DNA of 64,000 nt, from contig NZ_JADPMV010000001.1 in assembly GCF_018398425.1 (NCBI RefSeq), forward strand, positions 682,001-746,000, in the 5' to 3' direction. Each line of letters starts with the position of its first letter. The stretch's first letter is position 1. Source of the stretch: Pseudomonas lalucatii (GTDB lineage: Bacteria; Pseudomonadota; Gammaproteobacteria; Pseudomonadales; Pseudomonadaceae). A program made the translations under genes and the position numbers. Below the pieces are notes generated by a model, which saw nothing but the letters and a program-made list of their open reading frames with translations, ran no database searches and was not told where the DNA came from. Below, one piece after another: positions 1-64,000 of this stretch.

Positions 1-20
1 ATTTCGCGAAGGAGCCTGCA

Positions 21-1211
21 ATGCAGCAACTGCCCGAACCCGACCTCGAATACCTGCGCAAGGTCCTGCTGGAGATGCTCGCCATCCCCAGCCCGACCGG
101 CTTCACCGACACCATCGTGCGCTATGTCGCCGAGCGCCTGGAGGAGATCGGCATCCCCTTCGAGCTGACCCGCCGCGGCACCATCCGCGCCACCCTCAAG
201 GGCAAGCAGAGCAGCCCGGACCGCGCCGTGTCGACCCACCTCGACACCATCGGCGCCATCGTCCGCACCGTGCAGGACAATGGCCGCCTGGGCCTGGCCC
301 CGGTCGGCACCTGGTCCAGCCGCTTCGCCGAAGGCAGCCGGGTCAGCCTGTTCACCGAGACCAGCGTGATCCGCGGCAGCGTGCTGCCGCTGCTGGCCTC
401 CGGCCACGCCTTCAATACCGAGGTGGATCAGCTGCCGATCAGCTGGGACCATGTCGAGCTGCGCCTGGACGCCTACTGCGCGACCCGCGCCGACTGCGAG
501 TCCCTGGGCATCGCGGTGGGCGACTTCGTCGCCTTCGACCCGCTGCCGGAATTCACCGAGAGCGGCCACATCAGCGCCCGTCACCTCGACGACAAGGCCG
601 GTGTCGCCGCCCTGCTCGCCTCGCTCAAGGGCATCGTCGAGAGCGGCGCCGAGCTGGAGATCGACTGCCACCCGCTGTTCACCGTGACCGAGGAAGTCGG
701 CTCAGGTGCAGCCGCGGCGTTGCACTGGGACGTCAGCGAGTTCGTCGGCGTCGACATCGCCCCGGTCGCCCAGGGCCAGGCCTCCAGCGAACACACGGTC
801 AGCGTGGCCATGCAGGACTCCGGCGGCCCCCACGACTATCACCTGTCGCGCCAGCTGCTGCGCCTGGCCCGCGAGCATGAGATCCCGGTGCGCCGCGACC
901 TGTTCCGCTACTACCACAGCGACGCGCAGTCGGCGGTCGGCGCCGGCCACGACGTGCGCACCGCCCTGCTGGCCTTCGGCTGCGACGCCACCCACGGCTA
1001 CGAGCGCACCCATATCGACAGCCTGATCGCCCTCAGCCGGCTGCTCAGCGCCTATATGCTCAGCCCGCCGGTGTTCGCCAGCGATGCCCAGCCGGCGCAG
1101 GGCTCGCTGGACCGCTTCAGCCACCAACTGGAACACGACGCGCAGATGGCCAGCGATACCCAGGTGCCCGCGGTCGACAGCCTGCTCGGCCCCCGCGGCG
1201 GACAGCGCTGA
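21..1211 (+). CDS. M42-family metallopeptidase of the NAGGN osmoprotectant system
   Basis: This 396-residue protein matches the M42 aminopeptidase-like family that accompanies synthesis of the osmoprotectant N-acetylglutaminylglutamine amide. Metal-ligand motifs are visible in order: STHLDTIG (about residue 71), HLDDKAGVAALL (about 189), TVTEEVGSG (about 222), a VGVDIAP Asp segment (about 240) and DATHGYERTH (about 327). An AAGGAG ribosome site lies 7 bases before the ATG, so the start is well supported. The last ~40 residues look disordered. The synthesis genes for NAGGN usually lie upstream and would be outside this window, so the pathway link rests on family resemblance, not on neighbours seen here. 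A generic M42 glutamyl aminopeptidase is the alternative. Confidence 0.85.
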   Translation: MQQLPEPDLEYLRKVLLEMLAIPSPTGFTDTIVRYVAERLEEIGIPFELTRRGTIRATLKGKQSSPDRAVSTHLDTIGAIVRTVQDNGRLGLAPVGTWSSRFAEGSRVSLFTETSVIRGSVLPLLASGHAFNTEVDQLPISWDHVELRLDAYCATRADCESLGIAVGDFVAFDPLPEFTESGHISARHLDDKAGVAALLASLKGIVESGAELEIDCHPLFTVTEEVGSGAAAALHWDVSEFVGVDIAPVAQGQASSEHTVSVAMQDSGGPHDYHLSRQLLRLAREHEIPVRRDLFRYYHSDAQSAVGAGHDVRTALLAFGCDATHGYERTHIDSLIALSRLLSAYMLSPPVFASDAQPAQGSLDRFSHQLEHDAQMASDTQVPAVDSLLGPRGGQR

Positions 1212-1318
1212 GGCGGACCCCACGCTCGGCGCCATGGACGACGCCGGGCGCCGGCAATGGGCTGACAGCCGGCATGGCCAGCGGTTAGCATCGCCGCCGT
1301 CCCCTGGAGAGCCGAGCC

Positions 1319-1558
1319 GTGTTGATCCCCCCGCACCTGCTGCAAGCCGAGACCCTGACCCACCTGATCGAGGACTTCGTCACCCGCGAGGGCACCGACA
1401 ACGGCGACGAAACCCCGCTGGAAACCCGCGTGCAGCGGGTACGCCGCGCCCTGGACAAGGGCGAGGCGGTGATCGTCTTCGATCCGGAAAGCCAGCAGTG
1501 CCAGCTGGCGCTCAAGCGCGACGTGCCCAAGGAGTGGCTGCAGGCACTCGACGACTAG
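1319..1558 (+). CDS. YheU-family (UPF0270) small protein
   Basis: This 79-residue protein resembles YheU/UPF0270, a small conserved gamma-proteobacterial family without an assigned reaction. The N-terminus MLIPPHLL, the central ETRVQRVRRAL and the segment KGEAVIVFD are typical. It starts at GTG, with CTGGAGAG placed about 8 bases upstream. It follows the M42 peptidase by 107 bases on the same strand; a PAO1 YheU homologue also lies beside the NAGGN genes, which supports the assignment. No function can be inferred from the sequence. Confidence 0.8.
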   Translation: MLIPPHLLQAETLTHLIEDFVTREGTDNGDETPLETRVQRVRRALDKGEAVIVFDPESQQCQLALKRDVPKEWLQALDD

Positions 1559-1582
1559 ACCGCGCCGCGGCGCTGCCACCGG

Positions 1583-2011
1583 CTAGCCGCGCAAGCCGCC
1601 CTCGCGCTCCCAGGCGCAACGCACCCGCAGCTCGCCTTCGTGGGGGCTGTGGCCGCCACTCTCCGACTCCCAGCGGAAGGTGTGGGTGCCGTTGAGCTCG
1701 GTGTCCAGATGCACCACTGCGCTGGCCCAGTACAGGCGCTTGAGCAGCGCCTCGAACTGCTCGACCCAGAGACTCCACTCGTATTCCACGGCCCGGTAGC
1801 TGGCGCCGAAGTGGATCACCTGGGTCTGGTACAGGTCATCGCCCGGCGGCTCGCAGCAGGCGAACATCTCGCGGCCGAGCAGCGACCAGGCGTCGGCGCT
1901 CGGCAGTTCGCCCAGCGCCTGCCGATTGAGCTCGCGCCGCAGGCGGCTCTGCTCCGCACTGTCCGCCGGCCAGTCGCGGATGCAGCCATAGACGATGGAT
2001 TCTGACTCCAC
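1583..2011 (-). CDS. Hypothetical protein, 142 residues
   Basis: I do not recognise a family. The frame encodes a soluble, Trp- and Glu-rich 142-residue protein (segments CIRDWPADS, YEWSLWVEQFEALLKRLYW, GTHTFRWESE), with no signal peptide, membrane segment or repeat. The start taken is a GTG with TGGAG about 8 bases upstream. It runs convergent to the YheU-like gene, with only 24 bases between them. Codon use matches the chromosomal background, and the alternative frames here lack such a balanced composition, which is why I accept it as a gene. Confidence 0.6.
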   Translation of the reverse strand: MESESIVYGCIRDWPADSAEQSRLRRELNRQALGELPSADAWSLLGREMFACCEPPGDDLYQTQVIHFGASYRAVEYEWSLWVEQFEALLKRLYWASAVVHLDTELNGTHTFRWESESGGHSPHEGELRVRCAWEREGGLRG

Positions 2012-2115
2012 AGCGGTACTCCAGGAAATCGAGGCTGCCTTCTATCACAGCATCGGCGCGCAAGGAAGGAACTGCGGCGGAACTCCGCCGCTGCGGGCGC
2101 CACGGCCCAGACCGC

Positions 2116-3279
2116 TCAGTCGCGCCGGACGCCCTTGCCCAAGCGCCATGCCAGCAGCGACATCAGCGACGCCAGCCCGGTCAGCACGGCGAAGGCCGGC
2201 TGGTAGCTGCCGGCCAGGTCGCGGGCCAGACCGGTCAGGACAGGTGCCAGGGAGGCCATGCAATAACCGGCGCAGAGCATCATCGAGGTCCAGCGGCTGA
2301 CCGCCAGCGGCGTATGCGCCTCGTACAGCGGCAGCACCAGGGACAGCGCGAAGGCCCCGCCCAGACTCAGGCCGATGACCACCGCCCAGAGTTCCGGCAG
2401 CAGCGTCGGCGCGAAGGTGATCATTGCCAGGCTGAGGCAGGCCAGCAGTCCGCAGGCCTGCAGCAGGCCATAGCGATGGCCGAAGCGCTGGGCCAACCAG
2501 GGAAACAGGAAGGAGCTGGGCAGCCCCGTCAGCATCGACAGGCTGAACAGGCCATTGCTGCGCAACAGGCTCAGGCCGGCCTCGTGGTAGCGGGCCACCA
2601 CCCAGGTGGCCAGGGCGTAGAACAGGCCCGCCTGGATCGCGAAGAACGTGCTGATCAGCCAGGCGCGCGGCTGGTCCCAAGGCAGGCAGGCCCTGGCCTC
2701 CTCGCGATCGCTCGGCTCGCCCCGATTGGGCACGCACAGCCACGCCCCCATGGCCAGCAGCGCCGGCAGCGCCCAGAGCGCCAGGCCGTGGGTCCAGCGC
2801 TCGCCGAACCAGTGCGTGGCCGAGGCCGTCAGCACCGCCCCCGCCGCGCCGCCCACGGCCATGCCCAGGGAATACCAGGCCACCACCCGGCCCATCTGCT
2901 CGACGAAATAGCGCTTGATAAAGCCCGAAAGCAGCGGGCCGGCCACGGCGATCCCGGCGCCGAGCAGCACCGCGCTGGCGATCAGCACCGCGCTGGCATC
3001 GCCGCCGAGGCGCAGCAGCAGGGCGGCGGCGATAGCGCCCATGCACAGGGTAATGGTGCGTTCCAGGCCCAGCAGCACCGCCAAGCGCGGCGCGAGCGGC
3101 GCCAGCAGGCCCATGCACAGCACCGGCAATGCGGTGGTCAGGCTGATCAGGCCACGGCTCAGGGCGAGCTCGGCGGCGATCCGCTCGATCAGCGGCGCCA
3201 GCGAGGTGATGCCGGGCCGCAGATTGACCGCCGCCAGCAGCAGCGCCAGCAACAGGGCGGTTCCAGATAGGGCTTTCAC
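2116..3279 (-). CDS. CynX/NimT-type MFS transporter
   Basis: This 387-residue, very hydrophobic protein has about 12 predicted membrane segments. Near the N-terminus it carries NLRPGITSLAPLIERI, the hallmark of the CynX/NimT (cyanate/nitroimidazole-type) branch of the major facilitator superfamily. The loop between helices 6 and 7 contains the charged stretch EPSDREEAR. It would act in the inner membrane. The substrate cannot be read from the sequence, and no cyanase (cynS) or other substrate-specific enzyme is adjacent. It is transcribed towards the hypothetical gene at 1583-2011, with 104 bases between them. Confidence 0.85.
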   Translation of the reverse strand: MKALSGTALLLALLLAAVNLRPGITSLAPLIERIAAELALSRGLISLTTALPVLCMGLLAPLAPRLAVLLGLERTITLCMGAIAAALLLRLGGDASAVLIASAVLLGAGIAVAGPLLSGFIKRYFVEQMGRVVAWYSLGMAVGGAAGAVLTASATHWFGERWTHGLALWALPALLAMGAWLCVPNRGEPSDREEARACLPWDQPRAWLISTFFAIQAGLFYALATWVVARYHEAGLSLLRSNGLFSLSMLTGLPSSFLFPWLAQRFGHRYGLLQACGLLACLSLAMITFAPTLLPELWAVVIGLSLGGAFALSLVLPLYEAHTPLAVSRWTSMMLCAGYCMASLAPVLTGLARDLAGSYQPAFAVLTGLASLMSLLAWRLGKGVRRD

Positions 3280-3380
3280 GAGACGTCCTAGGCGCTGACG
3301 GAGCAGCGGACAAAGCCGGTTACCCTAACCGCGGACCCGCCCCACGGCAAGTCCGCGCCCGGCATAAGCTGACCGTTCGA

Positions 3381-4190
3381 TCAGCCCTGCGCGGCCTTGG
3401 CGCGCATCCGTTCGGCCATGAGGGCCATCTCGTCGTAGAGCGCCTGCGGGTTCTGCCGCTTCAGCGCCCAGGCCATGCGCCCCTGCTCGTGGGGCAGGAT
3501 CATGAACTCGCCCGCGGCGATCTGCCGGTAGATGTAGTCGGCGATATCCGCCGCACTGATCGGCGAGCTCTCCAGCAGCTTGCCGACCTGGGCCTTCATC
3601 GCCGGGGTGGGGCCGCGGAAGGAGTCCAGCAGGTTGGTCTGGAAGAACGACGGACAGACCACGTGCACCCCGACCTCCTGCGCCCGCAGCTCCGCCAGCA
3701 GGCTCTCCGACAGCGCCACCACGCCGGCCTTGGCGACGTTGTAGTTGCTCATGGCCGGCCCCTGCATCAGCGCCGCCATCGAGGCGATGTTGACGATCTT
3801 GCCCTTGCTGCGCTCGAGCAACGGCAGGAAGGCCTTGCACCCCTTGACCACGCCCATCAGGTTGATCGCGATCTGCCAGTCCCAGTCCTCCAGCGACAGC
3901 TCGCCGAAGAAGCCGCCGGACGCCACCCCGGCGTTGTTGACGATCACGTCGACGCCGCCGAACTGTTCCTCGCAGGCCTGGGCCAGGGCGGTCAGCTGGC
4001 TGTAGTCGCGCACATCGCACAAGCGGGTGAAGCCATCGCCCCCGGCCGCCCGCACCAGCTGCAGGGTCTCCGCCAGACCGGCCTCCCTGACGTCGGCCAG
4101 GGCCAGGCGCCAGCCCTCTCGGGCCCAACGCAGGGCGATCTCGCGCCCCAGACCCGAACCCGCGCCGGTAATCATCATGCGATTTTGCAT
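3381..4190 (-). CDS. SDR-family oxidoreductase
   Basis: This 269-residue classical short-chain dehydrogenase/reductase has the cofactor-binding TGAGSGLGRE at residues 8-17, NNAGVASG at about 90, a catalytic Ser in NIASMAAL (about 137) and Tyr-Lys in SNYNVAKAG (about 155). The basic/acidic pattern after beta-2 (ADVRE) suggests NAD(H) preference, but this is inference. The C-terminal extension RQNPQALYDEMALMAERM is helical. It has no obvious pathway partner: the MFS gene lies 101 bases downstream and the DUF2784 gene 148 bases upstream, all on the same strand. Confidence 0.85.
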   Translation of the reverse strand: MQNRMMITGAGSGLGREIALRWAREGWRLALADVREAGLAETLQLVRAAGGDGFTRLCDVRDYSQLTALAQACEEQFGGVDVIVNNAGVASGGFFGELSLEDWDWQIAINLMGVVKGCKAFLPLLERSKGKIVNIASMAALMQGPAMSNYNVAKAGVVALSESLLAELRAQEVGVHVVCPSFFQTNLLDSFRGPTPAMKAQVGKLLESSPISAADIADYIYRQIAAGEFMILPHEQGRMAWALKRQNPQALYDEMALMAERMRAKAAQG

Positions 4191-4338
4191 ACAGAGGCCG
4201 CCTTACGCTGCTGTGATAGATGCTCCGCAGTGTAGCGAAGGACATCCCCTGCCCCACTCACCATCAGGCTGCTGAATGAGCCAGGCAAACGCCCGGCAGG
4301 CCTGCCGGCGATCCGCTATCCCGACAGGCCGTCGCGGC

Positions 4339-4707
4339 CTATCGGCCGCCCCGTCTCCGCAGCAGCAGGTAGCCATAGATGGCTGCGTTGACCGCCAGCA
4401 CCAGCCCCCCCAGCAGCAACTGGATAGCCGGCGTGAGCCCGGCCGGATAGACGATCGGCAGCAGGTAGTGTTCGACGAAGCCACCGCTGTAGCCGCGCTC
4501 ACCGGCCGCACGGCGCAGGGCGTTCTCCAGCGGGGTCAACGGGCACTGCAACCGGAATAGCTCGACCACCGCGCCCCACAAGGCCGCCGGCAGGTGCAGC
4601 CAGGCCAGAGCGGGCCAGCGCAGCACCAGCAAGCCACCGAGCAGCACGAACAGGATGAACAGCAGATGCAGCACGAGCACGGCGTCGGCGGCGAAGCGGT
4701 CGAGCAT
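4339..4707 (-). CDS. DUF2784 membrane protein
   Basis: This 122-residue protein matches the DUF2784 family of unknown role. It has an N-terminal helix (DAVLVLHLLFILFVLLGGLL), a second hydrophobic segment around LHLPAALWGAVVELF, the conserved CPLTPLENALRRAAGE loop and a FVEHYLLPIVYP segment, followed by a last membrane helix and a basic tail. It probably spans the inner membrane three to four times. It lies just downstream of wbpM with 107 bases between, so read-through from the O-antigen operon is possible, though nothing ties it to LPS synthesis. Confidence 0.8.
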   Translation of the reverse strand: MLDRFAADAVLVLHLLFILFVLLGGLLVLRWPALAWLHLPAALWGAVVELFRLQCPLTPLENALRRAAGERGYSGGFVEHYLLPIVYPAGLTPAIQLLLGGLVLAVNAAIYGYLLLRRRGGR

Positions 4708-4814
4708 GCTGGCAACCTCCGGCGGTACTGCCCCTTCATAGAGCCGCTATCACCCTACCTATAGCCCGGCTATGCCGGCACCCGTGATTGAGCCCCACGG
4801 TGCCAGCACCTTGC

Positions 4815-6824
4815 CTAGCGGGGCTTGCTGCGGCGCTTCAGGTGAATCCAGTCGACGATCTCGCCTTCCGGCGCATAGCCGCTCACGGTTTCGCGCAGCA
4901 GCTGGCGCACCCGATCATAGTCGTCCCGCTCCACGGCCCCCTGCAGCTCGGCCAGCACCTTCTTGAAGGTCTCCCAGGGCAGGTGCTCCTCGTTGGCGCG
5001 CATGATCATCGGATGATCGGTCGGGCTGACGTTGTCGCCAATCAGCAGCTCCTCGTAGAGCTTCTCGCCGGGACGCAGGCCGCTGAACTCGATGGCGATA
5101 TCGCCATGGGGGCTCTTCTCAGACCGCACGCTGAGGCCGCTCAGGTGGATCATCTTCTCCGCCAGCTCGACGATCTTCACCGGCTGGCCCATATCCAGCA
5201 CGAACACATCGCCGCCCTGGCCCATGGCACCGGCCTGGATGACCAGCTGGGCGGCCTCGGGAATGGTCATGAAGTAGCGGGTGATATTCGGGTGGGTCAC
5301 GGTGACCGGACCACCCTGCCTGATCTGCTCATGGAAACGCGGAATCACCGAGCCGGAGGAACCCAGCACGTTGCCGAAGCGCACCATGGTGAAGCGGGTC
5401 TTGTTGACCCGGTGCACCGCCCCCTCATCGCCGAACAGCACCGGCGCCGACTCGGCGCTCAGGGCCTGCAACACCATCTCGGCCAGGCGCTTGGTACTGC
5501 CCATCACATTGGTCGGGCGCACCGCCTTGTCCGTGGAAATCAGCACGAAATGTTCGACCCCCGCCTTCACCGCCGCCTGCGCCGTATGCAGCGAGCCGAG
5601 CACGTTGTTCAGCACGCCCTCGGCGATGTTGTGCTCGACCATGGGCACATGCTTGTAGGCGGCGGCATGGTAGACGGTGTTGACGCCCCAGGTGCGCATC
5701 ACGTCGACCAGCCTGACCGGATTACGGATGGAACCCAGGATGGGCACCAGACGCACCGGCAGCGACTCGCGCTGCAGGCGCTGCTCCAGCTCGCTATGGA
5801 TGTTGTACAGGTTGAACTCGCTGTGCTCGAACAGGATCAGGGTGATAGGCCCGCTCGCCACGATCTGCCGACACAGCTCCGAACCGATCGAGCCGCCCGC
5901 GCCGGTAACCATCACCACCTGGCCGCGGATGCAACGCTCGAACAGTACCTGCTGCGGCGGCACGGCATCGCGCCCGAGCAGGTCGGCGATGTCCACCTCC
6001 TGCACGTCCTCGACCTTGACCCGGCCACTGGCCAGGTCCATGAAGCCGGGCACGCTGCGCACATGCAGGGGAAAGTCCTCGAGCAGCTCGAGAATTTCGC
6101 GGCGCCGGCCGCGGCTGGCCGAGGGGATCGCCAAGAGGATCTCGTCCGCACCGGTTTCATCGATCATCTGCTGGATATGCTTGGGGGTATAAACCCGCAA
6201 GCCGGCGATCACCCGATTGGCGATGTTGGAGTCGTCGTCGATGAACGCCACCGGACGCATGGCCCGGCCCATGCGCAGCGCCCCCACCAGCTGGTTGCCG
6301 GCCGCGCCGGCACCATACACCGCAACCTTCGGCAGACCGGTATCGCGCCCCTTGAGCCTGGTGGGCTGATCGGGCGAATACCAGTCGCCCATGAAGTACT
6401 GGCGCATCACCAGGCGCAAACCACCGATCAGCACCAGGCTCAGCCACCAGTAGTTGAACACCATGGAACGGGGAATGAGCTTGGGCGCGTCCTGGTGCCA
6501 ATACACTGCGAGAGCCAGGAGCAGCGCCGACAGCGTGACCGCCTTGGCGATGGCCAGTAGCGCGTCATTGCCGAAGTAACGCATCACCGCCCGGTACATG
6601 CCGAAGCGCACGAACAAGGGAACGGCAATCAGCGGCGCCGCGGTAAACAGCCAGGCGTGACCGGCGAAGGGCTCGATATTCTTCGAGTCCCCCAGGCGCA
6701 CGACAAAGGCGAGCCACAATGCGGCCCAGACCAGCAGCACATCCACCGCGACCTGAATCAGTCGCTTATGGCGTCGTGGCAAACAAACCAGACGGCCGCG
6801 TAGTTTTTCGGCAAGTCGTAACAC
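4815..6824 (-). CDS. wbpM: WbpM, membrane UDP-GlcNAc C6 dehydratase/C4 reductase-type enzyme
   Basis: This 669-residue protein is the last gene of the O-antigen cluster. Four to five N-terminal membrane segments (residues ~20-150) are followed by a CoA-binding-like Rossmann segment (VYGAGAAGNQLVGAL, ~170) and then a C-terminal SDR domain with VTGAGGSIGSELCRQI (~308) and STDKAVRPTNVMGSTKR (~430). The latter carries the Met-Lys active-site pattern known for WbpM, where Met replaces Tyr. WbpM makes UDP-4-keto-6-deoxy-GlcNAc, the precursor of D-QuiNAc and D-FucNAc, and is needed for B-band LPS in P. aeruginosa. Here it would feed the WbjF-like reductase and WbpL upstream. It begins 147 bases after wbpL. 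Confidence 0.95.
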   Translation of the reverse strand: MLRLAEKLRGRLVCLPRRHKRLIQVAVDVLLVWAALWLAFVVRLGDSKNIEPFAGHAWLFTAAPLIAVPLFVRFGMYRAVMRYFGNDALLAIAKAVTLSALLLALAVYWHQDAPKLIPRSMVFNYWWLSLVLIGGLRLVMRQYFMGDWYSPDQPTRLKGRDTGLPKVAVYGAGAAGNQLVGALRMGRAMRPVAFIDDDSNIANRVIAGLRVYTPKHIQQMIDETGADEILLAIPSASRGRRREILELLEDFPLHVRSVPGFMDLASGRVKVEDVQEVDIADLLGRDAVPPQQVLFERCIRGQVVMVTGAGGSIGSELCRQIVASGPITLILFEHSEFNLYNIHSELEQRLQRESLPVRLVPILGSIRNPVRLVDVMRTWGVNTVYHAAAYKHVPMVEHNIAEGVLNNVLGSLHTAQAAVKAGVEHFVLISTDKAVRPTNVMGSTKRLAEMVLQALSAESAPVLFGDEGAVHRVNKTRFTMVRFGNVLGSSGSVIPRFHEQIRQGGPVTVTHPNITRYFMTIPEAAQLVIQAGAMGQGGDVFVLDMGQPVKIVELAEKMIHLSGLSVRSEKSPHGDIAIEFSGLRPGEKLYEELLIGDNVSPTDHPMIMRANEEHLPWETFKKVLAELQGAVERDDYDRVRQLLRETVSGYAPEGEIVDWIHLKRRSKPR

Positions 6825-6971
6825 AAAAAATCCTCACACTGCTTTCGCCATCACTGCATCGGGTGCAGCACAGGAGAAACTGACCTGTTGGAGCAGGCTC
6901 GATAGCAAGCCCTCTGTCCAGCTTGAGCCCGCAGATTACCGCAAGCGCAAAGCCAGGGGTCGCGCCCTGTA

Positions 6972-8046
6972 TTACTCAAGCTCCCCAGCCTTGAACTTCA
7001 CCGCCAGCCAGAGCAGAGGCGCATAGGCGATCAGCACGCCCGTCAAACCCTCCAGACCGCCCACTCCGACCCAAAGCGCGATGGGTAGCAACCAGAACAG
7101 ATTGAGCCCCCCCACGACGAGAGTCACCGGCAGATGCCGGCCGAAGCGCCTGGATGCATATTGATAGGCGTGACTGCGATGGGCCTCATAGACCTTGTCG
7201 CCGCGCAGCAGGCGCCGCAGCAGGGTAAAGGTGGCATCGACGATGAATACCCCGAGCAGGATCAGCCAGCTCCACAACAACTGCGGCGCCACCCAGGCCG
7301 CCTGCAGGGACAAGATGCCCAGGGTGATACCGAGAAAGCCACTGCCCGCATCGCCCATGAAGATCCGCGCCGGCGGGAAGTTCCAAAACAAAAAGCCCGC
7401 CACCGCGGCCGCCAACAGCAGCACCACCAGCATTCCCGTAGGTTGGGCTGAGCTGGCGAAGCCCAACGCCTCGCCAACGCCGCCCGCGACAGGCTGGCCC
7501 GCCCCCGTGAAACCCAAGACCCCAAACAACAACGCACCGCCCAGGCACACACAAATTGCCTCGACACAGGCGATGCCGTCGATGCCATCCATGAAGTTGT
7601 AGAGGTTCAGCAACCACACCAGGTAGACCGCCGCCAGCGCATGCCCCAGCCACCCCAGGTCGAGGCTCATGCCGAACAGGTTCAGCGGCGGCAGCCCGCC
7701 CAACCAGAACAAGGCCCAGATGGCCCCGGCAAAGTGCCCCAATAACCGCCAGCGCGCGGGAATATGCCCATGGTCATCGAGAAAGCCGATCACGGCCACT
7801 CCCGCCCCGGCCCCCAACAGCGCCCACATTACGGCCCAAGGCAGCAGATTGGCCCAAGCCATGACCGGCAAAGCCGCCAGGAAGGCCAACACGATGGCCA
7901 CCGCCGCCGCGCGGCGTCGGCACCGAGTGCGAACTGCGCGCGTTGGGGATGTCCATCAGGCTGCGGGCCAAGGCGTAACGCCGCAGCGCGCCGGTCATAA
8001 CAAGCGAAACGCCGGCCACCGCCGGCAGCAACCACCAGATAGTCAT
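6972..8046 (-). pseudogene. wbpL: wbpL, initiating sugar-phosphate transferase, split by a frameshift
   Basis: This is a WecA/MraY-type polyprenol-phosphate sugar-1-phosphate transferase that loads the first O-unit sugar on undecaprenyl phosphate. The N-terminus (MTIWWLLPAVAGVS to the conserved PNARSSHSVPTPRGGG) reads from the ATG at 8046. The rest (VAIVLAFLAAL, YNFMDGIDG, FMGDAGSGFLG, multiple membrane helices) reads in another frame that opens at a GTG at 7901. The switch occurs in the GC-only run at 7900-7912, and the 1075-base span is one base above a multiple of three. The start overlaps the stop of the upstream epimerase gene by 4 bases (ATGA), fixing the true 5' end. It also carries a ~25-residue in-frame insertion containing a palindromic repeat (7437-7468). 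Unless the indel is an assembly error, O-unit initiation by this copy would fail. Confidence 0.85.
7437..7468. repeat. Palindromic repeat embedded in wbpL coding sequence
   Basis: The stretch contains GTTGGGCT (7442-7449) and its exact inverse AGCCCAAC (7460-7467), with a 10-base loop, preceded by CGTAG. Sequences of this kind (GTTGGGCT...AGCCCAACCTACG) are common intergenic repeats in Pseudomonas genomes. Here it lies in frame, encoding part of the wbpL segment EALGFASSAQPTG, which sits in a loop just before the conserved helix preceding NFPPARIFMGD. Confidence 0.65.
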
Positions 8047-9005
8047 TTGCTCTGCTGTTCCAGAAAATGCTTGGCCGTCTTGCGCAGCGCCTCATCGACG
8101 CTGACCGGCGGTGTCCAGTCCAATAACTCACGAGTCTTGCCGATATCGACCTGCAACGAGCCGCACAGCCGCTGGGACAGTGCCTGCCTACCCAGCACCG
8201 CCGCCCCCATCTCCAGCAGCCGACTCGGCACCGGCAACAAGCGCGCCGGCTTGCCCAAGGCAGTGGCCATCCTGCGCAACAACTCGGTAGTCGAAAGGTC
8301 CTCGCCATCGCTGACCAGGAATGTCTGGTTGGCCGCGGCGGGATGGTCGATGCAAGTCACGATCAGGTCGACCAGATTGTCCAGGGCCACCAGGCTGCGC
8401 CGGTTATGGATCGCGCCAAATGGCAGAGGCACACCCTTGTGCAGCCAGCGCATCATGTTGAGGAAGTTGGCTTTGACACCCGGCCCATAGACCAGCGTCG
8501 GCCGGATAATCACCACCTCCATCCCGGTTTCGGCCGCCAGGGTACGCAACCCCTGCTCGGCTTCCATCTTGGAGATGCCGTACGGATCAGCCGGCGCGGC
8601 CTGGGCGTCGGCAAGGTAAGGCACACCTACAGGCGTGCCCTCGCCGTTGACCTTGACCGAACTGATAAAGATAAAACGGCGCACACCCGCAGCCGCAGCC
8701 TGGCGAGCGAGGTTCAAGGTGCCCTCGACATTGACCTTGCGGAATTCGGCGAGCGGGTCGGACGACTGGTCATGCATGACATGAACGCGAGCGGCGCTGT
8801 GAATAACAGCATCTATCCCTTCCAGCGCTGTTCGCCAGTCGGTGTCGGGCTCGACCCCTGGAACCTGCAGGCTCGTAACAGCCTCTGGGAACCCCGATAC
8901 CGGCCTACGCAGTGCAGCGACCAACTCCAGGCTAACCAGAGCCGACATCCTTTCCAGCAGTCCCCGGCCAACGAAACCGCTAGCGCCAGTCAACAAAACA
9001 CGCAT
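8043..9005 (-). CDS. NAD-dependent epimerase/reductase of the WbjF/WbpV/WbpK type
   Basis: This 320-residue extended SDR has the N-terminal LLTGASGFVGRGLLE, a SSVKVNG catalytic Ser segment (~115) and the Tyr-Lys pair in YGISKMEAEQ (~142). Homologues next to wbpL in P. aeruginosa O-antigen loci (WbjF in O11, WbpV in O6, WbpK in O5) reduce or epimerise the WbpM product UDP-4-keto-6-deoxy-GlcNAc to UDP-D-QuiNAc or UDP-D-FucNAc. Which sugar this enzyme makes cannot be decided from motifs. The stop overlaps the wbpL start by 4 bases, implying translational coupling, and fnlC ends 19 bases before its ATG. Confidence 0.85.
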   Translation of the reverse strand: MRVLLTGASGFVGRGLLERMSALVSLELVAALRRPVSGFPEAVTSLQVPGVEPDTDWRTALEGIDAVIHSAARVHVMHDQSSDPLAEFRKVNVEGTLNLARQAAAAGVRRFIFISSVKVNGEGTPVGVPYLADAQAAPADPYGISKMEAEQGLRTLAAETGMEVVIIRPTLVYGPGVKANFLNMMRWLHKGVPLPFGAIHNRRSLVALDNLVDLIVTCIDHPAAANQTFLVSDGEDLSTTELLRRMATALGKPARLLPVPSRLLEMGAAVLGRQALSQRLCGSLQVDIGKTRELLDWTPPVSVDEALRKTAKHFLEQQSK

Positions 9006-9024
9006 TGATATGCCTCGGGAGTAC

Positions 9025-10152
9025 TCAGGCTTTCGACCAGACAGTACGGTTGATGTAATCGGTGTAACTGAGCACCACCCTGACCACCTGCTTGGATACC
9101 GGGCCGGCCTGGTAGTCCTTCACCACCGGGATTACGCGCCGGGCACGGTCATGCTGGCTGGTCACCACACGCACCGCATCCAACACAGGCTCCTTTCTCA
9201 GGCCGCTCATGATCAGCGTGCCCTCATCCATGCCCTCCGGCCGCTCATGGGCATTGCGGATGGTGATCGCCGGCAGGTTCAGCAACGAAGCTTCTTCGGT
9301 GATGGTGCCGCTATCGGATAGCACACAGAACGCCGACATCTGCAGCTTGATGTAATCCAGCAAACCGAACGGCTTGACGAAACGGATCAGCGGATGGTCC
9401 AACGACTCGCCCAGTGCCTCCAGGCGTTTCCGGGTACGGGGGTGCGTGGAGACGATGATCGGGTACTGGTACGTCTCGGCCAGCGCCCGCAGGGTCTCCA
9501 GCAGATCGCGCAAGTTCTCGGGTGTATCGACGTTCTCTTCCCGATGGGTACTGACGATGAAGAACTTACCCTCCTCCAGCCCTTCGCGCTGCAGCACATC
9601 GGAGGCCTGGATACGCGGCATGTAGTAATCCAGCACTTCCTCCATGTGCGAACCGGTCTTGATGATGGTTTCCGGGCGAATGCCCTCGGCGATCAAGTAA
9701 CGGCGCGCATGTTCGGTCAGCACCATATTGATATCGCTCAGATGGTCGAGAACCTTGCGGTTCAACTCCTCCGGCACCCGCTGGTCGAAACAACGATTCC
9801 CCGCCTCCATGTGGAAAACAGGGATTTTCCGGCGCTTGGCGGCAATCACCGCCAGGCAGGTATTGGTGTCGCCGTACAGTAAGAGCGCATCGGGCTTTTC
9901 CAGTTCGAACACCTCGTCGGCCTTGGCGATCACTTCGGCGATGGTCTTCGCCGCCGTATCGCCGGCAGCTCCGAGGAAATGATCCGGCTTGCGAATATCC
10001 AGATCATCGAAAAACACCTGGTTCAATTCGAAGTCGTAATTCTGCCCCGAATGCACCAGCACATGCTGAACCTGCTTATCCAGTTCCGCGATCACGCGGC
10101 TCATCTTGATCAGCTCCGGGCGGGTGCCAACCAGCGTCATCACCTTAAGCAT
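9025..10152 (-). CDS. fnlC: FnlC/WbjD, UDP-N-acetyl-L-fucosamine pathway C2 epimerase
   Basis: This 375-residue WecB-like UDP-sugar 2-epimerase reads MLKVMTLVGTRPELIKMSRV at its N-terminus. An earlier start at 10191 would add 13 residues unlike the family, so I use the ATG at 10152, which overlaps the fnlA stop by 8 bases. LVHSGQNYDFELNQVFFDDL, the diagnostic HMEAGNRCFDQRVPEE and SDSGTITEEASLL are FnlC-type rather than WbpI-type (UDP-GlcNAc(3NAc)A epimerase). The enzyme converts UDP-L-pneumosamine (2-acetamido-2,6-dideoxy-L-talose) to UDP-L-FucNAc in the last step of the FnlA-FnlB-FnlC route. Cytoplasmic. Confidence 0.9.
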   Translation of the reverse strand: MLKVMTLVGTRPELIKMSRVIAELDKQVQHVLVHSGQNYDFELNQVFFDDLDIRKPDHFLGAAGDTAAKTIAEVIAKADEVFELEKPDALLLYGDTNTCLAVIAAKRRKIPVFHMEAGNRCFDQRVPEELNRKVLDHLSDINMVLTEHARRYLIAEGIRPETIIKTGSHMEEVLDYYMPRIQASDVLQREGLEEGKFFIVSTHREENVDTPENLRDLLETLRALAETYQYPIIVSTHPRTRKRLEALGESLDHPLIRFVKPFGLLDYIKLQMSAFCVLSDSGTITEEASLLNLPAITIRNAHERPEGMDEGTLIMSGLRKEPVLDAVRVVTSQHDRARRVIPVVKDYQAGPVSKQVVRVVLSYTDYINRTVWSKA

Positions 10153-11155
10153 CGAGCTGCTCCTGAATGTAGTCCAGCTTGAGCAACACATCCTTGATGC
10201 CTTGGATGCTCAGGCGCTCGGTATTGTGCGAGGTGTAGTCGTCCAGTTCGGAAATATGCTGCTCGCCCTCGACGAAAAACTTCTTGTAGTTCAGGTCACG
10301 GTTATCCGCGGGAATTCGATAATAGCGGTCCATGTCCTCGGCCTTGGCCATTTCCTCGCGGGAAATCAGCGACTCATACAGCTTCTCGCCATGCCGAGTG
10401 CCGATCACCTTTACCGGGTTGTCGCGGGAAAACAGCTCTTTGAGCGCCAGGGCAAGGTCCGCCACCGTCGAGGCAGGGGCCTTCTGCACAAAGATGTCGC
10501 CCTGCTCGGCATGCTCGAAGGCATGCAGGACCAGATCCACCGAATCTTCCAGCGACATCAAGAAACGGGTCATGTTCGGATCGGTGACAGTCAGCGGCTC
10601 GCCGCTCTTGAGCTGGCTGATGAACAGCGGGATCACCGAGCCACGCGAAGCCATCACGTTACCGTAGCGGGTCGCACAGATGACCGGACCGGACTCTGGA
10701 ATCATCCGAGACTTGGCGACCATGAGCTTTTCCGCCATGGCCTTGGAAATGCCCATGGCATTGATCGGGTAGACCGCCTTATCCGTGCTGAGCACCACCA
10801 CACGCTTGACGCCGGTGGCAATCGCCGCATTCAGCACATTCTCCGTGCCGATGACATTGGTACGTACCGCTTCCATGGGGTAGAACTCGCAGGATGGCAC
10901 CTGCTTCAGCGCAGCAGCATGAAAGATATAGTCAACACCAACCATGGCTTGCGAAATGCTGTCGTAATCGCGCACATCGCCGATATAGAACTTGACCTTG
11001 TCATTGGCCAGGGCAATGCGCATATCCTCCTGCTTCTTCTCGTCCCGGCTGAACACCCGGATTTCCTTGACATGGGTATCGAGGAAGCGCTTCAACACGG
11101 TATTACCGAAGGAACCGGTACCGCCGGTAATCATCAAGACTTTGTCATCAAACAT
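10145..11155 (-). CDS. fnlA: FnlA/WbjB, UDP-GlcNAc 4,6-dehydratase/5-epimerase
   Basis: This 336-residue SDR has MITGGTGSFGNTVL at the N-terminus, VVVLSTDKAVYPINAMGISK (catalytic Thr/Asp/Lys region, ~125) and RYGNVMASRGSVIPLF. This is the soluble CapE/WbjB type, which both dehydrates UDP-GlcNAc and epimerises C5 (and C3) in the first step to UDP-L-FucNAc. It starts 30 bases after fnlB and ends within the fnlC start. Gene order here is fnlB-fnlA-fnlC, not the A-B-C order usual in enteric loci. No sign of damage. Confidence 0.92.
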   Translation of the reverse strand: MFDDKVLMITGGTGSFGNTVLKRFLDTHVKEIRVFSRDEKKQEDMRIALANDKVKFYIGDVRDYDSISQAMVGVDYIFHAAALKQVPSCEFYPMEAVRTNVIGTENVLNAAIATGVKRVVVLSTDKAVYPINAMGISKAMAEKLMVAKSRMIPESGPVICATRYGNVMASRGSVIPLFISQLKSGEPLTVTDPNMTRFLMSLEDSVDLVLHAFEHAEQGDIFVQKAPASTVADLALALKELFSRDNPVKVIGTRHGEKLYESLISREEMAKAEDMDRYYRIPADNRDLNYKKFFVEGEQHISELDDYTSHNTERLSIQGIKDVLLKLDYIQEQLDA

Positions 11156-11185
11156 AAACAGTCACCACACTCGAAAATATAAAAA

Positions 11186-12043
11186 TTAACGCTGGTCACG
11201 CATCATTTTGACCAGCTCGGGCCAGGCCGGGGGTAGGTAACCAGTGGCCTGACGGAAACGAGAAGAGTCCAACGAGCGGTCGATACAGACCTGCTCGTCT
11301 GGAATGATCTGAATCTTGTGCCCATAGACCTCGGCCACCAGCCTGAGCAGCGACAACTTGTCGATCGGCTCGACTGATACATGATAGAGGCCGTGCAATT
11401 CAGGAGCCGGGACCACATAGTCCTTCATCACCCTAGCCAGTTCGACAGTGGGCAAGCCAGAAAATATAGCTTTTGCATAGCCCTTGACCGGACCACTTTG
11501 CGAAAGAAACCAGTCAATCAAAGAGAAGTGGGTGCCTAGCTCATGCCCGATAATGGAAGTACGCAGCGTAATCGCGTGCGGCACCTCATGAAGCTCGCCA
11601 ATGAACTTCGACTTACCATAGAGATCTTCCGCATCCGAGAGGTCAGCCTCGGTATACATCCCCTTGCGGCCAGAGAACACGCAATCCGTGCTCACATGGA
11701 TCAACCGAGCGCCCGCCAAGCCACAGAGCTTCGCCAATCGATGTGGCAGCATGGCGTTAATCGGCAAGGCCGAGAGCGGATCTTTGGCGTCGGCCAACTG
11801 CTTGATCAAACCGACGCAGTTGATGACGACATCTGGGCGGATACGCTCAAGCACACTAATTAGTGCATCTTGGTCAAGCACATCGATATTGCTAATCAAC
11901 TGGGCATGAAGCTGCTCAGGAAAATGACGCCGCCCTCCGGCATTGCGCAATGTGCCCCATACTTGGTAGCTCTGGTCGTGGGAAAGCTGCCTAAAAACAG
12001 CACTCCCCAACATACCGGTCACGCCCAATACCAGAACATTCAT
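11186..12043 (-). CDS. fnlB: FnlB/WbjC, RmlD-like reductase for UDP-L-FucNAc synthesis
   Basis: This 285-residue protein belongs to the dTDP-4-dehydrorhamnose-reductase-like SDR family. It has VLGVTGMLGSAVFRQL at the N-terminus, INCVGLIKQLADAKDP (~75), HVSTDCVFSGRKG (~115) and YGKSKFIGE (catalytic Tyr-Lys, ~142). The CVGLIKQ segment fits the FnlB/WbjC branch rather than RmlD. It would reduce and epimerise the FnlA product to UDP-L-pneumosamine. Its ATG overlaps the stop of the wbuB-like gene by 4 bases. GC content rises again here compared with the low-GC genes upstream. Confidence 0.88.
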   Translation of the reverse strand: MNVLVLGVTGMLGSAVFRQLSHDQSYQVWGTLRNAGGRRHFPEQLHAQLISNIDVLDQDALISVLERIRPDVVINCVGLIKQLADAKDPLSALPINAMLPHRLAKLCGLAGARLIHVSTDCVFSGRKGMYTEADLSDAEDLYGKSKFIGELHEVPHAITLRTSIIGHELGTHFSLIDWFLSQSGPVKGYAKAIFSGLPTVELARVMKDYVVPAPELHGLYHVSVEPIDKLSLLRLVAEVYGHKIQIIPDEQVCIDRSLDSSRFRQATGYLPPAWPELVKMMRDQR

Positions 12044-13287
12044 TTCGACATCCCTCTTCCTTCGTTAATTCTATTTTCAAGGATTTCCACTAGACGCTGG
12101 CTCTGTCGCGCCATCTCAAAATTCGCCAGAAAATACTCTCGCCCCGACTGCCCGAGCTTTTCGCGTGCCTCCGGCGACATGTGGAATAGTCGCTCGATAC
12201 AGTGAGCCAGTCCGACAGAATCTTCCGCAGCGCATGACAGACCAGCTCCCGCCTCCTCAATGACACGCGCCCCTTCACCATCGAGAGCTGCAATCACAGG
12301 ACGGCCTGCGGCAAGATAGGCTTGAACCTTGCTGGGAATTGTATAAGCGAAAATTTCCTCCCGCTTGAGCGTCACCAGCAAGCCGGCTGCACGACTAAAA
12401 AACTGTGGCATTTCGGATGGAGGGAAGCGCCCCGCCAGGATCAAATTATCCAAGCCCCTCAGAGCCTTCTGCTCCTCAACCCACCCGACCATACTACCGC
12501 TACCCACCAGAACCAACTTACAGTCAGGTAGATGCCTTAATCTTTCCGCCGCCTGAACCAAGGTCTCGACAGACTGCGCAGTGCCAAGGTTACCAGCGAA
12601 AACCAGGCAAAAATTTTGCTCTAGCTGCGCCAACAACTCGGCAGGAACCTGAGTGCTGGTCGCTGGCTGCAGGGGCGAATCCTGGTGGGAATTGGGGTAG
12701 TAAACGATTTTATCTTCTCGCGCATAGCGCGCGACCGGGGCCCTAAATGCCCTTGACTGCACGAGCAACGTATCCGTGCACGCATAAATTCCGCGGACCA
12801 ACCAGCCTACCAACCGCAACGCCATACGATTGCGAATGAACCCAGTTGCGCTCAAACTTTCAGGCCAGAGGTCCTGAATCCAGATGGCGAGATGTGACCC
12901 TAATCGCCATTTTAAATAAATAGCCGGAATTGCGGAGGTGACTGGCGACGGAGCAAAAACAAAAACTACATCAAACGAACGCCCTTGGACCGCCCGCGGG
13001 AAAAATACAAGCCCGTTCAGTACGAAAGAAAGATAGTTCAGCAATAAGTTTTTTGCACCTCCATTACCTCGCGGACGCAGAGGCACACGACTCACTAATG
13101 CACCAGATTCAAAAATCTCATCAATACATCCATGCTTTAAGTAGCCTTGAAAAATTTCACCTTCAGGGTAATTTGGCTTGCCCGTTAAAATGTGCACTCT
13201 GTGGCCCTGAGAAATCAAGACCCTGACCAAATCATTGATAATGAAAGACTCAGGCCAAAAATATTGACTAACTAGAAGAATATTCAA
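12040..13287 (-). CDS. wbuB: WbuB-like family 4 glycosyltransferase (putative L-FucNAc transferase)
   Basis: This 415-residue GT-B glycosyltransferase has the N-terminal MNILLVSQYFWPESFIIND, IWIQDLWPESL (~137), FAGNLGTAQSVETLVQAAERL (~225) and the GT4 donor-site stretch KREEIFAYTIPSKVQAYLAAGRPVI, cut here for length across its conserved Glu (~310-335). This profile is that of WbuB, encoded next to fnlABC in enteric loci and called WbjE in the P. aeruginosa O11 locus. It is thought to add L-FucNAc to the lipid-linked acceptor on the cytoplasmic face. Position directly before fnlB with a 4-base overlap supports that role; specificity is inference. Confidence 0.8.
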   Translation of the reverse strand: MNILLVSQYFWPESFIINDLVRVLISQGHRVHILTGKPNYPEGEIFQGYLKHGCIDEIFESGALVSRVPLRPRGNGGAKNLLLNYLSFVLNGLVFFPRAVQGRSFDVVFVFAPSPVTSAIPAIYLKWRLGSHLAIWIQDLWPESLSATGFIRNRMALRLVGWLVRGIYACTDTLLVQSRAFRAPVARYAREDKIVYYPNSHQDSPLQPATSTQVPAELLAQLEQNFCLVFAGNLGTAQSVETLVQAAERLRHLPDCKLVLVGSGSMVGWVEEQKALRGLDNLILAGRFPPSEMPQFFSRAAGLLVTLKREEIFAYTIPSKVQAYLAAGRPVIAALDGEGARVIEEAGAGLSCAAEDSVGLAHCIERLFHMSPEAREKLGQSGREYFLANFEMARQSQRLVEILENRINEGRGMSK

Positions 13288-13302
13288 CGACTCACACCCA
13301 AC

Positions 13303-14178
13303 CTATCTTCCGGAAAAAAATTTGTAGAATTTTTCACGAAAAAAATAAAGAGATGCTTTTGAATGAAATAGCGCTTTAATTTTACTCATGAATGGAACAC
13401 AAGGAACCAGCAGGATAAGGCTCGAAGCACCTAAATACCTGAGCACATGAACAGAAAACTCAAATAGTAATTTACGACGCTGTTCACCAGAAAGACTTTC
13501 GCCATGTTCCTCAATAAAATAAAAAGCTGCCTTTTGTCTTGCCCACATCTGAGAGTTCACCACATCAAAGCTGGCACCTCTTCGGTAGCTGTTTTCTGAA
13601 TGAATTCTATAGAAGAGGCCGATAAGCGGAACTTGGAATTTAGCAACACGGGAAAACCTTGCATGCAAAACAAGCCAGCTATCCTCATTCGCAAGCATTG
13701 CAGGAATTGGAAACGCCAACCGTCCAAAAGCCTTGTTAAAGGCCATGCACCCACCTGACTCAAGACCCAAGCTTTTATTTTTCGGCAAAATCATGCCATC
13801 ATATTTCTTGCTCTCAGAGAAAGACTGCAACTTACATAAACTGAGTGCAGGTTCAGAAACTGCCACCTGACGAAGTGGCGAAACTCTAGCCTCAACTACA
13901 TCAGGAACAATACAGTCATCGCCAGCAATCAATATGAAGTAATCACCAGCGGCCTTTTCAAAAGCCAAACTAAAGGCAGCAGCCTTACCTATGCCAGCAG
14001 TCCTAAAGAGCTTTACAGATGAGTAGCCGAGGGACTCGACAACCTCAGGAGTCCCGTCATTAGATCCATCATCGACAACAATTACCTCAATGGGAGAAGA
14101 AGCAATACAAACTATAGAATCAAGTGCATCCTTGATATACCTTGCTTCATTTTTTACTGACATCAAAAAACTAATCAC
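13303..14178 (-). CDS. Family 2 glycosyltransferase
   Basis: This 291-residue GT-A fold protein has ISFLMSVKNEARYIKDALDS at the start, VIVVDDGSNDGTPEVV (nucleotide-sugar binding Asp, ~35-50), a divergent DXD segment LIAGDDCIVPD (~83) and NEDSWLVLHAR (catalytic ED, ~165). The C-terminus has a hydrophobic stretch SLILLVPCVPFM that may anchor it to the membrane. It is AT-richer than the cluster ends and uses rarer codons, typical of the serotype-specific centre of O-antigen loci. It starts one base after the wzy stop. It probably adds one O-unit residue; the sugar is not predictable. Confidence 0.82.
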   Translation of the reverse strand: MISFLMSVKNEARYIKDALDSIVCIASSPIEVIVVDDGSNDGTPEVVESLGYSSVKLFRTAGIGKAAAFSLAFEKAAGDYFILIAGDDCIVPDVVEARVSPLRQVAVSEPALSLCKLQSFSESKKYDGMILPKNKSLGLESGGCMAFNKAFGRLAFPIPAMLANEDSWLVLHARFSRVAKFQVPLIGLFYRIHSENSYRRGASFDVVNSQMWARQKAAFYFIEEHGESLSGEQRRKLLFEFSVHVLRYLGASSLILLVPCVPFMSKIKALFHSKASLYFFREKFYKFFSGR

Positions 14179-14179
14179 C

Positions 14180-15469
14180 TCAGCCCTCCCTCGTCATTTT
14201 TCTTGTAAACAAAAAAACAGATAGAACACACAAAAATAAACCCCCACTAAAAAACATAGACAACAAAGAAACACTTATTAAGCCAAAAGCGATTACTGGC
14301 AATGCGAAAACAAAAGGAGCCACCCCGCCTTTCACAACCCACCCAAACAAACACCCAACAACAAGAGAAAACAGAAACACCCCAGGAAATCCAAATCCGA
14401 CATATGCCTCAGATATGTATGCTGCATTAGAGTTACCCTTTGACTCTTCGCCAGACCCAAACTGAAACCTGAAAACGTTACGCTCCAAATCAGCAAACTC
14501 AACCCCAAACAAGATAGAGAGATATCTGTTTACTGAGAAAAATAAATAGTCATCGTACACAACCCTCCAATAGTAAAAAGTATCGTAGATAGTCACAAAG
14601 GGTATCCAAAAGAACCTATTAAAAAGATAAGAATGCACCCCACCCTCATTCAAATCATAAAACAAAAATTGATAATCAGCCTGCTCTCTCAAAGAAACTT
14701 TTCTTAACACTGGCAACTTGTTGCATTCCTGACAGGAAGTTTTAATATATCCCACCTCATTTGGCGCATAGGCAGCATAGGAATGGTCACTTTCAAGACC
14801 ATAACTGACTACCCCCCCTCCTCGACCAAAGGACACAATTGAAACAAAAGCCAGGAAAGCGATAGCAAATAGCAAAACCCTCCAGAAATCCTTCTTATAG
14901 CCGGAAACCCAAGTATAGAAAAGAACTGGCAAATAGCCCCAAAGCAATAGACTTTTTTCCATGGCTGAAACAGCAGTAAAAGTGAAAGCAATGAGAAAAA
15001 GGTAAAAAAACACTCGCCCTTTTATACAAAACAAGACAACCATAGCAAAAGGTATAAAACCTCTTGTTAAAATCGACCTTAAATAAGCAAAAACCTGCCA
15101 CCCTCCCTCCTGCATTTTATGAAACTCCGCCCTCATGACCGAGGGGTTCCCGCCGTGCAAAACAAGTTCAAGAATAGGAACTCCACCATAAGAGTAATAA
15201 AGGGACAAGTAAGAAACAAAATATAATAAAACAAAAAATCTAAAAGTCACACCACCCCAACCCGATAAACACACCTCTCGCACACGAGAAACTTTAAAAG
15301 CCAAGAAGCCGCCAGCAAAATAAAACACAACCGACAATACGGAGACAAACAAAACCAACAGAGAAACATAATCCGAGTACTTAAAAGCGACATAAAATGA
15401 CTGCGGAATAACAAATAGAAACATCATTAAAGGCAAGATCAAAAAAACCATCAGACGACTACCGACCAT
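14180..15469 (-). CDS. wzy: Putative O-antigen polymerase Wzy
   Basis: This 429-residue integral membrane protein has about 10-12 hydrophobic helices, among them LMVFLILPLMMFLFVIP near the start and a pair of C-terminal helices. A large periplasmic-type loop at about residues 215-330 contains GRGGGVVSYGLESDHSYAAY and the conserved-looking FRFQFGSGEESKGNSNAAY. The topology, location between wzx and a glycosyltransferase, and low GC all fit Wzy, which joins O units in the periplasm; Wzy proteins share little sequence, so the call rests on topology and context. An O-unit flippase is already accounted for by the neighbouring wzx. Confidence 0.75.
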   Translation of the reverse strand: MVGSRLMVFLILPLMMFLFVIPQSFYVAFKYSDYVSLLVLFVSVLSVVFYFAGGFLAFKVSRVREVCLSGWGGVTFRFFVLLYFVSYLSLYYSYGGVPILELVLHGGNPSVMRAEFHKMQEGGWQVFAYLRSILTRGFIPFAMVVLFCIKGRVFFYLFLIAFTFTAVSAMEKSLLLWGYLPVLFYTWVSGYKKDFWRVLLFAIAFLAFVSIVSFGRGGGVVSYGLESDHSYAAYAPNEVGYIKTSCQECNKLPVLRKVSLREQADYQFLFYDLNEGGVHSYLFNRFFWIPFVTIYDTFYYWRVVYDDYLFFSVNRYLSILFGVEFADLERNVFRFQFGSGEESKGNSNAAYISEAYVGFGFPGVFLFSLVVGCLFGWVVKGGVAPFVFALPVIAFGLISVSLLSMFFSGGLFLCVLSVFLFTRKMTREG

Positions 15470-15512
15470 ACAAACCTGCCCCTGAATAAATAAAAACAGA
15501 CAGCACTATAAA

Positions 15513-16795
15513 TCAATGCAATCCAGAGCCTAATTTTTTACGCATAACATCATAGTGCCGGATACACGACACAGATAAAAAAGCATTAATCACATATAAA
15601 AACAGCATTATCACACTATAAAAACCTAAAGAGCGTTCAACCTCCCAACCACATGAAGCCCCAAAAATCAAAGCCGCACTTGGCAATATCAGCCTGCAAA
15701 AATCCCATATTAGTTGCAAATCCTGCCTGCCGAGAACATTAAGCGTTTGACTAAGCGGCGCCACTACAAACTGGCCAAGAAAAAAAGGGGCCAGATACAC
15801 AACAAACTCTGCCGCCTTAGACCATTCAGCACCGAAAATCAGGTCGACACCCCACCAAGGATCAGGGTAGCCAAGGCAACTACAGGTAGCCCAACGGCAA
15901 TAAGGTTCCTGCATGAGCGCAGGTAAAAGCTCATCAAACGCTCCGGCTCAGACTCTTTGAGCCTCGGAAGTTCAGCAAGATATACGTTGGCAATCGCCAT
16001 GCCCAAAAACGCCATGGGCGCACCCATGGCTCTTTGTGCCAAAGAGAAAAAGCCCGCAGAAGATGCACCGTAAAAATAGATCAGAATAAACGGCGTCAGA
16101 TGCAGAGCACTGACATTCAAGACCCCCGCAGGGACCGAGAACAAAGGAAATCTTTTATGCCTAACAGCAAGAACTCTTAGCCGCCTCCAGGAAGGGCGTC
16201 GTATATCTCCAACAGCTCCCAACAATATCTTGAGCGCACCGACCGCCTGGCTCAGCACATAACCGAGCACCAGGGCAAGCCCGCCTACTCCCGCAAGCCC
16301 CATCCCTACTTGGGCTGTAGCTTGAAACAGACTACGATTCACATTGGCTTTTGCCAGCTCCCTGAAAGCCTTCTCTCTGACAGCCCAATAATTCGCAACT
16401 TGAAATGCACCGGCAAACATTATGCCTACTGGCAACAGCCAGATATAATCCCACTCCCCCCATAATGCAAATCCTGAGATTGATGCAACCACCAAAAATA
16501 TAAACACCAGCAAACTAGTGACAAAAAGCAGCCCGAGACATAAAAAAACCAAAGTCCGAGCCTGTTTTATATTCCGCACCTGTGGCAGAGCAAATTCATA
16601 TCGTAAAGAACTTACAGCCAATAGAATTGTCAGCGCTGAGGTAAAAGCAGCCAGCATCCCGAACTCTGCCGGAGAGAAGAGCCTGGTCAATACAGGTGTA
16701 ACACCTACTGTTATGCCTTGGGCAATTGCCGCACCACCCGCAAGAAGCATAACGGATCTTAAAAATGTACTGGCTTTCAGCTTGGCAAATGACAC
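15513..16795 (-). pseudogene. wzx: wzx O-unit flippase, split by a frameshift
   Basis: The first part (from the ATG at 16795: MSFAKLKASTFLRSVMLLAG, TPVLTRLFSPAEFGMLAAF) is a typical MATE/PST-like O-unit flippase but hits a stop at about 15839, after ATLILGGV. The continuation DLIFGAEWSKAAEFVVYLAPFF, shown here only in part, lies in another frame and runs to 15513, completing the expected ~426 residues and 12 helices. The switch is at GGTGGGGTGTCGACC (minus strand, about 15840-15854), where dropping one TG dinucleotide restores GGVDLIFG. The 1283-base span is two bases above a multiple of three. Wzx moves undecaprenyl-linked O units across the inner membrane. Whether the gene is dead or the assembly carries an indel cannot be told here. 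Confidence 0.85.
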
Positions 16796-17883
16796 TAGCC
16801 TTTACACCCACATGCTGTAGCGATGGCAGAAAGCTGTTGCTCCGACAGGTAAGGATGCATCGGCAAACTCACCACTTCGCCCGCGACCCGATCGCCCACA
16901 GGCAGAGCACTGCAAGCGTCTGCGACGGCGGGTTGTTTATTGAGTGGAATAGGGTAATGCACTGCCGTAGGCACGCCTGACTCTTTAAGCCTGGCTTGTA
17001 AGTGCTCACGCCCCACTACACGGATGGTATATTGGGCATAGACACTTGCGTTATGTGGCTCTATATAGGGAGTAGTAGTGACGCCCGCTTTATTCAACAC
17101 CCGCCCATACGTATCAGCGACTTGCTGACGCAACACAATTTCTTCCGGAAAAATATCTAATTTAGGCAATAGAATGGCGGCTTGCAGCGTGTCCAAACGG
17201 CTGTTCACGCCGACGCGGATATGGTGATAGCGCCGATCCTGACCGTGGCGAGCAATCTGACGCAGTATTGTTGCCAGCTCGTCGTCATTGGTGAAAATCG
17301 CACCACCGTCGCCGTAACAACCTAACGGTTTGCTCGGGAAGAAGCTGGTGCAGGCAATAGTAGTCAGATTGCAGGAGCGCTTGCCCTTGTAGGTCGCCCC
17401 GAAGCTCTGCGCCGCATCCTCGATCACCGGAATGCCGAATTTGGCGGCAATAGCGTTAATGGCATCGAAGTCGGCACACTGACCATACAGCGACACCGGG
17501 ATAATCGCCTTGGTACGCGGAGTGATGGCGGCTTCCAGCAGGTTCGGGTCGAGATTGTAGGTGCGCGGATCGATATCCACATACACTGGCTGCGCCCCCA
17601 ACAGGGCCACTGTTTCAGCCGTGGCGATGTAAGTGAAGCCCGGGGTGATGACTTCGTCGCCGGGGCCGATCCCTAACGCCATCTGCGCGATCTGCAAGGC
17701 ATCGGTACCGTTGGCGCAGGTAATGCAGTATTTGGCGCCGGTAAAGGAGGCGAGCTTTTCTTCCAGTTCGGCGACTTCCGGGCCGAGGATATATTGGCCA
17801 TGAGCCAGGACACGCTGGATGCCTGCGTCGATCTTGTCCTTGATACGGGCCTGCTGGGTTTTCAGGTCGATGAATTCGATCAT
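16795..17883 (-). CDS. wbpE: WbpE, PLP aminotransferase for UDP-GlcNAc3NA synthesis
   Basis: This 362-residue DegT/DnrJ/EryC1/StrS aminotransferase has CANGTDALQIA (~58), TPGFTYIATAET (~85), VIEDAAQSFGA (~160), the PLP-lysine segment SFFPSKPLGCYGDGGA (~180) and VGVNSRLDTLQAA (~225). WbpE transfers an amino group from glutamate to UDP-3-keto-GlcNAcA, giving UDP-GlcNAc3NA. The start is the ATG at 17883, one base from the wbpD stop, so the two genes are coupled. The stop region shares one base with the wzx start. Confidence 0.93.
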   Translation of the reverse strand: MIEFIDLKTQQARIKDKIDAGIQRVLAHGQYILGPEVAELEEKLASFTGAKYCITCANGTDALQIAQMALGIGPGDEVITPGFTYIATAETVALLGAQPVYVDIDPRTYNLDPNLLEAAITPRTKAIIPVSLYGQCADFDAINAIAAKFGIPVIEDAAQSFGATYKGKRSCNLTTIACTSFFPSKPLGCYGDGGAIFTNDDELATILRQIARHGQDRRYHHIRVGVNSRLDTLQAAILLPKLDIFPEEIVLRQQVADTYGRVLNKAGVTTTPYIEPHNASVYAQYTIRVVGREHLQARLKESGVPTAVHYPIPLNKQPAVADACSALPVGDRVAGEVVSLPMHPYLSEQQLSAIATACGCKG

Positions 17884-18468
17884 TTATTGCACGTCCACTT
17901 TGCTCAGAGTGTTGCCGTTCAAAACATAACGCGCATTGGTGTGCTGACAGGCAACCTCGCCCTCCCCCGTCACCGGCAATGCCAACTGCTCACCAAACTC
18001 GCTCATCCAGCCGATCTGGCGTGCCGGTACACCGACCATCAGGGCATAAGATGGCACGTCTTTGTTGATTACCGCACCAGCTCCGACGAAGGCGAACTCA
18101 CCGATTGTCACGCCGCAGACGATGGTGCAATTGGCACCAAGGGTGGCACCTTTTTTCACCAGAGTGTCACGATACTGATCCTTTCTCTCAATCAGTGAGC
18201 GAGGGTTGTAAACGTTGGTGAAGACCATGCTCGGGCCGCAGAACACGCCTTCTTCAAGAGTGACGTTGTCGTATACCGAGACGTTGTTCTGCACCTTGCA
18301 GTTATCACCGATTACGACTTTGTTGCCGACAAAAACGTTTTGACCGAGGGACACACCCTTGCCAATACGAGCTCCGCCACAGACGTGAACAAAATGCCAT
18401 ACGCGCGAGCCGTCGCCTATTTGTGCACCGTCGTCGACGATGGCGCTGGTGTGCTGATAGTAGCTCAT
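17884..18468 (-). CDS. wbpD: WbpD, UDP-GlcNAc3NA N-acetyltransferase
   Basis: This 194-residue left-handed beta-helix acetyltransferase carries hexapeptide repeats ([36 protein letters not shown] trimmed). It also has the loop [13 protein letters not shown], and [20 protein letters not shown] near residue 125, where the trimer active site lies. WbpD acetylates C3-amino UDP-GlcNAc3NA with acetyl-CoA to give UDP-GlcNAc(3NAc)A. I prefer the ATG at 18468 over the one at 18474, because AGAGGA then has a normal 7-base spacing. No WbpI-type epimerase gene was found in this window, so the gluco-configured sugar is the likely end product. Confidence 0.93.
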
Positions 18469-18532
18469 TAACATTCCTCTTTATACTTGCATGCCGCGAG
18501 AATGAAGGCACGCATGCGAATAGCGGCCTTAA

Positions 18533-20425
18533 TCACCACCAACACTCAAAGCTTAAACTCTTTAAAAAACGGTACAACAAACTTTCCATAATGGCGCGCG
18601 CCCACCTCATTAAGGTGGTGATTATCCTGATAAAGCAAAATATCATTTCTAAATGGCGCGCTCGAAAAAAAGCACTGCTAGAAAAGTCTACGAAACTGAC
18701 CGAAGGATACTTATCGGTAATTTTGGCAATCTTAGCATTAGCTTGTTGCCACTCATTATTACTTTCAACGGTCACTGGCAAGCCCAGCGAACCGAAGCGC
18801 TGTACCCGCAGCAGGTTCGATGCAAACATGGGGATCTGAGCCATAACCAACACGTTTTTCCCTTGGGCATTGGCACTACTCAGAAATTCATCAAACGCAG
18901 CCATAAAAGCCGCACTTTGTGTTTGATACTGCCACATTCCTGCAAGAATAATTGCATCAGAACTGTCAATAAAAGCTTTTGCGGCATCAATTTGGGCCAA
19001 ACAAGCGGACTGCGCCCATTTAGGTAAACGCTCGACATCAAAGCCCACAATCGGCACACAACTACTTCCCGTAATGATACGCACGTTGAATTTATTAGCT
19101 GCACCTACGACATCGAAGAAGTGGTTTAACTGTGCGCCGTGACTATCACCCAGCAACAATGCGGGAGGTTTATCTCCACCGCCTCCCCGCACACAATTTC
19201 CTATGATTTTTCCGTGGCAGATTTCACTTTGGGATGCATAGCGTGTCAGTTCAGTCGGCACGGGGTCGACCACGTGAGAATTTACATGCCCAGATAAAAA
19301 AACCAGGGGAAATACACCTAAAGAAAGCATTGCAGCCTTTTTACCGCCAGCCGCAAGGGTTCTGACCTTTCTAAATGGCGTCTCAATCCAGCGAAATGAC
19401 AACCAGGCAGTAGCAAATGTCATCAGAACAAACGCCATCAGCCATGGCAGTTCAAGCGAATAGTGCCCCACGTAATAGCGCATGATCGAGAGTACGGGCC
19501 AATGCCACAGGTACAGCGAATACGATAATCCGCCGATCCATACCAAGATGGTCAATGATAAAAAGCGACTCAATAGGTTATTTTTAGAGGCAATCAACAG
19601 CGCAGTCCCAACACAGGGTATCAAGGCTATTACCCCAGGAAATCCGTACGACTCTTTTATGAAGAACAGACTAGAAGCCAACAAGATAAATCCAGCCCAA
19701 CCCATGAAACTGGAAAACCGTGATGACCACACTTCTCCAAGTCGAAGAGCAGCCACCATTGAGCCAATCAAGAATTCAGGCGCGCGAGCCAATAAAGAAA
19801 AATACATTTCTTGTTGCTGGCCTTTAACACGCAATACGCACTCTACATAAGCCGTAAGAATAACTATGAGCGTAGGTATCATTACCTTGACCCAGCGTAG
19901 CGGTAACCAAGCAAGCAAAAATGGCAGGATAAGATAAAACTGCATTTCGACAGCTAGCGACCACGTATGCAGCAAGGGAAGTTCATGTGCACTTGGTGAA
20001 AAATAGTCTCCAAACCCGGAAAAGTACTGGTTACTCGTAAAATATAAAGAGGACTCCAAGCTGTCCGTATAGAATTCAAAGTCCTTTGAGATGAACAAAT
20101 AAGCCGCCAGTGTCGAAATAGCCGAAAGCATTACGTAGCAGGCTGGCAGGATGCGTTTTAACCGCCCCCAATAAAAGCCCAGCAAGTCGAACTTACGCGA
20201 CTCCTTTCTGTCGAGAATAATGGAGGTGATTAAAAACCCTGAAATAACCAGGAAAACATCCACGCCAACAAAACCGCCGGGCAACCACTCCTTATTCATA
20301 TGGAAAAGCATCACCGCCAAGACTGCGATAGCACGCAGTCCCTGTATGTCATGGCGAAGCCCTTTCTCAGCATAACCAGCTACGCCCGGCCGCTCAGCTG
20401 TTAAGGTCATTGGTCTAAATTCCAT
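18533..20425 (-). CDS. wbpC: WbpC-like O-acyltransferase (AT3 plus SGNH), C-terminus altered by a frameshift
   Basis: The N-terminal ~350 residues are an acyltransferase-3 membrane domain (GLRHDIQGLRAIAVLAVMLF, FVGVDVFLVISGFLI, HTWSLAVEMQFYL), and the C-terminal part is a periplasmic SGNH domain with LLLGDSHGAQ. The open frame then ends in HLEMIFCFIRI and similar unlike the family. In another frame the expected SSAPFRND, YQDNHHLNEVGARHYGKF and a stop at 18546 appear. The switch is at a T7 run (minus strand, 18665-18671), where T8 would restore the frame, so the catalytic Asp-x-x-His is lost as written. Such enzymes O-acetylate LPS. PAO1 has wbpC at this very position between wbpB and wbpD. 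The start is uncertain: a TTG at 20470 and an ATG at 20410 are alternatives. Confidence 0.82.
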   Translation of the reverse strand: MEFRPMTLTAERPGVAGYAEKGLRHDIQGLRAIAVLAVMLFHMNKEWLPGGFVGVDVFLVISGFLITSIILDRKESRKFDLLGFYWGRLKRILPACYVMLSAISTLAAYLFISKDFEFYTDSLESSLYFTSNQYFSGFGDYFSPSAHELPLLHTWSLAVEMQFYLILPFLLAWLPLRWVKVMIPTLIVILTAYVECVLRVKGQQQEMYFSLLARAPEFLIGSMVAALRLGEVWSSRFSSFMGWAGFILLASSLFFIKESYGFPGVIALIPCVGTALLIASKNNLLSRFLSLTILVWIGGLSYSLYLWHWPVLSIMRYYVGHYSLELPWLMAFVLMTFATAWLSFRWIETPFRKVRTLAAGGKKAAMLSLGVFPLVFLSGHVNSHVVDPVPTELTRYASQSEICHGKIIGNCVRGGGGDKPPALLLGDSHGAQLNHFFDVVGAANKFNVRIITGSSCVPIVGFDVERLPKWAQSACLAQIDAAKAFIDSSDAIILAGMWQYQTQSAAFMAAFDEFLSSANAQGKNVLVMAQIPMFASNLLRVQRFGSLGLPVTVESNNEWQQANAKIAKITDKYPSVSFVDFSSSAFFRARHLEMIFCFIRIITTLMRWARAIMESLLYRFLKSLSFECWW

Positions 20426-20537
20426 ACTTGAGAGAGACCTACAATTTTTTAACGCCCCATCCGGGTACAATTAAAAGCTAACAACTGCACTGGCCTTCCC
20501 TGGCCCAGTACTTTGCCTATTACCCAAGCACCGATTT

Positions 20538-22864
<2,327 letters not shown>

Positions 22865-22910
22865 CAGGTAAAACTCCGGTTGGATTTTCGTCTCGATATT
22901 TATCGAGTCT

Positions 22911-24449
22911 TCAGCTTGGGATGGTTACCTTCAAAGGCAACCCTTTATTCGCATAGGTACCTTGAAGGCGCTTAGCCAGTATGCTTTTCGCGCCCGTCTC
23001 GCCATGCACAATCCGCACTTCTGACGGCCACTCACGCATCCGCGTAACAAAATTCACCAGGTCCTTCTGGTCCGCATGGGCCGAATAACCGCCTATGGTA
23101 TGGATTTGAGCGCGAATGTCATAGCGTTGCCCGTCCAAATCTGCATCGCCGCCACGCGGGCCGTAGGCTTGGATGGCCCGGCCTGGGGTGCCTTGGGCCT
23201 GGTAGCCGACGAAGAGGACGTTGTGCCGCGGGTCGTGCAGCATGGATTTCAGGTAATTGACAATTCGACCGCTGCTGCACATTCCGTTCCCTGCGATGAC
23301 GATGGCCGGACGAGCGGTTTCCGTCAGGTGACGGACCATCGCCAGGTGCGCCTGGTGGCTGTCGACGGTGAGCAGCTGCGCGAATTCCAGTGGGTTGCGG
23401 CCCTGTTTCACGCGCTGCAGCGCTTCGTTATCCCAGAAGGGCTTGAGGTCGCGGTAGACCTGGGTGAAGCGGCTGGCCAGGGGTGAGTCGAGGATGATAG
23501 GTAATCTGGGCCAGTCAGGGCCAGTCGTGTCGTGACTACTGGCTTCCCCCCTCACCCCAGCCCTCGGCTCGGGCATCCTGCTTCGCCCTACCTCCTGCAT
23601 CCATGCAGTCGTCTCCCCGGAGGGGAGAGGGGGTTTGCGCGCTGCGCCCAGCTTCTTGCGGTGGATGATGCCTTCCAGTTCGTAGAGCAGTTCCTGGGTA
23701 CGGCCGATGCTGAAGGCGGGGATCAATACTGTGCCGTTATCGGCCAGGGCTTGTTCGATGACGCTTTCCAGGCGCTGCCGGCGGCTGCGGCGGTCTTCGT
23801 GCAGGCGGTCGCCGTAGGTGCTTTCGATCACCACAATCTCGGCGCGGTACGGCGGCTTGGGTGCCGGCAGCAGGGGTGCATGGGGCGCGCCCAGGTCGCC
23901 GGAGAAGACGATGCGCTTTTTCTCGCCGGACTGGGGGTAGTGCAGGTCGATCTCCACATAGGCCGAGCCGAGGATATGTCCGGCGCGTTGCAGGCGGATG
24001 CGGCAGACCAGGCTTTGCGTGTCGTGCAGGGTGAACCAGGTCTTGTAGGGCAAGGCGATGATGCGCTGTTCGATCAGCTTGATGTAGCGCTCGACCTGCT
24101 TCTGGTCGCGGCTGAAGCCGAGCTTGAAGGCATCCTCCAGCACGATGGGCAGCAGCTTGGCGGAGGGTTCGCTGCAGAGGATCGGCCCCTTGAAACCGGC
24201 GGCCAGCAAGTAAGGGATGCGCCCCACGTGATCGATATGCACGTGGGTGGCGACCAGGGCCTTGATCGTGTCCAGGGGAAACTCGATGGCCAGGCGATCG
24301 GCGCCTGATTTGCCTTCGGGCGAGGTTTCCGCGCCTTGGAACAGGCCGCAATCGATCAGCAGGCTGTGCTCGGCGTCCATCAACAGTTGGTGACAGGAGC
24401 CAGTCACGCCGTCCTTGGCGCCATGATGGAGGATATCGGGGTAACCCAT
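22911..24449 (-). CDS. Beta-CASP metallo-beta-lactamase-fold hydrolase with a repeat-derived insertion
   Basis: From the ATG at 24449 ([20 protein letters not shown]) this is a 512-residue MBL-fold protein with [10 protein letters not shown] (HxHxDH), [43 protein letters not shown] and [12 protein letters not shown]: the motif set of RNA-processing beta-CASP nucleases. Upstream frame extension is possible but does not look coding. Residues ~272-302 ([16 protein letters not shown] and following) come from a palindrome-rich intergenic-type repeat inserted in frame between the MBL and beta-CASP parts. It sits between wzz and wbpA, where PAO1 has no such gene. A role in LPS control would be speculation; RNA cleavage or exonuclease activity is the family expectation. 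Confidence 0.85.
23545..23634. repeat. Palindrome-rich repeat inserted in frame in the metallo-hydrolase gene
   Basis: Read on the minus strand, the stretch starts with CCCTCTCCCCTCCGGGGAGA (stem CTCCCC/GGGGAG) and has CTGCATGGATGCAG in the middle. It ends in GGCTGGGGTGAGGG. This is the layout of a common intergenic repeat of Pseudomonas and related genomes. It adds about 30 residues without a stop codon. A small direct repeat (GGGCCAGTC twice, about 23509-23528) lies beside its left end. Boundaries are approximate. Confidence 0.6.
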
Positions 24450-24595
24450 GGTGTCGATCCGTGTTAGTCCGTTAACGATGCCGGCGGGAGGAACGGTGCC
24501 GGGGCTATTCCTTAGCATATGGCCGCGTATTGGTCTCAATAGCGGGTATAACCTGCTTGTTTCTGCATCCCGCAACGCGTGTATTTGGGGGCCTT

Positions 24596-24616
24596 GGTGC
24601 GCACGGCGCACCCTAC
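24596..24616. repeat. GGTGCGC/GCGCACC palindromic repeat
   Basis: GGTGCGC and GCGCACC flank a 3-base centre, followed by CTAC. A near-identical copy is at 27879-27899. This is the GTAGGGTGCGCC-type intergenic repeat widespread in Pseudomonas. It lies upstream of the metallo-hydrolase start, in the stretch between that gene and the first wzz. Confidence 0.55.
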
Positions 24617-24665
24617 GAGGCACGGCTAATCGATTCGAGGGCGGCCCCCTCTACTGAGCGTCTTG

Positions 24666-25976
24666 TCAGGATGACAAGCTCGACTTATCGGAATGATGTC
24701 GCGAGGAACCCCGACGCAGGACGTTGCGCAGCAGGGCGATAAACAGCCCCAGCATGCCGCCGAGTACCACGCCCAATGCCAGGACCAGCGCCTTCTTGGG
24801 CTTTACGGGGCGCAGTGGATCCACGGCCACCTGATCGACAGACACCAGCTTGAGCTCGGCTACGTCGACGCTAAGGTTGCGCAAACGGGTGGCCTCCTCC
24901 CGCCAGATGGCCAGGTCCTTGAGGAACAGGTCTTCGTTTTCACGCTGATTGAGCACTTCAACCTGCCGGTTGTGCGCCAGCAGTTGCAGCTCCTTGGCGA
25001 TCTGCGCGATGCGCGGCTCGGTGAAGTCGTCGGAGCGACGTTGCAGCAATGCATTGCGCTCCGCCTCCAAGGCATCGCTGCCCATGAAGTAGAGCGGTAT
25101 CTGCTGGTTGTTGACCTCGGTGCGAATCACGCTGCCTTGCGCTACGCGGTCGCCCTCGCCAAGGGCGGAAGGAGTGGTGGGCTTGCCGATACCCAGGGCC
25201 TTGGCGATGCGAATGGACTCGTCCAGTTGGGTGATGCGGTTGTCGCGACGTGCCTTGAGCTGTTGGCGCAAGGCCTTGAGTTCGTCCTGTAGCTGCGCCC
25301 GCTTGAGGCTGTCGGCCTCGAGCAACTCGGCGATCCTGGCGTCCTTGCTCGCTTCATAATTGGCGCGGGCCGCGGCAATTTTCAATTCGAGTTGATTCAG
25401 GCGGTTCTGGATCACCGTTTGCAGATCGGCGGCGATCTTTCCGCGCTCCGCCTGGATGGCATGCTCGACCAGGCCATTGGCCAGGGCGACGCCGTTGACG
25501 TCCGCCGGGTAGGTCAGCTGGATGCCGACATAGGCGCTCAGGCTGTCGGTCTTTTTCGGGTCGGGCTGGAGCATCTTGAACGCCTCCCGGTTGAAACTTT
25601 CGAAGGTTTGCTCGAGGCTGCGATTGGGTTGACGCAAGGCCTCGAACAGCCCCGGGTTGGCGCGGAAGTATGCCAGGCGGCTGTCATAGGACTCCAGGGA
25701 GGCGCCAACGCGCTGCATGGCTTGCTCAGGCGTCAGCTCGTAAACACCGGTGCGATTCAAGGCATCCAGGTCTTTGATCGCCGCAGGACGCAACATGCTC
25801 TGCACCTGGTATTCAGGGGTGGCCAGGAAGGCATAGGCCGCTGCTAGCAGGCCGACCAGTAGAGTCACCAGGGCAATTAACAGCTTCTGTTCCCAGAGCG
25901 AATGAAATAACGCGGCCAGGTCGATTTCGTCGTTAAGGGGTGGTTGCACAACGGGGGAGATTGCGTTCACGGCCAA
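24666..25976 (-). CDS. wzz: Wzz-type polysaccharide chain-length regulator (copy 1)
   Basis: This 436-residue protein has the PCP-1 co-polymerase plan. It begins with a cytoplasmic NDEIDLAALFHSLWEQK segment, a first membrane helix (LLIALVTLLVGLLAAAYAFL) and a long periplasmic coiled-coil-rich domain (residues ~55-385). It ends with VDPLRPVKPKKALVLALGVV, which carries the Pro-rich motif and second helix. It is longer than enteric WzzB (~325) and nearer to FepE/Wzz2-type regulators. It would set the modal length of the O polymer made by Wzy. It is a clear paralogue of the next gene upstream. Confidence 0.9.
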   Translation of the reverse strand: MAVNAISPVVQPPLNDEIDLAALFHSLWEQKLLIALVTLLVGLLAAAYAFLATPEYQVQSMLRPAAIKDLDALNRTGVYELTPEQAMQRVGASLESYDSRLAYFRANPGLFEALRQPNRSLEQTFESFNREAFKMLQPDPKKTDSLSAYVGIQLTYPADVNGVALANGLVEHAIQAERGKIAADLQTVIQNRLNQLELKIAAARANYEASKDARIAELLEADSLKRAQLQDELKALRQQLKARRDNRITQLDESIRIAKALGIGKPTTPSALGEGDRVAQGSVIRTEVNNQQIPLYFMGSDALEAERNALLQRRSDDFTEPRIAQIAKELQLLAHNRQVEVLNQRENEDLFLKDLAIWREEATRLRNLSVDVAELKLVSVDQVAVDPLRPVKPKKALVLALGVVLGGMLGLFIALLRNVLRRGSSRHHSDKSSLSS

Positions 25977-26282
25977 GATCCATCTTTCAAATGTGTGCCA
26001 CGGATGCGCCAGGCGAGGACAACTGTTGTTGTCCTATCGAGCCACTCCAGCCATACACCGCGGGTTCCGGAGCAGCCGATAGTAAGGGCTTTTACCCATC
26101 CCACCAGCAGAGACTGGGCGGCATTGTGCCTGCGGCGCATGACATTACAAGTCTTGACAAACATTTGGCAGCCGCTGATAGACGGACGGGAACTTTGCGA
26201 TACACCTCACAGTCTCCGCGCCTCGCATATTGACTCCCCACTCAGGGCGATGCGCTTACAGGCGCGCCTCCCCACATACGCC
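25977..26282. other. Intergenic stretch between the two wzz genes
   Basis: This 306-base stretch has no credible gene. It contains a perfect 8-base stem (AGGACAAC/GTTGTCCT, 26016-26035) about 40 bases before the copy-1 start, without a T run, so it would lie in the 5' leader of that gene or act as an operator. No convincing sigma-70 promoter was identified. Confidence 0.4.
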
Positions 26283-27554
26283 CTACGGTTTGTTGGCTTG
26301 CCTGGGGCGCAGCAGGTTGCGCAGCAACGCTACGAAAACGCCGAGCATCAGGCCGGCGACACCGCCCAGGCCAAGCACAAGCGCTTTCTTCGGCTTGACC
26401 GCAGAGAGCGGTTCGAGCGCCGGCTGGTCCACCCTCACCAACTGCAAGGCACCGGTATCGAACTTGATCCCCTTGAGCTGTGCCGCCTCCTGGCGCCATT
26501 CCGCCAGGTCCTTGAGGTACAGGTCTTCGTTCTTGCGCTGCTCGAGGATTTCCACCTGGCGGTTGTGGCTCAGCAGGGCGAGCTCCTTCTCGATCTCGGC
26601 GACCCGCGGTTCGCTGAAGTCGTCCGAGCTGCGTTCGCTCAGGGCCTGCCGCTCGGCCTTCAAGGCATCCACCCCCATGAAGTACAACGGAATGTCCCGG
26701 CTGTTGACCTCGGTACGCACCACCTGCCCCTGGCGCTGCGCGTCGGCCATGGCCGAAGGGGTGGTGGGTTTGCGGATACCCAGCGACTCGGCTATCTGCA
26801 TGGCTTCGTCGAGACGCTTGATGCGGTTCTCCCGGCGCGTTTTCAGTTCGCCGCGCAGGGCCCGCAACTCATCCTGCAACTGCGCCTTGCGCAAGGCATC
26901 CTGCTCGAGCAGGTTGGCAATTCGTGCTTGCTTGCTCGCGTCATAGCTGGCCCGTGCTGCCTCGATCTTTTGCTCGAGGGCAAACAGGCGGTTGGCTATC
27001 AACACCTTCAGGTCGTTGGCGATGCGCTCCCGCTCCGTCTCCTGCACGGCGGCAACCAGCCCATTGACCACCGCGACGCCATCGACCCCCTTGGGGTAGC
27101 TCAGCGATATGCCGACGAATTCGCTCAGGCTATTGGGCTTCTTCGGGTCGACTTGCAGCATGGTGAACGCCGAGCGGTTGAACTCTTCGAAGACCTGCTC
27201 CAGCGAGCGCCCGGGCTCGACCAGCCCGGTAAACAGCTGTTGATTGTCACGGAAGAATTTGAGGCGACTCTCGTAGGAAGAGAGCCCTGCCCCCACACGG
27301 TTCAATGCATCGGCCGGGGTCAACTCATAGACGCGGGTGCCATTCAACTCATCGAGATCACCCCGATCCACCGGGCGCAGCACGCTCTGCACCTGATAGT
27401 GCGGCGTGGCCAGGAAGGCATAGGCAGCCGCCCCCAGGGTGGCCAGGCAGGCGAGCGCTAGAATCAGGTATTTCTGCTGGTACAGCGAACGAAGCAACTC
27501 GACCAGATCGATTTCATCGTTGCTGTAGCTGGTTTGCTGCGGTTGCTCAGGCAT
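26283..27554 (-). CDS. wzz: Wzz-type polysaccharide chain-length regulator (copy 2)
   Basis: This 423-residue paralogue of the protein encoded at 24666-25976 shares the same plan and long stretches (NDEIDL, AAYAFLATP, YQVQS, LRP, YELTP, SFNREAF versus EFNRSAF, IPLYFMG). It starts with a short cytoplasmic NDEIDLVELLRSLYQQK and a first helix, then has a coiled-coil periplasmic domain (~55-375). The closing segment is LEPLSAVKPKKALVLGLGGV with the second helix. Being the first gene of the cluster, it may be expressed from a promoter in the 27555-27972 gap. Two tandem long regulators suggest either redundant or distinct modal lengths; which one governs which length cannot be told from sequence. 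Confidence 0.9.
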   Translation of the reverse strand: MPEQPQQTSYSNDEIDLVELLRSLYQQKYLILALACLATLGAAAYAFLATPHYQVQSVLRPVDRGDLDELNGTRVYELTPADALNRVGAGLSSYESRLKFFRDNQQLFTGLVEPGRSLEQVFEEFNRSAFTMLQVDPKKPNSLSEFVGISLSYPKGVDGVAVVNGLVAAVQETERERIANDLKVLIANRLFALEQKIEAARASYDASKQARIANLLEQDALRKAQLQDELRALRGELKTRRENRIKRLDEAMQIAESLGIRKPTTPSAMADAQRQGQVVRTEVNSRDIPLYFMGVDALKAERQALSERSSDDFSEPRVAEIEKELALLSHNRQVEILEQRKNEDLYLKDLAEWRQEAAQLKGIKFDTGALQLVRVDQPALEPLSAVKPKKALVLGLGGVAGLMLGVFVALLRNLLRPRQANKP

Positions 27555-27878
27555 AGGTCGGCTAGGATCCGTCTAAACAATGGTCTATCGCATGGCATAC
27601 GATCACATTTTAGGCCCATCCTTGAGCGGCCCCGCCCCTCTTGCGCGGGCAGTAGCAGGCGCATCCCTCGTACCCAGCGGGGTGTGACAGCCACCCGGCA
27701 GATTTGTTCATCGCCAGGCCGAGAATCCCGTATTAATTTTGCCAGGGTTGATCCACGCAGCCATCCGCTTGCACGAGTCTACCTGCTGTCTCAGCACTCC
27801 TTCTGTAAATAGAGCCTCACAGGCATGAACGTGGAGGACGTGCTTCGCACACCAACGGATACCAACAGTCCGCAGTAC

Positions 27879-27899
27879 GGTGTGCGCGGCGCACCCTAC
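27879..27899. repeat. Second copy of the GTAGGGTGCGCC-type repeat
   Basis: GTGCGC and GCGCAC arms are followed by CCTAC, matching the copy at 24596-24616. Placed directly next to the RTX gene terminator, it is probably a remnant of a dispersed repeat. Confidence 0.5.
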
Positions 27900-27933
27900 A
27901 AAAAACGGTAGGGGCGACAAGTCACCCCTACCG
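27900..27933 (-). terminator. Rho-independent terminator of the RTX peroxidase gene
   Basis: On the minus strand a 9-base perfect stem CGGTAGGGG/CCCCTACCG with a 10-base loop is followed by six T. It lies about 40 bases after the stop codon of the giant gene. Confidence 0.8.
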
Positions 27934-27972
27934 CTGTTGTTGATACCTCGTTACGCTTTGCTGGCGACCTCC

Positions 27973-30900
27973 TTATACCGCCAGGGTGAAGTCTGCTTGG
28001 GTGATGGTGGTGGCATCGTTGATGCCCACCAGGCGGATGGAACCGCCACCGACCGACACCAGCGTGTCCGCACCAACATCGGCGATGGTCACGTTGGCGG
28101 CAAAGTTCGCCGCGGTCACGCCAAGTGCAGCGATATTGAGCAGGTCCTGGCCGTCGGCTGGGTTGGCGTCGAAGTCCAGGATACGGTCGTTTCCGAAGCC
28201 AGGTCCGAACACGAAGGTATCGTTGCCGAGACCGCCAGTGAGAATATCGTCGCCGGCTCCGCCGGTAATGGTGTCATTACCTGCGCCACCGGTGATCGTA
28301 TTGGCCAACTCATTGCCTGTGCCGGTAAAGGCACCGACGCCGGAGAACACCAAATTCTCAAGATTGGCCCCCAGGGTGTAGCTCGAGTTCGTGGTATAGA
28401 CCGAATCAATCCCCTCCCCAGCGAGTTCGATCACAACATCCAGGCCGATGACACCATAGTTGTCGTTACCCGCCCCACCGGCCATCGTGTCGTTGCCGAG
28501 ACCGCCATTGAGGATGTCATTTCCAGCTCCGCCATTCAGGGTGTCGCTACCGTTGCCGCCATTGAGAATGTCATTTCCAGCTCCGCCGTTCAGGGTGTCG
28601 TTGCCGGCTCCACCTGTGATCGTATTGGCCAACTCATTGCCAGTACCGCTGAACGCGCCAACACCCGAGAACACCAGATTCTCGAAATTGGCCCCTAGGG
28701 TGTAACTCGAGTTCGTGGTGTAGACCGAATCAATCCCCTCCCCAGCAAGTTCGATCAAAACATCCAGGCCGATAACACCATAAGTGTCGTTACCAGCACC
28801 GCCAGCCATCGTGTCACTACCAGAGCTACCGTTAAGAATATCGTTCCCTGCCCCACCAATTAGGGTGTCGTCTCCGGCCAAACCGTTGAGGATGTCATTG
28901 CCTATGCCACCGATAATGGTGTTTGCCAAACCATTGCCGGTACCTGTGAAAGGACCGCTGCCGGTGTATGTCAGATTCTCGAGGTTGGCACCCAAGGTGT
29001 AACTGGCAAGAGTGGTACGAATCAAATCAGTACCTTCGCCAGCAAGCTCGGTCACGACATCCCCAAGCTCGGTGACTTCATAGGTATCGTTGCCCAGACC
29101 ACCGACCATCGTATCGTTGCCGAGGCCGCCATTGAGGATGTCATTTCCAACTCCACCACTCAGGGTGTCGCTACCGTTGCCGCCATTGAGAATGTCATTT
29201 CCAGCTCCGCCGTTCAGGGTGTCGTTGCCGGCTCCACCCGTGATCGTATTGGCCAACTCATTGCCAGTACCGCTGAACGCGCCAACACCCGAGAACACCA
29301 GATTCTCGAAATTGGCCCCTAGGGTGTAACTCGAGTTCGTGGTGTAGACCGAATCAATCCCCTCCCCAGCAAGTTCGATCAAAACATCCAGACCGATAAC
29401 ACCATAAGTGTCGTTACCAGCACCGCCAGCCATCGTGTCACTACCAGAGCTACCGTTAAGAATATCGTTCCCTGCCCCACCAATTAGGGTGTCGTCTCCG
29501 GCCAAACCGTTGAGGATGTCATTGCCTATGCCACCGATAATGGTGTTTGCCAAACCATTGCCGGTACCTGTGAAAGGACCGCTGCCGGTGTATGTCAGAT
29601 TCTCGAGGTTGGCACCCAAGGTGAAACTGGCAAGAGTGGTACGAATCAAATCAGTACCTTCGCCAGCAAGCTCGGTCACGACATCCCCAAGCTCGGTGAC
29701 TTCATAGGTATCGTTGCCCAGACCACCGACCATCGTATCGTTGCCGAGGCCGCCATTGAGCACATCATCCCCCACACCTCCATCCAGCACATCATCCCCA
29801 CCCAGCCCATTCAGGATGTCATTCCCACCCAGCCCCTGAATCTCATCGGCAACCGCCGTACCATTCAGCACATCGTCCCCCGCCGTGCCAACGATCACGC
29901 TTAGCACCGCCGCCGTCGCCAGCGAAGTTACGGTCTCCAGGGTGCCGAGGTCATCGGTATAGGTGACCTGAACGCGCAGTTGCTGCCCATGCTGCGCTAG
30001 GGTCGGGGTAAAGGTCGCCTGGGTGGCACCGGCGATGTTGTTGAACACCCCGCCAGTCCCCGCCTGCCACTGATACGCCAGCACCGGGTTGGCCGGGCCG
30101 TCCGGATCGGTGAAGGCGCGGGTGGCGGTCAGCAACTGGCCTACGTTCGGCGTGGTATCGCTGATCAGCATGGTGCCGACCGGCGCATCGTTGACCGATA
30201 CCGCGGCTACCGGGTCGGTCACCGCCGAGAACACGGTCTCGAGCACGCCGTGAGCGTCCTGGTAGACCGCCTTGACGCGCAGGCTCAGCCCGGCCAGCTC
30301 AGCGGTGACCCGGAAGGTCTGCCCGGTGGCGCGGATATCGCCAAGCCCTGCTGCAACGATGATGTCCTCGAATACCCCGGTGCCGGTGAAGTCAGCCTGC
30401 CATTGATAGCTGACCGGCCCGCTGACGCGGCCCAGTCCCGGGTTGTCGGCGTCGGTCACGCCTTCGACCCCGGCCGCCAGCAGCGAGCCGACTTCCGGGC
30501 TGTTGTCGTTGATCGACGCCAGGCCCACCGGCTCGGCATTCAGGCCGGGCACCAGCACCACGGTCTCGTCGTTGAACTGCAGCCGCTCGATGTTGCGCAG
30601 CGTGTCGATGCCATCCGGGCCAATGATTCCGCCGATCAGCAGGTCTTCGCCCAAGTCCTCTACCGTGACGGTGCCATCGTCGTTCTCGGTGATGAGGTAG
30701 TTGGCCAGCGGTCCCGAGTACATGGCCGTGTCGAAGTTGAAGGCGCCATCGCCCGGGAGGATCTCGCGGACGATCTGCAGCTGGCCGGGGTTGATGGTGC
30801 CGGCGAACACCGCATCCAGCAGGGTCAGGCCGGCCGGCGTGCCGGCCAGGGCCCCGGACTTGTTCTGCAGAACGCCGGTCATGCTGTCGGCGCTGGCGAT

Positions 30901-33900
30901 TTCGACGTTGCCGGCGTCACGCACGCTGATGCGTACGTTCAGCCACAGGTCGCCGTCGATCAGGTCGTCGCCGCCGTTGCCCTGGATGAGGTCGCTGCCG
31001 TTGCCGCCGAGGATGATGTTGCCGGCGCCGAACGAGGTCACGGTCGCCCCGAGCATTTGGTCGAGGAACGCTTGCAGGCCGTCGATGAGGGCGATGTTGG
31101 TCAGCACGCTGCCCCTGAAGCCGGAGGCGGCGATCATGCCCGCGTCGAAGTCGTCGCCCAGCAGGATATCGCTGTGGGCAGAGCCCGACAGGCCCTCCAT
31201 CGATTCGAAGCGCGCCAGCACCGAGCCGGTCGACGGCGGCAGAATGGCCTCGTTGAAGGCCCGCAGGCGCATGTCGACATAGGCACCGGCCGGGTTGTCC
31301 TTGAACACCGCCCAGTCGAAGCCGGAGCCGCCGAGGTAGCGATCCGTCGGCCCGCCGTTGCCGACCATGATGTCGTCGCCGCCCTCGCCGCCCATGCGGT
31401 CGATGCTGTCGCCACCGATGAACACGTCGTTGCCGATGGTCGCATCCAGTCCGCGCACATCGAAGTTGTCGCCGGAGCTGCCGTCGGCCATGCCCAGCTC
31501 GAGCCAGTCGTCGCCTTCGTTACCGAACACGAACTCGTCGGCAATGTCGCCCAGGATGAAGTCGTTGCCCGGGCCGCCGAAGGATTCGTCGGCGTCCTCG
31601 CCGGTGACGATGAAGTCGTTGCCGAAGCCGCCGAGGATCAGGTCGATGCTGTTGCCGCCATGGATGGCGTCGTGGCCATCACCGCCCTGCATATTATCCT
31701 CGCCACCCTGGTCGGTCATGATGTCGTCGCCGGCGCCGCCGAAGATGATGTCGTTGCCGTCACCGCCCTCGAGGCGGTCGTTGCCTTCGTCACCGTGCAG
31801 GGTATCGTCGCCGATACTGGCGATCAGGATGTCGTTGCCGTTGGTGCCGCCGAGCACCACGTGCTCGTCACCGGTGTAGCGCAGGTAGTTGCTGTCGCCC
31901 CCAGGGGTCGCCGGGTTGTCGCGGATCACGTCTGGCCGCAGCAGCGCGCCGCTGTCCGGATCGGCCCTGCCGTCGGCACCGAGGCCGGTGAACTGCAGGC
32001 TCTGATCCACCTCGAGGATGAAGCCCGGGGTCGAGAACACGTCACCCGGCAGGTGCGTGGCATTGGTGTTGGCCATGATCATGCGGGCGAAGGAGTTGTT
32101 CTCCAGTTCGGTGAGGAAGTTCAGCCCCGCCGTGCGTTCCAGGTAGTAGAAGCGGTCGCCGTTCTGCAGCTTCTCCAGCTGGTTCTCGAACACGAAGTTG
32201 AAGGTCGAGCCGAGCATGCCGCCGAACGGCATCTGCCGCTCGGCCAGGCCGCCGACCCACAGGTCGATGTCGTCGACGCCGGTGGTAGTTACGTTTCTGA
32301 TGTCATCAGCCGTGCCCAGGATTTGATCCGGGCCAGGCAGATTGATGTTGGCATAGGCGCCAGTGCTGTTGAGGAACGCCAGTCGATCGGCTGTAGCCTC
32401 AGCCGACTCGCCCACTACCCCGAATACTATATCCATGGCCGCTGCGCGCTTGTCGGCCAGCGTAGTGGCGCTGGTTATGCTCGCATGGGTGCCGTAGGCG
32501 GCGATGAAGTTCACCAGTGAGGACTGGTGGCGCATGTTCATCGCGAAGTCGACCCAGCTCGTATATGGCTTGAGCTGGCTGTCGCCGGTGTTCTCCCAGA
32601 AGTCGCGACGCGCCGCGTTGAGCGAGGGCACGCCGGTGTCGCGGGAGCGAGCGATGTTGATGGCCGGCAGGTCCAGCGGCAGGCCCAGCAGGTTGTTGCG
32701 CAGCGCCTCGGTGACGAAGTTGTCGATCTCGTTACCGGCCTGGCGGGTGACCCCGCGCACGATGGCGCCGGCCGCCTCTTCAGGGCTGAGCGTACCGCCC
32801 TGGTTGAACGCCAGCGGATTGAGGAAGGCCTCGATCAGCCCCAGCTCGCTGGAGACGTAGTTGGGGTCGAGGCGATCGACGGTCTCGAGCAGCATCGAGT
32901 GGCCGAAGCGGTACACGGCGTGGGCGAACTCGGCGACGATCGCCGGGTTGATATCGCCGTCGTAGCCCTGACCCTCGCCGAGGAACACGTCGACCTGCGG
33001 CTGGATCTTGCGGGCGAACTCCTCGAAGACCAGGTGCTGGTACTGCATCTCGGTGGAGAACTTCGCCACCTGGAACAGACGGTCGCCGTTCCACACCAGG
33101 GCGGCGATCTCGCCCGGCGTGGTCGGTAGCGTCACTATCGGGTTCAGCAACCAGTTGTTGATGAAGTCCACGTCGTTCGACGCCAGCACCACATCCTTAG
33201 AGTGCTGCACCATGCGGTTGTGCTCGGCGTGGAACACATGGTGCACTGCGCTCAGGGCGACGTTCTCGTTGACCCGGCCGTCGCCGGCCATGAAGTGCGC
33301 CTCGAGCAGCTCGTTGTCGTAGGTGGTGCCGATACCATCGTCGACCCCGGCAACGAGGTCGGCATCAGGGGCCAGCGCAACACCGAAGGCACTGAAGGGG
33401 TTGGCGCTGTGGGCGATGTCCACCAGGAACATATGCCCGGTGCGCAGCGCACCGACCGCCAGGGGACTGACCGGCGACAGCGGGTCGCCTTCCACCAGCT
33501 CATCGCCGGTGCCGGCGATGCCGTCCGGGCCCAGTTCGGTCACCAGCTGGGCGAAACCATTTTGGCCAGGAATGAACTTGCCGTAGGCATCGACCGCTAC
33601 CAGCGGCACATTGAGCGCATCGTAGTCGCTGAGGTCGATGCCCAACAGGTCACGGGCCTGGGCCTTGACGTCGCCCCAGGTGGCCATGCCGCCGTTCACG
33701 CCGGTGATCAACTCCCCGGTCGCCACCGGCCGACCGCCGACCATCTCATAGGCGCGCAGGAACACCTGGTGCGCCGGATGCGAGGTGTAGGTCTGGTTCT
33801 GGTCGACGAAGGGCGAGGTCTGGTTGTTGTGGGTATGGATGTCGTCGGGCGTGCCCAACACATTGTCGGGCCCCGGCTGCACCGAGGTATTGGTGGCGCG

Positions 33901-36900
33901 GGTGAGCAGCATGAACTGCTGGGCCGGGTTGGTCAGCTCGTCGCCGGTACCGGCCATGCCATCCGGACCATGGGTGATCAACGGATCGTCCGGCTGCAGC
34001 GGCACGAACACGTTGCCATTGCCGCCCTTCTGCACCAGATCCAGGCCGTGGTCGAAGAACTGGCCGAAGAAGGTGAACCAGGCATTGAAGGGTGCCGACA
34101 GGCCCTCGTCCGGGGCGGTGTTGGGGATGGTCAGGGTCTGTCCGCGCGGGATCACCACGCCATCGAGGTCGAGGATGATCGGCGTGCCGTCGGCATTGAA
34201 CTGCGGAATGCCCGACTCATCAACGGCCTGGGTGCCCAGCCCGGCATCGAGGAAGGCCTGCACCGCCGAGGGGTTGGTGATGGTCTGGTCGGCGATCAGG
34301 TTGCTGATGATGCGCGGATCGGAGTCGACCACATCGGTGGTCGAGGCATAGTTGGTGTTGGTCACGCCATTGAAGCCAGCGCCTTCATCTCCCTCGTTGC
34401 GGAACTGCTGCGGCAGCAGGAAGGGGAAGTTCTCGTCGGTGGCGCCGAAGCCGCTTTGGCCCTGCACCAGGTTGTTGAGCGAGCCGTCGACCGTGCGCAT
34501 GCCGAACGGCACCCGCGAGTTGGGCAGCAGCGACAGCAGGTCTTCACCGGCGGCATGCCGCTCCGAGATGAAGATCTGCTCGAGCATGAACTGCAGGTCC
34601 GAGCGGATCAGGTGCAAGCCGCCGCCGGGGCTGACCGTTGCCGACTCGGCCGGCAACACGGCAGGCGTCGGGAAGACGCCCGCGGCCACCGGGGCCGTGC
34701 CTGTAGAGAAGACCAACTCCAGGGTGCCGTTGTCATCCTGATAGACGGCCTTGACCCGCAGCGCCAGGCCTTCCAGGTCCGGCGTCACGCGGAAGGTGTT
34801 GCCAAGCTGGGTCGCCGGGTTGCCGCCGCCCAGGGCGACGATGTCCTCGAAGATGCCGTCACCGAAGGTGTCGACCTGCCAGATGTAGCTGATCGGCCGG
34901 CCATTGAGGGTGCCGCCGGCATTGTCCTGGTCGGTGATGCCGGCCACCGATGCGGTCAGTAGCTGGCCGACCTGCACCGTACCGCTGACCTGGATGTTAC
35001 CCAGCGGCGAGAAGTTGCCGAATTGCTGGGTGCCGGCGACCTGCTCGACGAAGTTGCCGGTGGCGTCGTCGCGCACCAGGGCGATATCGTTGAACTGCAG
35101 GCGTTCGATGCCGCGCAACCGGTCGACGCCATCGCCGTCGATGAAGGTATCCGTCACGGTGAAGATGTCGTCGGCGAAGTCGGCCGTGCCTCTGGTGTCA
35201 CGGCTGATCAGGTAGTCCGGCACGCCGAGAGTGGAGAAGTTGCCGGTGAACACCGCCGTATCGAAGCTCTCCGGCTTGAGCAGGATCTCGCGCACGATCA
35301 CCAGTTGGCCCGGGTTGTAGGTGCCGTTGAGCATCAGCGGGATCATCGGCTTCATGCTGTCGAAACTGGCGATCTCCGCCCCGGTACCGTCGAGGTTCTC
35401 GCGTACGCTGATGCGCACGTTGAAGGTGCGCTCGCCGTCGATCAGGTCGTCGCCGCCGCGGCCCTCGATGATGTCGCTGCCGCCGCCGCCGAGGATGATG
35501 TTGCCGGCACCGAAGGAGGTGGTCGGCACGCCGAGCATCTCGTTGAGGAAGGCCTGCAGGCCGCTGATCCGGGCGATGCCGTCGGCGGTGAGGGTGCTGT
35601 TCTGCGGGCCCTCGACATTGATGGTGGTCGCGTCGGCGTGGTCGCCGCGCAGGATGTCACCGTGATCGGAACCGAACAGGCCCTCGACCTGGACGAAGCG
35701 ATCGAGGATGCCCTGGTTGGAGGCCGCCACCGGCGGCTCGATCAGGTCATTGACCAGCATGTCGACGCTCACGCCGAAGCGCGAGAACTTGTAGCCGACC
35801 CAGTCGAAGCCGCCGCCGCCACCGAAGTGATCCTCGCCCTCGGAGCCGATCATGATGTCGTCGCCGCCCTCGCCGTCGACCTCGTCGAAGCCGCCGCCGG
35901 TGATGAACACGTCATGGCCGAGAATGGTGCTGGCCTCCAGCGGGTCGAAGTTGTCGCCGCCGGCGCCATCGGAGGTGCCCAGCTCGATCCAGTCGTCGCC
36001 TTCGTTGCCGAAGGCCGGTCCATTCAACGGTGCGCCATAGATGAAGTCGTCACCGGGCCCCCCGAAGGTCTCCGAGACGTCCTCGCCGGTGATGATGAAG
36101 TCCTTGCCATGACCGCCGAGAATCAGGTTCTCGCCGTTGCCGCCCTGGATCACGTCGTTGCCGTCGTTCCCCTTGAGCACGTCGTCACCGCCCATGTCGG
36201 TGATGATGTCGTCACCGTCGCCGCCCTCGATGACGTCATTGCCATCGCCGCCTTCCAGGCGGTCGTTGCCGGCGTCGCCCCACAGGGTGTCGTCGCCGAT
36301 GCTGGAGATGATCACATCATCGCCATCGGTGCCACCCAGGACCACATGGTCGCCACCGGTGTAGCGCAAGTAGTTGAGGTCAGGCCCTTCCGTACCGGGA
36401 TCGTCACGCATCACCAGGGGAATCAGCGGGTTATCACCGACCGGATCGGCCCGCCCATCGAGCCCGAGACCGGTGAACTGCCGGCTCGGGTCGACCTCGA
36501 GGATGAAGCCCGGGGTGGAGAAGATATCCGCCGGCAGGTGGATGACATCGGTGTGGCGCATCACCAGCTTGGCGAAGGAGTTGTCCTCCATCTCGGTGAG
36601 GAAGTTCAGGCCCGCCAGCCGCCCCAGGTAATAGAAGCGGTCGCCGCTCTGCAGTGCCTCCAACTGGGTCTCGAAAACGAAGTTGAAGGTCGAGCCGAGC
36701 AGACCGCCGAAGGGCATCTGCTTCTCGGCCAGGCCACCGATCCAGAAGTCGATGGCATCGACCCCGGTGATGGTCACACCATCCGGGCCGCTGGCCCAAT
36801 CGCCGGTGCTGTTGAGGAAGTCGAGGCGATCGCCCGCGACCACGCCATCGCCGTTTTCGTCGACGCCGAAGACCAACTCCATGGCGGCCGCACGCTTGTC

Positions 36901-39081
36901 CGCCAGGGTCGTGGCATTGACGATTGAAGAGTGAGTGCCGTAGGCGGCGATGAAGTTGATCAGCGACAGTTCATGCTTGAGGTTGCCCAGCAGGTCGACC
37001 CAGCTGGTATAGGGCTTGAGCTGGCTGTCGGCGGTCATCTCGTAGAAGGAACGGCGCGCCGCGTTCAAAGACGGCACACCGGTATCGCGACCACGGGCGA
37101 TGTTGATGGCCGGCAGGTCCAGCGGCAGGCCCAGCAGATTGTTGCGTAGCGCCCCGGTGACGAACTCGTCGATCTCGTTGCCCGCCTGGCGGGTCAAGCC
37201 GCGCGCCAGGGCCCCCGCGGCCTGTTCGGCGGTGACGGTGACGCCACCGAGCTGGTTGAACGCCAGGGGGTTGAGGAAGGCCTCGATCAAGCCCATGTCA
37301 CTGGAGACAAAACTAGAATCCAGGCGGTTGACGGTCTCGGTCAGCATCGAGTGGCCGAAACGGTAAACCGTGTGGGCGAACTCGGCGACTATGCTCGGAT
37401 CGAGGGTGACGTTGAAGCCATCCGGCGCCAGAAACACATCGACCTGCGGCTGGACCTTGCGGGCGAATTCCTCGAACACCAGGTGCTGGTACTGCATCTC
37501 CGTGCCGAACTTGGCGGCCTGGAACAGCCGCTCGCCGTTCCACACCAGGGCGTCGATCGCCGGCTGGGTGGTGGGCGCCACGGCCACCGGGGTCAACAGC
37601 CACTGATTGAGGAAGGCCACATCGCCGGCCAGCGCCGCATCGATGACCACCTGCTTGGTGAGCTCGACCAGGCGGTTGTGCTCGGAGTGGAACACGTGGT
37701 GAACGGCCGTCAGGCCGATATTCTCGTTGACCCGGCCGTCGCCGGCCATGAAGTGTGCATCGAGCAGTTCATTGTCGTAGGTGCCAGGCTCCGACAGGCC
37801 GACTGCGCCGTCGGAATCGGCCGCAAGCATGGCGCCACTCTGACTATCGATCGGGTTGGCGGTATGGGCGATGTCGACCAGGAAGGCTTGGCCGGTCAAC
37901 ACCGCGCCCGCCAGGCTGATCGGGGCGGCCGGATTACCTTCCATGAGGAAGTCATCGGCGGTGCCCGGGATTCCGTCCGGCCCTAACATCACGACCTGCG
38001 GGAAGCCGTTGGGTCCCGGGATGAACTTGCCGTAGGCATCGGTGGCCAGCAACGGAATATTGGTCACGTTGTCGTCGGTGAGGTCGATACCCAGCAGCGC
38101 GCGGGCCTGGGCCTTGACCACGGCCCAGGTGGCCATGCCGCCGAGCTCCACGTCGTTGCCGTTGCCGAACACACCATCGACCAGGTCGCGATTGGTGATC
38201 AGCCGGCCGCTCGAGACCGGCTTGCCATCGGCATTCAACTCATAGGCGCGCAGGAACACCTGATGCGACGGGTGGGAGCTGTAGGTCTGGTTCTGGTCGA
38301 CGAACGGCGAGGTCTGGTTGAGGTGCTCGTGCACGTCGTCGGCGGTGCCGAGGATGCCATCCGGGCCGGGTAGGTTGGTCGCCCGCGTCAGCACCATGAA
38401 CTGCTGGCCAGGGTTGGTCAGCTCGTCGCCAGTGCCGGCGATGCCATCCGGACCATGGGTGATCAGCGGATCGTCCGGCTGCAGTGGAATGAACACCAGC
38501 CCGCTGCCGCCCTTCTGCACCAGGTCGAGGCCGTGGTCGAAGAACTGGCCGAAGAAGGTGAACCAGCTGTTGAAGGGGGCGGACAGGCCTTCATCCGGCG
38601 CGGTATTGGGGATGAACAGCGATTGACCGGCGGGAATCGCATTGCCGTCGAGATCCAGCAATGTGCCGACGGGGAAGGCTATGCCGCCCGCGTCTTGTTG
38701 GCTGCCGTCGGCCAGGACACCCATGCCCGCGTCGACGAACGCCTGCACCGCAGCCGGATTGGTAATGGTCTGGTCGACGATCAGGTTGGAGATCGTGCGC
38801 GGTTGCGAGTCGATCACCATGCCACTGGTTTGGGTGTAGGAGGTTCCGCCCTCGGCCGGGCGGAACACCGGGTCGAGCAGTCGTGGGAACGTATTGTCGG
38901 CCGCACCGAACTCGGTCTGCCCTGTGAGCAGGTTGTTGAAGGAACCATCGACGGTTCGCAGGCCGAAGGGCACCAGGGTATTGGGCAGCAAGGACAGAAG
39001 GTCTTCCCCGTTCGCGTTGGCTTCGGCGATCAGGATCTGCTGCAGAATGAACTCCAGGTCGGATTTGATGAAGTTGGCCAT
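27973..39081 (-). CDS. Giant secreted RTX protein with two haem peroxidase modules
   Basis: The protein has about 3702 residues. Module 1 (~residues 10-1480) is an animal-type (peroxidase-cyclooxygenase) haem domain with distal GQFFDHGLDL (~180), FHSEHNRLVE, proximal YRFGHSML (~577) and NIARGRDTGVPSLNAARR, then RTX repeats (GGDGNDxI type, ~917-1010) and a SYIWQ beta domain. Module 2 (~1485-2960) repeats the whole plan, with its proximal RFGHSML at ~2059. Two more YQWQ-type domains precede RTX repeats (~3070-3630), ending in DFDANPADGQDLLNIAALG and a hydrophobic tail typical of type I secretion. No signal peptide is present. The ATG at 39081 has GAGGAAAC about 7 bases upstream; one at 39102 lacks a site. 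No type I export genes are nearby. Related giant RTX peroxidases are known from P. putida and marine bacteria. Confidence 0.9.
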   Translation of the reverse strand: MANFIKSDLEFILQQILIAEANANGEDLLSLLPNTLVPFGLRTVDGSFNNLLTGQTEFGAADNTFPRLLDPVFRPAEGGTSYTQTSGMVIDSQPRTISNLIVDQTITNPAAVQAFVDAGMGVLADGSQQDAGGIAFPVGTLLDLDGNAIPAGQSLFIPNTAPDEGLSAPFNSWFTFFGQFFDHGLDLVQKGGSGLVFIPLQPDDPLITHGPDGIAGTGDELTNPGQQFMVLTRATNLPGPDGILGTADDVHEHLNQTSPFVDQNQTYSSHPSHQVFLRAYELNADGKPVSSGRLITNRDLVDGVFGNGNDVELGGMATWAVVKAQARALLGIDLTDDNVTNIPLLATDAYGKFIPGPNGFPQVVMLGPDGIPGTADDFLMEGNPAAPISLAGAVLTGQAFLVDIAHTANPIDSQSGAMLAADSDGAVGLSEPGTYDNELLDAHFMAGDGRVNENIGLTAVHHVFHSEHNRLVELTKQVVIDAALAGDVAFLNQWLLTPVAVAPTTQPAIDALVWNGERLFQAAKFGTEMQYQHLVFEEFARKVQPQVDVFLAPDGFNVTLDPSIVAEFAHTVYRFGHSMLTETVNRLDSSFVSSDMGLIEAFLNPLAFNQLGGVTVTAEQAAGALARGLTRQAGNEIDEFVTGALRNNLLGLPLDLPAINIARGRDTGVPSLNAARRSFYEMTADSQLKPYTSWVDLLGNLKHELSLINFIAAYGTHSSIVNATTLADKRAAAMELVFGVDENGDGVVAGDRLDFLNSTGDWASGPDGVTITGVDAIDFWIGGLAEKQMPFGGLLGSTFNFVFETQLEALQSGDRFYYLGRLAGLNFLTEMEDNSFAKLVMRHTDVIHLPADIFSTPGFILEVDPSRQFTGLGLDGRADPVGDNPLIPLVMRDDPGTEGPDLNYLRYTGGDHVVLGGTDGDDVIISSIGDDTLWGDAGNDRLEGGDGNDVIEGGDGDDIITDMGGDDVLKGNDGNDVIQGGNGENLILGGHGKDFIITGEDVSETFGGPGDDFIYGAPLNGPAFGNEGDDWIELGTSDGAGGDNFDPLEASTILGHDVFITGGGFDEVDGEGGDDIMIGSEGEDHFGGGGGFDWVGYKFSRFGVSVDMLVNDLIEPPVAASNQGILDRFVQVEGLFGSDHGDILRGDHADATTINVEGPQNSTLTADGIARISGLQAFLNEMLGVPTTSFGAGNIILGGGGSDIIEGRGGDDLIDGERTFNVRISVRENLDGTGAEIASFDSMKPMIPLMLNGTYNPGQLVIVREILLKPESFDTAVFTGNFSTLGVPDYLISRDTRGTADFADDIFTVTDTFIDGDGVDRLRGIERLQFNDIALVRDDATGNFVEQVAGTQQFGNFSPLGNIQVSGTVQVGQLLTASVAGITDQDNAGGTLNGRPISYIWQVDTFGDGIFEDIVALGGGNPATQLGNTFRVTPDLEGLALRVKAVYQDDNGTLELVFSTGTAPVAAGVFPTPAVLPAESATVSPGGGLHLIRSDLQFMLEQIFISERHAAGEDLLSLLPNSRVPFGMRTVDGSLNNLVQGQSGFGATDENFPFLLPQQFRNEGDEGAGFNGVTNTNYASTTDVVDSDPRIISNLIADQTITNPSAVQAFLDAGLGTQAVDESGIPQFNADGTPIILDLDGVVIPRGQTLTIPNTAPDEGLSAPFNAWFTFFGQFFDHGLDLVQKGGNGNVFVPLQPDDPLITHGPDGMAGTGDELTNPAQQFMLLTRATNTSVQPGPDNVLGTPDDIHTHNNQTSPFVDQNQTYTSHPAHQVFLRAYEMVGGRPVATGELITGVNGGMATWGDVKAQARDLLGIDLSDYDALNVPLVAVDAYGKFIPGQNGFAQLVTELGPDGIAGTGDELVEGDPLSPVSPLAVGALRTGHMFLVDIAHSANPFSAFGVALAPDADLVAGVDDGIGTTYDNELLEAHFMAGDGRVNENVALSAVHHVFHAEHNRMVQHSKDVVLASNDVDFINNWLLNPIVTLPTTPGEIAALVWNGDRLFQVAKFSTEMQYQHLVFEEFARKIQPQVDVFLGEGQGYDGDINPAIVAEFAHAVYRFGHSMLLETVDRLDPNYVSSELGLIEAFLNPLAFNQGGTLSPEEAAGAIVRGVTRQAGNEIDNFVTEALRNNLLGLPLDLPAINIARSRDTGVPSLNAARRDFWENTGDSQLKPYTSWVDFAMNMRHQSSLVNFIAAYGTHASITSATTLADKRAAAMDIVFGVVGESAEATADRLAFLNSTGAYANINLPGPDQILGTADDIRNVTTTGVDDIDLWVGGLAERQMPFGGMLGSTFNFVFENQLEKLQNGDRFYYLERTAGLNFLTELENNSFARMIMANTNATHLPGDVFSTPGFILEVDQSLQFTGLGADGRADPDSGALLRPDVIRDNPATPGGDSNYLRYTGDEHVVLGGTNGNDILIASIGDDTLHGDEGNDRLEGGDGNDIIFGGAGDDIMTDQGGEDNMQGGDGHDAIHGGNSIDLILGGFGNDFIVTGEDADESFGGPGNDFILGDIADEFVFGNEGDDWLELGMADGSSGDNFDVRGLDATIGNDVFIGGDSIDRMGGEGGDDIMVGNGGPTDRYLGGSGFDWAVFKDNPAGAYVDMRLRAFNEAILPPSTGSVLARFESMEGLSGSAHSDILLGDDFDAGMIAASGFRGSVLTNIALIDGLQAFLDQMLGATVTSFGAGNIILGGNGSDLIQGNGGDDLIDGDLWLNVRISVRDAGNVEIASADSMTGVLQNKSGALAGTPAGLTLLDAVFAGTINPGQLQIVREILPGDGAFNFDTAMYSGPLANYLITENDDGTVTVEDLGEDLLIGGIIGPDGIDTLRNIERLQFNDETVVLVPGLNAEPVGLASINDNSPEVGSLLAAGVEGVTDADNPGLGRVSGPVSYQWQADFTGTGVFEDIIVAAGLGDIRATGQTFRVTAELAGLSLRVKAVYQDAHGVLETVFSAVTDPVAAVSVNDAPVGTMLISDTTPNVGQLLTATRAFTDPDGPANPVLAYQWQAGTGGVFNNIAGATQATFTPTLAQHGQQLRVQVTYTDDLGTLETVTSLATAAVLSVIVGTAGDDVLNGTAVADEIQGLGGNDILNGLGGDDVLDGGVGDDVLNGGLGNDTMVGGLGNDTYEVTELGDVVTELAGEGTDLIRTTLASFTLGANLENLTYTGSGPFTGTGNGLANTIIGGIGNDILNGLAGDDTLIGGAGNDILNGSSGSDTMAGGAGNDTYGVIGLDVLIELAGEGIDSVYTTNSSYTLGANFENLVFSGVGAFSGTGNELANTITGGAGNDTLNGGAGNDILNGGNGSDTLSGGVGNDILNGGLGNDTMVGGLGNDTYEVTELGDVVTELAGEGTDLIRTTLASYTLGANLENLTYTGSGPFTGTGNGLANTIIGGIGNDILNGLAGDDTLIGGAGNDILNGSSGSDTMAGGAGNDTYGVIGLDVLIELAGEGIDSVYTTNSSYTLGANFENLVFSGVGAFSGTGNELANTITGGAGNDTLNGGAGNDILNGGNGSDTLNGGAGNDILNGGLGNDTMAGGAGNDNYGVIGLDVVIELAGEGIDSVYTTNSSYTLGANLENLVFSGVGAFTGTGNELANTITGGAGNDTITGGAGDDILTGGLGNDTFVFGPGFGNDRILDFDANPADGQDLLNIAALGVTAANFAANVTIADVGADTLVSVGGGSIRLVGINDATTITQADFTLAV
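28490..29740. repeat. Tandem 624-bp duplication inside the RTX gene
   Basis: Two copies of a 624-base unit (208 codons) follow each other with few differences. For example, the block at 28751-28880 recurs at 29375-29504, and TTCATAGGTA at 29077 recurs at 29701. A partial, more diverged third copy lies at about 28260-28490. The unit encodes one run of RTX nonapeptides plus the GTGNELANTITGG and GANLENL segments. Its near-identity at DNA level points to a recent duplication or ongoing copy correction. Confidence 0.85.
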
Positions 39082-39111
39082 TTCTGTTTCCTCGATGCTC
39101 ATCGCTGAGCG

Positions 39112-39138
39112 GCTGAGCGCTGACGTTTAGCGCTCAGC
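39112..39138. promoter_or_regulatory. 10-bp inverted repeat just upstream of the RTX peroxidase start
   Basis: GCTGAGCGCT (39112-39121) and AGCGCTCAGC (39129-39138) form a perfect stem with a 7-base centre, about 30 bases before the start codon. On the minus strand a T run precedes rather than follows it, so it is not a terminator for this gene. It could be an operator or a hairpin in the mRNA leader affecting translation. Confidence 0.45.
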
Positions 39139-39952
39139 GCGCAAAAAACAGGAAGCCACGTGCATGCAAGACCGTCGCAAAGGCGTGGCTAAGCGTTGCA
39201 GTACTTAACGGTTGGAATGCTGGGGATAAGGCCGAACGCTGCCGCAACCGACTGCCTTGGCGAATCAGTACCGACCAGAGTTGGAATCGTCCCGTCGACG
39301 CCTAGACAAGTGTCAGGCGCTGAGCCTCAGGCATGAGGCGGTCCACGTAGCAGTGGATCGAAGTAGTGCCCTAGCGGAGACAGCATCATTGTGATTCTGC
39401 TCATCGTGATTCTCATCGTTGGCGGCTGACATAAGCCTCCGTGCCCTCTCCTGCACGAAATGCCTCGTCAGCAATCACACTCGATTTGACTAAAGTCTCG
39501 CCGCCAAGACTTGTCAAGATATCGTCGAGCAATAACTTACGGACGGATATCTAAAATATCTTATTGATACTATTGGAAATACTCAGTAAATCCGGACTAC
39601 CAATAACCGTCTGTCAGTGAATTCATGTCGCGTTAGCATGACTCCGCGCATCTGATCTATACCTCTCAAGGGTCGACGTTCGGGACGTCCAGCAGAGAGA
39701 ACGGGTTTGCGGGCCAACCGGCCAAGGCGACCCCTAAGACGAGCAGCGAAGGTGTCGGTATCGATGCGGAAATGCTCATGGCTTGGCCTCAGTGGACCCT
39801 GAGCGCCGCAGAGAGCATGGCGGTGGAACACGGAGCGGGGATCGTCGTGTGCCGCAAGGCACGGCAGCGACGCGCCCCTCGGCGCGCCGGGAACACCCGT
39901 CGCGCAAAAGGGGCAAGAGAAGGGTTGGAAGCAATCGCTTCCGAGAAGGGTG
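39139..39952. other. Long non-coding stretch between ihfB and the RTX peroxidase gene
   Basis: About 815 bases without a gene I can support. The part at 39360-39620 is AT-richer. On the minus strand TTGACA (39512-39517) and TTTAGT (39489-39494) are 17 bases apart and could be a promoter for the RTX gene with a ~400-base leader. Small hairpins are seen (GCCTCA/TGAGGC near 39325; CCAC/GTGG near 39345). Short open frames at 39583-39950 have compositions of chance frames. Confidence 0.35.
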
Positions 39953-40237
39953 CTACTCGTCCTCGTTTACCCGGTCACGCAGCTCTTTGCCGGGCTTGAA
40001 ATGCGGGACGAACTTGCCATCCAGGCGCACCGACTGGCCGGTCTTGGGGTTACGACCGACTCGTGGCGCCCGGTAATGCAAGGAGAAACTGCCGAAGCCG
40101 CGGATCTCGATACGGTCGCCAGTGGCCAGTGCCTGGGACATTTGCTCCAGCATAGTCTTGATCGCCAGCTCGACATCCTTGGAGGACAACTGCCCCTGGT
40201 GGGTGACAATTCTTTCGATCAACTCCGACTTGGTCAT
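39953..40237 (-). CDS. ihfB: Integration host factor beta subunit
   Basis: This 94-residue HU/IHF-fold protein reads [19 protein letters not shown] at the N-terminus, [16 protein letters not shown] (dimer helix), [13 protein letters not shown] and the DNA-binding arm [12 protein letters not shown] with the intercalating Pro. Paired with IhfA (encoded elsewhere), it bends DNA in promoters, replication and recombination. GAAGGGAAAA precedes the ATG. As in PAO1 it follows rpsA, but here a giant RTX gene separates it from the O-antigen cluster. A 6-base stem (GGAAGC/GCTTCC) lies just after the stop. Confidence 0.96.
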
Positions 40238-40486
40238 GGTTTTCCCTTCTTTTTCAAGCGGCTAGACCACTCTATAGAATGGTTTTAGCATGCTGGTCAG
40301 CATTTGAACAGCCCAAAAAACAAGGTGTTAGCTGCCGAACCAGGCTTCCCACGCCCGGCCCAAGGGCTGCGAATGATGCGCAGCCCCTGGTGCATCCCGG
40401 GTGAGAGTGAGCGCGGATCGTGCCGAGCGGGTCGCAGCCCCCTCGAAAGAACTGCCCCGCCCCTAGCCGGATAAAAACGCGGGCAC

Positions 40487-40517
40487 AAAAAAGGGCGACC
40501 GAAGTCGCCCTTTTTTT
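40487..40517 (-). terminator. Rho-independent terminator of rpsA
   Basis: AGGGCGAC and GTCGCCCT pair around CGAA, with six A on one side and seven T on the other, so it could work in both directions. It lies about 14 bases after the rpsA stop on the minus strand and before ihfB, which therefore needs its own promoter in 40238-40486. Confidence 0.85.
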
Positions 40518-40530
40518 GGATTACCCGAAC

Positions 40531-42213
40531 TTAGTTCTGGTTTTCCATCTGCGCACGAATCAGATCACCGATGGTGGTCGGACCGGAAGTCTCGACTTCC
40601 TGCTTGCTACGCATTTCCTTGATCGCTTCCTTCTCGTCCTCGACATCCTTGGACTTGATGGACAGGCTGATCACGCGGCTCTTGCGGTCAACGCTGATGA
40701 TCTTGGCTTCGACTTCTTCGCCTTCCTTCAGCACGTTGCGCGCGTCTTCAACGCGGTCACGGCTGATTTCGGAGGCCTTCAGCGTCGCTTCGATATCGTT
40801 GCCCAGATCGATGATGGCGCCCTTGGCGTCAACTTCTTTCACGGTGCCACGGACGATGGTGCCCTTGTCGTTGATCGACACGTAGTTGGAGAACGGATCG
40901 TCTTCCAGCTGCTTGATGCCCAGGGAGATGCGCTCGCGCTCCGGATCGACGGAGAGGATGACGGTTTCCAGCTCGTCGCCCTTCTTGAAACGACGTACGG
41001 CTTCTTCGCCCACTTCGTTCCAGGAGATGTCGGACAGGTGAACCAGGCCGTCGATGCCGCCGTCCAGACCAATGAAGATACCGAAATCGGTGATCGACTT
41101 GATGGTGCCGGAGATCTTGTCACCCTTGTTGAACTGGCTGGAGAAGTCTTCCCACGGGTTGGTCTTGCACTGCTTGATACCCAGGGAGATACGACGACGC
41201 TCTTCGTCGATGTCCAGAACCATGACTTCCACTTCGTCGCCAACCTGAACGACTTTCGACGGGTGGATGTTCTTGTTGGTCCAGTCCATTTCGGAGACGT
41301 GTACCAGGCCTTCAACGCCTTCTTCCAGCTCAGCGAAGCAGCCGTAGTCGGTCAGGTTGGTCACGCGCGCCATGACGCGGGTGCTCTCCGGGTAACGGGC
41401 CTTGATGGCAACCCATGGGTCTTCGCCCAGCTGCTTCAGGCCGAGGGATACGCGGTTACGCTCGCGATCGTACTTCAGGACCTTGACGTCGATCTCGTCG
41501 CCAACGTTGACGATCTCCGACGGGTGCTTGATGCGCTTCCAGGCCATGTCGGTGATGTGCAGCAGGCCGTCGACGCCACCCAGGTCCACGAACGCGCCGT
41601 AGTCGGTGAGGTTCTTGACGATACCCTTGACCTGCTGGCCTTCCTGCAGGGACTCCAGCAGAGCCTCGCGCTCGGCGCTGTTCTCGGCTTCCAGCACGCT
41701 GCGGCGGGAAACGACAACGTTGTTGCGCTTCTGGTCCAGCTTGATGACCTTGAACTCGAGCTCTTTGCCTTCCAGGTGGGTGGTATCACGCACCGGACGT
41801 ACATCGACCAAGGAACCTGGCAGGAACGCACGGATGCCGTTAACGTCGACAGTGAAGCCGCCCTTAACCTTACCGTTGATAACGCCCTTGACCACTTCCT
41901 CGGCGGCGAAAGCTGCTTCCAGAACGATCCAGCACTCGGCGCGCTTGGCTTTTTCGCGGGACAGCTTGGTTTCACCGAAGCCATCTTCAACCGCGTCCAG
42001 CGCAACGTGGACTTCGTCACCGACCTTGATGGTCAGCTCGCCTTGTTCGTTGAAGAACTGCTCGAGCGGGATGACGCCCTCGGACTTCAGGCCGGCATGC
42101 ACGGTGACCCAGTCACCGTCGATGTCGACCACGATGCCGGTGATGATGGCACCCGGCTGCATGTCGAGGGATTTCAGGCTTTCTTCAAATAGTTCTGCGA
42201 AGCTTTCGCTCAT
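40531..42213 (-). CDS. rpsA: 30S ribosomal protein S1
   Basis: This 560-residue protein starts [18 protein letters not shown], and the ATG at 42213 gives the family's usual length. An extension to 42282 would add 23 residues unlike S1. Six S1 (OB-fold) domains follow one another, seen as repeats of the type [23 protein letters not shown] and the [17 protein letters not shown] class, shortened here. S1 binds mRNA leaders on the small subunit and is essential for initiation at weak ribosome sites. It lies between cmk and ihfB as in other Pseudomonas. Confidence 0.98.
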
Positions 42214-42362
42214 GTTGATTCCTGTTGATTCAGGGCAGGGAATCCGCCCAATCCACACTCCAGACAATGTGGGTTCGTTCATGTAAAAAGAGGCCTGCGG
42301 GACTAGGACTGGTCTCCCGCATGCCTCCTTGTCGAGCCCTCCGGCCTAAGCCGTGACCCTTT

Positions 42363-43052
42363 TCACCCGGCGAGGTCGCGATCGGCGACTTCGCGCAGAA
42401 TGCGTTCAAGCACCTGCTCGATCGAGAGTTCGGTGGAATCCAACTGGATGGCATCGGCGGCCGGCTTGAGCGGCGCCACTGCCCGTTGGGTGTCACGCTC
42501 GTCGCGTGCACGAATCTCGTCGAGAAGACTCGCGAGATTAACATCATCGCCCTTGGCCTTCAACTGCAAGTAGCGGCGGCGCGCGCGCTCCTCGGCGCTG
42601 GCGGTGAGGAATATCTTCAGCGGCGCGTCAGGAAACACCACCGTACCCATGTCGCGACCGTCGGCCACCAGCCCGGGCAGCTCCTGGAACGCCCGCTGGC
42701 GCTGCAGCAGCGCCTCGCGCACGGCCGGCAGCGACGCCACCTGCGAGGCCCCCGCACCGATCTGCTCGTTGCGGATCAGGTCGGTGACGTCCTCGCCCTC
42801 GAGAATGATGCGCTGCCCCTGATCGTCGGTGGCCGCATTGAACTGCACGTCCAGATGGGCGGCGAGCACCTTCATCGCCTCCTCATTGGTCAGGTCGACG
42901 CCATGGTTGCCCGCGGCGAAGGCCAGCAAGCGATACAGGGCGCCGGAGTCCAGCAGGCTCCAGCCCAGCTGCCGGGCCAGCAGGCCGGCGACGGTGCCCT
43001 TGCCCGAGCCGCTGGGCCCGTCGATCGCGATTACCGGTGCCACGGCGCTCAT
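42363..43052 (-). CDS. cmk: Cytidylate kinase
   Basis: This 229-residue P-loop kinase has [17 protein letters not shown] at residues 9-25, [11 protein letters not shown] (~36), [16 protein letters not shown] (~125) and [14 protein letters not shown] (~155, lid Arg). It phosphorylates CMP and dCMP with ATP. Its ATG overlaps the stop of tyrA-aroA by 4 bases, so it is translated in the same minus-strand operon, followed by rpsA after 149 bases. Confidence 0.97.
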
Positions 43053-45307
43053 GACTTGCCCTCCTCGGCGACGCGGATACCCACCTGCGCGGCGAGCGCG
43101 AGGAAGTTCGGGAAGGAGGTCGCGACATTGGCGCAGTCATGGATGCGGATCGGCGCGCCGGCACGCAGCGAGGCCACGCTGAAGGACATGGCGATGCGGT
43201 GGTCGCCGTGGCTGTAGACCTCGCCCCCGCCGATCGCGCCGCCGTCGATGACGATGCCGTCCGGCGTCGGCTCCGCCTTGACCCCCAGCGCCTGCAGGCC
43301 GTCGGCCATCACCTGGATACGGTCGGACTCCTTGACCCGCAGCTCCTCGGCGCCACGCAGCACGGTGCGGCCCTCGGCGCAGGACGCGGCGACGAACAGC
43401 ACGGGAAACTCGTCGATGGCCAGCGGCACCAGGTCTTCCGGGATGTCGATGCCCTTGAGCCTGGCCGAACGCACGCGGATGTCGGCCACCGGCTCGCCGC
43501 CGACCTCGCGCTGGTTCTCCAGGCTGATATCGCCACCCATCAGCTTGAGGATGTCGATCACCCCGGTGCGGGTCGGGTTGATGCCGACGTGCTCCAGGAC
43601 CAGCTCGGAATCCTCGGCGATGCTGCCGGCCACCAGGAAGAAGGCCGCCGAGGAGATATCCGCCGGCACCTCGATGCGGGTGGCCACCAGCTTGTGCCCG
43701 GACTCGACTGTCGCGCTGCTGCCCTCGACCGTCACCGGGTAGCCGAAGCCCTGCAGCATGCGCTCGGTGTGATCGCGGGTCGGCGCCGGCTCGATCACCG
43801 TGGTGGAGTTCGCCGCGTAGAGTCCGGCGAGCAGCAGGCAGGACTTCACCTGGGCGCTGGCCATGGGCATCTGGTAGGTCATGCCACCCAGGCGGCGACC
43901 GCCGCGGATGGTCATGGGCGGGCGCCCCTCGGCGGCGGTCTCGATCTCCGCGCCCATCTCGCGCAACGGCTTGGCCACGCGGTTCATCGGCCGCTTGGAC
44001 AGCGAGGCGTCGCCGGTCAGGGTGGTGTCGAAGGGCTGCGCGGCGAGCAGACCGGCGAGCAGGCGCATGGAGGTGCCGGAATTGCCCAGGTAGATGGGCC
44101 CCGGCGGCGCCTGCAGGCCGTGCAGGCCGACACCGTGGATGGTCACGCGGCCGTGATGCGGCCCTTCGATCACCACGCCCATGTCACGGAAGGCCTGCAG
44201 GGTCGCCAGGGCATCTTCGCCCTCGAGAAAGCCCTCCACCTCGGTGGTGCCTTCGGCCAGGGAGCCGAGCATGATCGAGCGGTGGGAGATGGATTTGTCG
44301 CCGGGAACGCGAATCCGTCCGGACAGTTTGCCACCGGGGTTAGCCAGGAAAATCAGATCGTTCGAGTGCATAGCGTCCACATAGGCCCTGCGGGCCAGAA
44401 TTTTGCTGAAATGCTCGCGGGCCACCCGGGCGCGGGTGAACACGCCCAGCAGTTGATGCCCGTCCCCAGCGTCGACCGCGTCGCGCAAGGCGTCGAGGTC
44501 GTCGCGAAATACGTCGAGGGTGCGCAGCACGGCCTCGCGGTTGGCGAGGAAGATGTCGTGCCACATCACCGGGTCGCTGCCGGCGATCCGCGTGAAATCG
44601 CGGAAGCCGCCGGCGGCATAACGGAAGATTTCTAGATTCTCGCTGCGCTTGGCCAGGGAGTCGACCAGACCGAAGGCCAGCAGGTGCGGCAGGTGACTGG
44701 TGGCGGCGAGGACCTGGTCATGGTGCTCGACCTGCATATGCTCGACGTCCGCGCCCAGCTCGCGCCAGAGGCGATCCACCAGGCCCAGCGCCTGCGGCTC
44801 GGTCTCGGCCAGCGGCGTGAGTATCACCTTGTGGCGGCGGAACAGCTCGCCGTTGGCCGCCTCGACCCCGCTCTGCTCGGAGCCGGCGATCGGATGACCC
44901 GGCACGAAGCGCGCCGGCAGTCCCTCGAAGACCCGTCGCGCGGCGCGCACCACGCTGCCCTTGGCGCTGCCGACGTCGGTGAGCACGGCGTCGCCGAGGT
45001 CGAGTTCGGCCAGCTGGCCGAGCAGTTTCTCCATGGCGAGAATGGGCACCGCCAACTGGATCACCTCGGCCCCCGCGCAGGCGGCCGCCAGGCTCTCCTC
45101 GCAGCGGTCGACCACGCCCAGCTCGACGGCCAGGCGCCGCGACTCCGGATCCAGATCGACGCCCACCACCTCGCGGCACAGGCCCCGCTCGCGCAGCCCC
45201 TTGGCGAAGGAGCCGCCGATCAGGCCGAGGCCGACCACCACCAGGCGGCCGATCACCGGGGTCGCCGCAGGAGCCCGGATAACGGCGCCAGCCTTGACCT
45301 CGCTCAC
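43049..45307 (-). CDS. aroA: Fused prephenate dehydrogenase / EPSP synthase (TyrA-AroA)
   Basis: This 752-residue bifunctional enzyme has residues ~20-300 as a TyrA-type NAD dehydrogenase ([30 protein letters not shown]). Residues ~322-752 are 5-enolpyruvylshikimate-3-phosphate synthase ([35 protein letters not shown], and the DESDR-like [16 protein letters not shown]). The AroA part makes EPSP for chorismate and the TyrA part leads to tyrosine. The fusion is normal in Pseudomonas (PA3164). It starts at GTG, overlapping the hisC stop by 4 bases. The LGNSGTSMR segment has the ordinary Gly and Pro residues of glyphosate-sensitive class I enzymes as far as can be judged. Confidence 0.96.
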
Positions 45308-46413
45308 GCGTCGAGCACCTTGGCCAGGGCCGCCAGGAAGCGGGCGTTCTCCTCCGCAGTGCCAATCGACACCCGCAGATGATGGGGCATGCCGTAGCCC
45401 GCCACAGGGCGAACGATCACCCCTTCACGCAGCAGAGCCTGATTGAGCGCCGCGGTATCGCGGGCAAAATCCACCGCGATGAAATTGCCGCGCGAGGGGA
45501 TCCAGGACAACCCCAGGCCGCGCAAGCCCTCTTCCAGCTGGACCATGCCGGCATCGTTGGCCCGGCGACTGCGCGCCAGGTACTCGTCATCCTCGAGGGC
45601 CGCGCAGGCCGCGGCCAGCGCCAGGCTGTTGACATTGAACGGCTGGCGCACGCGATTGAGCACGTCGGCGACCTGCGCCGAGCTGATGGCATAGCCGACC
45701 CGCAACGCAGCCAGGCCATAGGCCTTGGAAAAGGTGCGCGAGACCAGCAGATTCGGGAAGCGGGCCAGGTAGTCGAGGCCGTCGGGCAGCTCGTCGCCCT
45801 GGGCGTACTCGATATAGGCCTCGTCCAACACCACCAGCACGTCTTCCGGCACCCGCGCGAGAAAATCGCTCAACGCCTGCGGGCCGAACCAGGTGCCGGT
45901 GGGATTGTTCGGGTTGGCGACGAACACCACCCGGGTCTCCCCGTCGATGGCCGCGAGCATGGCCTGCAGATCGTGACCGAAGTCCTTGGCCGGCACCACC
46001 CTGCCCTGGGCGCCCACCGCCTGGGTGGCGATCGGGTAGACGGCGAAGGCGTACTGGCTGAACACCGCATTCTGGCCCGGTCCCAGGTAGGCGCGGGCGA
46101 CCAGGTCGAGCACGTCGTTGGAGCCGTTGCCCAGGGTAACCTGAGCGGCCTGCACGCCGTAGCGGGCGGCCAGCCGGCGCTTGAGCTCGAAGCCATTGCC
46201 GTCGGGATAGCGGGTCAGCTCGGCCAGCTCGCCACGGATGGCCGCCAGCGCCTTGGGGCTGGGGCCCAGGGGGTTCTCGTTGCTGGCCAGCTTGACGATG
46301 CCGGCCGGATCGAGATCCAGCTCGCGGGCCAGTTCGTCTACCGGCTTGCCCGGCACATAGGGCGACAGCTTCTGTACGCCTGGCTGGGCCAGGGCGAGGA
46401 AATCACAACTCAT
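45304..46413 (-). CDS. hisC: Histidinol-phosphate / aromatic aminotransferase (HisC2 type)
   Basis: This 369-residue class I/II PLP aminotransferase has LASNENPLGPSPKAL (~35), NGSNDVLDLVARAYL (~85), FVANPNNPTGTW (~158), DEAYIEYA (~190) and the PLP-lysine segment SRTFSKAYGLAALRVGYA (~215). The ATG at 46413, with AAGAGG 6 bases upstream, gives the family start. A longer frame to 46455 is not needed. In the context of pheA and tyrA-aroA this copy probably serves phenylalanine/tyrosine transamination besides histidinol phosphate. Confidence 0.94.
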   Translation of the reverse strand: MSCDFLALAQPGVQKLSPYVPGKPVDELARELDLDPAGIVKLASNENPLGPSPKALAAIRGELAELTRYPDGNGFELKRRLAARYGVQAAQVTLGNGSNDVLDLVARAYLGPGQNAVFSQYAFAVYPIATQAVGAQGRVVPAKDFGHDLQAMLAAIDGETRVVFVANPNNPTGTWFGPQALSDFLARVPEDVLVVLDEAYIEYAQGDELPDGLDYLARFPNLLVSRTFSKAYGLAALRVGYAISSAQVADVLNRVRQPFNVNSLALAAACAALEDDEYLARSRRANDAGMVQLEEGLRGLGLSWIPSRGNFIAVDFARDTAALNQALLREGVIVRPVAGYGMPHHLRVSIGTAEENARFLAALAKVLDA

Positions 46414-46504
46414 TGCATGCCTCTTGTCGGTCCGCCCGCACGGGTTGCGCGCCACGGTGGAGTCGCCAGCGGCCCGGGCCTGGACCCGGGTCGAGCGACG
46501 GCGA

Positions 46505-47599
46505 CTACAACACCGCCTTGGGGTAGGAGCCGAGCACCTTCAGCGCCACGGCCTCCTGGTTGATCTTCTCCAGCACGTCCTTGATCAGCGGGTCGCGGTG
46601 ATGGCCGACGAAGTCGATGAAGAACACGTAGGTCCACTTGCCGCTGCGCGACGGCCGGGTCTCGATGCGGGTCAGGTCGATGCCGTTGTTGTGGAACGGC
46701 ACCAGCAGCTCGTGCAGTGCGCCCGGCTTGTTGCGCATGGAGACGATGACCGAGGTCTTGTCGTCGCCGGTCGGCGGCACTTCCTGGCTGCCGATGATCA
46801 AGAACCGCGTGGAATTGTCCGGACGGTCCTCGATCTTCTCCGCCAACTTGGTCAGGCCATAGAGGCTGGCCGCCATGTCGCCGGCGATCGCCGCCGAGTT
46901 CCACTCGCTCTTCACCCGCTTGGCCGCATCGGCATTGCTCGACACGGCGACGCGCTCGACGTTCGGGTAGTGCGCATCCAGCCACTTGCGGCACTGGGCC
47001 AGGGACTGGGCATGGGAGTAGATGCGGGTGATCTTGTCGGTCTTGGTGGTCTCGCCCACCAGCAGGTGGTGATGGATGCGCAGCTCGACCTCGCCGCAGA
47101 TCACCATGTCGTGCTCGAGGAAGCTGTCCAGGGTGTGGTTGATCGCCCCCTCGGTGGAGTTTTCCACCGGCACCACGCCGAAGTTGACTGCGCCGGCGGC
47201 CACCTCGCGGAACACCTCGTCGATCGCCGCCATCGGCACGCTGATCACCGCGTGGCCGAAGTGCTTCATGGCCGCCGCCTGGGAGAAGGTGCCCTCGGGG
47301 CCGAGGTAGGCGACCTTGAGCGGGTTCTCCAGGGCCAGGCAGGAGGACATGATCTCGCGGAACAGCCGCGCCATCTCCTCGTTGTCCAGCGGGCCCTTGT
47401 TGCGCTCCATGATGCGCTTGAGCACCTGGGCCTCGCGCTCGGGGCGGTAGAACACCGGCTTCTCGCCTTCGGGCAGGGCCTTCATCTTGACCCGCGCCAC
47501 CTCTTCGGCGCAGCGCGCGCGATCGCTGATCAGCTCGAGGATCTTCTCGTCGAGACTGTCGATGCGCAGGCGCAGGGCCTGCAGTTCCTGCTCGGACAT
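46505..47599 (-). CDS. pheA: P-protein: chorismate mutase / prephenate dehydratase
   Basis: This 364-residue protein has a chorismate mutase AroQ domain (residues ~5-90, LRLRIDSLDEKILELISDR). The prephenate dehydratase domain (~95-275) has VAYLGPEGTFSQAAAMKHFG in part, GVVPVENSTEGAI, and the TRF motif in NSTRFLIIGSQ. A C-terminal ACT regulatory domain (~285-364) has KPGALHELLVPF and LTRIETRPSRSGKW. It converts chorismate to phenylpyruvate and is expected to be feedback-inhibited by phenylalanine. Its ATG shares one base with the serC stop (TGATG), showing tight coupling. Confidence 0.96.
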   Translation of the reverse strand: MSEQELQALRLRIDSLDEKILELISDRARCAEEVARVKMKALPEGEKPVFYRPEREAQVLKRIMERNKGPLDNEEMARLFREIMSSCLALENPLKVAYLGPEGTFSQAAAMKHFGHAVISVPMAAIDEVFREVAAGAVNFGVVPVENSTEGAINHTLDSFLEHDMVICGEVELRIHHHLLVGETTKTDKITRIYSHAQSLAQCRKWLDAHYPNVERVAVSSNADAAKRVKSEWNSAAIAGDMAASLYGLTKLAEKIEDRPDNSTRFLIIGSQEVPPTGDDKTSVIVSMRNKPGALHELLVPFHNNGIDLTRIETRPSRSGKWTYVFFIDFVGHHRDPLIKDVLEKINQEAVALKVLGSYPKAVL

Positions 47600-48684
47600 C
47601 AGCCGCGCTCCTTCTCGAACTCTGCCATATAGGCCACCAGCGCCTGCACCGCGTCGAGCCCCACGGCGTTATAGATGGAGGCGCGCATGCCACCGACCGA
47701 GCGATGGCCCTTGAGATTGAGCAGGCCGCGGGCCTCGGCGCCCACCAGGAAGGGCTGGTCCAGGCGCTCGTCGGCCAGGCGGAACGGCACGTTCATCCAG
47801 GAACGGGCGTTCGTGGCGATCGGGTTGCTGTACAGCTCGCTGGCGTCGATGGCGCCGTAGAGCAGGTCCTTCTTGGCACGATTGCGCTGCTCCATGGCCT
47901 CGACGCCGCCCTGCTCCTTGAGCCACTCGAAGACCAGGCCGGACAGGTACCAGGAGAAGGTCGCCGGGGTGTTGTACATCGAGCCGTTGTCGGCGGCGAC
48001 CTGGTAGTTGAGCATGGTCGGACAGGCGCTGCGGGCACGGCCGAGCAGGTCCTCGCGCACTATCACCACCACCAGGCCGCTGGGGCCGATGTTCTTCTGC
48101 GCCCCGGCGTAGATCAGGCCGAACCTCGACACGTCGATCTCACGCGAGAGGATATCCGAGGACATGTCCGCCACCAGCGGCACCTCGCCGACCTCGGGAA
48201 TCCAGTCGAACTCCAGGCCGCCGATGGTCTCGTTCGGTGTGTAGTGCAGGTAGGCGGCGTCTTTCGACAGCTGCCACTCGTTCTGCCCGGGGATAGCGAA
48301 GTAGTCGTAGCCCTTGGCGCTGGCGGCGACCTTGATGTTGCCGAAGCGCCGCGCCTCCTCGATGGCCTTCTTCGACCAGATGCCGGTGTCGATGTAGTCG
48401 GCCACGCCGTCTTCCGGCAGCAGGTTCAGGGGGATCTCGGCGAACTGCTGGCTGGCGCCGCCCTGGAGGAACAACACCCTGTAGTTCGAGGGAATGGCGA
48501 GCAGGTCGCGCAGGTCCTGCTCGGCCTTGGCGGCTATGCCCATGTACTCGTCGCTGCGATGGCTCATCTCCATCACCGACAGGCCCTTGCCCTGCCAGTC
48601 GAGGAGCTCGGCCTGGGCGCGTTGCAGTACAGCTTCGGGAAGCGCGGCCGGGCCGGCGCAAAAGTTAAAGGCTCGCTTGCTCAC
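47599..48684 (-). CDS. serC: Phosphoserine aminotransferase
   Basis: This 361-residue class V PLP enzyme reads MSKRAFNFCAGPAALPEAVL at the N-terminus, LFLQGGASQQFAEIPLNLL (~75) and YAGAQKNIGPSGLVVVIV (PLP Lys, ~195), and ends with SVGGMRASIYNAVGLDAV in part. I use the GTG at 48684, which has GAGAG 5-6 bases upstream and gives the same start as the P. aeruginosa protein. A GTG two codons earlier is the alternative. It makes O-phosphoserine, and also serves pyridoxal phosphate synthesis. It leads the serC-pheA-hisC-tyrA/aroA-cmk group. Confidence 0.96.
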   Translation of the reverse strand: MSKRAFNFCAGPAALPEAVLQRAQAELLDWQGKGLSVMEMSHRSDEYMGIAAKAEQDLRDLLAIPSNYRVLFLQGGASQQFAEIPLNLLPEDGVADYIDTGIWSKKAIEEARRFGNIKVAASAKGYDYFAIPGQNEWQLSKDAAYLHYTPNETIGGLEFDWIPEVGEVPLVADMSSDILSREIDVSRFGLIYAGAQKNIGPSGLVVVIVREDLLGRARSACPTMLNYQVAADNGSMYNTPATFSWYLSGLVFEWLKEQGGVEAMEQRNRAKKDLLYGAIDASELYSNPIATNARSWMNVPFRLADERLDQPFLVGAEARGLLNLKGHRSVGGMRASIYNAVGLDAVQALVAYMAEFEKERG

Positions 48685-48777
48685 ATCCACTCTCGCTCAA
48701 ATGTTGGGCGCACAGGCCGCGTTGGCCAGCCGCCGAATCCTAAGCCGTGACGGGCGGGGCAGCCCCGCCCAGGCACC

Positions 48778-51540
<2,763 letters not shown>

Positions 51541-51785
51541 GAGTAGCCTGGTTCCTTTTTCTGGTGAAACTCCGCCCCGTTCATCCTGAACCAGGCGAAG
51601 CTTGCCGCCGTGGCCCTAGGCCAGCAACGACTCACGACAAATCAATGAGTTATGCCATGTATCTGCGCAGTTCGGGCGGCCGCGACGGACGCCCCTGAAA
51701 ACCGCCGGAGTGTACCACAGTCGCCGCCCCGCACCTATCCCCGAGCACCCGCCGAAACGGCCTGGAGCGACGCCCGCGAAACCGT

Positions 51786-52862
<1,077 letters not shown>

Positions 52863-53064
52863 GACCCACCTCGCAGTCCCAACGAAAAAGCCGATCATTA
52901 TACGCACATGCGCGACGCCCCCAAGCCCGGGTCGACGCGGAGCGTCACGACCCACCCAAGCCCAGTCCCAGCACCTAGGAGCGCAGCGACGTCCGGGTTT
53001 CGGCTTCAAGCCTGCGGCATTCCCCTATAAACTCGCCCCCTTTCAGTTCGCCGGAAGCCCGCCC

Positions 53065-54387
53065 ATGTCCGCTGCCCCCCTCGACCTTCTCCTGCTCCCC
53101 ACCTGGCTGGTGCCGGTGGAACCGGCCGGCGTGGTGCTGCACGATCACGGCCTGGGCATCCGCGACGGCCGCATCGCCCTGCTCGCCCCCCGCGCCGAGG
53201 CGCTCAAGCACCCCGCCCTGGAAGTCCGCGAGCTGCCGGGCCGGCTGCTGACGCCGGGCCTGGTCAACGCCCACGGCCATGCCGCCATGACCCTGTTCCG
53301 CGGCCTGGCCGACGACCTGCCGCTGATGACCTGGCTGCAGCAGCATATCTGGCCCGCCGAGGCCAAGTGGGTGGACGAGGACTTCATCCGCGACGGCACC
53401 GAACTGGCCATCGCCGAACAGCTCAAGGGCGGCATCACCTGCTTCTCCGACATGTATTTCTTTCCCGCGGCCGCCAGCGAACTGGTACACAAGAGCGGTA
53501 TCCGCGCGCAGATCACCGTCCCGGTGCTGGACTTCCCCATCCCCGGCGCCCGCGATGCCGACGAGGCCCTGCGCAAGGGCCTGGAGCTGTTCGACGACCT
53601 CAAGCATCACCCGCGCCTGACGGTGGCCTTCGGCCCCCACGCCCCCTACACGGTCAGCGACGACAAGCTGGAGAACATCCGCATGCTCGCCGAGGAGCTG
53701 GATGCCGGCATCCACATGCACGTACAGGAAACCGCCTTCGAGGTGCAGCAGAGCCTCGAACAGCACGGCGTACGCCCCCTGGCGCGCCTGGCGCGCCTCG
53801 GCCTGCTCGGCCCGCGTTTCCAGGCCGTGCACATGACCCAGGTCGACGACGACGACCTGGCCCTGCTGGCGGACAGCAACAGCAGCGTGATCCACTGCCC
53901 CGAGTCCAACCTCAAGCTGGCCAGCGGCTTCTGCCCGGTGGAGCGGCTCTGGCAGGCCGGCATCAACGTCGCCATCGGCACCGACGGCGCGGCCAGCAAC
54001 AACGACCTGGACCTGCTCGGCGAGACCCGCACCGCGGCCCTGCTGGCCAAGGCCGTGGCCGGCTCGGCCACGGCCCTGGATGCCCACCGTGCCCTGCGCA
54101 TGGCCACCCTCAACGGCGCCCGCGCCCTCGGCCTGGAGGCGCAGATCGGCTCGCTGGAGATCGGCAAGAGCGCCGACCTGACGGCCTTCGACCTCTCCGG
54201 CCTGGCCCAGCAGCCGGTCTACGACCCGGTCTCGCAACTGATCTACGCCAGCGGCCGCAGCTGCGTCGAGCACCTCTGGGTGGCCGGCAAGCCGCTGCTC
54301 GAGAGCGGCCGCCTGACCCGCCTGGACGAACAGCGGATCACCGCCAACGCCCGCGCCTGGGGCGCCCGAATAGCCGGCCAGGCCTAG
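53065..54387 (+). CDS. mtaD: Methylthioadenosine / S-adenosylhomocysteine deaminase-type amidohydrolase
   Basis: This 440-residue TRZ/ATZ-family amidohydrolase starts at [18 protein letters not shown]. It has the metal-binding [18 protein letters not shown] (~72), [11 protein letters not shown] (~193), [10 protein letters not shown] (~222), and [18 protein letters not shown] (~308). The P. aeruginosa homologue PA3170 deaminates 5'-methylthioadenosine to methylthioinosine. Placement across from mtnA supports a role in methylthioadenosine recycling. The frame is open further upstream but composition and family length favour this ATG. Confidence 0.9.
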
Positions 54388-54506
54388 GCACTGCGACAAA
54401 CTGACATATATTGATCCACCCGCGAGCACGCACCGCACGCGACGAAACTGGCACCATAAGCGTCCGAGCCCGAGCCTCCGGCTTGCCGCTTCACCCAGGG
54501 AACCCC

Positions 54507-55205
54507 ATGAGCAACGTCGATCACGCCGAAATCGCCAAATTCGAAGCCCTCGCCCACCGCTGGTGGGATCGCGAGAGCGAGTTCAAACCGCTGCACGACA
54601 TCAACCCGCTGCGGGTCAACTGGATCGACGAGCGCGTCGGCCTGGCCGGCAAGCGCGTGCTCGACGTCGGCTGCGGCGGCGGCATCCTCAGCGAGGCCAT
54701 GGCCCAGCGCGGGGCGAGCGTCACCGGCATCGACATGGGCGAGGCACCGCTGGCCGTGGCCCGACTGCACCAGCTGGAGTCCGGCGTATCGGTGGACTAC
54801 CGGCAGATCACCGCCGAGGCCATCGCCGCAGAAATGCCCGAGCAGTTCGACGTGGTCACCTGCCTGGAGATGCTCGAACACGTGCCGGACCCGGCCTCGG
54901 TGATCCGCGCCTGCCACGCCCTGGTCAAGCCCGGCGGCCAGGTGTTCTTCTCCACCATCAACCGCAACCCCAAGGCCTACCTGTTCGCGGTGATCGGCGC
55001 CGAGTACCTGCTGCGCCTGCTGCCACGCGGCACCCACGACTTCAAGAAGTTCATCCGCCCTTCCGAGCTGGGCGCCTGGAGCCGCGCCGCCGGCCTCGAG
55101 GTCAAGGACATCGTCGGCCTGACCTACAACCCGCTGACCAAGCACTACAAGCTGGAAGCCGACGTCGACGTCAACTACATGATCCAGACCCTGAAGGAGG
55201 GCTAG
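54507..55205 (+). CDS. ubiG: Ubiquinone biosynthesis O-methyltransferase
   Basis: This 232-residue SAM methyltransferase starts [20 protein letters not shown] and has [16 protein letters not shown] (~50) and [13 protein letters not shown] (~115). It ends [20 protein letters not shown] plus a short tail, all typical of UbiG. It carries out both O-methylations in ubiquinone synthesis, near the inner membrane. Its TAG stop is followed immediately by the left end of a 266-bp inverted-repeat element that separates it from mupP; in PAO1 the two genes are adjacent. Confidence 0.97.
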
Positions 55206-55470
55206 GGCGTGCCATTGGTTATTTCCCTGCTGCGTTGCTGCCAGAAAACCGGCCAGGCTAGGCGCTGGCCGCAGGCAATGGTTGTTCCATTGCCAAGGAC
55301 AGCAACAACGCATGGCCGATTTTCTGACGCAACCCATAGGGCCGGGTCTGTTTTGGCGCGATGCGGCGTTTCTCGCCGCTCATTTGGAACAACCAAACTT
55401 CACGGCTCGTGCCTTGCCTCGCGCCAAAACAGACTCCGGCGCAGCGAGGGAAATAGCCGATGACACGCCC
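55205..55470. mobile_element. MITE-like element with 30-bp terminal inverted repeats between ubiG and mupP
   Basis: The left end (55205-55234, GGGCGTGCCATTGGTTATTT and so on) and the inverted right end (55440-55470, GGGCGTGTCATCGGCTATTT) match over ~30 bases with three mismatches and one gap. Inside are a 16-base perfect inverted repeat (GTCTGTTTTGGCGCGA 55346-55361 versus 55419-55434) and a ~20-base imperfect one (GGCC..TTTTCTG, 55231-55253 versus 55314-55333). Short hairpins include GGCAATGG/CCATTGCC, GCGGCG/CGCCGC and TTTGG/CCAAA. It has no coding capacity. The first base is the last base of the ubiG stop, and the right end contains a ribosome-site-like GCGAGGG and the mupP ATG. No target duplication is evident. 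Confidence 0.75.
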
Positions 55471-56143
55471 AGTGCGCCTGCGCGCGGTTCTTTTCGACAT
55501 GGACGGCACCCTGCTCGACAGCGCGCCGGACTTTATCGCCATCTGCCAGGCGATGCGCGCCGAGCGCGGCCTGGCGCCCATCGCCGACAAGCTGATTCGC
55601 GACCAGATCTCCGGGGGCGCCCGCGCCATGGTCGCCGCCAGCTTCGCCCTGCCCGCCGAGGCCGAGCAGTTCGAGGCCTTGCGCCTGGAGTTCCTCGAGC
55701 GCTACCAGCAGCACTGCGCCGTGCTCACCCGCCCGTTCGACGGCATCGAGCAGCTGCTCGCCGACATCGAGCGGGCCAAGCTGACCTGGGGCGTGGTCAC
55801 CAACAAACCGCTGCGCTATGCCGAGCCGATCATGCAGCAGCTGGGCCTGGCCGAACGCTCGGCGCTGCTGATCTGCCCGGACCATGTGAGCCGCAGCAAG
55901 CCCGACCCGGAACCCATGACCCTGGCCTGCAGCCGCCTGGGCCTGGAGCCGGCCAGCGTGCTGTTCGTCGGCGACGACCTGCGCGACATCGAGTCGGGCC
56001 GCGCCGCCGGCACCCGCACCGCCGCGGTGACCTACGGCTACATCCACCCCGAAGACAACCCGCGCAACTGGGGCGCCGACGTGGTGGTCGACCACCCGCT
56101 GGAATTGCGCGCCGTGCTCGACCGGGCGCTGTGCTCCTGCTGA
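55460..56143 (+). CDS. mupP: MupP, N-acetylmuramic acid 6-phosphate phosphatase (HAD family)
   Basis: This 227-residue phosphoglycolate-phosphatase-like HAD protein has the nucleophile motif [16 protein letters not shown] (residues 9-24), [13 protein letters not shown] (motif II, ~113), [10 protein letters not shown] (motif III Lys, ~148) and [17 protein letters not shown] (motif IV, ~170). MupP acts in the anabolic recycling of cell-wall muropeptides in Pseudomonas. The first codons (ATG ACA CGC CC) are part of the right terminal repeat of the element at 55205-55470, which also supplies AGCGAGGG upstream. A GTG or other internal start at codon 5 or 6 is a possible alternative. Confidence 0.93.
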
Positions 56144-56230
56144 GGCGCCACCGCTCTCATCGACGCGCGGCAGCAGCCCGGGCCAACCACTAAACTCAGC
56201 CAACCCCACGCATAAACGAGGCGCTTCCCC

Positions 56231-56971
56231 ATGTTCGACTACTCCGCCCGTCCCGACCTGCTCAAGGATCGCGTGATTCTGGTCACCGGCGCCGGTCGCG
56301 GGATCGGCGCCGCCGCCGCCCAGACCTTCGCCGCCCATGGCGCCACCGTGCTGCTGCTGGGCAAGACCGAAGAACACCTGAGCCGGGTCTACGACCGCAT
56401 AGAGGCGGCCGGCCAGCCGCAGCCGGCGGTGATCCCCTTCAACCTGGAAACCGCCCTGCCGCACCAGTACGACGAACTGGCGGCGATGATCGAGCGCGAG
56501 TTCGGCAAGCTCGACGGCCTGCTGCACAACGCCTCGATCATCGGCCCGCGCACGCCGCTGGAACAGCTCTCCGGCGACAACTTCATGCGCGTGATGCAGG
56601 TCAACGTCAACGCCACCTTCATGCTCACCAGCACCCTGCTGCCGCTGCTCAAGCTCGCCCCGGACGCCTCGGTGGTGTTCACCTCCAGCAGCGTCGGCCG
56701 CAAGGGTCGCGCCTACTGGGGCGCCTACGCGGTGTCCAAGTTCGCCACCGAGGGCCTGATGCAGGTGCTGGCCGACGAACTCGACGGCGTCGCCAGCGTG
56801 CGCGCCAACAGCGTCAACCCGGGCGCGACCCGCACCGACATGCGCGCCCAGGCCTATCCGGGCGAGAACCCGGCAAACAACCCGGCCCCCGAGGCGATCA
56901 TGCCGGTGTACCTGTACCTGATGGGCCCCGACAGCAATGGCGTCAACGGCCAGGCCTTCGACGCCCAGTAG
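56231..56971 (+). CDS. YciK-family SDR oxidoreductase
   Basis: This 246-residue classical SDR has VTGAGRGIGAAAAQTFAAHG at residue 18, LHNASIIGPRTPLEQL (~98), the Ser in FTSSSVGRKGRAYWGAY and Tyr-Lys in YAVSKFATEGL (~167), plus NPGATRTDMRAQAYPGE near the C-terminus, which is characteristic of YciK. It follows mupP by 87 bases as in PAO1 (PA3173). The natural substrate is unknown. GAGGCG lies about 8 bases before the ATG. A 12-base perfect stem follows the gene. Confidence 0.92.
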   Translation: MFDYSARPDLLKDRVILVTGAGRGIGAAAAQTFAAHGATVLLLGKTEEHLSRVYDRIEAAGQPQPAVIPFNLETALPHQYDELAAMIEREFGKLDGLLHNASIIGPRTPLEQLSGDNFMRVMQVNVNATFMLTSTLLPLLKLAPDASVVFTSSSVGRKGRAYWGAYAVSKFATEGLMQVLADELDGVASVRANSVNPGATRTDMRAQAYPGENPANNPAPEAIMPVYLYLMGPDSNGVNGQAFDAQ

Positions 56972-57014
56972 GAACTGGCATTGGCGCCGGACGGCAATAA
57001 ATTGACGCGTCGCC

Positions 57015-57042
57015 GCATGCCGGCAAGGGATTGCCGGCATGC
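57015..57042. other. 12-bp perfect stem-loop downstream of the yciK-like gene
   Basis: GCATGCCGGCAA (57015-57026) and TTGCCGGCATGC (57031-57042) pair with a 4-base loop. No T run follows on either strand, so it is not a canonical terminator; it may end or stabilise the upstream mRNA, or be a repeat element. Confidence 0.5.
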
Positions 57043-57195
57043 AGTCATGTCAAACGGCCACTAGCGGCAAAGTGCCTTTGCGCTAAATGCGTAAGCGACT
57101 GACTTAAAAGGGTTTTTTGGCCACTCTCAAGCCTTGGCACGATATTCGCTGCTACCCCTCTGTCCACGCACTGAAGCGCCAGAGGTTTTGCGTTT

Positions 57196-58122
57196 ATGGG
57201 TCCCTCAAGCCAGACCAACACCATAGATTTCGATGCGGCCAAGCTGAAGCGCCTGGGCTTCTCCAATCAGCATCCCCGCCCCCTGCGCCGCACCAGCCTG
57301 GTCCAGCTGCGCCAGCAGCTCGCCCTGCAGCTGCAGACCAGCCTGGACGCCGAACGCGTGCTCTCGCTGTTCTTCGCCGCCGTGCAGCGCCTGGTGCCGC
57401 TGGACGCCTTGAGCTACCAGCAGCCGATCAGCGACCTGCGCCTGGAACTGGGCGAACGCGCCAGCCACTCCGCCGCCTACCGCCTCAGCCATGACGGCGA
57501 ATACCTCGGCGAACTGGTGTTCCGTCGCCGGCTGCGCTTCAGCGAGGAGGAGCTGGCCCAGCTCGAGTCGTTGCTGGCCAGCCTGCTGTTTCCCCTGCGC
57601 AACGCCCTGCTCTATCGCGCCGCCATCCAGGATGCCCTGCGCGACCCGCTGACCGGCGCCGGCAACCGCGTCGCCATGGACCAGACCCTGGCCCGCGAGG
57701 TCGAACTGGCGCGACGCAACCTGCTGCCGCTGTCCGTGCTGATGCTCGACCTCGATCACTTCAAGCAGGTCAACGACAGGCACGGCCACAGCGTCGGCGA
57801 CGAAGTCCTCAAGGCCGTCGCCAATACCCTGAAGAACCAGCTGCGCAACGTCGACATGGTGTTCCGCTACGGCGGCGAGGAATTTCTCGTGCTGCTGTCC
57901 GGCACCCCTCGGGAGGCCGCCGGCATGATCGGCGAGCGCCTGCGCCATGCCGTGCTGGAATTGCAGTGCCTGGCCCAGGGCCACCCCATCGAGCTGTCGA
58001 TCAGTCTCGGCTGCGCCACCCTGCTGCCGGGCGAGGCGGCGGAGAGCCTGCTGCGCCGCGCCGACAGTGCGCTCTATGTGGCCAAGCGCAAGGGCCGCAA
58101 CCGCCTGACCATGGCCGGCTGA
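57196..58122 (+). CDS. GGDEF-domain diguanylate cyclase
   Basis: This 308-residue protein has an N-terminal ~130-residue GAF-like segment (QTSLDAERVLSLFFAAVQRL) and a C-terminal GGDEF domain (~140-305) with DPLTGAGNRVAMD, LMLDLDHFKQVNDRHGHSVG and the active-site RYGGEEFLVLLSG. The inhibitory-site motif RNVD lies five residues before GGEEF. It is expected to make cyclic di-GMP in the cytoplasm and to be product-inhibited. No membrane segment is present. The PAO1 counterpart is PA3177. It ends at a strong terminator shared with rluB. Confidence 0.93.
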   Translation: MGPSSQTNTIDFDAAKLKRLGFSNQHPRPLRRTSLVQLRQQLALQLQTSLDAERVLSLFFAAVQRLVPLDALSYQQPISDLRLELGERASHSAAYRLSHDGEYLGELVFRRRLRFSEEELAQLESLLASLLFPLRNALLYRAAIQDALRDPLTGAGNRVAMDQTLAREVELARRNLLPLSVLMLDLDHFKQVNDRHGHSVGDEVLKAVANTLKNQLRNVDMVFRYGGEEFLVLLSGTPREAAGMIGERLRHAVLELQCLAQGHPIELSISLGCATLLPGEAAESLLRRADSALYVAKRKGRNRLTMAG

Positions 58123-58136
58123 CAAGGCCTGGACGC

Positions 58137-58165
58137 AAAAAAGGGGCTCGAAGAGCCCCTTTTTT
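58137..58165. terminator. Bidirectional rho-independent terminator between the GGDEF gene and rluB
   Basis: GGGGCTC/GAGCCCC with a 3-base loop is flanked by six A and six T, so it can end both convergent genes. It lies 14 bases after the GGDEF gene stop and 25 bases after rluB's stop on the other strand. Confidence 0.88.
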
Positions 58166-58190
58166 CTGCACCTGGTACCGCACCGGCCCC

Positions 58191-59309
58191 TTACTGCGGT
58201 TTGCGGCTACCGCGACCCGAGCCTGGACGCTGGCCTTCACCGGCCGACGGGCCGCGCCGCTTGACGGGCGCGCCCGCAGGCTTGCGCGCCGGACGGTCGG
58301 CCAGTTCGACGCCCGGACGCTCCTGGCGAGGCTTGCCCGGACGCTTCTTGTGCGTGTCCTGGGGGCGCTCGGCCACCGGCGTGCCCCGCCCGGATCGGCT
58401 CGACTCGCCCTCGGCCGGACCACCGTGGGCCGGACGCAGGGTGCGCGGCGGGCGCTCGCCACGCCCCACCGGCTTGGCCGACTTGCGCTGCAGGCGATCG
58501 AGCTTGTCGCGCACCTTCTCCTTCATCTGCGGCAGGGCCTGGGGCTTGAGGCCGACTTCCTCGCTGAGAATGTCCACCTCGCGCTGGCTCATTTCCCGCC
58601 AGCGTCCCATGGTCAGGTCGGAGGTCAGGAACACCGGGCCGAAGCGCACCCGCTTCAGGCGACTGACCACCAGCCCCTGGGATTCCCACAGGCGGCGCAC
58701 CTCGCGGTTGCGCCCTTCCATGACCACGCAGTGATACCAGTGGTTGAAGCCCTCGCCGCCCGGCGCTTCCTTGATGTCGGTGAACTTGGCCGGGCCGTCC
58801 TCGAGCATCACCCCGGCCTTGAGGCGCTCGATCATCTCCTCGTCGACCTCGCCGCGCACGCGCACGGCATACTCGCGGTCCATCTGGTAGGAGGGGTGCA
58901 TCAGCCGATTGGCCAGCTCGCCATCGGTGGTGAACATCAGCAGGCCGGTGGTGTTGATGTCGAGGCGGCCGATATTGATCCAGCGTCCGTCCTTCGGCCG
59001 CGGCAGGCGGTCGAACACGGTCGGCCGGCCCTCGGGATCGTCGCGGGTGCAGATCTCGCCATCCGGCTTGTTGTAGATCAGCACGCGACGCACGCTTTCC
59101 GCGGCCTCTTCGCGCTTGATCAGCCGGCCATCGACGGCGATGGCGTCATGCAGGTCGACCCGCGCGCCGAGGCTGGCGGTGGCGCCATTGACCTTGACCC
59201 GGCCCTGGTCGATCCAGGCCTCGATTTCCCGGCGCGAGGCCAGGCCCATGCGGGCCAGGACCTTCTGCAGCTTCTCGCCAGCGGGGCTACGTTGTTCGGA
59301 TTCACTCAT
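58191..59309 (-). CDS. rluB: 23S rRNA pseudouridine-2605 synthase RluB
   Basis: This 372-residue protein starts at MSESEQRSPAGEKLQKVLAR (ATG 59309, GAGGTG upstream). It has an S4 domain (~12-70), the RsuA/RluB catalytic GRLDINTTGLLMFTTDGELA with active Asp (~118) and RNREVRRLWESQGLVVSRL (~195). The last ~110 residues (from ~265) are a Pro/Arg/Gly/Lys-rich disordered tail (KKRPGKPRQERPG and the like), longer than in Escherichia coli RluB, likely an RNA-contacting extension. It modifies uridine in helix 93 of 23S rRNA. It lies downstream of scpB with 149 bases between. Confidence 0.94.
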   Translation of the reverse strand: MSESEQRSPAGEKLQKVLARMGLASRREIEAWIDQGRVKVNGATASLGARVDLHDAIAVDGRLIKREEAAESVRRVLIYNKPDGEICTRDDPEGRPTVFDRLPRPKDGRWINIGRLDINTTGLLMFTTDGELANRLMHPSYQMDREYAVRVRGEVDEEMIERLKAGVMLEDGPAKFTDIKEAPGGEGFNHWYHCVVMEGRNREVRRLWESQGLVVSRLKRVRFGPVFLTSDLTMGRWREMSQREVDILSEEVGLKPQALPQMKEKVRDKLDRLQRKSAKPVGRGERPPRTLRPAHGGPAEGESSRSGRGTPVAERPQDTHKKRPGKPRQERPGVELADRPARKPAGAPVKRRGPSAGEGQRPGSGRGSRKPQ

Positions 59310-59458
59310 CTGGGCACCTCCCGGTGTTTCTCTAGTGAGGGACGACGGCATGTCGTCGAAAGGGCGCGCATCATACGCCGATCGCCGGCCGTGCGCACGG
59401 GTTGAGACTAGTCGCAGGGCGACTGTCCGTCAGTTTCCCAGCGCAGCCGGAGCCGCGC

Positions 59459-60247
59459 TCAACGCTCGCCGATATCCGCCTCGTCCGCCTGCTCCTGAAC
59501 GGCCGGCGCGGCGTCCATCCCGGACTCGGGCAAATCGTCGAAATCGCTCTTGAGCCCCTGCTCCATGGCGTCCAGTTCGGCCAGCAGGCTGCCGAAGCTG
59601 GTTTCCCCGCGCGCCATCTCGACCGGCACCTCGCTCGCCAGGTCGGCGCGCGCCTGCAACTCGGCCGGCACCGCCGGCTCGTCGTCCAGGCCCAGCGGCT
59701 CCGGTTCCAGTTCGCGCAGCGCCGCCAACGGCGGCAGCTCGTCGAGGCTCTTGAGGTTGAAATGGTCGAGAAAGGCCTTGGTGGTGGCGAACATCGCCGG
59801 CCTGCCCGGCACGTCGCGGTGGCCGACCACACGGACCCACTCGCGCTCCAGCAGGGTCTTGACGATCTGGCTGTTGACCGCCACCCCGCGCACGTCCTCG
59901 ATCTCGCCACGGGTGATCGGCTGTCGGTAGGCGATCAGCGCCAGGGTCTCCAGCATGGCCCGGGAATAGCGCTGCGGCCGCTCCTCCCACAGGCGGCCGA
60001 CCCAGGGCGCGAAACGCTCGCGCACCTGCAGGCGGTAACCCGAGGCCACCTCCTTGAGCTCGAAGGCACGCCCCTCGCAGGACTGCCGCAGGCACTCCAG
60101 AGCCTCCTTGAACAGCGCGGACGATGGCCGCTCGCGCTCCTCGAACAGCTCGTACAGGCGCTCCAGGGATTGCGCCTTGCCGGACGCCAGGAGGAAGGCT
60201 TCCAGCAGGCTGGCCAGTTCGCGGGGATCGCTCAGGTTCATCGTCAT
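59459..60247 (-). CDS. scpB: Segregation and condensation protein B
   Basis: This 262-residue ScpB has two winged-helix domains: NLSDPRELASLLEAFLLASG at the start, ALECLRQSCEGRAFELKEVA, and the conserved RYSRAMLETLALIAYRQPIT (~90) and RGVAVNSQIVKTLLE (~120). The C-terminal ~90 residues are acidic and low in structure. ScpB binds ScpA and the SMC complex in chromosome condensation. The ATG overlaps the scpA stop by 4 bases; an internal ATG two codons later is possible. Confidence 0.95.
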   Translation of the reverse strand: MTMNLSDPRELASLLEAFLLASGKAQSLERLYELFEERERPSSALFKEALECLRQSCEGRAFELKEVASGYRLQVRERFAPWVGRLWEERPQRYSRAMLETLALIAYRQPITRGEIEDVRGVAVNSQIVKTLLEREWVRVVGHRDVPGRPAMFATTKAFLDHFNLKSLDELPPLAALRELEPEPLGLDDEPAVPAELQARADLASEVPVEMARGETSFGSLLAELDAMEQGLKSDFDDLPESGMDAAPAVQEQADEADIGER

Positions 60248-61071
60248 TCAGCTCGCGCACGCACGTGGATAGGCCCGAAGGCCTCATTCTGCACCAGCTC
60301 GACCAGGGATTCCTTGATCAATTCGAGCACCGCCATGAAGGTCACCACCACCCCCAGGCGCCCTTCCTCCGCCGCGAACAGCTCGACGAACGGCACGAAA
60401 CCGCCGCCCTTGAGGCGCTCGAGCACCTCGCTCATGCGTTCGCGGGTCGACAGCGCCTCGCGGATCACCTGGTGACTCTCGAACATGTCGGCCCGCCGCA
60501 GCACCTCGGCCATCGACAGCAGCAGCTCTTCCAGACCGACCTCCGGCAGCAGCTTGCGCGCCCGCGCCTGCGGCGCCTCCAGCTGCGGCACCGTGTGATC
60601 GCGGCCGACCCGCGGCAGCAGGTCGATGCCCTCGGCGGCGGCCTTGTAGCGCTCGTACTCCTGCAGCCGGCGAATCAGCTCGGCACGGGGATCGTCCTCG
60701 TCCTCCGGCGCCTCGCTGGAGCGCGGCAGCAGCATGCGCGACTTGATCTCGGCGAGCATGGCGGCCATCACCAGGTACTCGGCGGCCAGCTCCAGGCGCA
60801 CCGACTGCATCAGCTCGACGTAGCCCATGTACTGCCGGGTGATCTCCGCCACCGGGATGTCCAGCACGTCGATGTTCTGCTTGCGGATCAGGTACAGCAG
60901 CAGGTCCAGGGGCCCCTCGAAGGCCTCGAGAAACACCTCCAGGGCGTCCGGCGGGATATACAGGTCCAGCGGCAGCTCGGTGACGGCCTGGCCATAGACC
61001 AGGGCGAACGGCAGCTCCTGCTGGGCGCCGGCCTGGCTATCGGCGGGTTCTTCGGGCGGCGCTGGGCACAT
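60244..61071 (-). CDS. scpA: Segregation and condensation protein A
   Basis: This 275-residue kleisin contains EAFEGPLDLLLYLIRKQNID (~50), the conserved ScpA N-terminal segment, ITRQYMGYVELMQ and AAEYLVMAAMLAEIKSRMLL, and a C-terminal winged helix (ILE/LIKESLVELVQNEAFGP). It bridges SMC heads together with ScpB. GGAGACCT lies 6 bases before its ATG, 12 bases after trpS, so scpA and scpB probably follow trpS in one operon. The first ~30 residues (PPEEPADSQAG) are variable. Confidence 0.95.
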   Translation of the reverse strand: MCPAPPEEPADSQAGAQQELPFALVYGQAVTELPLDLYIPPDALEVFLEAFEGPLDLLLYLIRKQNIDVLDIPVAEITRQYMGYVELMQSVRLELAAEYLVMAAMLAEIKSRMLLPRSSEAPEDEDDPRAELIRRLQEYERYKAAAEGIDLLPRVGRDHTVPQLEAPQARARKLLPEVGLEELLLSMAEVLRRADMFESHQVIREALSTRERMSEVLERLKGGGFVPFVELFAAEEGRLGVVVTFMAVLELIKESLVELVQNEAFGPIHVRARAE

Positions 61072-61083
61072 ACAGGTCTCCGC

Positions 61084-62298
61084 TCAGCGGTAGTTCATGC
61101 CCATGGCCAGACGCACCTCGGCCAGGGTTTCGCGGGCCTCGTCGCGGGCGCGCTCGGCGCCTTCGGCGAGAATCCTGCGCACCAGGTCGGGGTCGCTCTG
61201 ATAGTCGGCGGCGCGCACCTGCAGCGGCTTGAGTTCCTCCTGCACCGCCTCGATCAACGGCCCCTTGCACTCCAGGCAGCCGATGCCCGCGCTCTGGCAG
61301 CCCTGCTGCACCCACGCGCAGGTCTGCTCGCTGGAATACACCTGGTGCAGGGGCCACACCGGGCAGTGCGCCGGGTTGCCCGGGTCGCTGCGGTGCACCC
61401 GGGCCGGATCGGTCGGCATGCGCCTGATCTTCTCCTCGACCTCGATGGCGCTGTCGCGCAGGAAAATCGCGTTGCCATTGCTGTTGGACATCTTGCCGCC
61501 GTCGAGCCCCGACAGCTTCGGCGCCTCGCTGAGCAGGGCCTGGGGCTCGGGCAGCAGCACCTTGCCACCCCCTTCCAGGTAGCCGAACAGACGCTCCTTG
61601 TCGCCCAGGGTGATGGTCTGCTGCTCCTTGAGCAGCGCCCGGGCGGTTTCCAGGGCCTCGACGTCGCCCTGCTGCTGAAAGGCCTTGCGCAGGTTGTTGT
61701 ACAGGGTCGCGGTCTTCTTGCCGAGCTTGCCGATGGCCGCCTCGGCCTTGTCTTCGAAGCCCGGCTCGCGGCCGTACAGGTGATTGAAGCGCCGTGCCAC
61801 CTCGCGGGCGAATTCGATGTGCGCCACCTGGTCGGCGCCGACCGGCACCACCCCGGCGCGGTACAGCAGGATGTCCGCCGCCTGCAACAGGGGGTAGCCG
61901 AGGAAGCCGTAGGTGCCCAGGTCCTTGCCCCGGGGCTGCTCCTGCTGCTCCTTGTAGGACGGCACCCGCTCCAACCAGCTGAGCGGGCAGATCATCGACA
62001 GCAGCAGGTGCAGCTCGGCATGCTCGGGCACCTGGGACTGGATGAACAGGGTCGCCGAGCTGGGGCTGATGCCCGCGGCGAGCCAGTCCACCGCCATGTC
62101 CATGACATGCTGGGAAAGCTGGCCGGCCTGCTCGTAATCGGTGGTGAGCGCATGCCAGTCGACGATGCAGAAATAGCACTCGTAGGCGTGCTGCAACCTG
62201 ACCCAGTTCTTCAGCACACCGTGATAGTGGCCGAGGTGTAAACGGCCACTGGGGCGCATGCCGGACAGCACGCGGCGCTCGGAGTCAACAAGGCTCAA
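61084..62298 (-). CDS. trpS: Tryptophan--tRNA ligase
   Basis: This 404-residue class I synthetase has a HIGH-like signature PSGRLHLGHYHGVLKNW (~18), GADQVAHIEFAREVARRFN (~160) and the KMSKS-like GGKMSNSNGNAIFL (~265). A ~60-residue insertion with RVHRSDPGNPAHCPVWPLHQ and several Cys (CAWVQQGCQSAGIGCLECKG) resembles the zinc/Fe-S-like region of some proteobacterial TrpS. It starts at TTG (62298), with ATG internal only after residue 14. It charges tRNA-Trp. It leads the trpS-scpA-scpB group. Confidence 0.92.
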   Translation of the reverse strand: MSLVDSERRVLSGMRPSGRLHLGHYHGVLKNWVRLQHAYECYFCIVDWHALTTDYEQAGQLSQHVMDMAVDWLAAGISPSSATLFIQSQVPEHAELHLLLSMICPLSWLERVPSYKEQQEQPRGKDLGTYGFLGYPLLQAADILLYRAGVVPVGADQVAHIEFAREVARRFNHLYGREPGFEDKAEAAIGKLGKKTATLYNNLRKAFQQQGDVEALETARALLKEQQTITLGDKERLFGYLEGGGKVLLPEPQALLSEAPKLSGLDGGKMSNSNGNAIFLRDSAIEVEEKIRRMPTDPARVHRSDPGNPAHCPVWPLHQVYSSEQTCAWVQQGCQSAGIGCLECKGPLIEAVQEELKPLQVRAADYQSDPDLVRRILAEGAERARDEARETLAEVRLAMGMNYR

Positions 62299-62499
62299 AC
62301 CGGTTTACCTAAAGGTTCCAACAAGGGCGCGAAGTATAGCGGGGCCGAAGGCCACAACGAAACCGAGACGGCGGGAACCGGTCGGCCGGCATGCCAGTCC
62401 AAACTACGATGCCGGCGGGTGCAGCGAGGAGTACCGGCAGCGGCCCGCACAGCCGCAGCAGGTTGTGCGGCGTCATCGCCCCCGCCCTGGGAGACCCGA

Positions 62500-62856
62500 A
62501 TGAAAACGCCAGCCAAGACCCTAGGCCTCGTCCTGCTGATCGTCGGCCTCAGCGCCGCCCTGGCGGTGCCCGCCCACGCCGAGATGATCGGCACCGCCGA
62601 AGTCCTCGCCGGGCAAACCGGCCAGGCCGACCGCGACACGCTTAAGCAGTTTCTCGAGCGCAGCGACGTAGAGGAAAGACTGCAGGCCATGGATGTGCCC
62701 GCCGCCACGGCCAGGAGCCGCGTCGACGCCCTGACCCCGGCCGAGGCCGCCACCCTCGCCCAACGCATCGACAGCCTGCCGGCCGGCGGCGCGCTCAGCG
62801 GCAACGACGTGATCATCATCCTGCTGGTGGCCATCCTGGTGGTGCTGATCCTCTGA
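62500..62856 (+). CDS. PA2779-family small membrane protein
   Basis: This 118-residue protein has an N-terminal signal segment (MKTPAKTLGLVLLIVGLSAA to AHA, ~27 residues), a helical middle (TLKQFLERSDVEERLQAMDV, ALTPAEAATLAQRIDSLPAGG) and a C-terminal hydrophobic helix VIIILLVAILVVLIL. This plan matches the PA2779 family, of unknown role. In such proteins the middle part lies in the periplasm. It is divergent from trpS (201 bases apart) and convergent with the YciO-like gene, 27 bases away. Confidence 0.85.
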   Translation: MKTPAKTLGLVLLIVGLSAALAVPAHAEMIGTAEVLAGQTGQADRDTLKQFLERSDVEERLQAMDVPAATARSRVDALTPAEAATLAQRIDSLPAGGALSGNDVIIILLVAILVVLIL

Positions 62857-62883
62857 GGCCCGGCGGGCGCCCCGCGACCGACG

Positions 62884-63510
62884 CTACTCCTCGGCGAACG
62901 GTCGCGGATCGCCACAGCCGACGCGCAGCACTTGCACCTCGTCGTCGACCAGGCTGATCACGGTCGAGGCCTCCAGCCCACCGACTCCGCCGTCGATGAT
63001 CAGGTCGACCTGGTGTTCGAGTGCCTTGCGCATCTCGTGCGGGTCGCTCAGCGGCAGCGCATCCCCCGGCAGTACCAGGCTGATGCTCATCAGCGGCTCG
63101 CCGAACTCCTCCAGCAGTGCCAGGGCGATCGGATGGCCGGGCACCCGCAGGCCGATGGTGCGGCGCTTGGGGTGCAGCAGCATGCGCGGCACCTCGCGGG
63201 TGGCATTGAGGATGAAGGTGTAGGGGCCTGGGGTGTGGTTCTTCAGCAGGCGAAAGGCACCGGTATCGACCTTGGCGAACAGGCTGAGCTGCGACAGGTC
63301 GCGGCACAGCAGGGTGAAGTTGTGCTTGTCGTCCAGCTGGCGCAGGCGGCGAATCCGCTCAAGGGCGTTCTTGTCGCCGATACGACAGCCGACGGCATAG
63401 CAGGAATCGGTCGGATAGATCACCACGCCGCCGCCCCTGATGATCTCCACCGCCTGCCTGATCAGGCGCAACTGCGGATTTTCCGGGTGAACCTGGAAAA
63501 ATTGACTCAC
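62884..63510 (-). CDS. YciO/Sua5/YrdC-family protein (L-threonylcarbamoyladenylate synthase-like)
   Basis: This 208-residue protein has VVIYPTDSCYAVGCRIGDKN (~32), KHNFTLLCRDLSQLSLFA (~62), NHTPGPYTFILNATREVPR and KRRTIGLRVPGHPIALALL (~128), a YciO-type YrdC domain. YrdC enzymes make threonylcarbamoyl-AMP for the t6A tRNA modification. YciO members are paralogues with weak or different activity, so the reaction is inferred. I use the GTG at 63510 (reading MSQFFQVHPENPQ); the upstream frame to 63735 overlaps the neighbouring gene and looks non-coding. Confidence 0.88.
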   Translation of the reverse strand: MSQFFQVHPENPQLRLIRQAVEIIRGGGVVIYPTDSCYAVGCRIGDKNALERIRRLRQLDDKHNFTLLCRDLSQLSLFAKVDTGAFRLLKNHTPGPYTFILNATREVPRMLLHPKRRTIGLRVPGHPIALALLEEFGEPLMSISLVLPGDALPLSDPHEMRKALEHQVDLIIDGGVGGLEASTVISLVDDEVQVLRVGCGDPRPFAEE

Positions 63511-63523
63511 GCTGACTCCCTGT

Positions 63524-64000
63524 TCAGATTGCAGCAGACTGCCGGACATGGCGAAAACGCGTCCAAAGGGGCGGAAGGTCTTGCGGAACGGGACGGTACA
63601 TGCCCAGCTCCGACCAGTCGCCAGGTGCATGGAAATCGCTGCCGGCGCTGACCAGCAGACCGAACTCACGGGCCAGGATCGCCAGGCTGCCCACCTGCTC
63701 GGCCGGTTGCATGCCATTGACCACTTCCAGGGCATGGCCGCCGGCCTGGACGAAATCGGCGATCAGCTTGCGCCGCTTACTACGAGTAAAGTCGTAGTGC
63801 CACGGGTGTGCCAGGCTGATCCAGGCGCCGGCCTGGCGCAGGGTCGCGACGGCCTGCTCCAGGGTCGGCCAATGCTGCTTGACGTCGCCCAGCTTGCCCG
63901 AGCCGAGCCACTTGCGAAACGCCTCGGCGCGATCCCTGACGTGGCCGGCACGCACCAGAAACTCGGCGAAGTGCGGCCGCGCCGGAGCGTTGCCGCTGTC
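63524..64000 (-). CDS. PHP-domain phosphoesterase (RNase AM/YciV type), N-terminus outside window
   Basis: The frame is open from the window edge (DSGNAPARPHFAEFLV) to the stop at 63524, about 158 residues, the C-terminal half of the protein. HPWHYDFTRSKRRKLIADF (metal-ligand His), ALEVVNGMQPAEQVG and VSAGSDFHAPGDWSELG (Asp-x-His ligands) match the TrpH/YciV PHP family, which removes 5' nucleotides from RNA or 3',5'-bisphosphates. It precedes the YciO-like gene by 13 bases, an arrangement common in gamma-proteobacteria. Completeness cannot be judged because the gene starts beyond base 64000. Confidence 0.85.
   Translation of the reverse strand, partial: DSGNAPARPHFAEFLVRAGHVRDRAEAFRKWLGSGKLGDVKQHWPTLEQAVATLRQAGAWISLAHPWHYDFTRSKRRKLIADFVQAGGHALEVVNGMQPAEQVGSLAILAREFGLLVSAGSDFHAPGDWSELGMYRPVPQDLPPLWTRFRHVRQSAAI

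Follow-up and report, generated by a model that had tools for sequence, protein, structure and literature searches.

In the window, by which we mean the whole 64,000-nt stretch of Pseudomonas lalucatii DNA that was analysed, ubiG and mupP are separated by a discrete nested palindrome of 266 bp (Table 1). In the mupP reading frame as extended by this element, the NF009696 match starts at residue 6, which corresponds to model position 2; the MupP model thus starts near residue 5 of this frame, and the element therefore adds four residues.

Table 1. Features of the ubiG-mupP region, in window positions.
Feature	Position	Strand	Basis and remarks
ubiG	54507..55205	+	NCBIfam TIGR01983 above cut-off; the element completes the stop
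Whole element	55205..55470	+	266 bp, non-autonomous, structured; extra copies, filled versus insert-free sites
Left terminal inverted repeat, end type C	55205..55233	+	starts on the final base of the ubiG stop
Left hairpin arm, module copy 1	55234..55333	+	inner part Watson-Crick in the window copy; consensus structure; mapped from columns 32-132 of alignment A1
Small conserved hairpin between the arms, CCCATAGGG region	55334..55340	+	A1 columns 133-140
Right hairpin arm, module copy 2, inverted	55341..55440	-	own-genome match to model R1; tandem G.A pairs appear on the minus-strand reading (G.A counts)
Right terminal inverted repeat	55441..55470	+	contains the ribosome-site-like sequence and the ATG
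GAGGG, ribosome-site-like (putative function)	55446..55450	+	9 nt before the ATG
Element-borne ATG in the mupP frame (putative start)	55460..55462	+	ORF, site comparison
mupP reading frame, extended by the element	55460..56143	+	ORF; NCBIfam NF009696 above cut-off
Ancestral mupP start position	55472..55474	+	GTG in the window, ATG in the other three filled species

The inverted repeats described in the initial annotation are all present. The imperfect terminal repeats given as ~30 bp measure 24 nt at 88% identity (55205-55228/55447-55470), or ~30 nt by gapped alignment; the inner repeat runs over 19 nt at 95% (55346-55364/55416-55434) and is indeed perfect over its first 16; and the third pair of 17 nt at 88% (55242-55258/55310-55326) is accompanied by smaller ones, as had been noted. 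The left end was correctly said to coincide with the final base of the ubiG stop, the G of the TAG at 55203-55205, and the right end does overlap the mupP frame, by 11 bases (ATG at 55460, end at 55470) and not by the ten first counted. The remark that the element has no coding capacity is acceptable as a judgement only, since open reading frames run across it, such as one of 84 aa at 55209-55463. The element is short, has terminal inverted repeats and carries no transposase gene, as is the case for MITEs. Its predicted folding is unusually strong, both as RNA (55200-55480, -163.7 versus -106.6 +/- 5.4 kcal/mol in shuffles, z -10.7) and as DNA (the element, -97.6 versus -50.9 +/- 3.7 in shuffles, z -12.7), with none of the 200 shuffles made for each test being equally stable.

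That a non-autonomous element inserted at this place had been proposed from the single copy, and both dispersed copies and empty sites were found. Two further copies, with 75% and 72% identity, are present in the same genome, at least one match occurs in 33 of 99 genomes of the genus (own genome included), and relatives with insert-free sites are described below; a mobile structured element is hence almost certainly at hand. Copies of the family end in GGG...CCC with TA flanks. TA stands on both sides of 20 of the 50 copies with automatically called boundaries, a count from which eight same-site duplicates and truncated copies were left out and in which a few boundaries, including that of the window copy, were mis-called by the automatic method; among sampled copies the corresponding counts are 11 of 12 in genome G627 and 6 of 8 in G539. 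The window copy itself is flanked by TA on the left and by A only on the right. The 12 copies sampled in G627 are 96.3-99.3% identical and 266-267 bp long and lie in unrelated flanks, the family having therefore moved recently in this genome, in which the end pattern, with up to two mismatches, has 47 forward and 45 reverse matches. In another genome (G001), deleted forms of 57-174 bp and enlarged forms of 295-309 bp occur, the latter (L115, L113, L118) bearing within one arm an additional inverted pair (GGCGGCGATCCGCTAGGCGG and relatives). One of the own-genome copies (L002) has a different end, AGAACCTGCCC..., unlike that of other copies in the genus. At five loci (L004, L025, L070, L072, L088) the inverted repeat seems to extend past the element into the flanks; these copies may have entered palindromes that were already there, for example terminators, or the local alignment may have been extended by chance.

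The two arms of the element are inverted copies of one module of ~100 nt. A 103-position model made from one arm also finds the second arm, 1 nt away and on the opposite strand, in many elements (e.g., G586:C8:57605-57707 and 57709-57811). The consensus of 39 non-redundant Pseudomonas copies (alignment A1, consisting of 69 full copies minus 27 that were too similar and minus the length variants L097, L099 and L115) comprises 92 pairs, 67 of which are changed on both sides. Covariance over copies, proposed as a check in the initial annotation, bears out the fold: 96.2% of the cells of A1 are paired, versus 78.3% in shuffles, and two-sided cells number 593 versus 151 +/- 10, a value reached in none of 500 shuffles, although these covariation figures are inflated by related rows. 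When the partner column is displaced by 1-3 columns, pairing falls to 35-42%. The inner part of the arm, which folding programs leave open, aligns on its G-rich strand as a helix in which G.A pairs stand in tandem. Among 49 arms, positions 6-7 have two G.A pairs in 26, two Watson-Crick pairs in 15 and other combinations in 8; at positions 9-10, the respective counts are 35, 10 and 4 (n = 49 arms). These counts leave out 11 of the 60 rows of alignment A2, which lack the exact hairpin, and are uncorrected for row kinship; A2 itself omits L187 and L099 from 62 chosen arms. The two-base units switch together, which supports real pairing.

Where a probe over the right junction matched through it, among the matches listed in order of E-value, the ubiG-mupP insertion was found in four of 398 genomes of the genus (G000, G198, G151, G270). 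All of the 16 other loci from this search are without insert, 14 of them reading AAGGAGGCCTRATG and ten having a ubiG-like end upstream (by eye). A separate comparison likewise gave an insert-free site in 13 of 13 readable relatives, with 16 of its 30 loci left out as being on the minus strand or without the motif. In insert-free loci with ubiG, the ribosome site of mupP overlaps the ubiG end, and the stop abuts or overlaps the start. Six relatives (L151-L155, L159) have a different sequence, not a ubiG end, just upstream of the mupP ribosome site; no ubiG end was found in the three of them in which it was looked for, and the junction has therefore been rearranged there in another way. Filled sites read TA/GGGCG...CGCCC/AATG in three species and TA/GGGCG...CGCCC/AGTG in the window. 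A full TA duplication would give one more base on the right; this base is absent at the filled ubiG-mupP sites, which is a point against the explanation favoured below. With this base missing, the element ATG lies 12 nt before the ancestral start, and in frame with it, in all four filled sites.

The best explanation as a whole, to which we assign a probability of about 0.8, is an IS5-type MITE insertion with a replacement mupP start and coupling of the two genes. According to it, a structured miniature element with IS5-family-type ends, belonging to a widespread family of inverted pairs of ~100-nt hairpin modules, would have been moved by an IS5-like transposase acting on its ends, as we infer for the window copy, and would have inserted at the TA beside the ubiG stop in an ancestor of the four Pseudomonas species. 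The insertion would have parted mupP from the ribosome site within the ubiG end, and the right end of the element would provide a replacement ribosome site together with an in-frame ATG. Compared with the ancestral start position, only the element ATG is preceded at normal spacing by a ribosome-site-like sequence, and this ATG probably serves as the mupP start. The initial annotation was right about the element and plausibly so about this start.

In the mRNA, the two ends of the element may pair and thereby hold the ubiG stop near the new mupP start. In the folds predicted for the RNA of all four filled species, nt 8-10 downstream of the ubiG stop are paired to the element ATG, and nt 20-23 to all but one of the five bases in the ribosome-site-like GAGGG/AAGGG. 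A ribosome halted at the ubiG stop would, judging from ribosome footprints, cover nt 8-10 after the stop. A ribosome finishing ubiG might open the base of the stem, so that translation of mupP would stay coupled to that of ubiG; in the proposed model, the old stop-to-start coupling would be kept because the element folds out between the two. Coupling through the end stem is a tentative proposal drawn from predicted folds.

At the ubiG-mupP site, the window species and G151 differ at 1 of 266 element positions, versus 16.5% of fourfold sites in ubiG (n = 109) and 20.5% in mupP (n = 117) (pooled fourfold sites 42/226, Fisher p 1.7e-14). The farthest of the species differs at 21 of 266 element positions, with 29.4% of fourfold sites changed in ubiG and 33.7% in mupP (Fisher p 4.7e-11). 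A divergence so far below that of neighbouring fourfold sites suggests that the element has been taken into use. At another site shared by four species, the element is 0.4-1.9% and the 100-bp flanks are 2-8% different; at one shared by five species, the values are 1.1-6.4% for the element, 4-16% for the left flank and 1-7% for the right flank; and at the L020/L021 site of two species, they are 1/268, 25/100 and 0/100, respectively. The low divergence of the element is clear at the ACAACCC site, while the 100 bp to the right of the element at the GAGGGTG site are just as conserved as the element itself. Taken together, low divergence is strong at ubiG-mupP and suggestive or mixed at the three other shared sites. 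It fits the earlier proposal that the element was domesticated; a mupP start at the element ATG is made less certain by the ancestral in-frame start, which persists just outside the element and likewise counts against our best explanation. A further point against the latter are the variants in paired columns, which at the four shared sites are mostly one-sided (25, versus 7 two-sided), unlike what upkeep of pairing in place would give; in dispersed copies, 37 are one-sided and 38 two-sided.

The alternative that survives best is that of a selfish mobile element only, which sits harmlessly in the operon while mupP is translated from its old start or through read-through coupling, and whose low divergence stems from self-correction of the palindrome by template switching between the arms and not from host use. 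This reading we consider unlikely, if serious, and the retained ancestral start fits it. Strict Watson-Crick pairs predominate in the consensus, and the ratio of G-U to A-C is balanced in the outer arm helices (11:16 and 12:13; 36:19 in the terminal stem), as expected from correction at the DNA level, at which we read the upkeep of pairing as mainly taking place. Paired columns at ubiG-mupP are, in addition, less variable than unpaired ones (13 variant states over 101 pairs versus 11 over 64 columns); however, the unpaired columns, too, change less than fourfold sites. Moreover, the old ribosome site is now 266 nt off and the element ATG is in frame in four of four species, both of which speak against a purely selfish element.

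Less probable still, and in our view improbable, is a reading of the core as the gene of a structured RNA, or as a cis-regulatory RNA such as an attenuator or processing site, that a transposon carries. The strong RNA fold, the covariation and the conserved loops would suit an RNA, as would the overall excess of G-U over A-C (70:42 over 87 strong pairs, p 0.010, from non-independent cells); this excess, however, is missing from the outer arm helices. The G.A forms of the two arms lie on opposite strands, as seen from the counts and from L175, and therefore no single transcript has both. Neither the window stretch nor nine further loci matched an Rfam family at gathering score; a match to mir-3150 (27.8 bits, cut-off 100, E 0.0092) was taken as a hairpin artefact. 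Within the element, no promoter-like site was found and no operon-strand terminator either: of the three predicted terminators, one is on the minus strand, and the other two overlap each other directly downstream of the element, within mupP. An ordinary intercistronic ubiG-mupP leader without insertion, to which conservation across four species at the site could have pointed, is refuted by the relatives with insert-free sites and by copies at unrelated sites.

The ends of the family vary, with the types seen including AGGGTCTGTTGCCGTTTC, AGGGGGCGTTCTCAATTAG, AGGGYGTGTCATCA, AGGGCCTGTTAACAC, AGAGCCTATCC and AGGAACCTCTGAAC. For the proposed IS5-type insertion, candidate partners come from two genomes. 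In G012, an IS of ~857 bp with an IS5-family transposase has the end type AGGGTCTGTTGCCGTTTC found in many copies; its insertion site is CTAG, and a plasmid stretch annotated as ISPa67 is 89% identical to it. In G539, an IS of ~810 bp occurs at five places with AGGGCGTGTTAACAC ends, which differ by two mismatches from the end pattern that the miniature elements of this genome have, and the one copy that was read contains two frames of an IS5-family transposase, each just below the curated whole-protein cut-off. For the end type of the window copy, a search of 17 genomes by transposase returned only weak or partial relatives in four of them and none in the own genome, and a search of 17 genomes by end pattern gave no IS-sized pair among the places listed, which is a point against the best explanation. 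A candidate partner IS (L327) was rejected as a short remnant in which the transposase is absent.

The apical-loop 17-mer of the module occurs in at least 120 stretches, with ~30 estimated to be expected by chance in 257 Gb. Among the matches listed, 100 places have enough flank, and 83 of these 100 have an outer inverted repeat, which spans 262-276 bp in 56 cases and 277-323 bp in 27, flank extension included. Among the matches listed, named hosts include Stutzerimonas, Thiodiazotropha, Gilvimarinus, Thalassotalea, Wenzhouxiangella and Chromatiales. The module model, whose training set overlaps with some of the groups searched, matches 37 of 229 genomes of the class (36 of 196 genera) and 54 of 249 genomes of the phylum (27 of 131 genera), own genome counted in each case; of the 54 phylum genomes, 40 lie outside the class, 32 of these in one family. 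Plasmid matches come from Halomonas, P. aeruginosa and a partial Citrobacter record. No match was found in the phages collection; the exact 17-mer occurs in 16 viral contigs, and the module context (by filter) in one of them. In two Thiodiazotropha genomes of 4.9 Mb (L175, G411) and 4.5 Mb (L179, G412), the AGGGCCTGTTAACAC end pattern has 61 forward and 85 reverse, and 68 forward and 67 reverse matches, respectively.

Bacterial MITEs are usually viewed as decaying stubs of IS elements. A more speculative view, which we put forward tentatively, is that of a phylum-wide, non-autonomous superfamily, the lasting identity of which would be its folded DNA core of two inverted hairpins with tandem G.A pairs and not its ends. 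Such a core may outlive changes of transposase by acquiring new ends, with a cruciform or single-strand fold holding the ends close to each other in transposition; because it would fold out of the mRNA, the element could sit inside operons, where it may be taken into use repeatedly. A core with a defined fold that recurs over many genera under different ends is therefore probably functional; candidate functions lie in transposition efficiency, in shielding the host operon, or in both. Together with its insert-free relatives, the ubiG-mupP site constitutes a natural experiment, in which an operon survived insertion at a coupled stop/start junction. The conserved folded core beneath changing ends is the wider point, and it is not visible from a single copy.

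Several known repeat families resemble the element in part. As far as described in the available parts of the sources, Correia/NEMIS, ERIC and RUP (PMC2229807) and QMITE2 (PMC10969869) share with it the size of 100-300 bp, terminal inverted repeats, intergenic location and stable folds, with TA ends in several; an inverted pair of homologous hairpin modules, tandem G.A pairs or a conserved core beneath changing ends are, however, not mentioned there. A description of the core was likewise not contained in the available parts of PMC2718517, PMC3116915, PMC10969869, PMC6382973 and PMC2229807; none was recognised in the open-licence literature as far as accessible, which is no proof of absence, and a search for module sequence strings led to listings in two papers, both unrelated. 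The CIR repeats of Caulobacter and Brucella (PMC2229807) are comparable in having two long, linker-joined arms in a proposed RNA fold, yet in the available description they have no closing terminal stem, carry GANTC motifs in the terminal loop and are alphaproteobacterial. Dispersed palindromic repeats of Pseudomonas are further known as R0-R200 of P. fluorescens (PMC2718517) and as REPINs (PMC3116915). The former, according to the part of the source available, include R6 with 34-bp inverted repeats, R26 of 352 bp and R200 of 320 bp; these listed sizes differ from 266 bp, although the element may still belong to one of the R families. REPINs, as described in the accessible part of the source, consist of two inverted REPs tied to RAYT proteins, unlike the element. 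The IS5 family (NCBIfam IS5_3, ISPa67-like), finally, has members with the end type of other copies of the family (G012) or with ends two mismatches from it (G539), whereas the window element is without a transposase and, beyond the ends, its core resembles by eye neither of these two IS.
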